The notes under the pieces: model-generated
The model's input: only the letters and a program-made list of their open reading frames with translations
Database searches by the model: none
Told to the model about the DNA's origin: nothing
Position numbers and translations under genes: made by a program
NCBI RefSeq assembly: GCF_029267515.1
Contig: NZ_JAJUIS010000001.1
Span: forward strand, 1 to 64,000
DNA length: 64,000 bases
Direction of reading: 5' to 3'
Source of the DNA: Seleniivibrio woodruffii
GTDB taxonomy: Bacteria > Chrysiogenota > Deferribacteres > Deferribacterales > Geovibrionaceae
Part shown: one piece after another, positions 1-64,000 of the stretch
How the letters are laid out: every line of letters starts with the position of its first letter
How positions within the stretch are numbered: the stretch's first letter is position 1

Positions 1-78
1 AAGATGATCATGAGGGACAAGATCATCAATATTCAGGTAAAGTTCCGTTTCAAATTGGTCTTCTGTTTCTTTAAGCAT
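1..78 (-). CDS. Transposase N-terminus, IS1182-type (cut by window edge)
   Basis: An ATG at 78 opens a minus-strand frame that runs off the left edge after 26 codons. Its end reads YLNIDDLVPHDHL, which resembles the conserved N-terminal LVPxDHLL of IS1182-family DDE transposases. Only this short piece is visible, so the catalytic residues and completeness cannot be judged. The element's right end should lie between 78 and the gdhA stop at 170. A stem-loop at 94-125 sits there. A short chance match is possible. Confidence 0.5.
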   Translation of the reverse strand, partial: MLKETEDQFETELYLNIDDLVPHDHL

Positions 79-93
79 TATATACAATAACAA

Positions 94-125
94 AAACCCC
101 ATGTATTTGCAATTACATGGGGTTT
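94..125 (-). terminator. Intrinsic terminator downstream of gdhA
   Basis: AAACCCCATGTA and TACATGGGGTTT form a perfect 12-bp stem with an 8-nt loop. Read on the minus strand the stem is followed by TTTTTGTT, as expected for a terminator of gdhA, whose stop is about 45 nt upstream. Its position next to the transposase start means it could instead be part of the insertion-sequence end. Confidence 0.6.
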
Positions 126-138
126 GTCAACAAGCTGA

Positions 139-158
139 GGGCGGTCGGTTGACCGCCC
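139..158 (+). terminator. Plus-strand terminator-like hairpin
   Basis: GGGCGGTC-ggtt-GACCGCCC is a perfect 8-bp stem followed on the plus strand by TTTTTATTTT. No plus-strand gene ends here, so it may block transcription entering gdhA from the left. It is also the first hairpin reached by gdhA transcripts on the other strand. Confidence 0.5.
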
Positions 159-169
159 TTTTTATTTTA

Positions 170-1528
<1,359 letters not shown>

Positions 1529-1534
1529 TTATAT

Positions 1535-1570
1535 ATGTAGTAATTGTAATAAAACTTACAATTACTACAT
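1535..1570. promoter_or_regulatory. 15-bp perfect inverted repeat upstream of gdhA
   Basis: ATGTAGTAATTGTAA (1535-1549) is repeated exactly inverted at 1556-1570 around a 6-nt spacer. The near arm ends only about 5 nt before the gdhA Shine-Dalgarno sequence. It could be an operator for a dimeric repressor or a leader hairpin acting on translation. No convincing -35/-10 pair was found, so the choice is open. Confidence 0.6.
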
Positions 1571-1616
1571 ACTGCAAAAAATGCCTTTTGAATACAGGAA
1601 ATTTGCTCTGAAAACC

Positions 1617-2933
1617 TTATTTAATTATTTTTTTGTCCCATGGTGCCTGAACTTCAAGATCGCGCACCGGAATCTCACCTTTTCCGCCACGCTCGGAAAC
1701 GCATGTTCCGGTTTCAAGATAGTTCATCGCCGCCGCAAGATATTTCTCGTTTCTGTCGCCGAAAGTACCAAGGCTGGTGAGATCCTCAATCTTAACACAG
1801 TCCGGCTCCATCCCGTCGTAATAATCACCTGTCCCCAGGGCGTTCCGGTTTTCAAACGTCACCGCGGCAAGGTATTTGTCGCAATAGGGAATATAGTTGT
1901 TGCCCACAGGCTTTCCGTAGGTGGTGTCGCCTATGATATAGACGTCTCTGAAAGGCAGGAGACCGTTTATCATAAGCTCGCTTGCGGAGGCTGTGTTACC
2001 TGTCACCAGAAAAACTATCTTTGCCGGGTCAAGGTCATATTTTGTTCTGGTAAAATTATATGTCTTGTTCGCGTCCTGATGCATACTGTTGTAAGCCATC
2101 TGCAGAAGCACGTCACCGCTGAGGCTGTTGCCCCCTATGACACTTGAGATATACTGTGCGGCGCTTACAAGTCCGCCGCCGTTATAGCGCAGATCCACCA
2201 CCAGTTCATCCACGCCTGCGTTCTGAAATGCGGTGAACGCCTCGTTTGTATCGGATATATTCTCATTGAAAGAGTTATACATGATATATCCGACCTTTTT
2301 GCCGCTCGAATTATTTGTCAGGACAGAATAACCGAGCACGGAATCGGCATAATAATCCGCCATAACCAGTGTGGCGGTGTGTTGAATATGTGCCGCATCT
2401 TCAAAAACAACCTCTACCTGAGTTCCCACAGTGGCATTGCCGTACACTGCGTCATACGCCGCATCGTCGTTGATTATCTGATATCCTGTGTACCCGTTCA
2501 TGGTTACTATTCTGTCGCCTCGCTTGATTCCGGCTTTATCCGCAGGCGAATCAGGATAAACAGCTCTCACATAAAGGTCTGTCGAATCAGTTATTCCGTT
2601 GAACCCAAGCCCGACACCGGAACCTGCGTAGTAGTCCTCAAGCTCCTGCTGGTTATATATGGTGCTGAATCTGTCTTTGGAGGATTTCATGGCATTCATC
2701 AGATCGTACTGTGACGAAAAAGCCGTATAATCCAGAACAGGCGTCTCATCCGCCCAGAAATATACGTCGCGCATGGCGTTATATACGAATTCCGTCTGTG
2801 CCGCCTCGCTGCATTCTGTCGGGTAATAATCTATGTGCAGTTCATCGTCGGATGAACCGCCGCCGTAACCTCCGCCGCACGAAAACAGCAGAAACGACAG
2901 ACATACCGCTGCTGCCAGCCTTAATTTCGACAT
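1617..2933 (-). CDS. S41-family (C-terminal processing) protease, lipoprotein
   Basis: Predicted lipoprotein peptidase of 438 residues. Residues 1-19 form a lipoprotein signal ending LLFSC, with the acylated Cys at 19 followed by a Gly/Ser linker. A PDZ-like segment follows (GVGLGF, then SPADKAGIKRGDRIV). The S41 catalytic core shows TASASELMINGL with the nucleophile Ser and a downstream GDTTYGKPVG carrying the likely Lys base. The start at 2933 is backed by GGGAG nearby. The upstream frame extends to 3008 without a ribosome site. It follows the luxR gene by 13 nt and may be co-transcribed with it. Substrate unknown. Confidence 0.88.
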   Translation of the reverse strand: MSKLRLAAAVCLSFLLFSCGGGYGGGSSDDELHIDYYPTECSEAAQTEFVYNAMRDVYFWADETPVLDYTAFSSQYDLMNAMKSSKDRFSTIYNQQELEDYYAGSGVGLGFNGITDSTDLYVRAVYPDSPADKAGIKRGDRIVTMNGYTGYQIINDDAAYDAVYGNATVGTQVEVVFEDAAHIQHTATLVMADYYADSVLGYSVLTNNSSGKKVGYIMYNSFNENISDTNEAFTAFQNAGVDELVVDLRYNGGGLVSAAQYISSVIGGNSLSGDVLLQMAYNSMHQDANKTYNFTRTKYDLDPAKIVFLVTGNTASASELMINGLLPFRDVYIIGDTTYGKPVGNNYIPYCDKYLAAVTFENRNALGTGDYYDGMEPDCVKIEDLTSLGTFGDRNEKYLAAAMNYLETGTCVSERGGKGEIPVRDLEVQAPWDKKIIK

Positions 2934-2946
2934 AAACAACCTCCCT

Positions 2947-3714
2947 TCAGTTGCTGAGATATCTTGCAATAAGTATAACATTAACCGCCTGCTGACGGTT
3001 GGTAACACAGAGCTTCACAAAAATGTTCTTCATATGAAATTTGACGGTATTTTCGCTTATACCGAGAATCTTCGCGATCTCCCAGTTGGTCTTGCCCTTC
3101 ATAAGCCATTCGGCTATGGCAGTCTCCTTTTTTGTAAGACTGTTGAAAAGCACCAGCATATCAAGTCTTTTCCGAGTCGTCATGAGATGTGTCACGACCA
3201 GGCGGCACATCATCTCCGTTCTGTCATCCGGTTTGCGTTTTTTATCGGCAAAAGAGATCAGAAATGCAAAATCCCTGTTCTCTGAATCGTCATAGACAGA
3301 ACAGCCGTATTCCAGCCCGTAATGCTTTCTCCTGTCAATAACATTCTGCTCCTGAAGCGGCACTTTTTCATCATAAGCGTCCCACCGGATGAAAGACAGA
3401 CGGGCACCGTTTTTCAGCCTGCGTTCCATCTCACTGCGGACAGGATCGCACTCAAGGAAATCCTGTTCGTCGTATTCCTGCATCCATTTCACAGGATTTG
3501 ACAGGTTTACCATATTAATTTTGTATCCGCTGTCGTAAGTCGATATGGAATAGCAGTAAAGAACGTATCTGAAACCGATATATGATGCGAAATCCATTAT
3601 CAGTTCATGGAAACTCTCTACATCGTTCACCTTGTGACACCTGTTAATTGTGAAGAGGCATTTCACAAGGTCGCCTTTGTCGAGTTTTTTAAATTCGCTG
3701 ATTTCTGCGGGCAT
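2947..3714 (-). CDS. LuxR-type transcriptional regulator with autoinducer-binding-like domain (LuxR solo)
   Basis: 255-residue regulator. Residues 30-185 carry the spacing of the acyl-homoserine-lactone pocket of TraR/LuxR proteins: W77, Y81, D90, P91, W111 and G137. The C-terminal HTH (about 193-250) has LTKKETAIAEWLMKGKTN and GISENTVKFHMKNI, typical of LuxR HTH. The ATG at 3714 has GGAG upstream; longer frames have no ribosome site. No luxI-like synthase occurs in the window, so this is a solo. It lies between the chemotaxis operon and an S41 lipoprotein that starts 13 nt downstream, which may be a target. The ligand is not known. Confidence 0.88.
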   Translation of the reverse strand: MPAEISEFKKLDKGDLVKCLFTINRCHKVNDVESFHELIMDFASYIGFRYVLYCYSISTYDSGYKINMVNLSNPVKWMQEYDEQDFLECDPVRSEMERRLKNGARLSFIRWDAYDEKVPLQEQNVIDRRKHYGLEYGCSVYDDSENRDFAFLISFADKKRKPDDRTEMMCRLVVTHLMTTRKRLDMLVLFNSLTKKETAIAEWLMKGKTNWEIAKILGISENTVKFHMKNIFVKLCVTNRQQAVNVILIARYLSN

Positions 3715-3757
3715 GAAGAGTCTCCGGTTTTTATCTTTCCGTATCTTAACACAAAAA

Positions 3758-3777
3758 AAACCGGATGAAACCCGTTT
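3758..3777 (-). terminator. Possible terminator of the chemotaxis operon
   Basis: Read on the minus strand, AAACGGG-tttcat-CCGGTTT pairs with one mismatch and is followed by a long T run. It lies just after the cheB stop. The stem is imperfect, so confidence is modest. Confidence 0.4.
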
Positions 3778-3790
3778 GGGTAAAAGAACC

Positions 3791-4867
3791 TTAACTGTGC
3801 CGACGGCAGTGGATGATAACGTCTGCGGCGATATCTTTAAGCGGAAGCACGCTGTCAACACCGCCCATTTCTATAGCGACCTTTGGCATACCGAAAACCA
3901 CGCTGGTCTTTTCGTCCTGCGCAATATTATATGCTCCCGCCTCTTTCAGCTCCCGCATCCCTTTGGCGCCGTCGTCGCCCATTCCGGTCAGTATAACGCC
4001 CACAGCGTTCTTGCCGACATAGCGCGCACCGCTGCGGAAAAGAACATCAACGGACGGTCTGTGCCTGCTGACGAGGGGTCCGTCCTTTATCTCGACATAA
4101 TATCGGGCACCGCTCCGCTTTATCATCATGTGTTTGTTCCCCGGCGCAAGAAGAACCCTGCCCGGCAGAACCGTGTCTCCGTTGTCCGCCTGTTTAACGG
4201 AAACCGCGCATATGGAGTCCAGTCTGTTTGCAAATGATTTCGTGAAATTCTCCGGCATGTGCTGAACAATGACTATTCCGGGGCAGTCCGGCGCAAACCC
4301 CTGCAAAAGACCGGCAAGCGCCTCTGTTCCGCCTGTGGACGCACCTATCAGAATCACCTTTTCCGTGGTCTTTATCATTGAGTGGTCTTTAGGCACTGAT
4401 AGCATCACGTCAGCGCTCAGTTTCGGCTGAACGTCGAACCTCTTCGGGCTTATCCTGCCAACCTGCACATTCGCCGCCGCCTTCACCGTATCGGTAATGA
4501 GTATGCGTGATTCCTCTATGAATGCCTTCGTTCCCATTCTGGGTTTGCAGATTATCTCCACCGCTCCGTATTCCATAGCCTTCAGCCCCGTTTCGGAATT
4601 GCTTTCGGCAAGGCTGGAGCACATCACAACGGGTATCGGGTGCTGACTCATTATCTTTTTCAGAAAAGAGAGACCGTCCATTCTGGGCATCTCGATGTCA
4701 AGGATGATCACATCGGGCACAAAAGTCTGAAGTTTTGCGGCAGCGGCAAACGGGTCTGAACAGCAGACAACCTCGCCGATATGCGGGTCTCCGGTCAGTA
4801 TCTCCTGCATCGCCTGCCTCACAACTGCCGAATCGTCCACCACCATAACGTTTATTTTATCCATCAA
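3791..4867 (-). CDS. cheB: Chemotaxis glutamate methylesterase/deamidase CheB
   Basis: Removes methyl groups from glutamates of chemoreceptors, countering CheR during adaptation. Domain order is receiver (residues 1-125, phospho-acceptor D57 in [13 protein letters not shown]), linker, then methylesterase with S177 (GASTGG), H203 (VQHMPENF) and a C-terminal [10 protein letters not shown] that supplies the third catalytic residue. At 358 residues it is full length. It overlaps cheD by 4 nt and is the last gene of the operon. CheA is the expected phosphodonor. Confidence 0.97.
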
Positions 4868-5346
4868 AGTACCTGCAATTTAGATATTTTCCTGACGTAC
4901 ACTATTCCTGTCTCCGTAGAGAAATACAGCTTTCTGGTGAACTGCCCGCCTGTATCCTGCGCCACTATCTTAAATCTCATCTTTTCCAGCAGAGACACAG
5001 CAGCGGCAATATTTTTCTGTCCGACACTGAAAGATGCGTTCGTGACTGAGAACATGTCCGAACCGCCGAACACCTTCACCTCTACCTCTTCCGGATATAT
5101 CCCCCTCTCTTTAAGGATATCCGCCATATGCAGCAGGGAACTGTCGGTATACTTGAAATTTGCAATGCCCCCCGGATGCACGTCGGGTCCGGGGAGCATA
5201 CTGTGGGAGATTATTCCAAGCATCTGGCACCTTGCGAACATGGTTACAGACACGCAGGAACCAAGCACCGTGTTGATCATAACAGGAGTGTCAAAATAAA
5301 ACAAATCACCCGGCAACAGATATTTACAGGAAGCATCGTCAATCAT
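4864..5346 (-). CDS. cheD: Chemoreceptor glutamine deamidase CheD
   Basis: Deamidates receptor glutamines and often partners CheC-type phosphatases. The 160-residue protein has the CheD core with TVLGSCVSV (catalytic Cys) and [10 protein letters not shown] (catalytic His), plus KVFGGSDMF. It sits between cheR and cheB with a 2-nt gap and a 4-nt overlap, so receptor modification enzymes are encoded together. No cheC is visible in the window. Confidence 0.95.
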
Positions 5347-5348
5347 TT

Positions 5349-6194
5349 TCAGTCTCTTATATATATGGTCGGGGCGTAGCTTTTAACAGGAAGCCGCAGC
5401 CCGTGGATGGACTCTGAATGTCCCATGAAGAGGAAACCGCCTGGGTTCATGTGCGAACATATCCGGTTCAGCATCTCTTCCTGAGTCTTTATGTCAAAGT
5501 ATATTAACACGTTTCTGCAGAATACGATATCTACCGATTCCGGCAGCATGTAGTGGGAGGATTTCAGGTTCAGCCGTGCAAATTTTACCTTGCTGCGTAT
5601 CTCCGGACGGAATCTGACGAGTCTGTCGTCAGGATTTTTTGAGCGCAGAAGATATTTCTTTTTCAGCTCATAAGGGATGTCCCTTGCTCTGTCCTCTGTG
5701 TATATCGCCCGTTTTGCCGTACTCAGCACGCTGGTGTTTATGTCGGTGGCAAATATGCTGAATTTACCGTTAACACCGAAATATTCCGCCAGCACCATAG
5801 CGATTGTATAGGGCTCCTCTCCTGTGGAGCTTGCGCAGCTCCACACACGCAGAGGTCTGTGATGTCCCAGCCCTCCTTTTTCTGAAAGCATGGGCAGAAT
5901 CTTCGAGCTCATCATCTCGAAATGGTTGTTTTCTCTGAAAAAATCCGTCTTATTGGTAGTTATGACGTCTATAAGGTACGTCTGTTCGATGCTGTCTCTT
6001 CCGCCGTCAAAAACAAAATCCACATATTCGGAGTAGCCATCCATTCCCAGCGCCTTTATGCGCTTTCTGAGCCTGCCCTCCACCATGCTTTTCTTATTCT
6101 CCGAAAGTTTTATTCCGCACGAACTCTCTATGAACGTTTTAAGCCTGTTAAAATCCTTCTCTTCCAGTTTCTTAGAAAAAATATTCGATGTCAT
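5349..6194 (-). CDS. cheR: Chemoreceptor methyltransferase CheR
   Basis: Transfers methyl groups from S-adenosylmethionine to receptor glutamates. The 281 residues contain an N-terminal helical domain and a Rossmann methyltransferase domain with VWSCASSTGEEPYTIAM and FCRNVLIYFD, both typical of CheR. There is no C-terminal NWETF-like pentapeptide tether or TPR extension. It is translated just before cheD, after a hairpin that separates it from cheW. Confidence 0.96.
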   Translation of the reverse strand: MTSNIFSKKLEEKDFNRLKTFIESSCGIKLSENKKSMVEGRLRKRIKALGMDGYSEYVDFVFDGGRDSIEQTYLIDVITTNKTDFFRENNHFEMMSSKILPMLSEKGGLGHHRPLRVWSCASSTGEEPYTIAMVLAEYFGVNGKFSIFATDINTSVLSTAKRAIYTEDRARDIPYELKKKYLLRSKNPDDRLVRFRPEIRSKVKFARLNLKSSHYMLPESVDIVFCRNVLIYFDIKTQEEMLNRICSHMNPGGFLFMGHSESIHGLRLPVKSYAPTIYIRD

Positions 6195-6221
6195 AAAACC
6201 ACCCCTGCATGGAAACGAAAA

Positions 6222-6248
6222 CCGCCCCGCCTGCAGAAGGCAGGGCGG
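6222..6248 (-). terminator. Intercistronic hairpin between cheW and cheR
   Basis: On the minus strand CCGCCCTGCC pairs with GGCGGGGCGG (10 bp, one T-G wobble) around a 7-nt loop, then TTTTCG follows. It falls between two genes of the same operon, so it may act as a partial terminator or an mRNA-stability element that lowers cheRDB relative to cheW. Confidence 0.5.
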
Positions 6249-6257
6249 AAATTAAAA

Positions 6258-6773
6258 TCAGAACGTAGGTTTTTCCTTCTCGGCGGACTTCTGCCCGGTA
6301 AGTCCGGCGACGTCCTCAGTTGCGAAGACTTCGTCAATATTCAGGATAATGACGAATCCGTCGCCCTTTTTCGCCATTCCTTTTATGAATGCGGTGTTAA
6401 GCTGCGTGCCCATCTTGGGGGCGCTTTCGATGTTCGCACCCTCAAAATCCACAACCTCCTGCACCGAATCAGCAAGTGCACCGAGAATGGTTGTTTCATC
6501 CTCTATGCTCACCTCGACAATAATCACGCATGTGTTAACCGTTTTAACGGTTTTTCCCATACCGAATTTACATCTTAAATCCAGTACAGGAACGACGTTT
6601 CCTCTGAGGTTTATTACGCCGACCATATAGTCCGGTGTCTGGGGAACTTTCGTCACGTTGGTGTAGTCCATCACCTCGCGAACGGACATAATGTCCACTC
6701 CGTATACCTCATCTGCCAGAATGAATGTCAGCACCTGACAGTTTTCATATGTAACAGCAGTATTTTCAGCCAT
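6258..6773 (-). CDS. cheW: Chemotaxis coupling protein CheW
   Basis: Adaptor linking chemoreceptors to CheA in signalling arrays. The 171-residue protein has the CheW SH3-like fold signature: LTFILADEVYGVDIMSVREV near the N-terminus and GVINLRGNVVPVLDLR in the middle. A short charged C-terminal tail (KSAEKEKPTF) follows. It is 10 nt downstream of the MCP gene, consistent with co-expression of receptor and adaptor. Confidence 0.97.
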   Translation of the reverse strand: MAENTAVTYENCQVLTFILADEVYGVDIMSVREVMDYTNVTKVPQTPDYMVGVINLRGNVVPVLDLRCKFGMGKTVKTVNTCVIIVEVSIEDETTILGALADSVQEVVDFEGANIESAPKMGTQLNTAFIKGMAKKGDGFVIILNIDEVFATEDVAGLTGQKSAEKEKPTF

Positions 6774-6783
6774 GTTCCGCTCC

Positions 6784-8832
6784 TTAATAGCTCTCGAAAT
6801 CGCTGTCGTATTTGTCGCCTTTGGCGGAATCCTCAGTCATATCGAGTACTATTCCCTCGTTTTGCGCTGGCTTGCCGCTGCCCTTTTTAAATCTGGAAAC
6901 AACTGTAGGAGCCGTACCGGCTTTCGGAGCCTGTTTAGGCTGCATGTGTGAAGCCGAAGGCAGTGACCTGACAGAGGTCTGTCTTCTGCCGCCGTTGGTA
7001 TTCATTTTAAAGAACGACATTGTCTGTTGAAGAGACAGCGCCTGACCGGAAAGCTCTTCCGATGTGGCTGCCATCTCTTCCGCAACGCCTGCGTTTCGCT
7101 GGATCACCTGATCAAGCTGCTGGATTGCAGTGTTTATCTGGTCGGAACCGGTGCGCATCTCGCTGCTTGCCGCTGTTATCTCCTGAACAAGTTCAGCCGT
7201 TTTCTGGATGTCGGGGAGTATCTGCGCAAGGAGAACTCCGGCGCGCTCCGCTATGCTCACGCTGCTGGATGAAAGCTCGCTTATCTCGCCTGCGGCTTCC
7301 TGACTGCGCTCTGCAAGTTTGCGCACTTCGGACGCAACAACAGCGAAACCTTTTCCGTGTTCCCCGGCTCTCGCCGCCTCAATTGCAGCGTTAAGCGCCA
7401 GAAGGTTGGTCTGTCTCGCTATCTCTTCTATAATGGATATTTTGCCTGCTATCTCTTTCATGGCTTTTACGGTTGATTCCACAGCCTCGCCGCCGTCTTT
7501 CGCATCAGCAGATGCTTTAAGAGCTATCTTCTCTGTCTGAAGGGCGTTGTCCGCGTTCTGGTTTATATTTGAAGCCATCTCCTCCATGGATGATGAAGCC
7601 TCTTCCGCACTTGCCGCCTGTTCCGTTGCACCCTGTGACATATCCTGCGCTGCGGAGCTGAGTTCGTTGCTGCCAGCCGCAACGTTGTCGGACGCACTTT
7701 TAACATCCGCAACTATGGTTCTGAGCTGATCAACCATGTTTTTCAGATCGCCGTAAAGACCTGTGAGCGCCTGCCCCTTCTGCACTTCAAAAGTCACGTC
7801 CAGATCGCCCTGCGCGATGCGCTTGGTTATCTCCGCCATATCTCTGGGTTCGCCGCCAAGGGGCGCTTTGACAAGTTTTGTAATGATAAGGGCGAAGACT
7901 ATACCCACACCCAGACCGATAACCGCAACTATGGAAACGAGCACGATGGTTCTGGTGTTGCTGCTCTGTATGTCAGCGCCGAGTGCGTTCTGTCTTTCAA
8001 CTGCAAGCGCCGTCACAGCGTCTGTATCTTTTATCACCTGCGCGCCCACAACTGCGAGCACTTCATTTTCCAGCCTGACCTTTTCAAAGCTGTAGTCTGA
8101 AACTTTGTTGAAGTTTTCTCTGTATTTATCAAGCATAGTGGACAGGTTGTTATATTCAGACCGGAGTGCGGCGCTTTTTATGCTTCTGTCCATTGATTTC
8201 ATAAGAGACGGTATATTTGTCTCAAAATAGGTTCTGATATCCTGCTCAACCTCTTTCGTTGCGCCGTTTATGAAACCGAGCGCACGGTATCTGCCGAGCA
8301 TGATGTTCTCCTGTATCCTTCCTGCATAATAAGCCGTTTCGGCATCTCCTGACTGATACGCGGCGGTCATCATTTCCGTGAGCAGGTGGCGCATATCGCT
8401 GCCGAGCTGCACCATGTTGTTGACACTCACCTGTCTTGCGTTTGTCGCCTGCTCAATTTTTGAAAAACCGTCTTTATATTTACCGAAATTCTCGTCTATG
8501 CTTGAAATAAGTTCAGCAGGTCCGGATTCGGTTATCTCCTCTTTGCTCTGTTTAAGGTATTCGTCAACGTTTGCGGAATATTTGTAAAAACCGTCAGCCG
8601 ATTCCTTTTTTCCGCCGACAATGAAATCCTTGACGTTCATGCGCACCATGAACATATTCGATTGTAAACTGCTCACCAGATTGGAGCTTCTGGCGACGTG
8701 CCTGTATTCGCTGAAGCCGCTGGCCGCGGTGCTTATTCCGATAAACGAAACAAGTGCGACGATGAACAAAATGAACATAACGATTGCAAAACCAAGTCCT
8801 ATCTGTGTGCCGACTTTAAGATTCTTAAACAT
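6784..8832 (-). CDS. Methyl-accepting chemotaxis protein with HAMP domain
   Basis: Membrane chemoreceptor of 682 residues. A transmembrane helix lies near residues 9-31, followed by a periplasmic helical region of about 260 residues, a second transmembrane helix ([17 protein letters not shown]), a HAMP region and the cytoplasmic signalling hairpin with [19 protein letters not shown]. The helical, low-cysteine sensor resembles four-helix-bundle ligand domains; the ligand is unknown. The ATG at 8832 has GGAGG upstream. It is encoded between cheA and cheW, so it is probably the main receptor of this array. Confidence 0.94.
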
Positions 8833-8854
8833 CGTAACCTCCAATAAACCTTTA

Positions 8855-10921
8855 TTATCCAACACTATTATAAATTTTCATGACGTCGATTATCAGAGCG
8901 ATGGATCCGTCGCCAAGGACAGACGCTCCGGAAATACATTCAACCTTTTTAAATGATTTACCCAGCGACTTTATCACTGTCTGGTGGTCGCCGATGACGC
9001 TGTCCACAACAAAACCTATCCTGTTGTTTTCGATATCAAGGATAACGATCTGCTGAATCTCAGGTTCCTCCTCCGGGATGAAGAAAATGCTCCTGAGTTT
9101 AAGATACGGGATAAGGTCATCGCGCACTTTCAATATACATCTGCCCGATTCCGTTCTGTGCAGAGACTCCTTAAACTCGATACATTCGTTGACCATCGAC
9201 AGAGGGATTATGAAAAACTGCTCGCCGATGCGAACCAGAAGCCCGTCTATAATAGCCAGTGTCAGCGGCAGTTTCAGGGTTATCTCCGTTCCTTTGCCGA
9301 TGGAGCTGTCTATCTCGATGGTGCCTCTGAGCGCCTCGATGTTCCGTTTAACAACGTCCATGCCGACGCCTCTGCCGGAAATGTTTGAAACCGCAGCAGC
9401 TGTGGAAAATCCGGGAAGAAAGATAAGCTCGAACGCCTCCTTTGAGGAGAGTTCAGCGTTTTCGGATATCAATCCTTTTTCAGCCGCCTTTTTCATGAGA
9501 ACTTTTTTGTCCAGTCCCTTGCCGTCGTCCGTAATACGGATAAGAACCGAATCGCCTGAATGTTCCGCCGAAAGGGTAATCTTCCCTCTGGGGCTTTTTC
9601 CTGCGGCAATTCTGTCTGCGGGAAGTTCTATACCGTGGTCAACAGAGTTGCGGACAAGGTGAACCAGCGGGTCGCCCAGCTTTTCAATGACTGTTTTGTC
9701 AAGCTCGGTCTCCTCGCCTTTTGTGACAAGCTCTATATCCTTGCCCAGATCCTTCGCAAGGTCCCTGACAAGTCTTTTGTATTTGCTGAACGTGGTGCCT
9801 ATCTGGAGCATCCTGATGCTCATTGTGTTGTCGCGAAGCTCCCAGACAAGACGTTCCACATCCTCCGCTATCTTTGAAAGCCCTGAATCGCCCATGGATG
9901 CCGCCGTCTGGTTAAGTCTTGCCTGAACCGTCACCAGTTCGCCCACAAGGTCAACCAGCGAATCCAGCTTTTCAGACGGCACCCGCAGAGAGGTGTTGTT
10001 CTCTGCCGCCGCTTTTTTCGCTTTCAGATTTTTTATGTATTTCTGTTCCTCAAGAGCGGAAACAACGGCGTCCTGTTCAACCAGACCCTTCTCAATGAGC
10101 ATTTCGCCTATCATTTTCTTCTCTTTTATTATTGCGGCGAGGTCTTCAGCAGAAACTTCGCCCTTTTCAACGAGAATTTCGCCCAGTTTTCTGTAATTTT
10201 CCTCATCCAGACCGCTTTCATAGATAACGTCGATTTTAAGAACGCTTTCATCCTCGACAAACATAAAAACGTCCCTGATATCGTTCTCGGTTTTGGAAGT
10301 GGTGAGTATCACGTCCCAGAAGGTATAACAGCACTCCGGGTCGAGCTCTTCGATTTCGGGTATTCTGGTTATATGGGTGATTATCTCGCTCTCTCCCATC
10401 GCTTGAAGCTCCTCAAGGAGCATCGCGGGGTTTGTCCCTGTCAGAAAGATATTCTCCGAAGGCTCGAACCTGATGCGGTATGTTCTCTCCGGTCCCTGTT
10501 CAGGCTCATCCTGATGCTCCGGGACGGTGTTCTGCGCATCGCCCGTGTCTTTACGGCAGCCCCTGAAAAAGGTGATTATTTCAAGCGCTTCACCGCTTTC
10601 GGCTCTTACGCTGCTGTCGTCGAGCATCTGCTTTATCACGTCGCACGATTTGAACGAGTAATCCAGCATGGGCTTTGAAACGCGCAGTTCGCCGTTTCGC
10701 ACCATGTCGTATGCCGTCTCTATATCGTGGACAAAATGAGCGATATTCTCGAAGCCGAACATTGCGCCGGAACCCTTTATGGTGTGCATGGCACGGAATA
10801 TCCTTGCTATCAGCTCGGTGTTTTCAGAATCGTCCTCAAGCTCCAGCAGGGAAGCCTCCAGCTCCTGCAAAAGCTCCTGCGCCTCCTGAATGAACGCCTC
10901 GCTGTGTATGTCCGCTGACAT
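8855..10921 (-). CDS. cheA: Chemotaxis histidine kinase CheA
   Basis: Phosphorylates CheY and CheB in response to receptor state. The 688-residue protein starts with an HPt domain (phospho-His H46 in [14 protein letters not shown]). A linker region follows that contains two [12 protein letters not shown]-like units resembling the N-terminal domain of type II secretion ATPases (MshEN). Then come the dimerisation helices, the ATPase with [10 protein letters not shown] and GRGVGMDVV, and a C-terminal CheW-like domain. It is spaced 6 nt from cheY and 22 nt from the MCP start. The linker insert is the only odd feature. Confidence 0.96.
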
Positions 10922-10927
10922 CGCCTT

Positions 10928-11293
10928 TTACCCCAGTACCTTTTTAACAACGGTAACGAGCTGTTCCGGTTTAAACGGCTTAACTATCCATCCGGTTGCG
11001 CCCGCCGCTTTGCCCTCCGCCTTTTTGGAATCCTGAGACTCTGTGGTCAGCATTATGATGGGCACAAACTTATACTGGGGCTTCGCCCGCAGTTCCTTAA
11101 TAAGCGTTATGCCGTCCATGTTGGGCATGTTAAGGTCGGTGACGACCATGTTTGCCGCGCCCGACTGAAGTTTGCTGAGGGCGTCCTTTCCGTCGCACGC
11201 CTCGATGACCTCGTACCCCTCTTTAACAAGCGTAAATCTGACCATTTGTCTTATGCTTGCGGAATCGTCCACAGTCAAAATAGTCTTTGCCAT
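10928..11293 (-). CDS. cheY: Chemotaxis response regulator CheY
   Basis: Single-domain receiver of 121 residues that carries the signal from CheA to the flagellar switch. The acidic pocket VDDSAS, phospho-acceptor D53 (MVVTDLNMPNMDG) and the conserved Lys in WIVKPFKP are all present. I placed the start at the ATG at 11293 because GGAGG is well spaced for it. A GTG at 11302 would abut that site. It lies directly upstream of cheA, as expected for the main output of the operon. Confidence 0.94.
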   Translation of the reverse strand: MAKTILTVDDSASIRQMVRFTLVKEGYEVIEACDGKDALSKLQSGAANMVVTDLNMPNMDGITLIKELRAKPQYKFVPIIMLTTESQDSKKAEGKAAGATGWIVKPFKPEQLVTVVKKVLG

Positions 11294-11294
11294 C

Positions 11295-11642
11295 TTACTC
11301 ACCCTCCTGTATCAGAAAACATGTCCCGAAAAGCCCTTTCGCGCATTTTTTTCCGGGAGCTATGCCGGACCAGCCTGCTTTCCCGATGATCCCGCAATCA
11401 TCGAGTTTCACACAAAAACTCTTTCCTTTCGCCGTATAGGCTCTGTGGGCGGTACAAAGAACCTGCAGAAATGTGCAGTCAATCGCGTCCACATTGCCGA
11501 TATGTACAGTAAGTTCCTCCGGTGCTTTGAGTCCCTCACATACTCTCTCGTAAAGCGGTCTGACGTTGGATATTGTCAGTTCGCCGCTGAGGTGAAGTAT
11601 CGTTTTTCCGTCCGCCTGCTTCTCCATTCGCATTTCAATCAT
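11295..11642 (-). CDS. STAS-domain protein of the chemotaxis operon
   Basis: 115-residue STAS (anti-sigma-factor antagonist) domain with LHLSGELTISNVRPLYERV and VDAIDCTFLQVL. The position often holding a phosphorylatable Ser or Thr in SpoIIAA-type proteins appears here as DCT. Genes of this type are common beside cheY/cheA in some anaerobes, where their role is uncertain. Only 1 nt separates it from the cheY start, so the two are very likely translationally linked. Confidence 0.85.
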   Translation of the reverse strand: MIEMRMEKQADGKTILHLSGELTISNVRPLYERVCEGLKAPEELTVHIGNVDAIDCTFLQVLCTAHRAYTAKGKSFCVKLDDCGIIGKAGWSGIAPGKKCAKGLFGTCFLIQEGE

Positions 11643-11653
11643 AATAAACCTCG

Positions 11654-12847
11654 CTAAAACAACTCCACGTTGTCATCGCTATGTAAATTCCCGGTTCTGC
11701 CGGGTTTCTTTGATGAGTGAACCTCCCGTTCCGATTCCATTGTGTAAAGTTCTTTGATGTAGTGCTCTATATTGCTGACATCAACCCGTAATTCGTCTCC
11801 CCTGAAAGTGTTCAGCGCGGAACGGATGCTCTCCATATCCGCCCTTATCATATCCAGAGGCTCTATAACGTGTTCTATCCGCTGTCGGTTTATATCCTGA
11901 TACTGCATGGCGACTACCATTCCGCCTATCTCGTTTGCAAGCTCCGCCGAAGTATAGGTAAGCTGTTCAACTATCCGGCTTGAATTGCTCATCGACTGAT
12001 CAAGCACCTTCAGCGTCTTTGTTATCTCCGAATCGGATCTGTCGTGTATTTCTTTGATATTTCTGACATTTTCAACGGTTTTCTCGCGGATGTCTCCGAC
12101 CTTGCCGGAAACCTCGTCTATGATATTGCGTATCTCCAGAGAGAACTGGTTTGATTTTTCCGCAAGTTTGCGCACTTCGTCGGCAACAACGGCAAAACCC
12201 CGCCCGGCGTCCCCCGCCCTCGCCGCTTCTATGGCGGCGTTCAGAGCGAGCAGGTTTGTCTGATCGGCGATGTATTCAACGTTCTCCACAGTGTCCCTTA
12301 TATTCCCGATATCCTCTATAACTACCGCCAGTTCTTTGTTTGTTTCATCTATATATCTGTAGATGACCGATATTTCGCTCAGAACCTTGGACAGGATAGC
12401 CTTGCTGTTATCGATGAAATTCTCGTCCCTGCTTCCTGTACCGGTAAGGCTGTCGATAGCTTTTGAGGCACTGCTGGATTGTTCCTCCGCCATGGAGACT
12501 ATCATATTGAATTTGCCCGCAATGTCGTTGTGTGCGGATTCGCTGTCGCTGTTTGCCCGCAGAAGCTGGTTTTTAAGAACGGTTATAAGCTCCGCCCTTA
12601 TATCCAGAGCTTTTGTAAGAGGCACGAACGAACCTTTCAGCTTTGCCGCGCAGTCCTCATGATTAGCATGTTCCTGCTTCCTCGCCTCTTCCGCTTCGGC
12701 TTTTGCACCGGAAAGGAACAGAACAAGAATAATGATGCCGCACACTGCGCAAATGCCGGCACGAAAAATTGTGCCGTCCGCAAAACAGACAACCGTCTGT
12801 ACAACCACAAGCAGCGCCGCCGCAGCTTTAAATATTCTGCTGTTCAT
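11654..12847 (-). CDS. MCP-like signalling protein with two N-terminal membrane helices
   Basis: 397 residues: two closely spaced membrane helices within residues 5-48 leave almost no periplasmic sensor. A coiled-coil region follows, then the MCP tip with [21 protein letters not shown] cytoplasmic segment, [12 protein letters not shown], follows and is typical of MCPs that end in a CZB-like or helical tail. There is no HAMP domain. It probably senses an internal or membrane-linked cue, or acts as an array component. It overlaps the upstream response regulator gene by 20 nt. Confidence 0.88.
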
Positions 12848-13247
12848 GTCTTCCTCCGCTCTCGTTCAAAGTCCCGAGCATTTCGCTCAATTTTCTGAAA
12901 AACTCTTTGGAAGAGAACGGTTTCTGCAAGACAGCAATATTTTTCAGCCTTGAGCAGAAAAACTCGATGTCGAAATCGAGCATACTCGTTATGACCAGCA
13001 CAGGCGTTTCGATCTTCTCCTCAACGAGGTATTCGATAACGTCTATCCCCGAAACCTTGGGCATGATAAGGTCGAGCAATATCAGGCTGTACGGGTTTTC
13101 CTCAAGGATGCTGCTGATGATACACTGCATCCCCTCGTCACCGTCGCCCGCCTCAACCACGTCATATCCGCGCCTTGTCATCACTATGCGCACCGCAGTT
13201 CTAAAGAGCGCTTCATCTTCAATCAAAAGTATTCTTTTACCTTTCAT
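12828..13247 (-). CDS. CheY-like single-domain response regulator
   Basis: First gene of the chemosensory operon. 139 residues with the acidic pair in [10 protein letters not shown], phospho-acceptor D59 ([13 protein letters not shown]) and Lys in [12 protein letters not shown] short C-terminal tail has no DNA-binding domain. The receiver diverges from the operon cheY, so it may be a phosphate sink or control another output. The 20-nt overlap with the MCP-like gene suggests coupled translation. Confidence 0.88.
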
Positions 13248-13499
13248 GGAGCTATCAAAAGCAATAGGTATGCCACATTATCCTTGCTTATTTACCAATA
13301 ATTTATTATGGTCAGCGCAAGACGATAATTGTCAACCTAACTATCGTTTTTTGACGGTTTGTAACATTCTTATTATTTGCGGTTAATAAACTTTTTTAAA
13401 AAAGAGAAAATTTGGTTGACATTTACATGTGTGTCACTAAAATTAAGTATATAATTTATATGATTAATTTCTTACGAAATCCCAGTCCGGTGCTTAAAA
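13248..13499. other. Divergent intergenic region between chemosensory operon and kinase pair
   Basis: About 250 nt of AT-rich DNA between divergent genes. TTGACA (13416-13421) and TATAAT (13450-13455) occur, but their spacing of 28 nt is too wide for one sigma70 promoter. ACGATA/TATCGT form a short inverted repeat near 13322-13347. I see no coding sequence. Confidence 0.5.
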
Positions 13500-15353
13500 A
13501 TGAAGATTCTGATGATTGCCAGGAGCGAACATACGCTCACCTACGACTTTGTACAAAAGATATATTCAGACGGCTATTATATAATTAAAATAGTTCACAC
13601 TCCAGCCGACGCAGTCCTCTCCATGCGGCAGATTGCACCAGACGTAGTTATTCTGGATATTGACTTTCTCATGGAAACCGGAGAATCGCTTATACTCGAA
13701 CAGGTTTACAGCTATAACAATATTCCCGTGATTTACGTCACGGACGAATCCGTTAAACAGATTCTCGACAAGACACTCGACCAGCAGTCCTTCGGCTACG
13801 TCTCCTATAACTGCACAAAAGAGGAGCTGAGCGCCGCTCTGGACAGAGCCTACAGCAAGATAAACCTTGTGGAAAAGACAGCCGCCCAGTCAAATATGAT
13901 GAATATTCTCATGGAAAGCAGTTCCATGGGAATCATTTTTCTCGACAGGACAGGACGAATCGTTAAACACAACAACCTTTTTTTTGACATATTTAAAGCC
14001 GAGCCGAACCTTGACAGCATAGAGAAAATCTCCGGCGGCAGCATAAATAACAAAATGATCGGGGAACTCCTTGCAGGAGAGAAACACGATATCGTTAAAC
14101 TGAATTTAAAGGGTGTAAAGAAATTTCTCCATGTCTCCGCTGAAAAATGCAAATGGTACAACAACGAACTCGTAATGATGTTTATATCCGATATGACAAA
14201 CCTTTATAAAGCCCAACACTCTCTTGAGGAATCGGAAATGCGCTTTGCAAAGGTCTTCAGCGAAAGATCCGACCCCGGAGTCATTGTAAAGTGCTCCACA
14301 TGCGAAATTTATGCGGCAAACAGGGCTTTTGCGGAAAAATATAAGGTGGATATGAAAAACTGTACCGGAAGCACTCTGGTGACATACATAGGCACCGAAG
14401 TTTCAAACATCCTGAAACTGCGCGCCCACGGCAAAGACAGCTTCAGCCTCAGCAGGATACAGCAGCAGAGCTTCGCAGGAGACACCTTCATCGTCAACTT
14501 TAAAGGCAAAAAAATCTCGTTCGACAATACTGACTACTTCTTTATGGAGATAAGAGATGTCACGGAACAGGTCAAGGCGGAAGAAGCCAAAAAAATGTTC
14601 CAGCAGCACCTCATGCACGCGAACAAACTCACCGCTCTGGGCACGCTGGTTTCCTGCATGGCGCATGAGATAAATAATCCGAATAACTTTATAATGTTCA
14701 ACACGTCGCTTGTTTCAGACTATATTGATATCCTCACGGGAAGAAAAGAGGACGACGGCGAAGAACCCATGAGCGCAGAAGAAATTCAGACCGACCTGAG
14801 AGAACTGGTGGACGGGATTGCGAAAGGTGCGGAAAGGATAAAACTCATTGTGGACGACCTGAAAAGTTATGCCCGCACAGGACGGGTGAGCATCTTTCAG
14901 AAAATATGCCTGAAAGAGGCGGCGGAAACCTCCGTAAGGCTGCTCAGCCACAAGATACGCAAAGCCACAAAGCGCTTTAAAGCCACTTTTCCGGACGACA
15001 GTTTCTTTATCTACGGAAATCAGCAGAAACTTGAACAGGTCTTCATGAATATCCTTATGAATTCCATCGAAGCGATAAAATCAACTGACTGTCTGCTCGA
15101 AGTCAAATGTTATAATGATGCCAACTATCAGATAATAGAGATAATAGACGAAGGAGTCGGTATTGCCGAAGAAAACCTTGGCAAACTGCTGGATCCGTTC
15201 TTTTCAACAAAATTTCAGAACGGAGGAACCGGATTGGGGCTTTATATTGCCAACAGCATTATAAAAGAACATCGCGGATTCCTGAACATACGTTCGCGGG
15301 TTTCAATCGGCACAACTGTAACTATAAAATTCCCGAAGTATGCCCATGCCTGA
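13500..15353 (+). CDS. PAS-domain sensor histidine kinase with degenerate N-terminal receiver
   Basis: 617-residue soluble kinase. Residues 1-125 look like a receiver fold (D53 in VVILDIDFL) but lack the usual N-terminal acidic pair and the conserved Lys, so it is probably a pseudo-receiver. PAS-like regions follow (about 135-235 and 245-360), then HisKA with H389 in MAHEINNPNNFI and an ATPase domain with GGTGLGLYIANSI. No membrane helix is present, so it likely senses a cytoplasmic cue. It overlaps the next gene by 14 nt, which identifies its partner. Confidence 0.93.
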   Translation: MKILMIARSEHTLTYDFVQKIYSDGYYIIKIVHTPADAVLSMRQIAPDVVILDIDFLMETGESLILEQVYSYNNIPVIYVTDESVKQILDKTLDQQSFGYVSYNCTKEELSAALDRAYSKINLVEKTAAQSNMMNILMESSSMGIIFLDRTGRIVKHNNLFFDIFKAEPNLDSIEKISGGSINNKMIGELLAGEKHDIVKLNLKGVKKFLHVSAEKCKWYNNELVMMFISDMTNLYKAQHSLEESEMRFAKVFSERSDPGVIVKCSTCEIYAANRAFAEKYKVDMKNCTGSTLVTYIGTEVSNILKLRAHGKDSFSLSRIQQQSFAGDTFIVNFKGKKISFDNTDYFFMEIRDVTEQVKAEEAKKMFQQHLMHANKLTALGTLVSCMAHEINNPNNFIMFNTSLVSDYIDILTGRKEDDGEEPMSAEEIQTDLRELVDGIAKGAERIKLIVDDLKSYARTGRVSIFQKICLKEAAETSVRLLSHKIRKATKRFKATFPDDSFFIYGNQQKLEQVFMNILMNSIEAIKSTDCLLEVKCYNDANYQIIEIIDEGVGIAEENLGKLLDPFFSTKFQNGGTGLGLYIANSIIKEHRGFLNIRSRVSIGTTVTIKFPKYAHA

Positions 15354-16743
15354 GAAATGCCCCATCGTCATAGTTGACGACGAAAAAGAGATGCTCCAGT
15401 ATTATGAACTGTTCTTTAAACTGAATAAAATAAAGAACTATAAGCTCTTCTCTTCCTCCGCAAAATTTATAAGCGAACTGACAACCTTCGAACCGTCAGT
15501 AGCATTTCTGGACATCAGGATGCCGGATTATGACGGTGAAGAGGTGCTTAAAGAGATACGGAAAAAATATCAGGATACTGCCGTGTTCATAATCTCCGCC
15601 ACGCAGGACATAGATACCGCCGTGCGCTGCATACAAAGCGGAGCACAGGACTATATCGTCAAACCAATAGACAAGAACAGGTTCCTCGCCAGTATTGCCA
15701 CAGGCAGCGATATATTCAGAATAAAAAAAGAGCTGAATAAAACCAGAGAGGAACTGGAGAAACTCAGCTTAAAAAACAACCTGTGCAAATCAAAGATAAT
15801 CACGCAGTCTCCTGCTATGGAAGATGTTATTCGGTACGTCCTCTCCATTGCGGAAAGCGATTTTCCGGTACTTATAACCGGAGAAACGGGTACAGGAAAA
15901 GAACTTGTTGCAGAAACCCTTTATAATTTCAGCAAAAATCAGGAAGGCTTCATACCTGTCAACATATCGGCATACGACGAGAACATGTTCAACGATGCGG
16001 TATTCGGACACGTCAAAGGAGCCTTTACCGGAGCGAATAAGGACAGAACCGGACTTCTTGGCAGCGCAGGCAAAGGAATTGTTTTTCTGGACGAAATAGG
16101 CGATCTGCCGGAATCGGCGCAGATAAAACTGCTTCGGGTATTGCAGAACAGAGAATACACTCCTTTGGGTTCCGATACGCCTCTTAAAACGGAAGCCAGA
16201 ATTATCGCCGCTACAAACGCGAATCTGAGGAAAAAAGTGGAGACCGGAGCGTTCCGCGAAGACCTCTTTTACAGGCTTTCGGCACACGTCATAGAGATTC
16301 CGCCGCTGAGAGAAAGAAAGAACGATATAGATCTGCTTTTCAATTATTTTTACCGGTCCCTGCTGGAAAAAATGGGCTGTGAAGGTCCCGACGTACCCCA
16401 CCACCTGATGAATTCTCTGAAACATCATCGGTTTCCCGGAAACGTGCGTGAACTTCAGGCGCTGGTGCAGGACTACGTTTTTATGTTTCGCGACAGAGAG
16501 ACAAATAAACAGAGCATCAACAGATTTCTGAACAGACACAATATCATGCCTGTTGCCGACAGGTCAAAATACGACAATTCTTTCAGCTACGACGGCTACT
16601 TCCCGTCGCTCAAAGAGATGGAAACGCTTCTTATTGATCAGGCAATAGCAAGGGTTAAGGGCAACCAGAGCAAAGCCGCCGCCATGCTGGGCATCACCAG
16701 ACAGGCTCTCAACAAACGCCTTATACAGAAAAAAGGGAAATAG
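15340..16743 (+). CDS. NtrC-family sigma54-dependent response regulator
   Basis: 467 residues: receiver with D58 (AFLDIRMPDYDG) and K108, then an AAA+ domain with Walker A GETGTGKE and the sigma54-contacting loop GAFTGA, and a C-terminal Fis-type HTH (NQSKAAAMLGITRQALNKR). It activates sigma54 promoters by ATP hydrolysis when phosphorylated, presumably by the kinase encoded just upstream (14-nt overlap). Target genes are not evident; a second possible start is the ATG six nt downstream. Confidence 0.95.
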   Translation: MPMPEKCPIVIVDDEKEMLQYYELFFKLNKIKNYKLFSSSAKFISELTTFEPSVAFLDIRMPDYDGEEVLKEIRKKYQDTAVFIISATQDIDTAVRCIQSGAQDYIVKPIDKNRFLASIATGSDIFRIKKELNKTREELEKLSLKNNLCKSKIITQSPAMEDVIRYVLSIAESDFPVLITGETGTGKELVAETLYNFSKNQEGFIPVNISAYDENMFNDAVFGHVKGAFTGANKDRTGLLGSAGKGIVFLDEIGDLPESAQIKLLRVLQNREYTPLGSDTPLKTEARIIAATNANLRKKVETGAFREDLFYRLSAHVIEIPPLRERKNDIDLLFNYFYRSLLEKMGCEGPDVPHHLMNSLKHHRFPGNVRELQALVQDYVFMFRDRETNKQSINRFLNRHNIMPVADRSKYDNSFSYDGYFPSLKEMETLLIDQAIARVKGNQSKAAAMLGITRQALNKRLIQKKGK

Positions 16744-16769
16744 GCAAATAACTTTTAATATGAAAAACA

Positions 16770-16791
16770 GGGGCGGTTGATTCGCCGCCCC
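16770..16791 (-). terminator. Shared terminator between convergent genes
   Basis: GGGGCGG and CCGCCCC form a 7-bp GC-only stem with an 8-nt loop. On the minus strand it is followed by TGTTTTT and so would end the autotransporter transcript; on the plus strand it lies 26 nt after the NtrC-type gene but is followed only by ATATTTA. Confidence 0.65.
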
Positions 16792-16798
16792 ATATTTA

Positions 16799-18622
16799 TC
16801 AGAATCTTATTGTAATATCCGCATTTATGCTCTGATCAGTCGATTCCCCCGCAAAATTACCCTTATACGCCACACCCACTGATGTTCTGTCTGAAACACT
16901 GCCGTCCAGACCAAGTTCAAAAACAACAGTATCGCGCGCAACTGGTGTACCCTCCGCTGTAAAAGCATCCGCTCCGGCAAGGGCAACACTTGTTTCAGGC
17001 GTTCTGTCTCCGAAAGTGTGTTTAAGCCCCACGGAGCCGTTGGGTTTCAGTTTAACACTGCCAGCCGGAACCTGTGTTTCCAAACGAAGACCCGCCGTAG
17101 CAAAAACGGTATCCATATCAGACGAATCTCCGCTGAGAGCGGAACTGCCGCCGTTTTCGCTGAAACCGTCAGCATCAAGATTAACATATGCCGCGTTGAG
17201 GAACGGAGTGACTTTGCTCTTGCCATCTTTGATATCGTAGCTTATCTCGCCGAAGAACTGATAGCTGCCGGCATCATAATCAGAATCCTGATATTCACTG
17301 AAACTGCCGAAATTTACTGTTCTGTCAGTATCTATGCTATGCCATCCGTATGCAGCACCGAAGGTGAGTGAAATATCGCTTATCAGCTTTTCTCCATAAA
17401 AACCAAGATAGTAGCTTTTCACTGAACCGGAGGAAGAGAGCGAATCAACGTCATAGTCTGTGTTGCTCGCACCGAATACAATACCGGCACTCAGAGTACC
17501 TGTTATCTCTCTCTCAGCACCGATCATCAGACCGCCGACCGTGCGGCTGAGTGTTGAAGTTCCGTCGTTGCCGTCCCAGTCCGCATCTGCACCAAATACA
17601 TTGAACCAGAACATATAGTTTTGCGTCTGTATAGGGGAGCGCGACAAGACCGCATCCCTTACAAATCGGCTGTCCTCGAGCAACATTGTCTGAGCGGAAG
17701 CGTAAACTTCACCTGAAAGCATTGAAAAAGCATCACTGACTCCGGACTCGCTCAGTGGCAGAACAGCCTTGTAAAGAGGGCTGTCTATGCCGAGCGACTC
17801 CACAGCTTTTGCAACACCTGTCTGGTTAACTGTTTTTGCATAACTCACAAAATCCATATTATTGCGCATAAGCTCCATATATACGCTGTCTGTTTCGTAT
17901 TTCAGATAGACGTCGAGAAACGCAAAACCGTCAGTCACAGTATCAAACGTTCCGCTCACACCGCCCTCGGCACTGATTATCGTATATTTTGTGTAAGGAT
18001 TGTAATCGGAACCATCACTTGTTCCGTTTTCAGGAATAATGTTGATTGTGGATCCGCTGTTTATAGTCACACTTCCTGTAGCATTCACTTTGTCGTTTGT
18101 TCCATCGGGATCTATCTCTACTTCAAAAGTAGAACCTGACGAAAATGTCACATCTGTTACGTTCATTGTTCCTATGGAATTGCCCGGGGCAAGCACGCCT
18201 CCGGAATCTACAACTATAGCTCCGTAATTACCTGAACCGCTGAGCGTACCGCCGAAAACATCGACGTTTTTCACCGAACCGTTGATTGAAAGAGAACCTT
18301 CGTATACGCTCCAGTTGACGTTCTCTGAATTTCCGGTTATCTCCCAGACCCCGTCTCCGGTCTTTTCCACTGTTTCAATACTCTGATATTTTCCGGTATC
18401 GCTTATCAGTTCAGTGTCCAGAGTCCCTGTTCCAGAACCTGTCAGTTCAAGAGTATCCGTGCCTGTGCCTCCGGTCACAGTGCCGATGATGACAGAGTTT
18501 CCCTCTATCACAAGCCTGTTCTCTCCATTGCCGAAAGCTATCGCAACATTATCCTCACTGCCCGCATCTATTGTTCCTGAGTTCACGACAGTGGAGTCAC
18601 CGTCGCCGGTTTCAACTGCACT
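16799..18622 (-). pseudogene. Autotransporter, 3' part only (passenger end plus beta-barrel)
   Basis: C-terminal portion of a type V autotransporter. It has a passenger tail with repeated GSGTGTLD/ETGDGDSTVVNSG-like beta-helix sequence, a linker, then a beta-barrel of roughly 270 residues that begins near YMFWFNVFGADADWDG and ends in ITIRF with the outer-membrane terminal Phe. No signal peptide or N-terminal passenger exists. The frame is homology-like up to about 18622 and then runs into the antisense of an RTX fragment. The only start is a GTG at 18586 without a ribosome site. I read it as a 5'-truncated gene, cut at a rearrangement point. Confidence 0.8.
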
Positions 18623-19240
18623 GCCGGAAGCGACACACTCTACGGAAAAGACGATAACGATACCCTTTATGGTGGAGATGGAAATGACGTACTCATAGGT
18701 GGAGCCGGAAATGACTATCTCGATGGACAGGGCGGCGATGATATCCTTACAGGTGGCAACGAAGCAAACACCTATGTACTAAATACCGGAAATGATACCG
18801 CCAACGGTGGCACGGCCAATGATCAGTATTTTGCATTGGTTTCAAGCGGAAACGATGTAATTACGGATACTGGCGGCACGGCAGACTATCTTTTCATAAG
18901 AGGCCTGGACGCATCAAAAGCCGGGTATATGGTTTTTGCAAATGACAACACCACAAACACCATGTTTATTTCTTTCGGTGGTTCAAGCTATAATAACAAC
19001 CCAGGCTATGTTGAGTTTAACTATACTCAGGTAGACAGAGTGTTTTGGTATAACGAATCAAACCCTGCATCAAGCCTTGAAATTAAAGTTGCAAATATGA
19101 ATTATCTCATAGATGCAGTTGAAGGGCTTGTAGGTTTATCTGGAGAAAATGCTCTCAGCAACGCATCATATCAATACAACATGGCGTACAATACAGTTCA
19201 GAACCAATCATTTGTTTATAGCTCTGTTTCTTTGGGCTAA
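18623..19240 (+). pseudogene. RTX (haemolysin-type calcium-binding) protein, 3' fragment
   Basis: An open frame of 205 codons begins abruptly inside RTX nonapeptides (GSDTLYG, DNDTLYGGDGNDVLIGG, GNDYLDGQGGDDIL). It then has a C-terminal region without repeats ending VYSSVSLG, like secretion-signal ends of type I secreted proteins. No ATG, GTG or TTG start precedes the repeats; the frame has a stop at 18578-18580. It directly abuts the truncated autotransporter on the opposite strand, so both genes lost their 5' ends at one junction. A strong terminator follows its stop. Confidence 0.82.
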
Positions 19241-19255
19241 ACAAATATCAGATCC

Positions 19256-19285
19256 AAGGATAAGGCTTGAAAAAGCCTTATCCTT
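19256..19285 (+). terminator. Intrinsic terminator of the RTX fragment
   Basis: AAGGATAAGGCTT-gaaa-AAGCCTTATCCTT is a perfect 13-bp stem with a tetraloop, followed by ATTTTCTT. It starts 16 nt after the stop, showing the fragment keeps its original 3' end. Confidence 0.88.
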
Positions 19286-19375
19286 ATTTTCTTCATAATT
19301 TATGTTAAGCAATTTCACAATTGGACGATAAGGATATCAGGTTAATTTTACGTATGTTCTTTATCGAGGTGTGGC

Positions 19376-20716
19376 ATGATAATCTCAGGCGTGAACAACA
19401 GCCAGAATTACAGCTTCTTTAATGTAAACCAGTCCGGCAATCAAAAAACGCCTGAAGCATTAACTACCGACAAATATGTCCCCACAACATCAAGCACGTC
19501 AGCCACATACAACATGTTCGGCAATATCCAGAAGAGCATATTCGATTCATTTACAAACGAAAACAGCTTCATGAGCGCTATTCGCACTGTATTCGATAAT
19601 GTTGAAAATCAGGCTTTATCCTCCGAAACACTCACTCAGGCTGCAAAAATATCAGACGAGTTCAAGAAAAAAGGAGAATGGCTGAGTATTAGCCCTGATG
19701 GCAAGCACGTATCAATACGTGATGCAGAAAACGTTTACTATGAAGGTAAGGAACAGAGCATATCAGTTTCTAATAGCGACAATGTTGTTTTGAATGCGAC
19801 GAAAGGCAAAAAAGAGATTAACATATTTGGCAGTAAAAACGTTGTCTCAAACACAGGAGAGGGCAGCGACCGCCTTTTTGCAAATAATTCAAGCAATGTC
19901 ATTATCAATAGCGGCGGAGGCAACGACGGTATCGGAGTTATCAGGTCTAAAAATGTCCTTATTAATTCAGGTAATGGAGATGACCGTGTTTTTTCATCGG
20001 GATCAAGCGGAGTTGCTATAAAAAGTGGTAAAGGTAACGACATCATCACAGTAGGTAATTCCAATAGCATTATTATCGATAGCGGTGACGGAAATGATAA
20101 AACCACCTTATACTCATCAGATTCAGTAAATATAAACAATGGAGATGGGAACGATACGACATCTGCCATTTCGTCTGAAAACTTAATAATAGACGGCGGT
20201 AAAGGTGACGACATCATCAATGTTCAACATTCCAGTAATGTTATTGTAGATGGCGGAGACGGAGATGATGTCATAACTGTTGAGCACTCCAGCAATGTCA
20301 TCGTAGATGGCGGAGCAGGAAACGATACTATAACAGCTTCAGGTATAATATCAGGCGGTACAGGTGACGACTATATCAAACTTCACCACTCAATTTTCCT
20401 TAAAGATGAAAAGATTCAGGACGTTATTAAATACAGTAAAGGCGACGGAAACGACATCGTTGAAGGCGTGACAGAAGACACCATTATCGAACTCAACGGC
20501 ATATCAGAAGATGAATACGATATAACTGAATCAAGAAACGAAAACGGTACGAAAGTAAAAACTCTGACCATGAAAGATGGTAGCGGAAGCATGACCCTGA
20601 TTTACAACGGTTCAACATATTCAAATCATGTCAAAAAACAGGATAATGCAGAACAGTACAGCAATATGCCAGAATACACCCGTTTAAACAATGTCAGTGT
20701 CGGGCAAGCAGACTAA
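19376..20716 (+). CDS. RTX-like secreted repeat protein with ten 19-residue repeats
   Basis: 446 residues and no Sec signal peptide, as expected for type I secretion substrates. Residues 1-133 are Asn/Ser-rich without a recognised domain. Residues 134-323 are ten tandem 19-residue units, consensus SxNVxIxSGxGNDxIxxxx, close to the RTX GGxGxD calcium motif but with one motif per turn. A short unit (SGGTGDDYIKL) and a C-terminal region of about 115 residues follow, the latter with a dense acidic stretch. GAGGTG at 19366-19371 supports the start. No type I transporter genes are in the window. Function unknown. Confidence 0.82.
   Translation: MIISGVNNSQNYSFFNVNQSGNQKTPEALTTDKYVPTTSSTSATYNMFGNIQKSIFDSFTNENSFMSAIRTVFDNVENQALSSETLTQAAKISDEFKKKGEWLSISPDGKHVSIRDAENVYYEGKEQSISVSNSDNVVLNATKGKKEINIFGSKNVVSNTGEGSDRLFANNSSNVIINSGGGNDGIGVIRSKNVLINSGNGDDRVFSSGSSGVAIKSGKGNDIITVGNSNSIIIDSGDGNDKTTLYSSDSVNINNGDGNDTTSAISSENLIIDGGKGDDIINVQHSSNVIVDGGDGDDVITVEHSSNVIVDGGAGNDTITASGIISGGTGDDYIKLHHSIFLKDEKIQDVIKYSKGDGNDIVEGVTEDTIIELNGISEDEYDITESRNENGTKVKTLTMKDGSGSMTLIYNGSTYSNHVKKQDNAEQYSNMPEYTRLNNVSVGQAD
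19775..20344 (+). repeat. Ten tandem 57-bp units encoding the 19-residue repeats
   Basis: Units begin at SDNVVLN, SKNVVSN, SSNVIIN, SKNVLIN, SSGVAIK, SNSIIID, SDSVNIN, SENLIID, SSNVIVD and SSNVIVD, all exactly 19 residues apart. The last two are nearly identical while the first is divergent, suggesting growth of the array from its 3' side. Confidence 0.88.
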
Positions 20717-20739
20717 ATTAATAACACTGTGTTGCATTA

Positions 20740-20822
20740 ATGATAATCTCAGAATTGGTCAACGCCAGAACTACACAGTTTTTAATATTTAAATTTCAGA
20801 TCCAGTGATTAGGATATTGAAG
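20740..20822 (+). pseudogene. Remnant of a second RTX gene (start joined to 3' flank)
   Basis: ATGATAATCTCAG at 20740 and the next 35 nt match the first codons of the intact RTX gene at 19376 (GCCAGAA, TACA, TTTAAT kept in order). From about 20792 the sequence AAATTTCAGATCCAGTGATT resembles the DNA just after the RTX-fragment stop (19243 on). A coding body is missing between them, so this is probably an internally deleted copy. The alignment is by eye. Confidence 0.5.
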
Positions 20823-20944
20823 ACGAGAACAAATCACCAGACACAGACGATATCTTATTTTTCTGGTTGTACTGTTGTATTTTTTAAGATGAGCTACGCT
20901 CTATTCTGCGAAAACATACGAAGTATATAATAGTGGCTAACAGC

Positions 20945-21060
20945 GTTAATTTTTTAATTAAATCTCGTTAATCAGATTATTAAAGTTTGTTAATCATATT
21001 TTCAAGGCAACATTTCAATTTTCTTGCGACTCTAAACAACAATAATTAACACCTGTTAAT
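20945..21060. promoter_or_regulatory. Spaced GTTAAT array
   Basis: GTTAAT starts at 20945, 20967 and 20989, exactly 22 nt (about two helical turns) apart; the last two are extended to GTTAATCA. A perfect inverted pair, ATTAAC-acct-GTTAAT, follows at 21045-21060. The array ends about 40 nt before a good promoter at 21101. Same-face spacing is typical of cooperative protein binding. The DNA is AT-rich, so single hits mean little; the exact spacing is the evidence. Confidence 0.5.
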
Positions 21061-21100
21061 TCTGTTTTTGTTTAAACGAGTAAAAATCGGTAAAATACTG

Positions 21101-21129
21101 TTGACATTACATAATAGAACTACAATAAT
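21101..21129 (+). promoter_or_regulatory. Sigma70-type promoter
   Basis: TTGACA (21101-21106), 17-nt spacer, AATAAT (21124-21129). Start of transcription would be near 21136, exactly where a run of hairpins begins. There is no protein start with a ribosome site soon after it, so it appears to make a non-coding or long-leader RNA. Confidence 0.7.
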
Positions 21130-21135
21130 ATTCCC

Positions 21136-21304
21136 GAGCATGTTTTTATGCTCAGTTCGTCACCGACACTGAGTATCTCTCTATGTTCAATATATAACTC
21201 CGCTCCGGCGGGGAATCGCCTAACAGCGAACAAAGCACCCCAGTTTCGGTGGTGTTCTTTAATGCGAATCATTTTGTATTGTCAGCGTACAACCATGATT
21301 TGCG
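21136..21304 (+). ncRNA. Candidate structured RNA (unknown class)
   Basis: Consecutive hairpins follow the promoter: GAGCAT/ATGCTC (21136-21153); CTCAGT/ACTGAG with inner TCG/CGA (21151-21173); CTCCGC-tccg-GCGGGG (21198-21213); TCGC/GCGA (21216-21229); CACC/GGTG (21236-21251); and a long one, TGCGAATCAT with ATGATTTGCG enclosing TTGTA/TACAA (21263-21304). The first two share three nt and may alternate. This GC-richer block sits in AT-rich flanks. No terminator is obvious, so it may instead be the leader of the HTH gene at 21498. I recognise no known RNA family. Confidence 0.45.
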
Positions 21305-21497
21305 CAAACAAAAAATATCAGACAATATCACCACGCAAAATTATAATACACATCAAACATATAGATAATTTTATTCTGTCCCTTTTTCTAGCCTTGTTCC
21401 AATACACAATTTCTAATCAAATTCATACAACACGATAATTAATCAATTTCTCAGAGATGTCACAACCCTCTAATTATCTGATATGTTGGAGATTATG

Positions 21498-21752
21498 ATG
21501 TCTAATCAAAATGCAATCGTTGAACACCACTGTACTGTGTGCCGATATAAATCTGAAGAGTATGAGTGCCCATACAAAAAATATGATGAAATTTGTCTGA
21601 AACTCAGTGACGCAGCAACCCAAATTGGGAAAGCCCCTCAAACCCTCTACAACTGGAAATGCGACGGCAAAATTCAGACGATTAAATCAGGAGGGACTCT
21701 GCTATTCAGGAAATGCCAACTGATGTGTTTTCTGGCATTGCGTTCGCAGTAA
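21498..21752 (+). CDS. Small Cys-containing helix-turn-helix protein
   Basis: 84 residues. The N-terminal part has HHCTVC and later ECPYK and EICLK, which could bind a metal. The C-terminal half, LSDAATQIGKAPQTLYNWKC with DGKIQTIKSGG following, looks like a MerR/excisionase-type winged HTH. GGAG at 21488-21491 fits the ATG at 21498 best; ATGs at 21483 and 21495 are less well placed. It lies in AT-rich accessory DNA about 110 nt from the 3' end of tRNA-Asn. It may regulate its own upstream region. No integrase gene is present. Confidence 0.65.
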   Translation: MSNQNAIVEHHCTVCRYKSEEYECPYKKYDEICLKLSDAATQIGKAPQTLYNWKCDGKIQTIKSGGTLLFRKCQLMCFLALRSQ

Positions 21753-21831
21753 ATCAGGCAATGAATCCCGTGCTCACATAGTGCTGACATGAAAAATTTC
21801 TGAGAAAATCGATTAAAAATGGACAACAAAA

Positions 21832-21854
21832 AAGGCCTTCGTTATGAAGGCCTT
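21832..21854 (-). terminator. Terminator of tRNA-Asn
   Basis: AAGGCCTTC-gttat-GAAGGCCTT, a perfect 9-bp stem, followed on the minus strand by TTTTTTGTTG. It is 7 nt past the tRNA 3' end. Confidence 0.9.
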
Positions 21855-21860
21855 CTTAAA

Positions 21861-21933
21861 CTCCCCGAACTGGACTTGAACCAGTAACCTATTGATTAAC
21901 AGTCAATTGCTCTGCCGATTGAGCTATCGGGGA
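21861..21933 (-). tRNA. tRNA-Asn (GTT)
   Basis: Minus-strand cloverleaf: acceptor TCCCCGA/TCGGGGA, D-arm GCTC..GAGC, anticodon arm ATTGA-CTGTTAA-TCAAT with anticodon GTT, T-arm ACTGG-TTCAAGT-CCAGT, discriminator G, no encoded CCA. Its 3' end faces the AT-rich accessory patch, the usual side for integration of mobile elements. Confidence 0.97.
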
Positions 21934-22001
21934 TTGTCGAGGGGGAGAATATATCAATATCCTGCCCCTTTGTCAACTACTTATCAGAAGATTTTTTCAA
22001 A

Positions 22002-22511
22002 TTATTTTTCCAGAGAAAACTCCATGGCGTCAAACCAGAATCCGTCCTGCTGCATGAAGTCCAGTTCCGCCTGAATTATGTCGTGGTGTTTCTGTTCAAC
22101 ATCGGAAAGTTTAAGGAAAAATGCTTTCAGTTCAGTGTCATGTGCCTTTTCGGCTTCGTTTTTATAGAAATCACGGGCTTTCTCTTCGTGAGCAAGAGCA
22201 ATTTTAAGCGCCGATTCATCGCCGACGGATGATTTTTCGGTTTTTGTTCTGGAGGCATCGGAAACCTTTGGCATAAACTTGGAAATTCTTGCTGGTGGAA
22301 CGTTCACAGGAGTGAGAACCTCTCCGGCGAGCGCTTTTTCCATAAACTTCTCAATCATCTCCATATGGTCTATCTCGTCCAGAGCAAGCTGAATGAACAT
22401 ATTCTTTCCGCTGACAACACTTGTGTCCTTCGCGAATTTCAGGTAGTTTCTCATACCTTCTTTTTCCGCCTCATAGGCTGTTTTCAACGCTTTCTGCATA
22501 GACTGGCTCAT
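22002..22511 (-). CDS. Ferritin-like diiron protein (rubrerythrin-type four-helix bundle)
   Basis: 169 residues. Two helix pairs each carry a Glu plus ExxH motif: EAEKEGMRNY with LDEIDHMEMIEKF, then HEEKARDFY with DVEQKHHDIIQAE. This pattern gives the ligands of a non-haem diiron site as in rubrerythrins. There is no C-terminal rubredoxin domain. It may act in peroxide or oxygen defence in an anaerobe, or in iron storage. It stands between tRNA-Asn and a divergent aminotransferase gene. Confidence 0.85.
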   Translation of the reverse strand: MSQSMQKALKTAYEAEKEGMRNYLKFAKDTSVVSGKNMFIQLALDEIDHMEMIEKFMEKALAGEVLTPVNVPPARISKFMPKVSDASRTKTEKSSVGDESALKIALAHEEKARDFYKNEAEKAHDTELKAFFLKLSDVEQKHHDIIQAELDFMQQDGFWFDAMEFSLEK

Positions 22512-22627
22512 AATTACCTCCGCTTTTTTTCTGGCTCTGTATAATATTACAACATTTGCCTTCCAAAAATAAAGTCAAGTAAGTATAATATGGTACTTTT
22601 GCCTTTTTTAACGGAGGTATAATCATC

Positions 22628-23938
22628 ATGAATCCATTAGCCAAAGAGCTTAATGAACAAATTGCAAAAGACAGCCCCATCGTTCTTGAGATGCTTTCCG
22701 ACCTCGGAAAAAACCTTTTCATGCCCAAAGGCATCATCACACAATCCGCCGAGGCAAAGGAAAAAGCGCACAAATTCAACGTAACGATCGGTATTGCAAC
22801 GGACAAAACAGGACCTATGTATCTGGACAGCGTCTACAAGTCTTTCAACGACATGAAGCCGTCCGATCTTTTCACATATGCCCCTTCATCCGGTAAACCT
22901 GAGCTGAGAAAAAGATGGGCGGAGAAAATCCTTAAAGACAGCCCCTCCCTCGCAGGGAAACAGATGAGCAGTCCCGTCGTTACAAATGCCCTGACCCATG
23001 GTCTGAAACTTATGGGCGATATGTTCCTTGAAAAAGGCGACACTCTCGTTCTGCCCGACAAATTCTGGGGTAACTACCGCCTTACTTTCGTCACCATCGG
23101 CGGCGCAGAGATTGCTACTTTCGCAACATTCAACGACAAAGGCGGCTTCAACGTTGAGGCACTCCTTGAAAAATGCAAAGAAACCGCACGCATAAAAGGC
23201 AAAGTGGTTGTTATCCTCAACTTCCCCAACAACCCTTCAGGCTACGCGCCCACAGTGACTGAGGCGCACGCAATCGCCGACGGACTTACAGCTATCGCTG
23301 AATCAGGCTCAAAGGTTGTCGTTATCACTGACGACGCATACTTCGGTCTGTTCTATGAAGACGACATCTACCCCGAATCAGTGTTCAGCCTCCTTGTGGG
23401 TCGCAGCAAAAACCTGCTCCCCATCAAACTGGACGGCGCAACAAAAGAACACTTCGTATGGGGCTTCCGTGTAGGCTTCGTAACATTCGGTGCAACAGCG
23501 GGCGGCGACCAATCAGGTATGATGGCGGCTCTTGAGAAGAAGCTGACAGGTCTCATCAGAGGCACGATATCAAACTGTCCGCACCCCTCGCAGTCTATCG
23601 TTCTGAAAGCTCTGAACGACCCCGCTTTCGATGCGCAGCGCGCAGAGAAACTGAAAATAATGAAGGGACGTGCTCTCAGCTTCAAAAAGGTACTTAAAGA
23701 AAATGACTACTCCGATGAGTTCACACCTTATCCTTTCAACTCAGGCTACTTTATGTGTCTGAAACTGAAAAACGTGGACGCAGAGGAACTGCGCGTTTAT
23801 CTGCTGAACCAGTACGGAATAGGCACAATCTCCGCAAGCAGCACAGACCTTCGTCTTGCGTTCTCTTGCCTTGATGAAGGCGACACTCCCGAACTGTTCA
23901 AATATATTTATCAGGCTTGCAAAGAGCTTCATAAATAA
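22628..23938 (+). CDS. PLP-dependent aminotransferase, class I/II fold
   Basis: 436-residue cytoplasmic aminotransferase. It shows NFPNNPSGY (residues 198-206), the cofactor-binding DDAYFG (235-240) and the lysine region ATKEHFVWGFRVGF with probable Schiff-base Lys K273. The substrate cannot be fixed from sequence; aspartate or aromatic/branched amino acids are possible. GGAGG precedes the start and a strong terminator follows, so it is a single-gene unit. Confidence 0.88.
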   Translation: MNPLAKELNEQIAKDSPIVLEMLSDLGKNLFMPKGIITQSAEAKEKAHKFNVTIGIATDKTGPMYLDSVYKSFNDMKPSDLFTYAPSSGKPELRKRWAEKILKDSPSLAGKQMSSPVVTNALTHGLKLMGDMFLEKGDTLVLPDKFWGNYRLTFVTIGGAEIATFATFNDKGGFNVEALLEKCKETARIKGKVVVILNFPNNPSGYAPTVTEAHAIADGLTAIAESGSKVVVITDDAYFGLFYEDDIYPESVFSLLVGRSKNLLPIKLDGATKEHFVWGFRVGFVTFGATAGGDQSGMMAALEKKLTGLIRGTISNCPHPSQSIVLKALNDPAFDAQRAEKLKIMKGRALSFKKVLKENDYSDEFTPYPFNSGYFMCLKLKNVDAEELRVYLLNQYGIGTISASSTDLRLAFSCLDEGDTPELFKYIYQACKELHK

Positions 23939-23956
23939 TTTTCATCTGACAACATT

Positions 23957-23991
23957 AAAGGCACGCTGACTTTATGATCTGGCGTGCCTTT
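23957..23991 (+). terminator. Terminator of the aminotransferase gene
   Basis: AAAGGCACGC and GCGTGCCTTT pair over 10 bp with a 15-nt loop and run into seven T residues. Confidence 0.9.
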
Positions 23992-24112
23992 TTTTATTTA
24001 AGATGGTTAAGACTTCAGGATGAAGTCCGTGGAAAGAGCAAATACGTCATCAGGCGGATTTGCGAACGGAACGCGAGCAAAATACGGGCTTTGCCCATAT
24101 GGAGCGACATCG

Positions 24113-24139
24113 AAAATTTCCATACGGATGGGAAATTTT
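24113..24139 (+). promoter_or_regulatory. Leader hairpin before selD
   Basis: AAAATTTCC (24113-24121) and GGAAATTTT (24131-24139) form a perfect 9-bp stem with a 9-nt loop. It ends one nt before the GGAGG (24141-24145) of selD. It is AT-rich and without a T run after it, so it may affect translation start rather than termination. Confidence 0.5.
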
Positions 24140-24150
24140 TGGAGGACAGG

Positions 24151-25185
24151 ATGGACATTAAACGTCTGACTGAATACGCAAAAGCCGCAGGCTGAGCAGC
24201 CAAGACGGGTCCGGGGGATCTGGCAGAAGTACTTTCAGGTTTAAAACTTTATCGCCCTGAAAACCTCCTTGTGGGGTTCGAAACGGGTGACGATGCCGCT
24301 GTGTTCGACCTCGGAAACGGAACCTATCTGGTGCAGACAGTTGACTTTATCACGCCCGTTGTGGACGATCCGTATCTTTTCGGGCGGATTTCCGCAAATA
24401 ATTCAATAAGTGACGTTTACGCTATGGGCGGGCGTCCTGTAACGGCTTTAAGTGTTTTCATGCTGAACTGCGCAATGGAAAAAACAATGATTCAGGCTAT
24501 GATGCAGGGCGCAGCGGACGAATGTGCGAAGGCTGGCGCGGCACTTTGCGGCGGACACACAATAGCGGATAATGAAATAAAACTGGGCTTCTCTGTCACA
24601 GGGGTGATAGAGGACAAGCGCTTTTACAGAAATTACGGACTGAGGACGGGAGACGTTCTCATTTACACAAAAAAACTTGGCATAGGTCTTGTGACGACGG
24701 CATTAAAGGCAGGCATGGCATCGGCGGAGCATATAAAATCCGTCACTGACACCATGCTGCTTTCAAACGGCAGCGCCTCAAAACTTCTGCGCAGTTTCGA
24801 CGTTTCGGCCTGTACGGACGTGACTGGCTTCGGCATTGCCGGACACGGATATGAGATGGCAAACGGTTCCGGTAAAACCATCACGTTTGATAGTAAGCGT
24901 TTTACATCTCAGGACGGTGCAAAGGAATATGCTTCGCAGTTCATCATTCCGGCAGGAGCATACGGAACAATGGATTTCGTTAAGGATATCTGCGGTTTTC
25001 AGGCAACACCGGACAACTCTCATATGCTTTATTTTGACCCGCAGACATCAGGCGGGCTCCTGATAGGCGTTTCTGAAAAGGATGCCGACAGAATGGTGCA
25101 GGCGTTGCAGGCAGAGGGCTATCCCGATGCCGCAGTAGTCGGCACATCGTCTGACAAAACCGATAAATCCGTGATATTTGTTTGA
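24151..25185 (+). CDS. selD: Selenide, water dikinase SelD (selenoprotein, in-frame UGA = Sec)
   Basis: Makes selenophosphate, the selenium donor for selenocysteine and selenouridine, from selenide and ATP. The true start is the ATG at 24151, with GGAGG at 24141-24145. Codon 15 is TGA (24193-24195) in the context KAAGUAAKTGPGDL, which matches the catalytic Cys/Sec and Lys region of SelD (Cys17 and Lys20 in E. coli). Translation continues without a break through GFETGDDAAVFDLG and STSGGLL-like QTSGGLLIG to 25185, giving 344 residues. Automatic calling would start at a GTG at 24271 and lose the active site. No other sel genes are in the window. Confidence 0.95.
24193..24224 (+). promoter_or_regulatory. 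UGA codon with candidate bacterial SECIS hairpin
   Basis: Just after the TGA (24193-24195), GCCAAGA (24199-24205) pairs with TCTGGC (24219-24224), leaving one bulged A and a G-rich loop containing GGGTCC. Bacterial SECIS elements lie in this position, inside the coding sequence directly downstream of the UGA. Confidence 0.6.
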
Positions 25186-25259
25186 CCTGAAGAGATAAAA
25201 CTGATATATACCGCAGACGCCGGAAACATAACCAGCCAACACGATTATTTTACATACAC

Positions 25260-25344
25260 GCCTGGGTGGCGGAATTGGTAGACGCAAGGGATTTAAAATC
25301 CCTCGATCTTTACGATTGTACGGGTTCGATTCCCGTCCCAGGCA
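25260..25344 (+). tRNA. tRNA-Leu (TAA)
   Basis: 85-nt type II tRNA: acceptor GCCTGGG/CCCAGGC, anticodon stem GGGAT-TTAAA-ATCCC with anticodon TAA, a long variable arm (CGATCTTTACGATTGT) and T-arm CGGGTTCGATTCCCG. Discriminator A, no encoded CCA. Confidence 0.97.
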
Positions 25345-25351
25345 TAAACAG

Positions 25352-25379
25352 AAAAAGCATCCCGCTGCGGATGCTTTTT
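25352..25379 (+). terminator. Terminator of tRNA-Leu, also facing ubiD
   Basis: AAAAAGCATCC-cgctgc-GGATGCTTTTT forms an 11-bp stem followed by more T residues. The A run on the left lets it act in both directions, so it also ends the minus-strand ubiD transcript. Confidence 0.9.
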
Positions 25380-25384
25380 TTTAT

Positions 25385-27220
25385 TTAAAACAGTCCTTCA
25401 AGGGCGCCGCCTTTCGCTGCCATCGCCTCGACCTTTTTAATCACATCCGCATCCATCTCCATGGCTTCGGGGTGATAAGCCTTCACCCGCGCATCTATTA
25501 CCAGCGAGCCAGTGCATCCAAAATGTTTCACATGCTCAAACGCACCGATGCCGTAAACATCGTTGGCGGGGTTTGACCTCGTGAACGCTATCCAGAGGAA
25601 ATTTGCCATATCAGCCGAAGTAAATTCGCTGTCATCCGCCAGAACGATGAGCGGAAAACCGTTTATAGGGTTGTCAGCGTCGAAAGACCCGCAGAAACGC
25701 AGCAGTGCAGCGTCATATTCGCCTCTCGGTGCCGTATGCTTTGGTGCACGCACTGCAAGCACACCCTCCATTACAACCCGCGGCATATCAAAACCGTCCG
25801 GCAGATTGATATTCTCCGGCAGTTTTGCCGCAAGCATCCGTTTTTTATCCCCACAGACGGCAACAGTGACCTTAGAACCCCTGTTAAGCCCGTGCCCTGT
25901 ATAGTCCAGCGTATCTATTGTAACGGACGTCTGGAAGTGCATATCCCTGCGCCAGTCAACGCGCTCCAGCACATGTCTGAAAAAAGCCTCAGGATTATGT
26001 ATATCAAGTTCCGGGTCGTCTGAAAAATTTGTTATAAAAAGGTATTTCGCAAGGGAGAGCTGCCCCTGCCCCAGAATGGCGTTCGCCTGAGTCAGTATCT
26101 CTTTCGGTTCATCCTGCTTCTGATACGGAGTATAGCGCTCGGAACCGATGGCAAACAGCAGCGGATGCACTCCAGCAGCGTCAACCGCATGGACGGCTTT
26201 CACCCCCGGCAGAACGTCGGGGATAAGCTCACCCGTGAGTTCATGTATAAAGTTGCCGAAGCTGGTGTCCTCCTGCGGCGGTCTGCCCACAGTGGTGAAC
26301 GGAAATATTGCCCCGTCGCGGTGGAAAACTCCAGTAACCTTCATCACGGGGAAGTCGTGTTTAAGGCTGTAATAGCCAACGTGGTCGCCGAATGGTCCTT
26401 CGGGTTTAAGTGTGCCGTCGATATATCCGCAGATAACGAAATCAGCCTCCGCATATACCGGTGCGCCGTTTTCCGGTCTGTAAAACGGCATACGATGCCC
26501 GCCCAGCGCTCCGGCAAAAGATATTTCCGGCATCCCTTCCGGCAGCGGCATAACGGCGGCTATCGTCATTGAAGGCGCGCCGCCTATGAAAACGTTTACG
26601 TTCAGCCGTTCGCCCTTCGCCAGTGCCTGTGTATGATGTATCCCCAGCCCTCTGTGGAGTTGATAGTGCAGTCCCGCCTCATCCGTCTGATAGTCGTTGC
26701 CGGAAATCTGCACGCGGTACATACCGAGATTGCTGTTTCTGTAGCCCGTCTTTTCAGGCGATTCGGAATACACTTGAGGCAATGTTATGAACGCCCCCCC
26801 GTCCTTCTGCCAGCCCACAAGTTGCGGAAGCTCTTTAAGATCAATGCGGTTTTTCATGACAGGTGCATCGTGCACGGTTTTGGGCAGAATATTCATTGCC
26901 GCCATAGGGAGTTTCAGCAGTTTCGAAGGGTTTCTGAGCAGCAATGCGGGGTCTGTCTTCGCCTTCACCATAGCTTCGATGGCTGCCAGCGTATCGCGGA
27001 AGATGAACTTTGTCCGCTCCATGGTGCCGAAGATGTTGCCTGCCATGGGGAATCTGCATCCTTTAACGTTAGTAAAAAGCAAAGCGGGACCGCCCGCCCC
27101 GTAAACTTTTCTCTGGATAACTCCCATTTCAAGATAAGGGTCAATCTCAGCGTCTATTCTTTTGAGCTGTCCATGCTTTTCGAGGTCGGTCAGACAGTGT
27201 TTAAGTGTTTTATATCCCAT
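25385..27220 (-). CDS. UbiD-family prenyl-FMN decarboxylase
   Basis: 611 residues with the UbiD fold. Conserved segments are QLHRGLGIHHT, VFIGGAPSMTIAA, PLPEGMPEISFAGAL and KPEGPFGDHVGYYS, the last carrying the Glu/Asp/His cluster around the prenylated FMN. The length matches UbiD proteins linked to quinone synthesis in anaerobes, where they remove the ring carboxylate (menaquinone via futalosine, or ubiquinone). The exact substrate is not shown by the sequence and no flavin prenyltransferase (UbiX) is nearby. Confidence 0.88.
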   Translation of the reverse strand: MGYKTLKHCLTDLEKHGQLKRIDAEIDPYLEMGVIQRKVYGAGGPALLFTNVKGCRFPMAGNIFGTMERTKFIFRDTLAAIEAMVKAKTDPALLLRNPSKLLKLPMAAMNILPKTVHDAPVMKNRIDLKELPQLVGWQKDGGAFITLPQVYSESPEKTGYRNSNLGMYRVQISGNDYQTDEAGLHYQLHRGLGIHHTQALAKGERLNVNVFIGGAPSMTIAAVMPLPEGMPEISFAGALGGHRMPFYRPENGAPVYAEADFVICGYIDGTLKPEGPFGDHVGYYSLKHDFPVMKVTGVFHRDGAIFPFTTVGRPPQEDTSFGNFIHELTGELIPDVLPGVKAVHAVDAAGVHPLLFAIGSERYTPYQKQDEPKEILTQANAILGQGQLSLAKYLFITNFSDDPELDIHNPEAFFRHVLERVDWRRDMHFQTSVTIDTLDYTGHGLNRGSKVTVAVCGDKKRMLAAKLPENINLPDGFDMPRVVMEGVLAVRAPKHTAPRGEYDAALLRFCGSFDADNPINGFPLIVLADDSEFTSADMANFLWIAFTRSNPANDVYGIGAFEHVKHFGCTGSLVIDARVKAYHPEAMEMDADVIKKVEAMAAKGGALEGLF

Positions 27221-27258
27221 AGTTCACCTGTGGAATAAGGATATAATTTTACAATCTA

Positions 27259-27690
27259 TCAGGCAAGTGAATTAAAGAAATATGCGGATAGTCCGCATGT
27301 TACGGAAAAGACGAGGCTGAGGGGCGTATAGACCAGAATATCGTATTCTGCAAATCCTGTATTTCTCACCTTGCGGAAAAGTCCGACATATCGGAAATCT
27401 CCCACTAAACGCACGAAAAACACCACACAGAAGAACATCAGAATTATCCTGAAAATATAGAGCAGGCGTATATCGTGAATATAAAAAGGTGACGTAGCCG
27501 CCATGGACACTATGATAAGCACTATGCCCACAATGGCCGTACCTGCGCGGGTGGGTTTAAAGAGTTTTCTGCCGTCAGGTTTCTCCGGCAGCGCCCTTTC
27601 AATGAACATTGTACCGCCAAGGCTCCAGTACAGATGCACCAGCGCAACGACGAACATCAGAAAAGATCCGAAAATGATGAACAGTTTCAT
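27259..27690 (-). CDS. DUF3995-type membrane protein
   Basis: 143 residues with four hydrophobic segments: FIIFGSFLMFVVALVHLYW, GTAIVGIVLIIVSMAA, LYIFRIILMFFCVVFF and LVFSVTCGLSAYF. The motif HLYWSLGG near the N-terminus resembles DUF3995 proteins. Function unknown. It lies downstream of the mrp gene, separated by a GC-rich hairpin. Confidence 0.7.
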   Translation of the reverse strand: MKLFIIFGSFLMFVVALVHLYWSLGGTMFIERALPEKPDGRKLFKPTRAGTAIVGIVLIIVSMAATSPFYIHDIRLLYIFRIILMFFCVVFFVRLVGDFRYVGLFRKVRNTGFAEYDILVYTPLSLVFSVTCGLSAYFFNSLA

Positions 27691-27706
27691 ATGTATCTTT
27701 ATAGCA

Positions 27707-27725
27707 GGCGGGGCTCTGCCCCGCC
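27707..27725 (-). terminator. GC-rich hairpin after mrp
   Basis: GGCGGGGC-tct-GCCCCGCC, an 8-bp stem 8 nt past the mrp stop. No T run follows on the minus strand, so it may be a stability element or partial terminator before the DUF3995 gene. Confidence 0.5.
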
Positions 27726-27733
27726 ACTAAAAT

Positions 27734-28609
27734 CTATTTCGCTATGGTCTGTTTCGCAACATTTTCCGCGATTTTCCGGAATGCCAGAGCCGTGGGGGTG
27801 TCTTTCACCTCAAGAACATACGGCTTGCCGCTGTCGCCCTGAACAACGACCATGGGGTCTATCGGCACTTTGCCTAGGAAATTCACGTCCATTTCGCTTG
27901 CAGCTTTTTCACCGCCGCCGGATTTGAACAGATCGACAGTCTCGCCGCAATGGGGGCATACCATACCGCTCATGTTTTCCACAATGCCGAGGATCGGTAT
28001 GTTCAGCTTGCGTGCAAAGGTAACTGACTTTCTGGAATCCAGAAGCGCAACCTCCTGCGGGGTTGTAACGATCACAGCGCCGTCAACGCCGCCGATGATA
28101 TGTGCAACACTGAGTGGTTCGTCGCCTGTGCCGGGGGGCAGGTCGATAATAATAAAATCAAGCTCGCCCCAGTCCACGTCGGAAACAAACTGCTCTATCA
28201 TGCCGTGCTTAACAGGTGCCCGCCAGATGATGGCGTCATCGTCGTTTTCCAGCAGGAACGCAACGGACATAACTTTCAGTCCGTCCGCCGCTTCGAAAGG
28301 AACAAGTCCGTTCTCACCGGAAACAACACCCTTCTGGGTCATTCCGAACATCTTCGGCACGTTTGGTCCGTGAATATCCGCATCCAGTATGCCAACGCTG
28401 TAGCCCAGCGCGTGCAGAGCGGATGCGAGGCTTACGCTCACCGTGGATTTACCCACGCCGCCCTTGCCGCTCATAACCATGATCTTGTATTTGATTTTGC
28501 TCAGTCTTTCGTCAAGTCTTTTCTTGGCGTGCTGTTTCTTCTCGTCCGTGTTGCATCCCGCCGCAGAAGAGCAGGAAGAACAGGAACTCTCTGAATTGCA
28601 ATCACTCAT
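27734..28609 (-). CDS. mrp: Mrp/NBP35-family iron-sulfur carrier ATPase
   Basis: 291-residue P-loop scaffold or carrier for Fe-S cluster delivery. The deviant Walker A is MSGKGGVGKST; IIIDLPPGTGDEPLSVAH and GMVCPHCGE (bridging CxxC) follow. The N-terminus has cysteines C4, C10, C13 and C19, recalling the Nbp35 N-terminal cluster motif. Start at 28609 is backed by GGAGG; the longer frame to 28663 lacks one. The 14-subunit complex I encoded further along would be a natural client, but that link is inference. Confidence 0.93.
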   Translation of the reverse strand: MSDCNSESSCSSCSSAAGCNTDEKKQHAKKRLDERLSKIKYKIMVMSGKGGVGKSTVSVSLASALHALGYSVGILDADIHGPNVPKMFGMTQKGVVSGENGLVPFEAADGLKVMSVAFLLENDDDAIIWRAPVKHGMIEQFVSDVDWGELDFIIIDLPPGTGDEPLSVAHIIGGVDGAVIVTTPQEVALLDSRKSVTFARKLNIPILGIVENMSGMVCPHCGETVDLFKSGGGEKAASEMDVNFLGKVPIDPMVVVQGDSGKPYVLEVKDTPTALAFRKIAENVAKQTIAK

Positions 28610-28759
28610 GTATGACCTCCGTTTGTGTGCATCAATCCGAAATATATAAAGTTCTGTACGCAATTTCCACTTGTTTTTGGAATTTCCTGATATAAATCAA
28701 TTTATTTTTAATTGCGGGAATCAGTGTGTGGGTATAAAATATACGAAGCAAGAGGAAAT

Positions 28760-29167
28760 ATGAACGAAGAATATATCAAAGATGTTGAACTTCTGAAAAA
28801 TCTTTCCATTATGCACGTTGAAGACGACACCAGCGTGCGTGAAAGTCTGATGCGCTTTCTTAAAAGGAGGTTCGACACCATATTCACAGCGAAAGACGGG
28901 CATGAAGGGTTTGAAACATACAAAGCCCATCGTCCCGATATCGTCATAACCGACATCCAGATGCCCGTTATGGACGGGATAGAAATGGCGAAAAAAATTC
29001 TTGAGCTGAATCCGGATGCTGTAATAGTCATAACCACCGCGTTCAATGAAAAACCGTACATAGACAAGGCTTCAGAAATAGGTATCTTTGAGTATCTGAA
29101 AAAACCCGTCGTTAAAGAAGACCTCACGCTGACACTTCGCAAATGCGCGGAACGCATTCAGAAATAA
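28760..29167 (+). CDS. Single-domain response regulator
   Basis: 135 residues: acidic pair in MHVEDDTS, phospho-acceptor D65 (IVITDIQMPVMDG), Thr in VITTAFNE and Lys in YLKKPVVKE, then a short helix. No output domain. AGAGGA precedes the ATG at 28760. It has no partner kinase nearby and lies divergent to mrp, converging on thiD, whose stop it nearly touches. Confidence 0.88.
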   Translation: MNEEYIKDVELLKNLSIMHVEDDTSVRESLMRFLKRRFDTIFTAKDGHEGFETYKAHRPDIVITDIQMPVMDGIEMAKKILELNPDAVIVITTAFNEKPYIDKASEIGIFEYLKKPVVKEDLTLTLRKCAERIQK

Positions 29168-29959
29168 TCACTTCATCATCCAGAAATGATCAACAGGACC
29201 GTGACCTGAACCGACATTAAGTTCGTCCGCGTGCTCAATCGCCTTTTGTATATAGCATTTTGCGGATTTGACAGCATCGTACACTGAAAGCCCCTTCGCA
29301 AGTCCTGCCGCAATGGCGCTTGCCATGGTGCATCCCGTTCCGTGAGTATTTTTCGTGTTTATCCTTGGTGTTGTAAAAGTATGGAACTCCTCTCCGGCGT
29401 AAAGCAGGTCGCTGGCTTCCTCGCTGCCCATGTGCCCGCCTTTCAGAAGCACGTTGCGAACACCCATATCCGCAATTTCAAGACAGACCTCTTTCATATC
29501 CGCTCCGCTGACGATCTTTTTGCCCGTTATAAACTCTGCTTCGGGGATATTAGGGGTCAGAATCAGCGCCTGCGGAAACAGCAGACTCTTCATATTCTCC
29601 ACCGCCTCCTGACGCAGGAGGGGCGAACCGCCCTTGGCAATCATAACCGGATCGACCACAAGATTGTCCACATGGTACTGAGCCAGTTTATAGGCGACCA
29701 AAGCGACTGTTTCGGGATTGGAAAGCATTCCGGTTTTAACGGCATCCGGCAAAAGATCTGCGAATATGGAATCTATCTGCATCTCAATGTATTCGATAGG
29801 GATATCGACGTATCCCTGAACGCCCAGAGTGTTCTGCGCGGTAACAGCCGTTATAACGCTCATGGCAAACACGCCGTTTGCACTCATGGACTTTATATCC
29901 GCCTGAATACCCGCCCCGCCGCCGGAATCGGAACCTGCAATTGTCAGTGCCTTTTTCAT
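29168..29959 (-). CDS. thiD: Hydroxymethylpyrimidine/phosphomethylpyrimidine kinase
   Basis: Phosphorylates HMP and HMP-P in thiamine synthesis. The 263-residue ribokinase-fold protein has AGSDSGGGAGIQAD at the N-terminus and TKNTHGTGCTMASAIAAGLA with the catalytic region near the C-terminus. It overlaps dnaE by 4 nt and so is co-transcribed with it. thiF and thiS genes lie 6 kb away on the other strand. Confidence 0.95.
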   Translation of the reverse strand: MKKALTIAGSDSGGGAGIQADIKSMSANGVFAMSVITAVTAQNTLGVQGYVDIPIEYIEMQIDSIFADLLPDAVKTGMLSNPETVALVAYKLAQYHVDNLVVDPVMIAKGGSPLLRQEAVENMKSLLFPQALILTPNIPEAEFITGKKIVSGADMKEVCLEIADMGVRNVLLKGGHMGSEEASDLLYAGEEFHTFTTPRINTKNTHGTGCTMASAIAAGLAKGLSVYDAVKSAKCYIQKAIEHADELNVGSGHGPVDHFWMMK

Positions 29960-32900
29960 GAATCACCAGTCCGCTTTTTATAGAATCCGTTCTTCTTTTC
30001 TTTGTGTTCGTATGCCTTGGATTTTATCTCATATCTTCCTTTGCCGATGAGATCGTCTATCTCTTTATAAAACTCGAAATCAGGCTTTATCCTGAAATCC
30101 TCGCCCGCGTTGATAAAAACGCCGAAAGTTTTCGGGCGCTCCAGATAGAATGAAACCGGAACATCGCCTTTATGTGTTCTGATGATGGTTTTCAGCTTGC
30201 TTATTATCTCCGTGGTCATCCCCAGGCTGGTCAGTTTGACAGTAACCCGCTCGGTGAGCTTCTCCACAGCCTCCGGAACGTCCATAATGGCATCCGCAAG
30301 GATGGTGGTCTCCTCATCCTTATGATTGACGTTGCCAGCCACTATGACTATCTTATCCGCCACAAGATGCCTTATGCTCTCTTCATAAACCCTCGGAAAC
30401 ACAACTACGTCAAGCTCGCCGTCCATGTCTTCAAGAGTTACGAAAGCCATCTTGTCACCTTTTTTGGTAAAGATATTCTTTATGGCTTTAACAAGCCCTC
30501 CGACGACGTACTGTCCCGACGCTTCAGGGGTTCTAAGCTCTGCCAGCGGAACAGCGAAGGTCTTGAGTATATTATGGTAAACGGCGAGAGGGTGATTTGA
30601 TATATAGAAATCCAGAACCTCCTTCTCCATTTTCAGAAGCTCGTTCTCCGGCATCTCTGTCACATCGGGGAAATAATCGCTTTCTCCTCCGGTCTCCGAT
30701 TCATCCTCAAGGAAGGCTTCCAGAGAGATTATCCCCTGCTGCTCCATCTTCTGTTTGCGCTGTCCCTCTTCCAGAGCCTTTTCCAGCACCTGCAGATTCT
30801 GTCTGCGGTTTTTACCCGTGCTGTCGAATGCTCCAGCCTTAACAAGGGATTCCAGCACTTTCTTATTGCTCAGGCGCAGGTCTACCCGCGCACAGTAATC
30901 GTATATATTTTTAAATTCGCCGCCCTCTTCACGCACTTTCAGTGCCGCTTCAATGGCGTTCATGCCGACGTTTTTGATAGCCCCCAGTCCGAAACGGATG
31001 GTGTTGCCGTCGATGACGAACGATGCACCGGATTTGTTGATATCCGGCGGATGTACCTCAATACCCATACTTTTGCACTCTTCCGTAAAGGTGACTATCT
31101 TCTCGCCCTTGTCTATCTCACACGAAAGTATCGCCGCCATGTATTCCACAGGATAGTTCGCTTTCAGATAAGCAGTCTGATAAGAAACCAGTGCATATGC
31201 TGCAGAGTGCGACTTGTTAAAGCCGTATCCGGCGAATTTAGCCAGCTTGTCGAACAGATCTTCCGCCATAACCATGTCGAAGCCCATTTTTTTTGCGCCG
31301 GGAATTGTTTTCCCATCGCCATGAAGGAAGAACTCCTTCTGCTTCTCCATCTCCGAAGCCTTCTTTTTTCCCATGGCGCGGCGCAGGTTGTCCGCCGAAC
31401 CAAGCGAATAGCCTCCGACAATCTGGGCTATCTGCATGACCTGTTCCTGATAGATAACGACTCCGCGGGTTTCTTTTAATATCTCGGTAAGCTCAGGGAA
31501 GATGTAGTCTATCTCCTCTTCGCCCCATTTTCGTTTTACGAACGAATCAAGCATCCCCGATTCCATGGGACCCGGACGGTAGAGAGCAACAAGGGCTATG
31601 ATGTCCTCAAACTCCTCCGGTTTCAGCTTTTTCAGAAGGTTTTTCATGCCGGAGCTTTCCAGCTGGAAAACGCCAGTGGTGTCGCCGCGGCAGAGCAGAT
31701 CGTATACCTTTTTATCGTCCAGCGGAATTCTGGATATGTCCAGATCCTCGCCTCTGTTCTCTTTAATGCGCTTGAGCGCTTCGTCTATGATTGTGAGGTT
31801 ATTAAGACCGAGAAAGTCGAACTTAACCAGCCCCACAGCTTCCAGAGTATCCTTTTCAAACTGGGTGATAACCTCGTCGTTCTGTCCTTTGCAGAGCGGA
31901 ACATACTCGTTCAGGGGTTTGTCGGAGATAACGACGCCGGCGGCGTGCATACCCGTGTTGCGGACTAGCCCCTCCAGTTTGACGGCATGGTGAAGAATAT
32001 CCTCGCCGTGCTCGACCTCTTTGAAATTATCGTTCAGGCTGGGGTCTTTTTCCAGAGCCTTGCGCAACGTCATTCCCGGATCGGAAGGCAGCGCCTTTGC
32101 CAGCTTGTCCACGTCTTTCAACGGCACCTCAAGCACGCGCCCAACGTCGCGGATTGTGCTTCTGCCGAGCAGCTTGCCGAATGTTATTATCTGCGAAACC
32201 CTGTCGTCGCCGTATTTACGGCGGACGTACTTTATCACCTCTTCACGCCCTCTTACGCAGAAATCGATATCAAAGTCGGGCATGGACGCTCTTTCGGGGT
32301 TAAGGAAACGCTCGAAAAGCAGATTGAACCTGATAGGGTCGATATCCGTGATACCCAGTGAATATGCAACAAGAGAACCCGCACCCGAACCTCTTCCTGG
32401 TCCAACCGGAACACCGATGGTGTGGGCATGGTTGATGAAGTCCCAAACTATGAGGAAATAGCCGTCGAAGTGCTTGCTGATAATGACTTCAAGCTCGTCT
32501 TTCAGCCTTTTATGATACATCTCGTGCTTTTCGGAAGGAATTTTAGCGAGTTTTTTTACCAGACCGTTGCGGGCAAGGTGGGTCAGATAGTCCGCAATCG
32601 TGTTGAAACCCTCCGGTACCTCATATTCAGGAAGGTGGAGGTGTCCGAACTCTATGGACGTGTTGCAGCGCTCTGCGATCGCCATTGTGTTTGTCAGAGC
32701 GGAAGGCACCTCGCCGAATGCTTCCCACATCTCTTCGGGGCTTTTCACCCAGAGCTGGTCGGAGTGGATTTCAAACCTGTTGGGACTGTTCAGAGTGGAC
32801 TGTGTCTGGATGCAGATTAGTACCTGATGGCTCAGGTGGTCTCCCTTGTTAAGGTAGTGGCAGTCGTTGGTCGCCACCAGCGGAATGCCCGTTTCCTGCG

Positions 32901-33495
32901 ACATCTTGATTATCTGGCGGTTCACCATGAGCTGTTCCTCGATACCGTTCTCCTGTATCTCAAGGAAAAAATCGTCCTTACCGAGGATATCCCTGTACTC
33001 CATTGCGGCAGCGAGCGCCTCGTCATATCTGTCGCGCATGAGCTTTCGGGGTATCTCTCCCGCCAGACATGCGGAAAGACCAATCAGCCCTTCAGAATAT
33101 TGTGCAAGAATCTCTTTATCTATACGCGGTTTATAGTGAAAGCCCTCAAATTGTGCAAGGGAAACCAGCTTTTGCAGGTTTGAAAGTCCCTTGTTGTTTT
33201 TTGCCTGTAAAACAAGGTGATAGTTCCTGTCCTGCCCTTTTTCATATGACGTGTTGGAACGTTTATCCGGAGCAACGTATACCTCGCAGCCGAGGATTGG
33301 TTTGATGTCGTTGGCAAGCGCCTGTTTATAGAAATCCACTATTCCGTGCATGGTTCCGTGGTCGGAAATGCCGACAATGGGTGTCGTTCCGTTGCTCTTT
33401 ATCTTCTTCATAAGGTCGCCCACGATTATGGCACCGTCCAGCAGTGAATACTGGGTGTGCAGGTGGAGGTGGACAAACTCTTTATTCTGGGACAT
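29956..33495 (-). CDS. dnaE: DNA polymerase III alpha subunit
   Basis: Replicative polymerase of 1179 residues. An N-terminal PHP domain (HLHLHTQYSLLDGA) is followed by the polymerase core with PVGPGRGSGAGSL and the catalytic aspartates in MPDFDIDFCVRGREEV, helix-hairpin-helix motifs, an OB fold (VGGLVKAIKNIFTKKG) and a short C-terminal tail. Full-length compared with the family. thiD follows with a 4-nt overlap. Confidence 0.97.
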   Translation of the reverse strand: MSQNKEFVHLHLHTQYSLLDGAIIVGDLMKKIKSNGTTPIVGISDHGTMHGIVDFYKQALANDIKPILGCEVYVAPDKRSNTSYEKGQDRNYHLVLQAKNNKGLSNLQKLVSLAQFEGFHYKPRIDKEILAQYSEGLIGLSACLAGEIPRKLMRDRYDEALAAAMEYRDILGKDDFFLEIQENGIEEQLMVNRQIIKMSQETGIPLVATNDCHYLNKGDHLSHQVLICIQTQSTLNSPNRFEIHSDQLWVKSPEEMWEAFGEVPSALTNTMAIAERCNTSIEFGHLHLPEYEVPEGFNTIADYLTHLARNGLVKKLAKIPSEKHEMYHKRLKDELEVIISKHFDGYFLIVWDFINHAHTIGVPVGPGRGSGAGSLVAYSLGITDIDPIRFNLLFERFLNPERASMPDFDIDFCVRGREEVIKYVRRKYGDDRVSQIITFGKLLGRSTIRDVGRVLEVPLKDVDKLAKALPSDPGMTLRKALEKDPSLNDNFKEVEHGEDILHHAVKLEGLVRNTGMHAAGVVISDKPLNEYVPLCKGQNDEVITQFEKDTLEAVGLVKFDFLGLNNLTIIDEALKRIKENRGEDLDISRIPLDDKKVYDLLCRGDTTGVFQLESSGMKNLLKKLKPEEFEDIIALVALYRPGPMESGMLDSFVKRKWGEEEIDYIFPELTEILKETRGVVIYQEQVMQIAQIVGGYSLGSADNLRRAMGKKKASEMEKQKEFFLHGDGKTIPGAKKMGFDMVMAEDLFDKLAKFAGYGFNKSHSAAYALVSYQTAYLKANYPVEYMAAILSCEIDKGEKIVTFTEECKSMGIEVHPPDINKSGASFVIDGNTIRFGLGAIKNVGMNAIEAALKVREEGGEFKNIYDYCARVDLRLSNKKVLESLVKAGAFDSTGKNRRQNLQVLEKALEEGQRKQKMEQQGIISLEAFLEDESETGGESDYFPDVTEMPENELLKMEKEVLDFYISNHPLAVYHNILKTFAVPLAELRTPEASGQYVVGGLVKAIKNIFTKKGDKMAFVTLEDMDGELDVVVFPRVYEESIRHLVADKIVIVAGNVNHKDEETTILADAIMDVPEAVEKLTERVTVKLTSLGMTTEIISKLKTIIRTHKGDVPVSFYLERPKTFGVFINAGEDFRIKPDFEFYKEIDDLIGKGRYEIKSKAYEHKEKKNGFYKKRTGDS

Positions 33496-33581
33496 TGATA
33501 CCTCTGAATCAAATTTTATGAATAAAATATTGTATCAAATCAGTGCTGGGATGTGAACAGTAAATTGTGCTAAAATATACG

Positions 33582-35357
33582 ATGCTGAAAAAGATAATCC
33601 TGTTATGGCAACAATTTAAGTTTAAAACAGAGAGTTTCTTCATTCTTTCGGTGCTTTCCGCAGTGATATTCTATCCTTCGGAAAAGGCGATGCTGATTTC
33701 TGCATTTCTTCTGCCCGCAGTGTTCATAGGGCGCAAAACAGGAATTATCATAGGGCTTTTCACCGCTGTTTCAGCATATTTTCTGGCGGGGCATCTCCTG
33801 ATCACCGAAATAAAGAAACCTGAAGGTGATAATTGGCTTTATAAAACCACATGGGGTTCCCTGCTGGCTCCTGCAGGTTTACAGCCCGGAGACGTACTTT
33901 CAGGCGAGTTCCGCAAAAAAACATACTCGTTTCTGAAAGAGGGACGCTTTTCAGCGGGATACTATATCGCCGAACACATAGACAAAAAGACCTCTGTAAC
34001 ATTCATCAAGTCAATTCTGCTCAAACGTGAAGAGCTGTCGGACAGCCTCTATTACTCCACAGGAGGCAGGCTGACCCTGACACAGGCGCTCACCCTTGGC
34101 GACAGACGGTACATTCCGCAGACCATGAACGACCTTTTCCTTGTCACAGGACTTGGGCACCTGCTCTCCGTTTCCGGTATGCACGTTGCGGTGCTGGCGG
34201 GGATGCTCTATTTTCTGTTCGGGTTTCTGCCCTCGAAACTGCGTCTCATTCCTATGATACTCTCAATGCTGCTGCTCATGCCGCTCACCGGATTCACCGT
34301 TACAGTGTGCCGTGCGGCTCTGTTCGGATTCTTCATAATGACTGCAAAACTGCTGGATTACCGCACGGACACGGGCAAACTTCTCCTGTTCGCCGCTGGC
34401 ATGTTCGTTCTCCTAACACCTTCGCTTCTTGGGGATATTTCGTTCATACTTTCGTTCTCCGCAGTTCTTGGGCTGGTATATCTGCCCGATATCCGTAATA
34501 ACCTTCTGGCATCAGTCGCCGTCGGACTTGCGGCATCTGCATTCATTATGCCCGCCGCTGCCGCCGTATTCGGTATGTTCAACGTGTCGTCCGTGATATC
34601 AACCATAGTTCTGTCACCTGTTGTGGCTTTGCAAATGGCTGTCTTCGGGCTGTACTGCTTCTTCCCCGAACATTCTCTGGCTCCTCTGCTGTTCCTTGAA
34701 GATGTGCACATGCTGGTGGTGAAATTTTTCTCTGACCATTCAGATTTCTTCTATCAGGTGTATAAACCGGACAAATATGTGATTGCGTTTATGATTCTTT
34801 TCCTGCTTTACACCCTTGTGAAACGCAGAGTACTCGCTGCGGCAGTGCTCCTTATGCTTCCCTATCTTCCTGCGGAAAATGCGCCCCGCGCTGTTGAAAC
34901 CACAGTTTCAAAATCTGAAAAGGCGGTGGAAACTCAAAAGAACGTCCGTAAAGGCGCTTACTTCATGGGTTATAAACGTTCCAAAGCGTTTCTGATACTC
35001 GATGGCAAGGTACATATCTTTTACAAAGGCACATATGGCGATTTCAAGTATAAATTCGTGCCTTTTCTCACCGATATGGGTATTTCGAAAGCGGACACGG
35101 GCACTATAATTATCTACAACGGGGAGAATTATCTGATAAAAATTGCCAATGAAAGCGCGAACTACGGCGGCGTATGCGTTAACGAGACACGGGCAGACTG
35201 TAAAGCGGTTTTTCACACCAGAAGCAATACTTACGATTGCGATGATGACAAACGGTTACATATTCTATATAATAACGACAGAGATTGCAGAAATATGATT
35301 CTGCTGAAAAAATCCGGAGACGTAGTTTTAAATGAAGATACATATCAACGGCAATGA
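33582..35357 (+). CDS. comEC: ComEC/Rec2-family membrane protein
   Basis: About 591 residues. N-terminal hydrophobic helices, a short soluble OB-like segment, then the ComEC competence domain with HLLSVSGMHVAVLAGML and many membrane helices (about 200-425). The C-terminal region after 430 is hydrophilic but shorter than, and unlike, a complete metallo-beta-lactamase domain, so DNA cleavage is doubtful. The ATG at 33582 was preferred over a GTG at 33567; neither has a clear ribosome site. It overlaps thiF by 26 nt. Confidence 0.87.
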   Translation: MLKKIILLWQQFKFKTESFFILSVLSAVIFYPSEKAMLISAFLLPAVFIGRKTGIIIGLFTAVSAYFLAGHLLITEIKKPEGDNWLYKTTWGSLLAPAGLQPGDVLSGEFRKKTYSFLKEGRFSAGYYIAEHIDKKTSVTFIKSILLKREELSDSLYYSTGGRLTLTQALTLGDRRYIPQTMNDLFLVTGLGHLLSVSGMHVAVLAGMLYFLFGFLPSKLRLIPMILSMLLLMPLTGFTVTVCRAALFGFFIMTAKLLDYRTDTGKLLLFAAGMFVLLTPSLLGDISFILSFSAVLGLVYLPDIRNNLLASVAVGLAASAFIMPAAAAVFGMFNVSSVISTIVLSPVVALQMAVFGLYCFFPEHSLAPLLFLEDVHMLVVKFFSDHSDFFYQVYKPDKYVIAFMILFLLYTLVKRRVLAAAVLLMLPYLPAENAPRAVETTVSKSEKAVETQKNVRKGAYFMGYKRSKAFLILDGKVHIFYKGTYGDFKYKFVPFLTDMGISKADTGTIIIYNGENYLIKIANESANYGGVCVNETRADCKAVFHTRSNTYDCDDDKRLHILYNNDRDCRNMILLKKSGDVVLNEDTYQRQ

Positions 35358-36138
35358 ATTTTTTCTGGCTGATGGCGCCCTTTCAGGGGACGGAGCGGAT
35401 TTAGTTAAACCAGACGCGGATATAATAATCCATAACGGCTTCATAGCAGGCAGAGAGAGCGTTCTGCACGACGGCGACACCCTCTCGCTTATAAAGCGCG
35501 GTGAGGTGCCGACGGAAGAGGAGATGAAAACACTCATCTATTCACGCCACACCCCGCACGTTGCCGACAAAATGGCAAAATGCCGTATAGCAGTATGCGG
35601 ACTGGGCGGGCTAGGGTCGAACATAGCGCTGAACCTCGCACGGATGGGCGTGGGCAGTCTGCTGCTGATAGATTTTGATGTCGTAGAACCTTCAAACCTG
35701 AACCGACAGCAGTATTACATTGACCAGTTGGGGATGAAAAAGACAGAGGCGACTCTCGCGAACCTGAAACGCGTTAACCCATATATCGAATATGACGCGC
35801 GCGATTTATACATCACAAAAGAAAATGTTCCTGGTCTTTTCGACGGGTGCGACGTGATTATCGAAGCGTTCGACAGCCCCGCAAACAAGGCGATGCTGAT
35901 ACCTGCGGCGGCAAACTGTTATCCCGATGCCTATGTCATAGGCGCCTCCGGTGTCGCAGGGCTTGGCAGCTATAAAGAATTTCGTGTGGTAAAAGCCGGA
36001 AAAAACGTGCATATTGTAGGAGATTTTACGTCCGAAGCGGCTGTGGGTAGAGGTCTGATGGCAACACGGGTTGTCATTGCGGCGGGTATTCAGGCGAACC
36101 TTGCAGTGCGACTGATTCTGGGCGAAACGGAGGCATGA
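35332..36138 (+). CDS. thiF: ThiF-family adenylyltransferase with N-terminal ThiS-like domain
   Basis: 268 residues. Residues 1-60 look like a degenerate ThiS-type beta-grasp domain without the terminal GG. The rest is an E1-like adenylation domain with GLGGLGSNIALNLARMGVG, DFDVVEPSNLNRQQY and the substrate Asp region EAFDSPANKA. This layout is the ThiF type that activates ThiS for thiazole synthesis. It overlaps comEC at its 5' end, and thiS starts directly after it, supporting a sulfur-carrier role. Confidence 0.9.
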   Translation: MKIHINGNEFFLADGALSGDGADLVKPDADIIIHNGFIAGRESVLHDGDTLSLIKRGEVPTEEEMKTLIYSRHTPHVADKMAKCRIAVCGLGGLGSNIALNLARMGVGSLLLIDFDVVEPSNLNRQQYYIDQLGMKKTEATLANLKRVNPYIEYDARDLYITKENVPGLFDGCDVIIEAFDSPANKAMLIPAAANCYPDAYVIGASGVAGLGSYKEFRVVKAGKNVHIVGDFTSEAAVGRGLMATRVVIAAGIQANLAVRLILGETEA

Positions 36139-36140
36139 TT

Positions 36141-36341
36141 ATGAAGATAACACTTAACGGCGACGCTGTTGAGCTTGAAAAAGCATATACTATCAGCGAG
36201 CTGATAACAAAATACGACATGAAAAAAGAGACTGTTGTTGTTGAGCTGAACGGCGACCTGCCGGACAAGGCGACATACGACGACACATTCACCAGAGAGG
36301 GCGACAAGATAGAACTTATCAGATTTGTCGGCGGCGGCTGA
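36141..36341 (+). CDS. thiS: Sulfur carrier protein ThiS
   Basis: 66-residue beta-grasp protein ending in FVGGG, the diglycine tail that is adenylated and converted to thiocarboxylate for thiazole formation. GGAGG at 36129-36133 fits the ATG at 36141 better than the ATG at 36135. It is the last gene of the comEC-thiF-thiS unit. thiG and thiH are not in the window. Confidence 0.93.
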   Translation: MKITLNGDAVELEKAYTISELITKYDMKKETVVVELNGDLPDKATYDDTFTREGDKIELIRFVGGG

Positions 36342-36590
36342 TATGCAAACAAATAGTTGACTTTTCACACCCATTTCCAAAGGTAATGAATGATGCCGTT
36401 GGCATGAATATCCCTTTCAAAAGAGTCCATTGAAAAAACATATCAAACGGCTAAGCTACTTATTTACATTGCTTATACTATTTTTATTTATCAAACGATT
36501 GTCGCTTTGAAGCGAAGGACGAGAAGATAAAAACACAGACTGCCGCGCCGATGGACATCGGCTCGCAGAGACGGGCAAAAGCCCATTTTC
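36342..36590. other. Non-coding stretch with hairpins between thiS and the toxin gene
   Basis: No credible gene. GCCGATG-ga-CATCGGC (36547-36562) and GGGC-aaaa-GCCC (36573-36584) form hairpins. CGCAGAGACGG at 36564-36574 recurs at 62519, so this may be a worn copy of a dispersed repeat. Confidence 0.5.
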
Positions 36591-36863
36591 TTACCGTTTA
36601 AAGACATTTGAGTGGTTGCCAATTCTCATTAACTTTATTTCTTCATCTTTGCATTCATAAATCAGAACAATATCATTGAGTAAATGACAGTCTCTGCATC
36701 CAAGAAATTCACCTATGAGAGAATGATCTTTGAATTTATGCGGAAGTTCCTCCCCATTTTGAAGAAAAGCGATAACCTCGCGTAAATCGGTTTCAACAAT
36801 TACATTGTTTTTAAAGGCTTTATAATCTCTTTTAAATCTGCCTGAGACAATTACAGCCTTCAA
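36591..36863 (-). CDS. YafQ/RelE-type toxin (mRNA interferase)
   Basis: 90 residues resembling YafQ: SGRFKRDYKAFK at the N-terminus, a central LPHKFKDHSLIGEFLGCRDCHL and a C-terminal LMRIGNHSNVF. In this family the His and Phe near the C-terminus take part in ribosome-dependent mRNA cleavage. The ATG overlaps the antitoxin stop by 4 nt, the usual coupled order. Confidence 0.9.
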   Translation of the reverse strand: MKAVIVSGRFKRDYKAFKNNVIVETDLREVIAFLQNGEELPHKFKDHSLIGEFLGCRDCHLLNDIVLIYECKDEEIKLMRIGNHSNVFKR

Positions 36864-37120
36864 CTATTCAAATCCTTAAACATGTCGTCTACAGAAGAAT
36901 ATCTTGTAATCCCTTTGCCCTCTCTCGCCTCTCTTATGGCTTCTGCTGTTTCGGCATTAGGTATCTTAACCTCAAAAGGCAATCCATGATTTAATGCAAT
37001 TTGTTTATAATAAATCAAGACCGCCTCGCTTGGAGTCATACCGATAGTATCGAGAATTTCATTTACCTCATGTTTCAAATCCTCAGGCATCCGAACCTGC
37101 ACAGTACTGCTTTTTACCAT
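36860..37120 (-). CDS. DinJ/RelB-type antitoxin
   Basis: 86 residues with an N-terminal ribbon-helix-helix (STVQVRMPEDLKHEVNEILD, then GMTPSEAVLIYYKQIA). A C-terminal segment would wrap the toxin. GGAGGATGAA precedes the ATG at 37120; the longer frame to 37204 has no ribosome site. It likely represses its own promoter together with the toxin. Confidence 0.9.
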   Translation of the reverse strand: MVKSSTVQVRMPEDLKHEVNEILDTIGMTPSEAVLIYYKQIALNHGLPFEVKIPNAETAEAIREAREGKGITRYSSVDDMFKDLNS

Positions 37121-37278
37121 TTCATCCTCCGTAATTACAATGTAACTACACTTGTTTGAAATTTCAATACTAAAATTCAAATGTAAATCCACCCCAACCC
37201 TCATTTTCAGCTAGCTCGGCACAGAAACATTCGCATAAAATAAGGCGAATGTTTTGACAAAGGAGGGCGACAACACAG

Positions 37279-37306
37279 GTTGCTTCGCAACGCTCGCAAT
37301 GACGAC
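37279..37306. repeat. Dispersed short repeat (VIASVAKQ type)
   Basis: On the minus strand GTCGTCATTGCGAGCGTTGC followed by GAAGCAA is the short palindromic repeat widely seen in bacterial genomes, often mistaken for a peptide VIASVAKQ. A related element is at 62532-62571. The surrounding 37121-37413 region holds no gene. Confidence 0.65.
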
Positions 37307-37312
37307 AACAAA

Positions 37313-37339
37313 AAAGCCCCACAGGATGTGCAGGGCTTT
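37313..37339 (-). terminator. Terminator of the yidC-talC operon
   Basis: On the minus strand AAAGCCC and GGGCTTT pair, with an inner CAC/GTG, followed by TTTTTTG. It is about 75 nt beyond the talC stop. Confidence 0.75.
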
Positions 37340-37413
37340 GGAAGGTCTATTCTCTTGTTGATGCTTAAATCCAAGCAACTGACGCCGTAATGCGAAGCAT
37401 ATAGGCGGCAATA

Positions 37414-38058
37414 CTATTTAACTGCGTTTTCCCAGTCTTTAAGGAACTTCTCTATCCCAAGGTCTGTCAGCGGATGTTTCATCATCTGCATAACAACGGA
37501 ATAAGGGATAGTGGCGATATCCGCGCCCACTTCCTGAAGCTGGAGCATATGCGCTGTGCTTCTGATGCTTGCGGCGATAACCTCTGTTTCAAATCCGTAG
37601 GTCTCAACAAGCTGCTGGCACTGGCTCACAACGTCGATACCGTCGTGACCTATGTCATCCAGACGACCCGCAAAGGGGCTTATGTACGCTGCACCCGCTT
37701 TGCAAGCCAGAAGAGCCTGATTTGCCGAGAATATCAGCGTAACGTTAACCGATATGCCTTCGCCCGAAAGGATACTTGTAGCTTTCAGACCGTCCTTTGT
37801 GAAAGGAACTTTTACAACGATATATTCGCTGATGTCCGCAAGCTCCCTGCCTTCGCGCACCATGCCTTCCCAGTCCAGCGCAATAACTTCTGCGCTGACA
37901 GGTCCGCACACTATGTCGCATATCTCTGCCACTGTCTTTTTAAAGTCTTTTTTCTCTTTCGCGATAAGAGAGGGGTTTGTGGTAACGCCGTCAAGGATGC
38001 CGAGATCCTTAACCTCTCTTATCTCGTCAACGTTTGCAGTATCAAGAAACAGTTTCAT
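37414..38058 (-). CDS. talC: Fructose-6-phosphate aldolase/transaldolase-like protein
   Basis: 214-residue small transaldolase-type aldolase. [13 protein letters not shown] and [12 protein letters not shown] at the N-terminus, and [13 protein letters not shown] with the Schiff-base Lys, are typical. It could transfer dihydroxyacetone units in the pentose phosphate pathway or cleave fructose-6-phosphate; the sequence does not decide. The ATG at 38058 overlaps the upstream small gene by 17 nt and GGAG precedes it. Confidence 0.92.
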
Positions 38059-38302
38059 CGTTTTCTCCGGTTTTCTGGGCAATGAACTTGTCCATGGAAT
38101 CTTTAGAGTCGAAGTAGTACACCTTGTCGTACAGCTTCACCTTGAACTCTGTGTCCTTGCTGACATAGGTTCCGGTGATGGGATCCACCGCCGTTTCAAG
38201 TGGTTTCGCCGCCTCCTCCCTGACCTTTTTCAGGTCTTCCGGCTTACGGAAAAGTTTGAATGCTACAAACGCAATGAGAATGAATAGAAGTAATTTAACC
38301 AT
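38042..38302 (-). CDS. Small membrane-anchored YHS-like protein
   Basis: 86 residues: one N-terminal membrane helix ([15 protein letters not shown]), a charged linker, then [14 protein letters not shown] and [16 protein letters not shown]. The second half resembles small YHS/TRASH-like proteins, but the usual metal-binding cysteines are replaced (DPITGTYV where CPVCGTYV is common). Function unknown. It is tightly packed between jag and talC. Confidence 0.75.
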
Positions 38303-38304
38303 AG

Positions 38305-39048
38305 TTAATCTTCCTGTGTTCCCTCTGCATCCTCTTTAGGAGCTTCCGGGGTTGAATTATTGTTGTCACGGTTGTCATTTCTGGGACGGAAAGGACGTCT
38401 GCCGCCATCTCTGGGTGCTCCGCCTTTGCGTTCGGGTACGATGAGTATCTCTTTAAGATGCCCCTCGCCTTTGCTCACCGTGCTGATTCCTTTTATCTGT
38501 TTGAGCGCAATGTGTATTTCCTTGCGCACCATAGTCACCATGGGAGCCATTTTTATTGGCTTTCCGGTTCTGCGTACCGTTTTTGCCAGTTTGATAGCCT
38601 TGTCTTTAAGCTGTTCAACCACTCTGTCGCGGTAGTCTTCAACGTCAACGATGAACGTTCCCTCATTGTCGTCCCAGCCCACCATGCGGTTAAGGAGAAA
38701 CTGCATAGCATCAAGCATCTGAGCATTTTTGCCTATAAGCAGTTTCGAATCAGGAGAGATAATATTGTAAATAACGTCGGGATGCCTGAACTTGGTTTCG
38801 ATTGTAATCTCGTGAAAACCCGCCCTCTCCAGAAGTTCGGACAGAACAAGTCTGCCCTTGCGTTTGAAGAACTCCACGTCGTTAAATTTTATTTTGACCA
38901 GTGCGTTTTTTCCGCCGAAGCCTAAAAAACCCTTGCTGCCCGCCTCAAGTGTTTCATATGTTATGAAATCCTTGGGTATATTGTTTTCCGAAAGGAAATT
39001 CGCAACAGCTTCCTCTGCGGTTTTCCCTTCTATTTCAAAATATTTCAT
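38305..39048 (-). CDS. jag: Jag/KhpB RNA-binding protein (KH-R3H)
   Basis: 247 residues: Jag-N domain (MKYFEIEGKTAEEAVANFL), KH domain with LLIGKNAQMLDAMQFLLNRM, R3H domain (RKEIHIALKQIKGISTVSKG) and an Arg/Asn-rich tail ending in acidic residues. Jag proteins bind RNA and are commonly encoded after yidC, as here with an 18-nt gap. Its targets are not known. Confidence 0.93.
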   Translation of the reverse strand: MKYFEIEGKTAEEAVANFLSENNIPKDFITYETLEAGSKGFLGFGGKNALVKIKFNDVEFFKRKGRLVLSELLERAGFHEITIETKFRHPDVIYNIISPDSKLLIGKNAQMLDAMQFLLNRMVGWDDNEGTFIVDVEDYRDRVVEQLKDKAIKLAKTVRRTGKPIKMAPMVTMVRKEIHIALKQIKGISTVSKGEGHLKEILIVPERKGGAPRDGGRRPFRPRNDNRDNNNSTPEAPKEDAEGTQED

Positions 39049-39066
39049 AAAGATTCAGTCTCCGTT

Positions 39067-40569
39067 TTAAGCAGCCTTTTTGTTGATGTAGTACTGCTGT
39101 GCTATTGAAAGCACGTTGTTTGTAAGCCAGTATACCACCAGACCCGCCGGAAATGTAAGGAACATGAAGGTAAAAATAAGCGGCATCAGCATAAAAACTT
39201 TCTGCTGAATGGGATCCTGCACACTGCTGGGTGTCATTTTCTGCTGTAGAAACATTGTTGCGCCCATTATGATGGGTGTTATGTAGTATGGGTCTTTCAT
39301 GGAAAGGTCAACTATCCAGCCGAAAAAGGGCGCGCCCTGAAGCTCGATGGCGAGCAGCAGGGTTTTATAAAGAGCGAAGAATATCGGTATCTGGAGTATC
39401 ATGGGGAGGCATCCGCCAAGCGGGCTGACGCCTTCTTTTTTGTAGAGTTCCATCATAGCCTGATTTAGCTTCTCTTTGTCCGCACTGAATTTCTCTTTCA
39501 GTTCGTTCATCTTGGGAGCCAGTGAACCCATTTTTTTCATACTGACCATACTTTTGTGAGTAAGCGGCAAAGTGAGCACTTTAACGACTATGGTGAGCAG
39601 TATGATAGCTATACCGTAGTTGTGGACGTATCCGAAAATAAGATTCAGGAAATAGAGCATGGGGATTGCAATGAAAGCGAATATGCCGAAGTCGATGCTT
39701 TTTTCAAGTTTAAGGTGGTAGGCTTTAAGCAGTTCGTATTCCTTCGGACCGACGTAGATGTTGAAATCCACAACCTGTCTTGATGCGGGGTTAACCTGAA
39801 CCGAGGTGTCGCCGTAGATATCAGCCGTTTTGTTTCTGGGGACAATCTCGCCTTTTGTGAACGAGTTTGTTATAGCCGCCAGATAATATTTCGATGTGTA
39901 ACCTATCCAGACGGGTTTGTCATAGGAGACGGTTTCGTCCAGTTTCTCTGCTTTTTCGGTTCTCAGCTTCTTGCCGTCGAACATAAGCGGTCCGCCGAAG
40001 GTATATTTGTCTTCGCGCAGAGCCTGATTGATACCGCCTGTCATACCCATGCGGATGGGGACTTCGAGTGTTTTTCCGCCGATGTTGCTGACAGTAACCC
40101 TGCCGCTGACAAGATAGCTTGATTTGCTGATAACATATGTTTTGTCCACAACCATTTCGCCCTGAGAACCGGAAAAAGTCACGGTGATGTTTTCAGCATC
40201 CTCTTTTTTAGAGGGTTTATAGCTGTTTACAAGGGGAACGGTTATGAATAGGGAGTCGTCTGTTTTGCTGTCGAAAATGATGTCCTGAAGAGGTTTGCCT
40301 TCATAGGCAAGCACCTGAGCGCTTTTGATGTTACCTGTGTTCTGGTTGAAGGTGAATTTTGCGATTGGCGTCTGAACATCAAATGTAACAACTTTTTCCT
40401 TAACTTTCGGAGTGTTGTCCACAGTGAGCTTGACAGAAGGCTCCTGTGTTTTTGCTTTTTCGGTCTGCTCTGTTTTCTGCACAGGGGGAGCTTTTGGTGC
40501 GAAGAAGGTCTGGAAACCGATCAGTACCAGAGCGCTGAGACCGAAAGCCAGAATTAAATTCTTATTCAT
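39067..40569 (-). CDS. yidC: Membrane protein insertase YidC
   Basis: 500 residues: N-terminal membrane helix, large periplasmic beta domain (about 60-290), then the conserved insertase helices with LTHKSMVSMKKMGSLAPKM, KEGVSPLGGCLPMILQIPIF and FPAGLVVYWLTNN. The periplasmic domain is of the Gram-negative form. It inserts inner-membrane proteins, including respiratory subunits, alone or with SecYEG. In operon with yidD, rnpA and rpmH upstream. Confidence 0.97.
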   Translation of the reverse strand: MNKNLILAFGLSALVLIGFQTFFAPKAPPVQKTEQTEKAKTQEPSVKLTVDNTPKVKEKVVTFDVQTPIAKFTFNQNTGNIKSAQVLAYEGKPLQDIIFDSKTDDSLFITVPLVNSYKPSKKEDAENITVTFSGSQGEMVVDKTYVISKSSYLVSGRVTVSNIGGKTLEVPIRMGMTGGINQALREDKYTFGGPLMFDGKKLRTEKAEKLDETVSYDKPVWIGYTSKYYLAAITNSFTKGEIVPRNKTADIYGDTSVQVNPASRQVVDFNIYVGPKEYELLKAYHLKLEKSIDFGIFAFIAIPMLYFLNLIFGYVHNYGIAIILLTIVVKVLTLPLTHKSMVSMKKMGSLAPKMNELKEKFSADKEKLNQAMMELYKKEGVSPLGGCLPMILQIPIFFALYKTLLLAIELQGAPFFGWIVDLSMKDPYYITPIIMGATMFLQQKMTPSSVQDPIQQKVFMLMPLIFTFMFLTFPAGLVVYWLTNNVLSIAQQYYINKKAA

Positions 40570-40600
40570 TATGAATTATCCTCCGAGGGTCTTCCTGTTT

Positions 40601-40843
40601 TTACTTAACGGGGTCGTATCCGCCCTTTGAAAGGGGCGAACAGCGTAAGATACGCCACACTGCCATGAGCGTACCCTTGACAAGCCCTTTTTTACGCAGC
40701 GCCTCCACTGCATAGTCCGAGCAGGAGGGGTAGAACCTGCATCTGTTGCCGAGCAGGGGGGAGATGAAAAGTTTATATAGTCGTATCAGAAATATTATCG
40801 GTCTTCTTAAATCCAATATCTGCCGCAAGGCTGATAACTTCAT
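40601..40843 (-). CDS. yidD: Membrane protein insertion efficiency factor YidD
   Basis: 80 residues with the family core [20 protein letters not shown] and [15 protein letters not shown]. Annotated from the ATG at 40843, it overlaps rnpA by 71 nt. A TTG at the Leu of QILDLRRP would shorten the overlap to about 40 nt. Neither has a strong ribosome site, so translational coupling to rnpA is likely. Confidence 0.9.
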
Positions 40844-41150
40844 CTCTCAGTTCACCGTATTCTGCGCTGGCACATGCCGGCAATGCACGCAGCACTATGT
40901 CTTGACAGCAGGGAAATATCTGTCGGTTTTTGCGGAAAATCTCTCTCAGTCGGCGTTTGATCAGGTTTCGGACCACCGCCCGCTTGTCAACTTTCTTGCT
41001 GACGGTGATACCGACCCTTGTGCGGTCTTCCTTATTATATAGATAGTGGATACAGACGAATCTGCCCTGTTTCTTTTTTCCCTGTCTGAAGACCCTTTCA
41101 AAATCCCGCGCTGCCCTTATGCGATCCTGTCCAGGAAAGCGTTCGGACAT
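40773..41150 (-). CDS. rnpA: Ribonuclease P protein component
   Basis: 125 residues with the RnpA core [26 protein letters not shown], which binds the RNase P RNA. It assists 5' processing of tRNAs. The ATG shares its A with the rpmH stop codon (TAATG), the usual tight coupling. Its 3' end lies inside yidD. Confidence 0.96.
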
Positions 41151-41290
41151 TAAACGGCGAGACGTTTGCGGCCTTTCGCCCTTCTTCTGGCGATGACTGC
41201 TCTTCCGCCTTTGGTTTTCATTCTTGCCCTGAATCCCTGTGCGCGTTTGCGTTTCAGGTTGCTGGGCTTTCTCATAGTGAGCTGTGCCAT
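41150..41290 (-). CDS. rpmH: 50S ribosomal protein L34
   Basis: 46 residues, very basic: [20 protein letters not shown] then [20 protein letters not shown] and RKRLAV, matching L34 throughout. Too short for ordinary length cut-offs. It is the first gene of the rpmH-rnpA-yidD-yidC-jag-talC operon. Confidence 0.97.
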
Positions 41291-41356
41291 TTTAAAAACT
41301 CTCCTTTCTATTTTTAAAGACTAAGGTATTAGCATACTTTTAAACGTAAGCCTGTG

Positions 41357-41385
41357 ATTATATCTGCCGAAGCCTTGTTTGTCAA
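41357..41385 (-). promoter_or_regulatory. Consensus sigma70 promoter of rpmH operon
   Basis: On the minus strand TTGACA (41385-41380), 17-nt spacer, TATAAT (41362-41357), a perfect consensus. Transcription would start near 41350 and give a leader of about 60 nt. Confidence 0.92.
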
Positions 41386-41460
41386 CCGCATATAAAATAA
41401 AAAATGAAGCATATCCGGCGGCAAAGGCGCAGACACCGCAAATTTTCATTATATTTTTTC

Positions 41461-41489
41461 TTGACACAATATTGCATGGCATGTATAAC
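41461..41489 (+). promoter_or_regulatory. Sigma70 promoter of rplU-rpmA
   Basis: TTGACA (41461-41466), 17-nt spacer, TATAAC (41484-41489). Expected start near 41496, exactly at a leader hairpin. Confidence 0.9.
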
Positions 41490-41496
41490 TGATTTC

Positions 41497-41510
41497 CCTG
41501 TTTAGACAGG
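41497..41510 (+). promoter_or_regulatory. Leader hairpin of rplU
   Basis: CCTGT-ttag-ACAGG at the very 5' end of the predicted transcript, before GGAGG at 41517-41521. Many bacteria carry a small conserved stem-loop in the L21 leader that may serve autoregulation; here that is inference. Confidence 0.5.
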
Positions 41511-41531
41511 ATTCGTGGAGGTATGTGAAAA

Positions 41532-41846
41532 ATGTTCGCAATTATAAAGAGCGGCGGCAAACAATATACTGTCAAACCCGGCGACCTGCTGAAGGTTGAC
41601 AGCATCAACGCTGAAGTAGACTCTGACATCCAGATAAGCGATGTCCTCGCAGTCAGCGAAAACGGACAGCTCAACATCGGTAAACCCTTCGTTGCCAAAG
41701 CTGTTGTTACTGCGAAAGTTGTAGATCAGGTTAAGGATGATAAAGTCCTCGTTTTCAAAAGAAGAAGACGTAAAGATTACAAATCAAGATTCGGTCACAG
41801 ATCTCACCTGACCGTACTTAAAATCTCCGACATCAAAGTCGGCTAA
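41532..41846 (+). CDS. rplU: 50S ribosomal protein L21
   Basis: 104 residues starting [18 protein letters not shown] and containing [18 protein letters not shown], diagnostic for L21, a 23S rRNA-binding protein. GGAGG precedes the start. rpmA follows after 11 nt. Confidence 0.97.
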
Positions 41847-41857
41847 GGAGGCGTAAG

Positions 41858-42118
41858 ATGGCTCACAAGAAAGCTGGCGGATCGACCAGAAACGGAAGGG
41901 ACTCCAATTCCAAACGCCTCGGCGTTAAAAAATATGACGGTGAAGTGGTTATCGCAGGAAACATCATCGTCAGACAGCGCGGCACCAAGTTTAAACCCGG
42001 CATCGGCGTTGGCATAGGCAAAGACGACACACTCTTCGCTCTGACTGACGGCTTCGTCAAGTTTCAGGACAGAGGCAGCAAGGGTAAATTCGTTAACATT
42101 CTCTCCGAAAGAGCATAA
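41858..42118 (+). CDS. rpmA: 50S ribosomal protein L27
   Basis: 86 residues: [20 protein letters not shown] and [13 protein letters not shown], typical of L27, whose N-terminus reaches the peptidyl-transferase centre. No N-terminal extension that would need cleavage. A terminator follows immediately. Confidence 0.97.
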
Positions 42119-42122
42119 CAAC

Positions 42123-42148
42123 AAAGCCCGCTGACAACAGCGGGCTTT
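42123..42148 (+). terminator. Terminator of rplU-rpmA
   Basis: AAAGCCCGCTG-acaa-CAGCGGGCTTT, 11-bp perfect stem with tetraloop, then T residues. It starts 5 nt after the rpmA stop; obg begins 55 nt beyond. Confidence 0.9.
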
Positions 42149-42202
42149 TTTCTTGAGTTTTCAGCGCAAATCCTATAGTTTCAACACATCAGAGGTCTTT
42201 TC

Positions 42203-43225
42203 ATGAAATTTATCGATACATGCGAGATTATGGCAATTGCAGGCAATGGCGGCAACGGCTGCATGAGCTTCCGCAGAGAGGCTTTCGTTCCCAGAGGCGG
42301 ACCGGACGGCGGTAACGGCGGCGACGGAGGAAACGTCATCCTTCAGGCTGACAACTCGAAGCATACCCTTATGGATATCCGCCAGCAGTACCACTACAAA
42401 GCTGAACGCGGTGTGCACGGCAAAGGCAAAGGTATGCACGGGCGGAGGGGCGTTGACCAGATAATAAAGGTGCCCGCAGGAACCATCGTTAAAAACGCTG
42501 AAACCGGTGAAATTCTTGCAGACCTCACAGAAAACGGTCAGCAGGTTGTTGTTGCCAAAGGCGGAAAAGGCGGACGCGGAAACGCAAACTTTATGTCGCC
42601 CACACACAGAGCACCTACCCGCCACGAACCCGGCTTTGAAGGCGAGAGCGTTAAACTCGCGCTGGAGCTTAAACTTATCGCCGACGTGGGCATAATAGGC
42701 TTTCCCAACGCCGGAAAATCAACTTTTATATCAACGGTATCAGCTGCTAAACCTAAAGTTGCGGACTATCCGTTCACAACACTGACTCCACATCTGGGCG
42801 TTGTGAAAGGACACTACGGCAACTCGTTTGTGCTCGCGGACATGCCCGGACTCATCGAAGGCGCTGCAGACGGCATCGGGCTTGGCATACAGTTTCTCAA
42901 ACACATCGAGCGCACAAAAGTGCTGCTTCATCTTATAGACGCTTCCGCCGACGAATCCATGGTTGAAAGATACAAAATTCTGCGCAATGAGCTTGAAAAA
43001 TATGAAGGCGACATTGCGGAAAAGATTGAGGTTATCGGCTCATCTAAAATGGACTCCCCCAATGAAGAGAACCTTGCAGAGTTTGAAGCGTTCCTTCAGA
43101 CTGAACTGCCGGGCACTGTATATTTCCGTTTCTCCTCAATGGCGCAGGAAGGCACCAAAGAGCTTACCGACCACCTTGAAAAAATAATCCGCGAAATGGA
43201 GCAGGAGAGTGAAGAGACTTTCTGA
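42203..43225 (+). CDS. obg: GTPase Obg/CgtA
   Basis: 340 residues: glycine-rich Obg fold (residues 1-158, with GGNGCMSFRREAFVPRGGPD) followed by a G domain with GFPNAGKSTFIS (G1) and DMPGLIEGA (G3). It acts in late 50S assembly and growth control. No C-terminal Obg tail of the firmicute type. It overlaps the next gene by 17 nt. Confidence 0.96.
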   Translation: MKFIDTCEIMAIAGNGGNGCMSFRREAFVPRGGPDGGNGGDGGNVILQADNSKHTLMDIRQQYHYKAERGVHGKGKGMHGRRGVDQIIKVPAGTIVKNAETGEILADLTENGQQVVVAKGGKGGRGNANFMSPTHRAPTRHEPGFEGESVKLALELKLIADVGIIGFPNAGKSTFISTVSAAKPKVADYPFTTLTPHLGVVKGHYGNSFVLADMPGLIEGAADGIGLGIQFLKHIERTKVLLHLIDASADESMVERYKILRNELEKYEGDIAEKIEVIGSSKMDSPNEENLAEFEAFLQTELPGTVYFRFSSMAQEGTKELTDHLEKIIREMEQESEETF

Positions 43226-43649
43226 GATTCTTTCGGCAACAGTCAGCAGGGAGATGCGGGACTACGCCCGCGTTGCCCGCGCGTGGGAAACTTCCTGCGG
43301 CGAGGTCATCGCCCGCATGACGACTGTGCAGAAACTGAAAGCCGGCGTACTGGAGATCGCAGTGCACGATTCAAACTGGGTCACGGAGCTTAACTTCCTT
43401 AAAGGTGAGTTTCTCCAACGTCTCCGAGAAAAGGGAATCCAGACAGACAGTATTCGCTTCTTTTATAAACAGAAACCCGCGCCGGAAGCATACATACATA
43501 TCCCGAAGAAAGAGATGTCCCCAAGGGAGAAACAGTATGCGGACGCTCTTGCAGACGGTATTGAGAAAGAGGAGCTGCGCGAGGCGTTCAGACGCGCAAT
43601 GTATTCTTATTTCACAGTGTATTCTCTTGACGATAAACATAATTATTGA
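43209..43649 (+). CDS. DUF721/DciA-like protein
   Basis: 146 residues. The N-terminal half has WETSCGEVIARMTTVQKLKAG and LEIAVHDSNWVTELNFLK, the pattern of DUF721 proteins. One branch, DciA, loads the replicative helicase DnaB in bacteria without DnaC. The C-terminal half is charged and less conserved. It overlaps obg by 17 nt and precedes def. Confidence 0.78.
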   Translation: MKRLSEILSATVSREMRDYARVARAWETSCGEVIARMTTVQKLKAGVLEIAVHDSNWVTELNFLKGEFLQRLREKGIQTDSIRFFYKQKPAPEAYIHIPKKEMSPREKQYADALADGIEKEELREAFRRAMYSYFTVYSLDDKHNY

Positions 43650-43690
43650 TTTTATACGTAATTCACCTATTCTCTTAAACAGGAGGAACA

Positions 43691-44224
43691 ATGATAAGAA
43701 AAATTCATACTTTTCCGGATGACGTTTTAAGAAAAAAGGCTCAGCCTGTTGAAAATATAGATGTTGAGATTTCAGAACTGCTTAACGATATGACAGAGAC
43801 GATGTATAATCAGAAAGGAGTGGGACTCGCTGCTCCGCAGGTCGGTGTAAGCCTTAGAGTTGTGGTTATAGATACAACTTCCGGCGAACAGCCGGACACG
43901 CTTCTGCACCTTATAAACCCTGAGATAACTTCTGCGGAAGGCGATCAGACAGGTGAAGAAGGATGCCTCAGCATCCCCGGTGAATACGAACCTGTACGCA
44001 GATACAGCAAGGTAACTGTCAAGGCGCTCAACCCTGCCGGAGAGGAGATAGAGTTCGATGCCGAGGGTTTTCTGGCAAGGGCTGTCCAGCACGAGCTTGA
44101 CCACCTTGAGGGAGTGCTCTTCATAGACAGAATACCGCCTTACAAGCGCGACATAGTAAAAAAGCATATTAAACGGCGCATAGCAGACGGTGACTATGGA
44201 ACTGTTGAGGATGTGAAAAGTTAA
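43691..44224 (+). CDS. def: Peptide deformylase
   Basis: 177 residues removing the N-formyl group from new proteins. All three metal-site motifs are present: GVGLAAPQVG, EEGCLSIPG and QHELDHLEG. A ribosome site AGGAGG lies 5 nt upstream of the start. It ends the obg-dciA-def group. Confidence 0.97.
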   Translation: MIRKIHTFPDDVLRKKAQPVENIDVEISELLNDMTETMYNQKGVGLAAPQVGVSLRVVVIDTTSGEQPDTLLHLINPEITSAEGDQTGEEGCLSIPGEYEPVRRYSKVTVKALNPAGEEIEFDAEGFLARAVQHELDHLEGVLFIDRIPPYKRDIVKKHIKRRIADGDYGTVEDVKS

Positions 44225-44278
44225 CTTCCTTTTATTTGTTACAATGCTATAATTTTGTATCATTAAAGGAGTACCGTC

Positions 44279-44803
44279 ATGGTTGAGGCTGTTGCACTGG
44301 CTATTGTAAAAACACTTGCGACCTATCTTTTCAAAACCTACGTCCTTATGACAAATAACGTAAAAATAGACGGAGCGCCATACTGGTATATGAAGAATGT
44401 CAGCTCCTCCGTCTGCGTTTACGACTTCAAACAGGGCGGGCTTGAATCTGTTGACGCTGTTAAGGATTCAACAGCGGCAAAGATGCGCGCTGAACTTTCC
44501 AAAATAATCGAAACAGTTATCTATTCCGAGTTCTCTAACCTTAAAGACCCGAAAGAGAAACAGTTTGTCTACATGTTCAAGAACGACCCGGAAGCGGATA
44601 TTTTCGTAAATCAGAACATTCAGTTTCCCAATCTGGAATATAACAAAAAACAGCGCACAGCTTTTGCACAAGGCTGTATAGAAAAGGACATAATACTTGA
44701 CTACCAGACAAAAAGAGCTGAAAAGATCAAGTATGAACTGACACACAAGCGCGCCGGTGATGCTTTTGATGAGCTGGACAAAGGCGACATTTCCGTACAG
44801 TAG
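44279..44803 (+). CDS. Uncharacterised protein
   Basis: 174 residues that I do not recognise. An N-terminal hydrophobic stretch (VEAVALAIVKTLATYLFKTY) could be a membrane anchor. The remainder is mixed, with a Lys/Glu-rich C-terminus (YQTKRAEKIKYELTHKRAGD). AAAGGAG precedes the ATG. It leads a run of three small plus-strand genes with 6-nt and 1-nt gaps, so the three probably work together at the envelope. Confidence 0.7.
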   Translation: MVEAVALAIVKTLATYLFKTYVLMTNNVKIDGAPYWYMKNVSSSVCVYDFKQGGLESVDAVKDSTAAKMRAELSKIIETVIYSEFSNLKDPKEKQFVYMFKNDPEADIFVNQNIQFPNLEYNKKQRTAFAQGCIEKDIILDYQTKRAEKIKYELTHKRAGDAFDELDKGDISVQ

Positions 44804-44809
44804 GTAATT

Positions 44810-45280
44810 ATGAGATATTTTTTATTGTGCCTCACAGCACTTTTTGCTGTTTCATGCGGCGGTGCAGATAAATCGCCCGTTGCCATTGCAAAGGTTACAT
44901 CTAACGACATGATCCTGCAGGAATATATGTGGCGCTTCGTCTTCCAGACTCCTGCGGAACAGTTGAAAATAATTTTCTCATCAGAGCCGTTTCAACCTCT
45001 GCCATCTGATATAGCTGTCTATGAAACCGACCTTAACGAAGACGGCAAACCGGATTTCATAGCCTCCATAATCCATTTCAGGTATTACGAAAACGGTACT
45101 TATCCCCTCTATATCATGATGCGGGATAATTACGGCGGATATACTCCAACGAAGCTGTCACAGCGCACAGCCAACTTTGACGTGAAGGTTCTGCCGGAAA
45201 AATCCAACGGGATGCAAAATATAATGGTTGACGGCAAGCCTCTTCTTTTCGACGGAAAAACTTATATATCAGGATTCTAA
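44810..45280 (+). CDS. Predicted small lipoprotein
   Basis: 156 residues. The first 16 end LFAVSC, a lipobox with the acylated Cys at 16. The mature part has ETDLNEDGKPDFIASIIHF, which looks like a single FG-GAP/EF-hand-like calcium loop (DLNEDGKPDF). Function unknown. Middle gene of a three-gene unit. Confidence 0.78.
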   Translation: MRYFLLCLTALFAVSCGGADKSPVAIAKVTSNDMILQEYMWRFVFQTPAEQLKIIFSSEPFQPLPSDIAVYETDLNEDGKPDFIASIIHFRYYENGTYPLYIMMRDNYGGYTPTKLSQRTANFDVKVLPEKSNGMQNIMVDGKPLLFDGKTYISGF

Positions 45281-45281
45281 C

Positions 45282-45977
45282 ATGAAAAAACTGTTTGTTC
45301 TTGCTCTGATACTCGTTTCGGCTACAGCCTTTGCCCGTGTTAAGGTTAAAGATCCTATGGTGATAACTGACTCTGTTACGGTTACATCTTCAGCCAAACC
45401 TGACATAATGGAATCGGGAATGACAGTACAGTATAAATCCATAGACTACGCTGAGGTTTCCGCAGCAATGGAGAAGATATCCGGAGCGGTAAAGAAATCT
45501 AATGATATCTGCACCTTCGCAGGATACAGAATATCCCCTGAATATCAGTATACAGACGGTAAGCAGATACCCGACGGCTATATGGGGTTTCTTGATTTTG
45601 ACTGTAAGTTCAACTCCGCACCGGTTTACGAAGCGGTAGTAAATAACGTTTTCACCATAGCAGAGGCAGACAGCGCCTACATGCTTACGTCAAAGCAGAT
45701 CCGCTGGTCGGTCTCACGCAAGGTGCTTGACGCTCTGCGCTCACAGATGAAGATAGATGCCATAAGAACTGTGCTCAGAACAGCAAGGGAGTATTCCAGA
45801 GTCTCAGGGCTTCGCTGCACCGCCAAGGACATAAATCTTGAATATAACGACTTTGTACCTGCCGCAAGAGAATACAGCGCTGTAAGAGCCAGCAAAGCCG
45901 CCGTACAGGTCAGCGAGCCGGACAAGACAGATCAGACGGTTTCCCTGTCGGTCAAATACAACTACGTATGCAGATAG
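45282..45977 (+). CDS. Exported protein, possibly SIMPL-like
   Basis: 231 residues with a Sec signal peptide (MKKLFVLALILVSATAFA). The mature protein is of mixed alpha/beta type and ends SLSVKYNYVCR. Its general pattern (paired strands, SVKY near the end) resembles SIMPL/DUF541 periplasmic proteins, but the match is weak. Start at 45282 rather than the longer frame at 45228, because the signal peptide begins there. Confidence 0.72.
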   Translation: MKKLFVLALILVSATAFARVKVKDPMVITDSVTVTSSAKPDIMESGMTVQYKSIDYAEVSAAMEKISGAVKKSNDICTFAGYRISPEYQYTDGKQIPDGYMGFLDFDCKFNSAPVYEAVVNNVFTIAEADSAYMLTSKQIRWSVSRKVLDALRSQMKIDAIRTVLRTAREYSRVSGLRCTAKDINLEYNDFVPAAREYSAVRASKAAVQVSEPDKTDQTVSLSVKYNYVCR

Positions 45978-45979
45978 TT

Positions 45980-46552
45980 TTAAGCGCCTGTTCCGTCGGC
46001 AAGGTTTGAAAGAACTATCTCTCCGGTTTTTACCACACAGCCCCTGCCTATACGAACGTTTGAGGCTATCACTGCGCCTGCTCCAATGGTTGTTTCACTG
46101 CCGACAGTGACTCCGGTCGCAAGTACGGCACCCGCGCCAACGTTCACGCCGTATTCAAGTATACAGTCGCTTTCAATCACCGCACGCGTACCGATTATGC
46201 ACGCCTTTCCGCATACTGCCGAGTGATTTATCATAGTTCCTGCAAGGATAACACTGCCCTCGCCTATTGATGCGTTATCCGATATCCATGCCGCAGGATG
46301 CACAATGGGCAGAACCTTTGCCTTTATCATTTTAAGTTCGTTGAAAAGAAGTGTTCTTATTCTGTTGTCAGTGATAGCAAGGATAACCCTGTCATCCGTT
46401 ACTATCTCCTCTTCGCTGATAACCTTTATATGGTTAAAGCCTGCGCATCTTGTGTCGGAAACCGCAAGCCCGTCAATCTGTATCCCGTTAAGTACAGCCG
46501 CGTCATACACAGCCTTTGCATATACGCCCGCGCCTATAATATATGTTGCCAT
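45980..46552 (-). CDS. PglD/NeuD-type sugar O- or N-acyltransferase
   Basis: 190 residues: N-terminal Rossmann-like domain (YIIGAGVYAKAVYDAA) followed by hexapeptide repeats (IGEGSVILAGTMINHSAV, GVNVGAGAVLATGVTVGS, IGAGAVIASNVRIGRG) forming a left-handed beta helix. Such enzymes acetylate nucleotide-linked sugars for surface glycans. The catalytic His is probably in MINHSAV. No other sugar genes are close by, and it lies convergent with the gene at 45282. Confidence 0.85.
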   Translation of the reverse strand: MATYIIGAGVYAKAVYDAAVLNGIQIDGLAVSDTRCAGFNHIKVISEEEIVTDDRVILAITDNRIRTLLFNELKMIKAKVLPIVHPAAWISDNASIGEGSVILAGTMINHSAVCGKACIIGTRAVIESDCILEYGVNVGAGAVLATGVTVGSETTIGAGAVIASNVRIGRGCVVKTGEIVLSNLADGTGA

Positions 46553-46589
46553 AAAACACCCTGTATTGTTTTGGGGATACTATAACAAA

Positions 46590-46614
46590 AAAGCCCGCTT
46601 TGAAAGCGGGCTTT
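46590..46614 (-). terminator. Terminator between ferritin-like gene and acyltransferase
   Basis: AAAGCCCGCTT-tga-AAGCGGGCTTT, 11-bp stem. On the minus strand it runs into TTTTTTG after the ferritin-like gene. Confidence 0.85.
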
Positions 46615-46634
46615 TCATATTATGGAAGATTATT

Positions 46635-47096
46635 TTAATTTTCCAGATTTACGATGTCGTCGTAGATATACTGGATATCCTTTTTATGGCAGGCAACGTC
46701 GTAGGCAAGGCGCATAAACGCTTCACCAGCTTCAGTCCCTTTGAATTTCTCTGCCATGGACTCGTAATACTTCATACTGGCGTCTTCGTGACGGATGGCG
46801 ATGAGCAGCAGTTCCTGAACGTTCAGAGTGTTTGTAACAACCTCCGGGTGCCCTGTTCTGCCAATGCCCAGATCTCTCAGCTTGCAGCTTGAGTCACGCC
46901 CAAGATTTTCAAGGCAGTCACACTTTATCGCCTCTTCTATGACGCTTTTGAACTTCTTTTTCGTCTCAATGAGTTCCTTGATTATCTCTTTGGAACTAAG
47001 CTCCGCAACGATATCCAGAAGTTTTTCATAAAAGTTCAGCGTAAGCTGCTCTTTCCTTGCCGCCTCGTTCAGTGCCTCAATAACCGTAGCTTCCAT
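46635..47096 (-). CDS. Ferritin-like helical protein
   Basis: 153 residues with a four-helix pattern: ALNEAARKEQLTLNFYEKLL at the N-terminus and IAIRHEDASMKYYESMAEKF later, each supplying Glu or His as in rubrerythrin-like diiron proteins. A central CDCLEN and SSCKL add cysteines. The diiron set is less complete than in the protein at 22002, so metal binding is uncertain. It is 9 nt downstream of nuoN and may be part of the nuo transcript. Confidence 0.7.
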   Translation of the reverse strand: MEATVIEALNEAARKEQLTLNFYEKLLDIVAELSSKEIIKELIETKKKFKSVIEEAIKCDCLENLGRDSSCKLRDLGIGRTGHPEVVTNTLNVQELLLIAIRHEDASMKYYESMAEKFKGTEAGEAFMRLAYDVACHKKDIQYIYDDIVNLEN

Positions 47097-47105
47097 CTTA
47101 ACTCC

Positions 47106-48545
47106 TTACACCAGCAGGTGTCTTACGAAGTTGATGAACGCTGTGGGGAAGAATCCCACGAACAGAACCATTACAACTCCGATAAAGCTGGTGATGAATG
47201 CGGAACGTCCGACAGTTGCCTCAACTTCATACTCAGGCTCGTTGAAGTACATGTAGATTGTGACTCTCATGTAGTAGTAGCAAGCAAGAGCTGAGTTAAG
47301 AGCACCGATAACAGCCAGCCAGATCATGTCGGCTTTCATAGCAGCCATGAAAATCTGGAACTTACCGATGAAGCCCGCAAGGGGAGGAATTCCCGCCAGA
47401 GAGAACATGAATATCAGCATACCGAGGGCATACAGAGGGTTCTTTTTGGCAAGTCCAGCGAAGCTCTCCAGACGCTCGTCCTCGACCATACCTTTGTTTT
47501 TCAGAATACCGAGCAGCGTGAACGCGCCGATGTTCATGAACACATAGATAAGAGAGTAAAGGGCGATTGCTCTGTAGCCTTCGGGATTCATGGCAACCAG
47601 ACCGATCATCATATAACCTGCGTGGGAGATTGCGGAATAAGCCAGCATTCTCTTAACGTTTGTCTGAGCAAGCGCCACAAGGTTACCGTATGTCATTGTA
47701 AGAACCGCGAGGATTGAGAAAAGGGGGACCCAAAGTCCTGCCGCGGGTTCAAGAGCTATGTAAACGAATCTGATAAGCGCCGCAAAAGCCGCTGCTTTGG
47801 GTGCTACGGTCATGAAGCCCGCAGCGGGTGTGGGTGCGCCCTGATAAACATCGGGTGCCCACATGTGGAAGGGAACAGCGGAAATTTTGAACGCAAAACC
47901 GGTAAGCATAAGGATGAGACCTATCTTAACGGTCATATTGTCGGCAACCAGTCCGCTTTTCAGCACTTCAGATATCTGAAGATAGTTAAGCGTGCCGGTA
48001 GCACCGTAAACATATGTCATACCGAACAGGAGCATTGCGGAAGAGAAAGCACCGATGATGAAGTATTTAACTCCCGCCTCGGATGAACGCATCTCATTCT
48101 TGTTGAATCCTGCAAGTACATACATTGCGATTGCCATGGTCTCAAGACCGACATAGAAAATCGTAAGGTCGAACGCGGAAACCATGAACATCATACCAAG
48201 TATGCTGAAGAACATGATTGTATAAAATTCGCCTTTCAGAATCCCTTTGTCTTTAAGGTACTCAACAGAGCCGAGTGTGGTCAGTGTGTACGCAAGAGCG
48301 AAGATCACAAAGAACACATATGAGAAGTTATCCCACATAAGCATGTTGTTGAAACCAAGGTACTTGCCGCCCACCTGAGGGTTGGTCAGAAGAGCGGTTA
48401 TAAGCAGGAAGGCTATACCGAAGTAGCCGACCATGGACTTCTTCTCTTTTTTGGTCATAACGTCGAGCACGACCAGAATCAGACCGAAGATGGTCATCAG
48501 CACTTCGGGAAAAATTGATTGCAGGTTCATCATAAAGTTCTGCAT
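47106..48545 (-). CDS. nuoN: NADH-quinone oxidoreductase subunit N
   Basis: Antiporter-like membrane subunit of complex I, 479 residues, about 14 helices. KISAVPFHMWAPDVYQGAPTP and RMLAYSAISHAGYMMIG are diagnostic. Start at 48545, preceded by GGGGG/GCG-rich sequence after the nuoM stop; the frame extends to 48575 inside nuoM. Last proton-pumping gene of the operon. Confidence 0.96.
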   Translation of the reverse strand: MQNFMMNLQSIFPEVLMTIFGLILVVLDVMTKKEKKSMVGYFGIAFLLITALLTNPQVGGKYLGFNNMLMWDNFSYVFFVIFALAYTLTTLGSVEYLKDKGILKGEFYTIMFFSILGMMFMVSAFDLTIFYVGLETMAIAMYVLAGFNKNEMRSSEAGVKYFIIGAFSSAMLLFGMTYVYGATGTLNYLQISEVLKSGLVADNMTVKIGLILMLTGFAFKISAVPFHMWAPDVYQGAPTPAAGFMTVAPKAAAFAALIRFVYIALEPAAGLWVPLFSILAVLTMTYGNLVALAQTNVKRMLAYSAISHAGYMMIGLVAMNPEGYRAIALYSLIYVFMNIGAFTLLGILKNKGMVEDERLESFAGLAKKNPLYALGMLIFMFSLAGIPPLAGFIGKFQIFMAAMKADMIWLAVIGALNSALACYYYMRVTIYMYFNEPEYEVEATVGRSAFITSFIGVVMVLFVGFFPTAFINFVRHLLV

Positions 48546-48555
48546 TTCACGCCCC

Positions 48556-50052
48556 CTACTGCATTGCCACTGCAACGGTGTTCATATGCTCAACAAGTTT
48601 TGCGACACTTGCGTGCATATAAGACTGGAATGTCTCAGGGTACATACCGACCCAGAACACTATTATAAGCAGCGGGAATATGTAGATTACTTCTCTCAGG
48701 TTCATATCGGCGAGGTTTTCCCATCTCTTGTTAAGGCTCTGATAAAGAACCCTCTGGAACATCCACAGCATGTACACGGCGGAGAAAATCACGCCGATTG
48801 CAGCAAGAATAGCCCAGTCGGAGAACGCTTCAAACGCGCCCACAAGAACAAGGAATTCACCGATGAAGGCTCCCATTGAGGGAAGACCTATAGAAGCCAT
48901 TGTAAAGATAAGGAAAATTGTAGCGTATACGGGAACGCTGGCAGCGATACCGCCGTAGTCCGCTATCTCCCTTGTATGGGTTCTTTCATAAATCAGACCT
49001 ATCAGAAGGAACAGCGCGCCGGTGATGATACCGTGGTTGAACATCTGAAGGATACCGCCTTCGATACCCGCCTGATTAAGAGCATAGATACCAAGGGTTA
49101 CAAAACCCATGTGTGAAACCGATGAGTAAGCTACCAGTTTCTTGATGTCTTTCTGAACCATCGCAACAAGCGCACCGTAGATGATAGCAATTACGGAAAG
49201 AACCGCAACAGCAGGCATCAGCTTGATTGCCGCGTAAGGAGTCATAGGCAGACAGAAACGGAGCATACCGTATGTACCCATTTTCAGCAGTACGCCCGCC
49301 AGAATAACTGAACCGGCTGTAGGTGCCTCAACGTGTGCATCGGGAAGCCATGTATGCACGGGGAACATCGGGACTTTGATTGCAAAGCCGAGGAAGAACA
49401 CCGCGAATACTATCATCTGGAATCCCTTGCCGTACATTCCGTACTGCTCGGTGATTTTCAGGATGTCGAATGTGTAGTTGCCTGTGATCTGACCGTGTGT
49501 GTAGTACAGTGCGATGATTGCAAGCATCATCAGAACTGAACCGGCAAGTGTGTATATGAAGAACTTCACCGCAGCGTAAACTCTGCGCTTTCCGCCCCAT
49601 ACACCGATTATCAGATACATGGGTATCAGCATCGCTTCCCAGAAGATATAGAACAGGAAGAAGTCGAGCGCAAGGAAAGTACCTATCATACCTGTTTCAA
49701 GAACAAGCATCGCTATGTAGAACTCTTTCTGTCTCTTCTGGATGTATGTGAATGAACCCAGAATTGCTATCATTGTAAGCAGTGTTGTCAGGAAAATCAT
49801 AAGTATGGATATACCGTCGACGCCCAGGAAATACTGTACGCCGATGGACTTTATCCACCATGCTTTTTCAACAAACTGCATACCTGCTTCGTTTTTGTCG
49901 AAGTTTGCCATAAGCGGAATCGAGATGATAAACTCGATAACGCTGGCTATAAATGCTGCCCACATGGAGCTTTTGCCCTTCCTGAAGAAAATCAGGATGA
50001 ACAGTGCTGCCGCAAGCGGGAAGAAAATCAGTAAGCTGAGTATGTGTTGCAT
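48556..50052 (-). CDS. nuoM: NADH-quinone oxidoreductase subunit M
   Basis: 498 residues, antiporter-like proton-pumping subunit. It has KVPMFPVHTWLPDAHVEAPT and KKLVAYSSVSHMGFVTLG, with the conserved Lys and His of the proton path. nuoL lies 16 nt upstream and nuoN follows. Confidence 0.97.
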   Translation of the reverse strand: MQHILSLLIFFPLAAALFILIFFRKGKSSMWAAFIASVIEFIISIPLMANFDKNEAGMQFVEKAWWIKSIGVQYFLGVDGISILMIFLTTLLTMIAILGSFTYIQKRQKEFYIAMLVLETGMIGTFLALDFFLFYIFWEAMLIPMYLIIGVWGGKRRVYAAVKFFIYTLAGSVLMMLAIIALYYTHGQITGNYTFDILKITEQYGMYGKGFQMIVFAVFFLGFAIKVPMFPVHTWLPDAHVEAPTAGSVILAGVLLKMGTYGMLRFCLPMTPYAAIKLMPAVAVLSVIAIIYGALVAMVQKDIKKLVAYSSVSHMGFVTLGIYALNQAGIEGGILQMFNHGIITGALFLLIGLIYERTHTREIADYGGIAASVPVYATIFLIFTMASIGLPSMGAFIGEFLVLVGAFEAFSDWAILAAIGVIFSAVYMLWMFQRVLYQSLNKRWENLADMNLREVIYIFPLLIIVFWVGMYPETFQSYMHASVAKLVEHMNTVAVAMQ

Positions 50053-50068
50053 GATATTTCCGTCCCCC

Positions 50069-51991
50069 TTACACAGTGTAGAACAGTGCCACCAGCGCTA
50101 TCACACCGACAACCATTGTCAATATGTAAGTCTGGATGCGTCCTGTCTGCACATATCTTATTACTCCGCCGAACCACATCGGAACACGTCCGAATGCGTT
50201 TACGATGAAGTCTATGACGTTAACGTCTATAGCTCTCCAGAGTACAACGTTGGAAAGCATTACTATGGGATGAACGAACAGGAAATCGTACAGCTCGTCG
50301 AAGTACCACTTGTTAAGCAGGAACTTGTGAACGGGTTTGAACGTTTTCACTGTCTTCTCCGGAAGTACCGGATAGAACTTCACATAGAACAGGTATGCAA
50401 CTGTAATACCCGCAACCGCGATAACGATTGAAAGTATCATAAGCGCCTGTGCGGTCGCGTGGCTCATGTGATGCTCGTGAGCATGTGCAGGAGTCAGAAC
50501 CGGTCCGAGGAACTTATGGATGTAACCTGCCTCAAGGGGATAGCCGAATACCATACCGACAAGCACTGAAAGGATGGCGAGGAACACAAGGGGACCTGCC
50601 ATTGTCCAGGGTGACTCGTGTGCATGGTCGTGCAGGTGATGGTCTCTGGGTTCACCTTCAAACACAAGGAAGTAGCTTCTGAACATGTAGAAAGCTGTCA
50701 TACCCGCAACAGCAGTTGCGATTCCCCATGATATTGTGTGACCGCCTGCAAAAGTGAATGCAAGGATCTCATCTTTTGACCAGAAACCTGCCAGCGGAGG
50801 AATACCTGCGATTGCGATACAACCGATGAGGTATGTCCAGCGCGTAACCGGCATTTTCTTTTTAAGACCGCCCATAACCCTTACGTCGAGGTTGTCGTGC
50901 ATAGCGTGCATAACAGAACCGGAGCAAAGGAAGAGCAGACCTTTGAACATCGCGTGTGTGAAAAGGTGGAAAATCGCTGAAACATATGCGCCTACACCGG
51001 TTGCCATGATCATGTAACCGAGCTGAGACACTGTTGAGTAAGCGAGTATTCTTTTAAGGTCGTACTGTGTAAGACCGATGGATGCGCCGAGGAATGCTGT
51101 CATTGTACCTGCGAAGATGACAAAGCTGCTTGTCATGTGCGCTTCGGCAAAAAGAGCGTTACAGCGTGCAACCATATATACCCCTGCGGTAACCATTGTT
51201 GCCGCGTGGATAAGTGCTGAAACGGGAGTAGGACCTTCCATCGCATCGGGCAGCCATGTGTGCAGCGGGAACTGAGCAGATTTACCCATCGCGCCGCAGA
51301 ACAGTCCGAAGGTCATAAGGTCGATAAGGGAGAACTCCATACCGAATACGGTATAGGTCACCTCTTTGATATGGTGGATAGCCTCAGCGTTGAAAGCGTC
51401 GGAGTAGTTAAGGCTTCTGAATGTGAAGATAACCAGAAGGAGTCCCACATAGAAACCGAAGTCGCCGATTCTGTTCATTACGAAGGCTTTCTTACAAGCG
51501 TCAGCAGCGCTCTTCTTGAAGAACCAGAAACCGATAAGCAGGTATGAAGACAGACCCACAAGTTCCCAGCCCACAAAGAGCATCATGAAGTTGTTTCCAA
51601 GCACCAGCACAAGCATTGAAAGGGTGAATACTGAAAGATATGTGAAAAATCTCCAGTAGCCTTTGTCACCGTGCATGTATCCCATGGAGTAGATGTGCAC
51701 CATCAGAGATATTGTTGTAACAACTATAAGCATTATGGACGACAGCGGGTCTACAAGTATCCCGAAGGGAACTTCGAGTTTGCCCGCAATTACCCAGGTG
51801 TAGAGTGTTCCGTCTACCGTTAAACCTTGTGTGGATACAAGGTAGAACAGTATAAGAGCGCAGACGAAGGACACACCAACACCCGCTATGGCAACCGCCG
51901 GTGCCGCATTCTTGATATAACGTCTTCCGAAAAGTCCGTTAATCAGAAAGGCAACCAACGGTCCAAGTAGTGTTAATACTGCAAAGATCAT
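50069..51991 (-). CDS. nuoL: NADH-quinone oxidoreductase subunit L
   Basis: 640 residues, largest antiporter-like subunit. KSAQFPLHTWLPDAMEGPTP and KRILAYSTVSQLGYM mark the core; the C-terminus has the long lateral helix region and a final membrane helix. A His-rich loop (HDHAHESPW, AHEHHMSHA) between helices is a local feature. Confidence 0.97.
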   Translation of the reverse strand: MIFAVLTLLGPLVAFLINGLFGRRYIKNAAPAVAIAGVGVSFVCALILFYLVSTQGLTVDGTLYTWVIAGKLEVPFGILVDPLSSIMLIVVTTISLMVHIYSMGYMHGDKGYWRFFTYLSVFTLSMLVLVLGNNFMMLFVGWELVGLSSYLLIGFWFFKKSAADACKKAFVMNRIGDFGFYVGLLLVIFTFRSLNYSDAFNAEAIHHIKEVTYTVFGMEFSLIDLMTFGLFCGAMGKSAQFPLHTWLPDAMEGPTPVSALIHAATMVTAGVYMVARCNALFAEAHMTSSFVIFAGTMTAFLGASIGLTQYDLKRILAYSTVSQLGYMIMATGVGAYVSAIFHLFTHAMFKGLLFLCSGSVMHAMHDNLDVRVMGGLKKKMPVTRWTYLIGCIAIAGIPPLAGFWSKDEILAFTFAGGHTISWGIATAVAGMTAFYMFRSYFLVFEGEPRDHHLHDHAHESPWTMAGPLVFLAILSVLVGMVFGYPLEAGYIHKFLGPVLTPAHAHEHHMSHATAQALMILSIVIAVAGITVAYLFYVKFYPVLPEKTVKTFKPVHKFLLNKWYFDELYDFLFVHPIVMLSNVVLWRAIDVNVIDFIVNAFGRVPMWFGGVIRYVQTGRIQTYILTMVVGVIALVALFYTV

Positions 51992-52000
51992 AACCTACCT

Positions 52001-52303
52001 CTATCCTCTCATAGTATTAATTTCATCAGCGTTGATGGTCTGTTTGTTTCTGAACAGTGAAATGAACAGAGCCAGACCGACAGCGGCTTCCGCAGCGGCA
52101 ACAGCCATGACGAAGACGATGAAAATCTGTCCTGTCATCTGCTGAAGATAGCTTGAAAAGGCTGCGAGGTTGATGTTAACCGCGTTAAGCATAAGCTCCA
52201 GCGACATAAACATAACGATGAGGTTTCTGCGTATCAGAACACCCGCAACGCCGATGCTGAAGATTATTGCGCTAAGGACAAGATAATGTGCCAAAGTCAG
52301 CAT
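52001..52303 (-). CDS. nuoK: NADH-quinone oxidoreductase subunit K
   Basis: 100 residues, three helices. [29 protein letters not shown] contains the conserved Glu and Asn of Nuo[14 protein letters not shown] carries the second Glu. Full length. Confidence 0.96.
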
Positions 52304-52314
52304 CCTTAACCCCC

Positions 52315-52827
52315 TTAATCCTTTTTCGCTATTACTATCGCGCCTATCATGGCAACCAACAGAAGGATTGAAGCCACTTCAAAGGGTACGATATATTGTG
52401 TAAACATGACCGCTCCGAAGGCTTTCACGTTTGAAAGACCTTCCGGAAGGTTCATTCCGCTCATCTGAGCCGATTTGATAACGCCTGTTCCCATGAGAGT
52501 CATGACGAACTGCAGGAAAAGAACCAGAGCAACCACAGAGCCGAGGATAACCTTTGCAGGCACCTTGATAAACCCTGTTGATTTCGGGTTGAGCAGCATC
52601 ACAACAAACATATAAAGAACCAGAATCGCTCCCGCGTATACCATAACCTGAATGGCAGCGATATATTCAGCATCAAGCTGAATAAATATGCCGGCCACCG
52701 CAAAAAAGGTCAGAAGCATCCAAAGTGCGGAGTGGACAGGGTTCTCTCTGGTCACCATGAAAAGGGAGGCGACCACGGCAGTGATGCCCAGCACCCAAAA
52801 TCCTACATTCATGAAGATTTCGTTCAT
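52315..52827 (-). CDS. nuoJ: NADH-quinone oxidoreductase subunit J
   Basis: 170 residues, five helices. [20 protein letters not shown] and [20 protein letters not shown] (with the pi-bulge helix) identify NuoJ. Its ATG overlaps the nuoI stop by 4 nt. Confidence 0.96.
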
Positions 52828-53318
52828 TGCTGTACTCCTTCCACAAGTTTCTTTTTAAGATGCTTGTTTTTCCAGTTGCCTTCCAAATTGTCCTTGTAGT
52901 TCATGGAAAGGGTTTTCATGTTTATAACATAGCCGCTTCTGTCGGAAGCAACCGTGTTCCACTCCCAGCCCATGTGGATGGCGTCAACGGGGCAGACCTC
53001 TTCGCAGTATCCGCAGTAGATACATCTGGAAAGATCAAGCTCATATTTTCTTATAAGCCTTTCGCCGTTAGGTCCGCAGTCTGTTTCAATGTGTATGCAC
53101 TCGGAAGGGCACACTTTCTGGCACAGGTAGCAGCCGACGCATTTTGTGCGTCCGTCGGCGTGTGTCTTAATATACTGTATACCTCTGAAACGATCCTGAA
53201 TGGGTGTCGCCTCGAAGGGGTATCTGTATGTCACGGGTTTCTTGAACATGTGGCTCAGAGTTATTCCGAGACCCTGAAGAATCTCCGTGAAAAAGATTGT
53301 TTCAAATACGTTCTTCAT
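52824..53318 (-). CDS. nuoI: NADH-quinone oxidoreductase subunit I
   Basis: 164 residues of the peripheral arm with two [4Fe-4S] motifs, CVGCYLCQKVCPSECI and CIYCGYCEEVCPVDAI, carrying clusters N6a and N6b toward NuoB. The long N-terminal segment before the motifs is of normal length for bacterial NuoI. Confidence 0.97.
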   Translation of the reverse strand: MKNVFETIFFTEILQGLGITLSHMFKKPVTYRYPFEATPIQDRFRGIQYIKTHADGRTKCVGCYLCQKVCPSECIHIETDCGPNGERLIRKYELDLSRCIYCGYCEEVCPVDAIHMGWEWNTVASDRSGYVINMKTLSMNYKDNLEGNWKNKHLKKKLVEGVQQ

Positions 53319-53327
53319 GATTCACCT

Positions 53328-54287
53328 CTAGTTCCTGATCGCATACACAACGATGCTGGTGATCAGCAGGTTGGCGAGTGCGATCGGAATGAGTACTTTC
53401 CAGCCGAGATTCATGAGCTGGTCGAATCTTAATCTGGGGAGAGTTGCTCTCAGCCACAGGAAGAAGAACATGAATGCCAGCATCTTGATGAGGAACCATA
53501 CCAGCGGGGGAAGAAGCGGTCCGGTGTAGCCTCCGAGGAACAGAATCGCACACATGCTGGATACGACGTACATGTTTGCATATTCGCCAAGGAAGAACAT
53601 TGCGAATCTCATACCTGAGTATTCAACGTGGAAACCGGCAACCAGTTCTGTTTCCGCCTCCGGAAGGTCAAAGGGCGCTCTGTTTGTCTCGGCAACCGCA
53701 GAAATAGAATAGATGACAAAAGCCACGAACTGCGGAATGAAGAACCAGAGACCTCTTTGTGCCTCAGTAATCTCTTTAAGGTTCAGTGAACCTGCCAGAA
53801 GAACAGGACCGAGTATTGACAAACCCATTGCTGTTTCATAGCTGATTATCTGCGCGGATGAACGCAGAGAACCGAGAGTTGCATACTTTGAGTTCGATGC
53901 CCAGCCTGACATAATGATACCGTATACGCCGACTGATGACAGTGCCAGAACATAAAGCACTCCCACGTTAATGTCTGCTACGACAATGTTGGGCGCAAAA
54001 GGTATAACCGCAAAGGCTGCGATTCCGGGAACCATGCCGAGAAAAGGAGCTACATAAAAGACTGGTTTGTCAACCATATCCGGAGTCATATCCTCTTTCG
54101 ACATCAGTTTCAGACCGTCAGCCAGGGGTTGCAGAAGTCCCATGGGACCTGTGTGCACGGGACCAAGCCTCACCTGCATGTGACCGATAACCTTACGTTC
54201 GGCATAGGTCATGTAGGCAACGCCGGTAAGCACGCATACAACGATAATCAGTATCTTGATTAGTGTAAATACAATCGCGAGTACCAT
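53328..54287 (-). CDS. nuoH: NADH-quinone oxidoreductase subunit H
   Basis: 319 residues, eight helices, forming part of the quinone chamber. It has ERKVIGHMQVRLGPVHTGP and AETNRAPFDLPEAETELVAGF, both hallmarks of NuoH. Spaced 10 nt from nuoI. Confidence 0.97.
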   Translation of the reverse strand: MVLAIVFTLIKILIIVVCVLTGVAYMTYAERKVIGHMQVRLGPVHTGPMGLLQPLADGLKLMSKEDMTPDMVDKPVFYVAPFLGMVPGIAAFAVIPFAPNIVVADINVGVLYVLALSSVGVYGIIMSGWASNSKYATLGSLRSSAQIISYETAMGLSILGPVLLAGSLNLKEITEAQRGLWFFIPQFVAFVIYSISAVAETNRAPFDLPEAETELVAGFHVEYSGMRFAMFFLGEYANMYVVSSMCAILFLGGYTGPLLPPLVWFLIKMLAFMFFFLWLRATLPRLRFDQLMNLGWKVLIPIALANLLITSIVVYAIRN

Positions 54288-54313
54288 TCCCTACCTCTTA
54301 TCTATAACTTTCA

Positions 54314-56575
54314 TTACTTTACAATATCAGCCCTGAGGCTCTTTCCGTTACAGAAGATGCCGGCTGTTGCAACAAAGTCCTCCGGCAGCGCTATGCAGCC
54401 TTTGGATACTTTCTTTTCTATTTCGACAAGAAACTCACCTTCAAATCCCTCGCCTTTAACTTTCACCCTGTCCTTAGACTTGATGCCAAGTTCTTTCGCG
54501 TCTTCAACGCCGATTTCAAGCATCGGTTCGCCGTAGACCTTCGCGAGGTCGGGAGACCATCTTGTGAAAGAGCCTGAGTGGAGTCTGAGGCTGGCGGGAT
54601 AAAGGAAGAATCTGCCTTTACCTTTCGCCTTGCCGTCTGTTGCAGCGACTTCACCCGCAAAGACATAAGGGTAGGAAACCACGCCGCCGTCCCAGTTGAT
54701 ACCTGAGTAAAGCGGAACTTCCTTCTCTATCATGCCTCTTACGGCATTTGCATCGGCGGGAAGCTGTGCTCCGAGTCCTTTCGCAATGGCGGAAACGACA
54801 CAGGCGTCAGTGTTGACACCTTTATCAACCGCTTTTTCGATGGACTGGACGCGTCCCTCAAGGTTTGTGAATGAACCGCTCTTCTCTGCGAAGGTTGCAA
54901 CGGGAATGTAAACGTTAGACATTGCCGCAGTTTCGCTCATGAAGGGGTCTGTAACCAGCAGAAGCTCAAGCCCTGCCGCCTTGGAAGCCGATTTTGTCCA
55001 AACGGATCTCGCAGACAGGTTTTCACCCAGAACCACAACGGCTTTGAACTTGCCGGACTCAAGTCCTTTTGCAAATTCTGTCGCGCATTTGGCTCCGAAG
55101 CCCATGTCAACGATACCCACTGAGTTGTTTTTGGATTTCGCGGGAACAACTTTAACTTTCGCACAGGCTTTTTTGATGTCCTGAGCAATTTTAACGTCCG
55201 CTTTGTTATAGGGATCAAACACAACCACGGGTCTTTCGGCTTTTGTAAGTTTTGCAGCCCATTCGGAATATTCGTTGGAAGCTCCGGCAACCGCAGCAGC
55301 GTAGCTTTCCATAGAGGCTCTAACCTCATCGGGATTGCCTGTCACGAATTTTTTGGCAACTCTTTTAAGAGCTGTGTATCCGGGGTAGAACACTGCAAGG
55401 GGAGCTGAGCCCATTCTTGCCGCATGTCTTACAGCCAGACCGAGAATCGGGTTTGATTCAGTCACGTCTATGTTAAGAACAGTAACGCAGTCGCTGTTCT
55501 CAACTTCCTCAAGTGTCGCTTCGGGATAAACCTCTTCAGACTCTGTGGAGAACAGGTTTGATGTTCCCAGAACGTCTTTTGCGAGTTTGCCCGCAAGGAA
55601 AGCCTCTTCGTTGGTCAGTCTGGGGGAGACAACAACGGCTATTGCGTCAGCGCCTGCCGTATCTTTGACCTTTCTGAGTTTTTCCACAGCAACTTCAACC
55701 GCTTCGTTAAACGACACCTTTTTGGATTCTCCGCCCGCTTTAACAACAGCTTCAGACTGACGCTTGATGCTGTTGATAAATTCGAAGCCGAAACGTCCTT
55801 TAGCGCACATATAACCATGGTTGATGCCCTCTGCGGGGCTTTCTTTCATACGGAAGACCTCGTTGCCTTCGTAGTCGATGTCAACTGTACAGCCGCAGGA
55901 GCAGAGTCCGCAGACTGATTTGACACGCTCAAGGTTCCACGGTCTGTTTTTGAACAGGTAGATTCTGTTGTTAAGTGAACCCACGGGGCATACGCTGATG
56001 CACTGTCCGCAGTATTCACAGTTCCACGGCTGTTCAAAGGATGTACCTATTATCGTATCAGTACCTCTGTTCAGGAAGCTGATAGCCTGAATGTTGACAA
56101 CTTCGTCGCAGATACGCACGCAGCGTCCGCAGAGAACGCATCTGTCGATGTCCCTTTCGATAAAGGGGTTTGTATGGTCAACGGGTGTGTCGTTGGGTTT
56201 CGCGTCGAAACGAACCTTCGTCACTCCCACTTCATAGGTAAGGTCCTGCAGAGTACACTCACCGCCCTTGTCGCAGACGGGACAGTCCAGAGGGTGATTG
56301 ATAAGAAGCAGCTCGATGGCTGTCTTGCGCACTCTGGAAAGTTTCTCCGAACGGGTGATGATTTCCATTTTGTCCGTTACGGGTGTTGTACAGGCGGCCT
56401 GAAGTTTGGGGTTGTTCACCTGCTCCACAAGGCAGACCCTGCAAGCACCGAAAGGATTAAGACGAGAGTCATGGCAAAGTGTCGGGATAGTGACACCCGC
56501 CTCCTTAGCGGCGTCGAGGATGAGCGTATTAGGAGCTACCTGTACCTCTTTTCCGTCAATTTTTACAGTAACCAT
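54314..56575 (-). CDS. nuoG: NADH-quinone oxidoreductase subunit G
   Basis: 753 residues. N-terminal [2Fe-2S] ferredoxin domain (CRVCLVEQ, CPVCDKGGECTLQ), His-Cys3 cluster region, two [4Fe-4S] motifs (CVLCGRCVRICDE, CEYCGQCISVCPVG), then a molybdopterin-oxidoreductase-like domain beginning CGLCSCGCTVDIDYEG with an extra cluster site. The C-terminal part is divergent, as usual, and not expected to bind molybdenum. Confidence 0.96.
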   Translation of the reverse strand: MVTVKIDGKEVQVAPNTLILDAAKEAGVTIPTLCHDSRLNPFGACRVCLVEQVNNPKLQAACTTPVTDKMEIITRSEKLSRVRKTAIELLLINHPLDCPVCDKGGECTLQDLTYEVGVTKVRFDAKPNDTPVDHTNPFIERDIDRCVLCGRCVRICDEVVNIQAISFLNRGTDTIIGTSFEQPWNCEYCGQCISVCPVGSLNNRIYLFKNRPWNLERVKSVCGLCSCGCTVDIDYEGNEVFRMKESPAEGINHGYMCAKGRFGFEFINSIKRQSEAVVKAGGESKKVSFNEAVEVAVEKLRKVKDTAGADAIAVVVSPRLTNEEAFLAGKLAKDVLGTSNLFSTESEEVYPEATLEEVENSDCVTVLNIDVTESNPILGLAVRHAARMGSAPLAVFYPGYTALKRVAKKFVTGNPDEVRASMESYAAAVAGASNEYSEWAAKLTKAERPVVVFDPYNKADVKIAQDIKKACAKVKVVPAKSKNNSVGIVDMGFGAKCATEFAKGLESGKFKAVVVLGENLSARSVWTKSASKAAGLELLLVTDPFMSETAAMSNVYIPVATFAEKSGSFTNLEGRVQSIEKAVDKGVNTDACVVSAIAKGLGAQLPADANAVRGMIEKEVPLYSGINWDGGVVSYPYVFAGEVAATDGKAKGKGRFFLYPASLRLHSGSFTRWSPDLAKVYGEPMLEIGVEDAKELGIKSKDRVKVKGEGFEGEFLVEIEKKVSKGCIALPEDFVATAGIFCNGKSLRADIVK

Positions 56576-56594
56576 ACTGAGTCTCTCCTCTGCC

Positions 56595-58382
56595 TTAATC
56601 TATTGCATTGAAAGGACAGTTGACGATGCACTCACGACATTTGACGCATTTTTCTCTGTCGATGTATGCAACTGTTCCTTTTTCCCACGTGATAGCGTCC
56701 ACGGGGCATGCTTTTTTGCAGATACCGCATTTTTTGCATCTGTCGTCAACAACAACGAACTCGATGAGTTCCGCACACTCTCTTGCGGGGCATTTTTTGT
56801 CCCTGATGTGCGCCTCGTACTCGTGTCTGAAATATTTAACAGTCGTAAGTACGGGGTTGGGTGCTGTCTGACCCAGACCGCAGAGTGACGCAGTCTTGAT
56901 GTCGTTACCAAGTTCCAGAAGAAGCTCAATGTCCTCTTCCCTTCCCTGTCCGGTGGTAATCCTGTTAAGGATGTCCAGCATCGTTTTTGTTCCGATACGG
57001 CAGGGGATACACTTACCGCATGACTCTCTCTGTGTGAACGTAAGGAAGAACTGTGCAACGTTCACCATACAGTTGGTTTCGTCCATAACGACGACACCGC
57101 CTGAACCCATCATCGCACCTGCGGCGATGAGCGAGTCATAGTCTATCGGTGTTTCAAGGTGATCGGGTGTGAGACATCCGCCTGACGGACCTCCCAGCTG
57201 AACCGCCTTGAACTTTCTCTTTTTAGGGATACCGCCGCCGACGTCGAAAATAAGCTCGCGAACGGTGATACCCATGGGAACTTCAACAAGTCCTGTCGAT
57301 TTAACCTTGCCTGAAAGGGCGAAGATTTTAGTTCCTTTGGATTTCTCAGTTCCGATGCCTGCATACCATTCTCCGCCTTTCAGTATGATGGAGGGCAGGT
57401 TTGCAAGTGTTTCAACGTTGTTAACGTTTGAAGGTTTTTCCCAGAGACCCTTAACAGCGGGGAACGGAGGTCTGGGACGGGGCATACCTCTTTCGCCTTC
57501 GATGGAAGCGATAAGAGCTGTTTCCTCGCCGCAGACGAAAGCGCCCGCACCCTCTTTCAGCTTCAGTTTGAAGTGGAAGTTTGTGCCCAGCACTTTGTCG
57601 CCCAGTATTCCTGCTGCTTCAGCGTCTTTAATAGCCTTGATAACCCTTACGATTGCAAGGGGATACTCCGCACGGCAGTAGATGTAGCCTTCGTCGCAGC
57701 CTATTGCATAGCCCGCGATAAGCATACCCTCGATAACCGCGTGGGGGTTGCCTTCGATGATGGAGCGATCCATGAACGCACCGGGGTCACCCTCGTCCGC
57801 GTTGCAGATGAGGTATTTGTGGTCGCCGGGGCTGTTGCGGCAGAATGTCCATTTAAGACCTGTGGGGAAACCGCCGCCCCCCCTGCCTCTGAGTCCGGCT
57901 TTCTTGACTTCGTCAATTACCTGCTCAGGGGTCATGGTAAGCGCTTTTTTGATCGCTTCGTATCCGCCGAGTTTGATGTAGTCCTCGAGGCTTTCGGGAT
58001 CTACACGTCCGCAGTCGGCGAGAACGTAACGTTTCTGTTTATCATAAAACTGAAAATAGTCGGCCTTTGCCGCCCACTTCTCAACAATGTTTCCTCCGAC
58101 GATGTGTTCCTCAACAATAGTGGGAACCATTTCGGCTGAAACGTGTTCGTAAGTGATCGGGTCTTTGCCGGGGATATAAACGTCTATAAGCACGTCACGG
58201 GCGCAGAGTCCTCTGCATCCGGTCTGTTTCGCAGCACAGTTGCGTTCCTTCGATTCGGCGTTTTTGAGACCTCTTTTGGTAAACTCTGCATCCAGAGCAT
58301 CCATGACCTCTTGTCCGCCGGAAGCAACACCCGCAGTACCCATACAGACGTGTACTTCAACGTGGTCTGTTGTATAACTCAT
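56595..58382 (-). CDS. nuoF: NADH-quinone oxidoreductase subunit F, extended HydB/HndC-like form
   Basis: NADH-binding subunit, 595 residues against about 430 for ordinary NuoF. Order: thioredoxin-like N-terminal domain (about 1-110) with C13, C56 and C60, but the usual fourth Cys near position 18 is missing; the FMN/NADH core with GRGGGGFPTGLKW and ESCGKCIPCRIGT (N3 cluster); then a C-terminal ferredoxin domain with CKKCGICKKACPVDAI and CVKCRECIVNCPF. The last domain could pass electrons to or from soluble ferredoxin. Between nuoE and nuoG in the operon. Confidence 0.95.
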   Translation of the reverse strand: MSYTTDHVEVHVCMGTAGVASGGQEVMDALDAEFTKRGLKNAESKERNCAAKQTGCRGLCARDVLIDVYIPGKDPITYEHVSAEMVPTIVEEHIVGGNIVEKWAAKADYFQFYDKQKRYVLADCGRVDPESLEDYIKLGGYEAIKKALTMTPEQVIDEVKKAGLRGRGGGGFPTGLKWTFCRNSPGDHKYLICNADEGDPGAFMDRSIIEGNPHAVIEGMLIAGYAIGCDEGYIYCRAEYPLAIVRVIKAIKDAEAAGILGDKVLGTNFHFKLKLKEGAGAFVCGEETALIASIEGERGMPRPRPPFPAVKGLWEKPSNVNNVETLANLPSIILKGGEWYAGIGTEKSKGTKIFALSGKVKSTGLVEVPMGITVRELIFDVGGGIPKKRKFKAVQLGGPSGGCLTPDHLETPIDYDSLIAAGAMMGSGGVVVMDETNCMVNVAQFFLTFTQRESCGKCIPCRIGTKTMLDILNRITTGQGREEDIELLLELGNDIKTASLCGLGQTAPNPVLTTVKYFRHEYEAHIRDKKCPARECAELIEFVVVDDRCKKCGICKKACPVDAITWEKGTVAYIDREKCVKCRECIVNCPFNAID

Positions 58383-58385
58383 ATC

Positions 58386-58901
58386 CTACCCCTGAAGCTG
58401 TGCATATTCCCTGAAGATTTTTCTTGCATCTTCAGGTTTCAGGTTGCCGTATGTTTTGTTGTTGATCATGATAACGGGAGCCATTCCACATGCACCGATG
58501 CACGATACTTCCTCAAGAGTGAACTTGAGGTCTGCGCTTGTCTCGCCGTTTCTGATACCGAACTCTTCATTAACAATTTCAGAAATACGTCCCGAACCCT
58601 GCACGTGGCAGGCTGTCCCTCTGCAAACCCTGATTATATACTTGCCTCTGGGCTGTGTATAAAACTGTGCATAGAAGGTAATCACGCCGTAAATCTGATG
58701 TGCAGACATGTTTAAGTTGTCCGCAATCCTCTCAACAATTTCGCTGAAAAGATAGCCGTATGCGTCCTGAACCTGCTGAAGAACGGGAATGGTCGCACCT
58801 TTCCAGTCTTTGTACTTTTCGCAGATTTCGTCGCAAGCGGTAAAATCTATCTCTTTGCCTGCTGATTCTGTCTCTTTTACTTCTGTTGCCATTTCTGTCA
58901 C
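58386..58901 (-). CDS. nuoE: NADH-quinone oxidoreductase subunit E
   Basis: 171 residues, [2Fe-2S] (N1a) subunit of the NADH module. The ligand cysteines are in CRGTACHVQGSGRI and CIGACGMAPVIMINN. Directly upstream of nuoF with a 3-nt gap. Confidence 0.97.
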   Translation of the reverse strand: MTEMATEVKETESAGKEIDFTACDEICEKYKDWKGATIPVLQQVQDAYGYLFSEIVERIADNLNMSAHQIYGVITFYAQFYTQPRGKYIIRVCRGTACHVQGSGRISEIVNEEFGIRNGETSADLKFTLEEVSCIGACGMAPVIMINNKTYGNLKPEDARKIFREYAQLQG

Positions 58902-58904
58902 CCC

Positions 58905-60089
58905 TTACCTGTCGATTTCGCCGAGAACCACGTCGTTGGTTCCGACAATCGCAACAAGATCGGCCAGCATATGTCCTTGAGCCATCTTGTTCAGTGCGCC
59001 GAGGTTAACATAGGAGGGGGCTCTTATCTTCATTCTGTAGGGTCTCTCCTCTCCTTCGGAAACAAGATAGAAACCGAGCTCGCCTTTGGGAGCCTCGATA
59101 CCCTGATATGTTTCGCCTTTGGGAGCTTTGAAACCTTTGGAAACGATGTAAAATCTTCTGATAAGTGCTTCCATACGCTCGTAAACGTCTTCATGCGCGG
59201 GCAGAGCAACTCTGGGGTCGTCAGTCATAACTTCGCCTGTTGCGGGGATCTGCTCAAGAGCCTGCTGAAGAATTTTATTTGCTTCGCGCATCTCTTTCAT
59301 TCTGACTTTGTAACGTGCGTATGTGTCGCCTGCCTCTTCAACCGGGATTTCCCATTTGAATCTGTCATAGATACCGTACGGCTCATCGCGGCGCAGGTCG
59401 AAATCGATACCCGAACCTCTCATAAGAGGACCGGAAGTACCGTATGCCTGGACGTCTTCATCGGAAAGATGACCGATGCCGATGGTTCTCATTTTCCAGA
59501 TTCTGTTGTTTGTAAGCAGGTTTTCATAAAGATCGACACAGCTGTCGAACTTGTCTGTGAAAGATTTCAGTCTTACGAAGAAATCTTCGGGCATATCAGC
59601 GCGGATACCGCCGATACGGATCCATGAGCTTGTCATACGCTGACCTGTGCCCACTTCAAACATATCAAGTATTTCCTCGCGCTCACGGAAAGCGTAGAGG
59701 AAAACGGTCATGGCGCCTATGTCAAGGGCGTGAGTCGCAACCCACACAAGGTGAGAGGCCACTCTTGCCATCTCTGCGAGTATAACGCGGAGATATTCAG
59801 CCCTTTCGGGAATTTTAACGTCGAAAAACTTCTCTACTGCAAGGCAGTAGGCAAGGTTATTTGAAAGAGGTGAAAGGTAGTCCAGTCTGTCTGTGAGCGG
59901 GATAACCTGGTGGTATGTCCTGTTCTCGGCAAGTTTCTCTGTGCCTCTGTGGAGGAAGCCCACATCGGGTTCCACATTGACGATGGTCTCGCCGTCGATG
60001 TCTACCACAAGTCTCAGAACCCCGTGTGTTGAGGGGTGCTGGGGTCCCATGTTGACGGTAATTACTTCTGAAATGTTATTGTTAATCAT
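58905..60089 (-). CDS. nuoD: NADH-quinone oxidoreductase subunit D
   Basis: 394 residues, 49-kDa-type subunit forming the quinone site. MGPQHPSTHGVLRLV with the quinone-contacting His, and a C-terminal end DIVAIVGTNDVVLGEIDR-like (DLVAIVGTNDVV), identify it. nuoC is a separate gene 8 nt upstream, unlike the fused NuoCD of enterobacteria. Confidence 0.97.
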   Translation of the reverse strand: MINNNISEVITVNMGPQHPSTHGVLRLVVDIDGETIVNVEPDVGFLHRGTEKLAENRTYHQVIPLTDRLDYLSPLSNNLAYCLAVEKFFDVKIPERAEYLRVILAEMARVASHLVWVATHALDIGAMTVFLYAFREREEILDMFEVGTGQRMTSSWIRIGGIRADMPEDFFVRLKSFTDKFDSCVDLYENLLTNNRIWKMRTIGIGHLSDEDVQAYGTSGPLMRGSGIDFDLRRDEPYGIYDRFKWEIPVEEAGDTYARYKVRMKEMREANKILQQALEQIPATGEVMTDDPRVALPAHEDVYERMEALIRRFYIVSKGFKAPKGETYQGIEAPKGELGFYLVSEGEERPYRMKIRAPSYVNLGALNKMAQGHMLADLVAIVGTNDVVLGEIDR

Positions 60090-60097
60090 ATCAGTTC

Positions 60098-60595
60098 CTA
60101 CCTTGAAAACTTCAGGCCGAGACCTTGCTCATCTGCATTGTTGAACCATGATCTCTCTTTAAGCGGGAAGTCTTTTCTAAGGGGGTGTCCCTCGAAAAAT
60201 TCGGGCAGCAGAACCCTTTTCAGGTTCGGGTGACCTTCAAAGACTATGCCCATAAGGTCATACTGTTCCCTTTCCATCAGGTTTGCGCCCGCCCAGATGT
60301 CGGTTATGGTGGGGAACTTATTGTCCTCACCCGCAACCTTGACAAAAACGCGCATTTTGTTCTGAATTGAAAAAAGATTAATTGTCAGTTCGAACTTTTC
60401 GCGTTTTTTGGGCCAGTGTACGGCAACAACGTCCACGATGTACTTGAAGGAAGCCTCGTCCCTTAAAGCAGTTAAAACCGCTTTATAAGCGGCCGCGTCC
60501 TTCACTTTTATGAAGTTGCACTTAAACTCCGTATAGCAGTTCAGCTTTTCGGGGAAAAGCGCTTCCAGTTTGGCTGTAAGCTGTTCAAATGTCAT
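60098..60595 (-). CDS. nuoC: NADH-quinone oxidoreductase subunit C
   Basis: 165 residues, 30-kDa-type subunit bridging peripheral arm parts. The conserved WAGANLMEREQYDLMGIVFEG segment and C-terminal PLRKDFPLKERSW are present. Confidence 0.96.
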   Translation of the reverse strand: MTFEQLTAKLEALFPEKLNCYTEFKCNFIKVKDAAAYKAVLTALRDEASFKYIVDVVAVHWPKKREKFELTINLFSIQNKMRVFVKVAGEDNKFPTITDIWAGANLMEREQYDLMGIVFEGHPNLKRVLLPEFFEGHPLRKDFPLKERSWFNNADEQGLGLKFSR

Positions 60596-60605
60596 CTTTT
60601 CCTCC

Positions 60606-61082
60606 TCACTTTCTCACGACTTTTTCAGTCATGATCTTCTTCTGCAGAGCTGTAATGGCATCAAAGAACGCTTCAGGTCTGGGGGGGCAGCCGGGAACAT
60701 AGAAGTCAACCGGAATAACCTCGTCAACACCTTGTACTGTAGAATAGGTGTTATAGATTCCGCCGCTTGTTGCGCAGCTTCCGATTGCAATGACCCATTT
60801 GGGTTCAGGCATCTGGAGGTAGACCTTTCTGACAACGGGTGCCATTTTTCTTGTAACAGTTCCGGCAACCAGCATCAGGTCGGACTGACGGGGTGTGGCG
60901 CGGAAGATGATCCCCATTCTGTCGAGGTCATACTTCGCGGCACCGCAGGCCATCATTTCGATCGCGCAGCAGGCGAGACCGAACGTCACAGGCCAGATTG
61001 AGCCTTTTCGGCAATAGTTGATCACACTGTCAACTGTGGTTGTGAGCACGTTGTCGGGTAATTTTCTGTCAATTAAGCCCAT
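60606..61082 (-). CDS. nuoB: NADH-quinone oxidoreductase subunit B
   Basis: 158 residues holding cluster N2: adjacent cysteines in [12 protein letters not shown], then GSCATSGG and [11 protein letters not shown] start it at the ATG at 61082, which begins [11 protein letters not shown]; the longer frame to 61193 lies inside nuoA. It overlaps nuoA by 10 nt. Confidence 0.96.
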
Positions 61083-61426
61083 TCTAACGCTCCTTTCTGC
61101 CATGCGTAAAAGTAGCCGAAAACAAGAATTACGATAAACAGAATCATCTCGATGAGACCGAAAAGCCCGATCATGTCGAAGCTGACGGCCCATGGGTACA
61201 GAAACACTGTCTCCACATCAAAAATAACGAACAGCATAGCGATTATGTAGAACCTCAGGTTCAGACGCTTTCTGTTTTCATCCAGCGAGGGCATACCGCA
61301 CTCATATACGCTGAATTTGACCTTTTCATATTTCGCGGGACGGACAATGGCGCCGACGAACATTACAACAACGCCGAGGCCTCCGGCCACGATAAGGAAA
61401 AGCACTATAGGCAAATATCCACTCAT
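61073..61426 (-). CDS. nuoA: NADH-quinone oxidoreductase subunit A
   Basis: 117 residues, three helices; [11 protein letters not shown] between helices 1 and 2 is the conserved loop with its Cys, and [20 protein letters not shown] follows. First gene of the complete nuoABCDEFGHIJKLMN operon. Confidence 0.97.
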
Positions 61427-61459
61427 ACCTCACCTCTGTATTTTGTATACAGTATGCAG

Positions 61460-61488
61460 TATCTATCATGAAGCTGTAAAGGTGTCAA
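61460..61488 (-). promoter_or_regulatory. Promoter of the nuo operon
   Basis: On the minus strand TTGACA (61488-61483), 17-nt spacer, TAGATA (61465-61460). The leader contains a TGTATAC palindrome. A good -35 but imperfect -10. Confidence 0.65.
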
Positions 61489-61518
61489 CAAGAAACATCG
61501 TTTTAGGACTAAAAGAAT

Positions 61519-61535
61519 CCCCGCGCGGGACGGGG
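61519..61535 (-). terminator. Possible terminator of rluD
   Basis: On the minus strand CCCCG and CGGGG pair around a 7-nt loop and are followed by ATTCTTTT, about 43 nt after the rluD stop. Short stem. Confidence 0.5.
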
Positions 61536-61577
61536 GTTTGCGCGTCTGCGCCATTGTAGCGGGAGTTCAGAATAATA

Positions 61578-62483
61578 CTATAAATTAAGTCTTTTTACAA
61601 GCTCTTCCATATCTGCGGGAACTGGCGATTGAAAAGACTTCTGGGTGTTATCGAAAGGATCTATAAAGGACAGATGCCACGAATGCAGAGCCTGCCTTCC
61701 AATGGGCATCGCAGCGGAAATCCTGTTTCCGTATACGGCGTCCCCTGCCAGAGGAAACCCCAGATGCGCCATGTGCACACGTATCTGATGTGTTCTTCCG
61801 GTGTATATTTTTACCTCTGCCAGAAACGCCCCCCTTAACCGTTTTAGAACAGTGATTTCACTTTTAGCGTATTTGCCTGTTTCGTCTACAGCCATCTTTT
61901 TACGGTCTTTTCTGCTTCTTGCAATGGGGAATTCTGCGATAAATTTTTCAGTTTTCGGGTTGCCCGCGCAAACGGCTAAGTATTTTTTATCCACTGTTCT
62001 ATCCGCAAACATCTTTGACAGTTTCTCTCTCGCCTCTCTGTTTTTTGCAACGATAAGCAGTCCGGAAGTGTCCTTGTCCAGACGGTGCACTATACCGGGA
62101 CGCACATCATTATCGTCCTTTATATCAAACATATGCAGCAGACCGTTTACTATCGTGTCGGTTCCTGTGCCGTGCGCGGGGTGCACAGTGACTCCGGCCG
62201 GTTTATCGATAACCGCATAATTTTCACATTCATATACAATTTTCAGATCCATCTCAACGGGAGTGAGATCAGGCACTTTTTCCGGCGGTATAACGACTAT
62301 TATATTATCTCCTGCCTTAACCTTATATTTCTTTTCGCGCAGGGAGCCGTTCACCGTGACGTCTCCCTGCTCTATGAGTTTTTCCGCATGGGAACGCGAG
62401 ATATCCGTGTTTGAAGATATGTATGTGTCCAGCCTGACGGAGCTTTCCGAAGCTGTCAGGGCTATTGTTCTTTTATTTTCCAT
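61578..62483 (-). CDS. rluD: 23S rRNA pseudouridine synthase, RluA/RluD family
   Basis: 301 residues: N-terminal S4-like RNA-binding domain (VRLDTYISS, SRSHAEKLIEQGDV), then the catalytic domain with PGIVHRLDKDTSGLLIVAKN containing the catalytic Asp, and TGRTHQIRVHMAHLGFPLAGD. AAGGAAA precedes the ATG at 62483; the longer frame to 62585 translates a repeat element. Exact target uridines in 23S rRNA are inferred from the family. Confidence 0.93.
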   Translation of the reverse strand: MENKRTIALTASESSVRLDTYISSNTDISRSHAEKLIEQGDVTVNGSLREKKYKVKAGDNIIVVIPPEKVPDLTPVEMDLKIVYECENYAVIDKPAGVTVHPAHGTGTDTIVNGLLHMFDIKDDNDVRPGIVHRLDKDTSGLLIVAKNREAREKLSKMFADRTVDKKYLAVCAGNPKTEKFIAEFPIARSRKDRKKMAVDETGKYAKSEITVLKRLRGAFLAEVKIYTGRTHQIRVHMAHLGFPLAGDAVYGNRISAAMPIGRQALHSWHLSFIDPFDNTQKSFQSPVPADMEELVKRLNL

Positions 62484-62518
62484 TTTCCTTAAATGAGACT
62501 GCTTCGGGCAAGTGCCCC

Positions 62519-62571
62519 CGCAGAGACGGCAGTCGTCTTCGCGAGGAGCGCAGGCGACGCAGCGATCTGCT
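62519..62571. repeat. Dispersed short repeat upstream of rpsF
   Basis: CGCAGAGACGG (shared with 36564-36574) followed by GTCGTCTTCGCGAGGAGCGC and GACGCAGCGATCTGC. The second part belongs to the same kind of palindromic repeat as 37279-37306. It separates the divergent rluD and rpsF genes. Confidence 0.55.
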
Positions 62572-62593
62572 TTCCTTGTATTCAAACTATTTC

Positions 62594-62622
62594 TTGACTT
62601 ATATTACCTGAACGGATATAAG
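62594..62622 (+). promoter_or_regulatory. Sigma70 promoter of rpsF-ssb-rpsR
   Basis: TTGACT (62594-62599), 17-nt spacer, TATAAG (62617-62622). Start expected near 62629, about 57 nt before rpsF. Confidence 0.85.
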
Positions 62623-62640
62623 TTTCAACCACCTTTGTTG

Positions 62641-62657
62641 CGCATACTATAAGTGCG
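62641..62657 (+). promoter_or_regulatory. Small leader hairpin of rpsF
   Basis: CGCA (62641-62644) pairs with TGCG (62654-62657), with a possible G-T extension. Many rpsF leaders bind the S6:S18 complex for feedback; whether this short hairpin is that element is unproven. Confidence 0.35.
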
Positions 62658-62685
62658 TGACTATTTAATCCACGAAGGAGGACAC

Positions 62686-63138
62686 ATGAACACTTACGAA
62701 ACCGTATTCATCGTCCGCCCCGATCTCCAGCAGGACGAGATCGAAAAAGAGCTTGAGTTCTTTAAAGGGAACATCGAGCAGAACGGCGGCAAAATCATCA
62801 AAGTTGAGCCATGGGGCAGAGTTACAATGGCATACGCCATCGAAAACTACGCTGAAGGCTACTACTTCCTTATCCAGTTTGAAGCTGACATCAACTATCC
62901 CGACGAACTTACAAAACGTTTCCGCTACAACGAAAACGTACTCAGATTCGTCATCGTGGCGATCGATGATAAAAAGTTCAAACTCAACCCCAGAAAAGAC
63001 ACAGGCGCAAAGCGCTATGTGAAAAAGCCCGGCGCGAGAAAACCCCGTGAAGGCGAAGAGGGTGAGGAATTCGCTCAGACTGAGACAGAAGAGAGCGAAG
63101 AATCAGCAGCAACAACAGAAGACTCAGCGGCTGAATAA
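62686..63138 (+). CDS. rpsF: 30S ribosomal protein S6
   Basis: 150 residues. MNTYETVFIVRPDLQQDEIE and a central WGRVTMAYAIENYAEGYY are typical of S6, followed by an acidic C-terminal tail (EEGEEFAQTETEESEES) longer than in E. coli. AAGGAGG precedes the ATG at 62686. Confidence 0.96.
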   Translation: MNTYETVFIVRPDLQQDEIEKELEFFKGNIEQNGGKIIKVEPWGRVTMAYAIENYAEGYYFLIQFEADINYPDELTKRFRYNENVLRFVIVAIDDKKFKLNPRKDTGAKRYVKKPGARKPREGEEGEEFAQTETEESEESAATTEDSAAE

Positions 63139-63155
63139 GCCAGCAGGAGAATACT

Positions 63156-63551
63156 ATGGGTTTCCTTAATAAAGTCATGCTTCTCGGCAATGTTACACGC
63201 AACCCCGAAGTTCGGTTCATCCCTGGGCGTGACCTGCCTGTCGCCAAATTCGGTCTGGCAGTCACAAGGAAAACAAAAGACAGAGAAGAGACCTGTTTCA
63301 TCGATATCGTTACATTCGGCAAAACCGCCGAAATGTGCGGCGAATACGTCACAAAAGGTATGCCGCTGCTTATCGAGGGCAGGCTCAACTACAGCACATG
63401 GGAAGCCGACGGACAAAAACGTTCGAAGCACGAGGTGGTTGCAGAGAATATTCAGTTTGTCTCCAGAAGAGAGAAAGGTGAATATTCCGGTTCAAATGCT
63501 TTCGAAGAACCCATGCCCGGCTCCATGGACGAAGACGATATCCCATTTTAA
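63156..63551 (+). CDS. ssb: Single-stranded DNA-binding protein
   Basis: 131 residues: OB fold (FLNKVMLLGNVTRNPEVRF, TCFIDIVTFGKTAEMCGEYV) and the acidic C-terminal tip MDEDDIPF that recruits partner proteins. Located between rpsF and rpsR, the usual arrangement. Confidence 0.97.
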   Translation: MGFLNKVMLLGNVTRNPEVRFIPGRDLPVAKFGLAVTRKTKDREETCFIDIVTFGKTAEMCGEYVTKGMPLLIEGRLNYSTWEADGQKRSKHEVVAENIQFVSRREKGEYSGSNAFEEPMPGSMDEDDIPF

Positions 63552-63563
63552 GGAGGAAAAGAA

Positions 63564-63794
63564 ATGGCTGTTGTAAGACGCAAATTTCAGCGCAGAAAAG
63601 TATGCAAATTCTGCACAGAAGCTATAGATATAGACTACAAAGATGTTAAACTGCTTCGCCAGTATGTCACAGAAAGAGGCAAAATAATGCCCCGCAGACT
63701 TACAGGCACATGTGCAAAACACCAGAGAGCACTCTCAACCGCTGTTAAGACTGCAAGAGTAATCGCTCTGCTGCCTTTCAGCCTCAACAGATAA
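63564..63794 (+). CDS. rpsR: 30S ribosomal protein S18
   Basis: 76 residues: [20 protein letters not shown] then [21 protein letters not shown] and ALLPFS, matching S18, including cysteines of the zinc-binding variant (CKFC...C). AAGGAGG is 7 nt upstream. Confidence 0.97.
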
Positions 63795-63802
63795 TAAGGA
63801 AA

Positions 63803-63829
63803 GGGGAGGTCAAAAGCCTCCCCGTTTTT
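63803..63829 (+). terminator. Terminator after rpsR
   Basis: GGGGAGG-tcaaaag-CCTCCCC followed by GTTTTTT. It ends at the start codon of the next gene, so that gene either relies on readthrough or has its own start signal. Confidence 0.85.
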
Positions 63830-63831
63830 TC

Positions 63832-64000
63832 ATGACACAGGCAATTTTATACCCTATAGCTTCAGTTCTTTTTTACGCACTCCTTGCATACTATCCCCAG
63901 TACGCGATAGTCGGCGCTATTTTCAGCCCTCTTCTGCTGCTGGTATATCTGGGCGCGGAAAAAAGAAACAGATACTCCGACCTTATGCTCGGTTCCGTAA
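63832..64000 (+). CDS. DUF2232-like membrane protein, N-terminus (cut by window edge)
   Basis: 56 codons visible: MTQAILYPIASVLFYALLAY then a second hydrophobic stretch VGAIFSPLLLLVYLG and charged KRNRYS. The place between rpsR and (usually) rplI is where many bacteria carry a DUF2232/YybS-like multi-pass protein, which fits. The ATG has no clear ribosome site because the terminator lies directly before it. Confidence 0.65.
   Translation, partial: MTQAILYPIASVLFYALLAYYPQYAIVGAIFSPLLLLVYLGAEKRNRYSDLMLGSV

Follow-up and report, generated by a model that had tools for sequence, protein, structure and literature searches.

The RNA and its surroundings in the window

Beside a tRNA-Asn gene, the window (the whole 64-kb stretch of Seleniivibrio DNA that was analysed) holds a small gene for a helix-turn-helix (HTH) protein and, upstream of it, a hairpin-rich block of 169 nt at 21136-21304. 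The block lies between a segment containing a 130-bp repeat (20868-20997) and the HTH gene, which abuts tRNA-Asn. The block is a gene for a folded RNA that had not been catalogued before, and it has a promoter of its own. The features are listed below, where S0 to S4 are the hairpins, G000 is the genome of the window and G001, G003 and G004 are the other species carrying the RNA; L053 and L054 denote stretches of G003, L055 a stretch of G004 and L056 one of G001.

20868-20997, + strand: island repeat (130 bp), with a 30-bp core at 20911-20941 and three GTTAAT boxes at 22-bp spacing (20945, 20967, 20989)
21101-21129, + strand: promoter TTGACA-N17-AATAAT (-35 at 21101-21106, -10 at 21124-21129), 11/12 consensus match, -35 identical in G003
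21136-21304, + strand: structured RNA of five hairpins, supported by its fold (z -5.97), by covariation and by homologues in G001, G003 and G004
21136-21188, + strand: S0, two-tier 5′ hairpin in both MFE and centroid folds, unchanged in G003 and replaced by a shorter hairpin in G004
21198-21213, + strand: S1, 5 pairs in four sequences, with 2 compensatory changes and 1 one-sided change
21216-21229, + strand: S2 (AAUCGC-loop-GCGAA), stem invariant, loop of 4-6 nt
21234-21256, + strand: S3, flush between the AnAA and CUUUAA linkers
21257-21262, + strand: linker CUUUAA, invariant in 4/4 copies
21264-21303, + strand: S4, 3′ hairpin, 9+6 bp in the window, 6 bp in G004 and G001
21319-21347, + strand: second promoter-like site (CAGACA-N17-TATAAT) that probably serves the HTH gene; 10/12 positions match, and G003 has the same sequence
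21498-21752, + strand: small HTH protein, 84 aa from ATG, HTH_17/excisionase-like (HTH_17 E 0.007)
21861-21933, - strand: tRNA-Asn, adjoining the island (ARAGORN and Rfam)

Also beside the repeat, positions 19376-20716 encode a 446-aa protein with many NVIINSGxGDD-like units, RTX-like by eye and with no credible Pfam match; a relative of it adjoins the repeat in G003 (L054 7191-8186). The tRNA-Asn genes of the window (21861-21933) and of L053 (1115-1187) differ at 4 of 73 positions between these two species of one genus.

The first-pass annotation had pointed to a hairpin-rich block of about 170 nt, GC-richer than its flanks and outside any recognised RNA family, and each of these points was borne out. 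The RNA has a minimum free energy of -58.8 kcal/mol vs. -36.3 ± 3.8 kcal/mol for dinucleotide-shuffled sequences (z -5.97), none of the 200 shuffles being as stable, so that the shuffling control proposed in the annotation came out clearly in its favour. The complementary (-) strand gave a z of -3.03. A 120-nt scan of fold stability peaked on the + strand at 21120-21150 (z -4.1, -2.9), coinciding with the peak in GC content (0.42-0.49 in the block vs. 0.25-0.35 in the flanks). At the gathering thresholds of Rfam, the whole window yielded two tRNAs only and no match to the RNA block, and a scan of 20950-21500 with E up to 10 returned chance-level matches only.

The structural details of the annotation needed some revision. 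The last stem does contain the two G-U pairs described, but consists of 9+6 rather than 10+5 bp, and its internal loop is asymmetric (1x2) instead of symmetric. The proposed switch between the first two hairpins did not hold up: two competing 5′ hairpins can be drawn, but the energies differ by about 7 kcal/mol in favour of the nested fold (-20.3 vs. -12.9 kcal/mol for the alternative), making a two-state switch at equilibrium unlikely.

The promoter noted in the annotation is present, and its position is conserved in two unrelated upstream contexts. Indeed, at all four loci the 5′ end of the RNA is preceded by an exact TTGACA, 17 nt and then AATAAT, AACAAT or TAAAAT, a few nucleotides before the first hairpin. 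This promoter (TTGACA-N17-TAAAAT in G004 and G001) overlaps the last codons and stop codon of an integrase gene in those two genomes and is intergenic in G000 and G003. An exact TTGACA with a comparable -10 occurs at only four sites across both strands of the 64-kb window. No intrinsic terminator was found after S4 on the + strand, leaving the RNA and the HTH gene without a terminator between them, and in the window they are separated by a gap of about 180 unstructured bases.

Homologues and covariation

The RNA occurs in four of the five sequenced species of Seleniivibrio (Deferribacterota), with one copy in each, and was not found in 286 other genomes. A blastn search with the window RNA matched G003 only. 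The G004 and G001 copies were spotted by reading islands with the same repeat core, in which the motif GGAATCGC-loop-GCGAAnAAA ... TCTTTAA follows the stop codon of the integrase gene and precedes the start of the HTH gene. The pattern GAATCGC-N2-9-GCGAAYAAA was found once each in G000, G001, G003 and G004 and in 0/56 other genomes, with no match for a reversed control. When only G000 and G003 were used to build a covariance model, its best non-self matches in 145 kb were in G004 (E 2.9e-4) and G001 (E 9.2e-4), both falling in the gaps between integrase and HTH gene.

All four sequences have the order S1-AA-S2-AnAA-S3-CUUUAA-S4, and both S1 and S3 contain compensatory changes; the outer pairs of S3, for example, are AU GU CG AU CG in G000 vs. 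AU CG GC CG AU in G004. In the aligned set of 17 pairs, every cell with letters forms a standard pair and 7/17 pairs have changed on both sides. This result was reached by 0/500 shuffles, and slid partners paired at only 34-68%. With only four members, in two close pairs, the covariation depends on a single deep split; in addition, the alignment in which stem pairs were counted had itself been fitted to the model. The covariation on homologues that the annotation had suggested looking for is there, and the model built on one pair of species finds the second. Folded alone, the G004 copy adopts the same five hairpins in its MFE structure. The fold z was -4.57 in a second species (-5.97 for the window copy), and single-copy values were modest in G004 (-2.0) and G001 (-1.4).

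The G000 and G003 RNAs are 95.9% identical, compared to 68% and 72% at third codon positions of the HTH and rubrerythrin genes, respectively. Most neighbouring intergenic stretches are also 87-99% identical between the two species, the promoter spacer (65%) and discriminator (50%) being the variable part, so that conservation alone does not mark out the RNA.

A four-member model run over 290 genomes returned the four loci only, plus one match with an E of 0.066 inside an open reading frame. We considered a wider family by searching about 85k genomes and IMG/VR for the motif pattern, and rejected it: the extra matches outside Seleniivibrio all had weak model scores, and those whose context was read lay wholly or partly inside open reading frames. 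Phages and plasmids gave no match to the RNA by blastn, and no such RNA was found downstream of more distant integrases of relatives.

The island, its repeat and its cargo

In 4/4 species the RNA lies on the same strand as, and directly upstream of, a small HTH gene. In G004 and G001 it is found at tRNA-Arg and falls exactly in the gap between a tyrosine integrase gene and the HTH gene. In the window and G003 it is beside tRNA-Asn, with the HTH side only and the integrase missing. The RTX-like gene and tRNA-Asn are about 1 kb apart in the window; the whole segment between them is kept in G003 and absent in G001, and in G004 only the end of the HTH gene is left of it. The two HTH proteins preceded by the RNA are just 22% alike over 50 aa, and in genome G007 an HTH orthologue, matching the phrog_66 excisionase/regulator family (E 3e-5), is found at tRNA-Asn without the RNA. 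The RNA therefore appears to travel with a type of island and not with one HTH protein. Antisense control of the HTH mRNA start was considered and rejected: the best duplexes were at the level of shuffled RNA in G004 and G001 and weakly better in G000 and G003, with no significant pairing.

The repeat core (≤2 mismatches) and the RNA pattern occur in the same 4/60 genomes. There are four copies of the repeat in G003 (L053 2054-2199, 6536-6754 and 9695-9857; L054 6888-7024), and related cores occur twice in G004 (L055 9705 and 15732) and once in G001 (L056 1141). The boxes read GTTAAT in G000 and G003 vs. GGCGTT in G004 and G001, with an exact 22-bp spacing in both. The repeat may serve as a site of recombination or as a binding array. 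An integron attC site was rejected, the repeat region showing no excess of structure. No duplicated tRNA 3′ end that would give the island limits was found in the stretches read.

The repeats bound or adjoin anti-phage cargo. In G004 this is a RADAR pair (RdrA E 3e-40, RdrB E 1e-43). The G003 cargo comprises SngABC (Shango), an MBL-fold pair and a NACHT protein that is weakly similar to HyoA. Within the G003 islands (L053 2547-9601; L054 845-6472), the NACHT protein has 1306 aa and the MBL-fold protein is accompanied by a 457-aa protein without family matches; the Shango genes form a complete-looking set adjoining the repeat. Three species (L053 10001-10771; L055 16023-16877; L056 92-880) encode a protein of 256-284 aa, weakly similar to the 3′-5′ exoribonuclease YhaM, at the distal end of the repeat array.

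The G001 island corresponds to the G004 island minus one RADAR-plus-repeat unit. A 669-bp duplication in G004 (91%; L055 9338-10006 and 15366-16033) starts at the stop codon of a Fic gene and flanks the RADAR genes on both sides. In G001, where RADAR genes are absent, the duplicated segment is present once, as a chimera of the two G004 copies: the left of its single repeat mostly resembles copy 1, and the far right copy 2. In the window, the left part of the repeat is like the second G003 copy and the right part like the RNA-proximal one. The window has neither the integrase nor any defence cargo; the repeat, the RNA and the HTH gene are all that remain. From these resemblances between repeat copies, the window looks like an emptied island, or the state before cargo arrived.

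Proposed role and relation to known systems

The homologues of the RNA, its conserved fold, the constant promoter position and the recurrent genomic context are observed; its most likely role, by inference, is to regulate the HTH/integrase module. Our preferred reading, to which we give a probability of roughly 0.55, is that the block encodes an RNA that belongs to a mobile, tRNA-linked defence island and controls this module, whether free or as a leader. Transcription from its own sigma-70-type promoter would produce an RNA of roughly 115-170 nt, predicted to form five hairpins parted by the conserved linkers UAUAAC, AA, AnAA and CUUUAA, which may be sites of contact with protein or RNA. It sits immediately upstream of a gene of the putative excisionase/AlpA kind and, where the island is intact, immediately after the tyrosine integrase gene. 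It would work as a free sRNA or, where transcription continues into the HTH gene, as a leader. The second promoter-like site after the RNA and the unstructured gap of 180 nt favour a separate RNA, whereas the lack of an intervening terminator would fit a leader.

A purely cis-acting 5′ leader of the HTH mRNA, such as an attenuator or riboswitch-like element, would account for the position directly upstream of the HTH gene on the same strand in 4/4 species and for the missing terminator; we consider it rather unlikely in view of the conserved separate promoter-like site at 21319-21347, the roughly 180 unstructured bases between RNA and gene in the window, and the mere 22% similarity of the two HTH proteins that the RNA precedes. 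That the RNA is a diverged member of the Rfam int-alpA family is improbable: the layout of integrase, RNA and AlpA-like HTH gene is the same, but the window and G004 stretches gave no int-alpA match in Rfam up to an E of 10.

Could the hairpins act as DNA, as a site of recombination, transfer or replication of the island? The integrase/HTH module and the nearby repeat with its boxes iterated every 22 bp would suit such a role. However, a promoter stands at the 5′ end in 4/4 cases, the + strand folds better than the - strand, there is one copy per genome, and the cassettes differ at another element, the repeat; we regard this explanation as very improbable. Chance hairpins, or an old palindromic insertion without function, would fit the G001 copy, which alone is weakly more stable than its shuffles, and the good conservation of neighbouring intergenic DNA, but are largely refuted by the cross-species detection, the covariation, the conserved promoter and an identity well above that of third codon positions, and are scarcely credible. 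Beyond the preferred reading of an island RNA regulating the integrase/HTH module, the RNA, the HTH protein and the 130-bp repeat might conceivably form one system that gathers and releases anti-phage cassettes, an integron-like platform for defence capture with site-specific repeats (the core plus three boxes spaced 22 bp) and a dedicated structured RNA controlling or assisting recombination, a speculative scheme that we think quite unlikely.

Structured RNAs tied to integrase/excisionase modules are a known layout that is poorly understood, and we know of none reported from this phylum. The Seleniivibrio RNA would add a separate family, tied to anti-phage islands that gain or lose cargo at a recognisable repeat. 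Since Seleniivibrio is a cultured genus, its expression, island excision and cassette exchange are directly testable.

The closest parallel in position is the int-alpA RNA motif of Rfam, a structured RNA between a tyrosine integrase gene and an AlpA-type HTH gene. The same order is seen in G004 and G001, and its HTH side only in the window and G003, so that the integrase is missing at two of the four Seleniivibrio loci. The Seleniivibrio RNA differs in having been found in this genus only and in lacking a credible Rfam score: cmscan with E up to 10 on 20950-21500 of the window and on L055 7250-7560 gave no int-alpA match. It thus occupies an int-alpA-like place and may work similarly, and is not detectably int-alpA as judged by the Rfam model. 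Examples of int-alpA sought through P4-type integrase loci of E. coli had no alpA neighbours. The C4 and CI antisense RNAs of P1 and P4 are likewise small RNA regulators on an integrative element or satellite, but the Seleniivibrio RNA has no Rfam match and no significant antisense pairing to the neighbouring mRNA start. The STAXI motif is also structured and found near integrases and DNA-handling genes, and is a tandem pseudoknot (PMC2864571); the Seleniivibrio RNA shares the proximity to integrases but consists of five simple hairpins in a single copy. Together, the data suggest a small new family of RNAs of tRNA-linked islands with an integrase-RNA-HTH layout.
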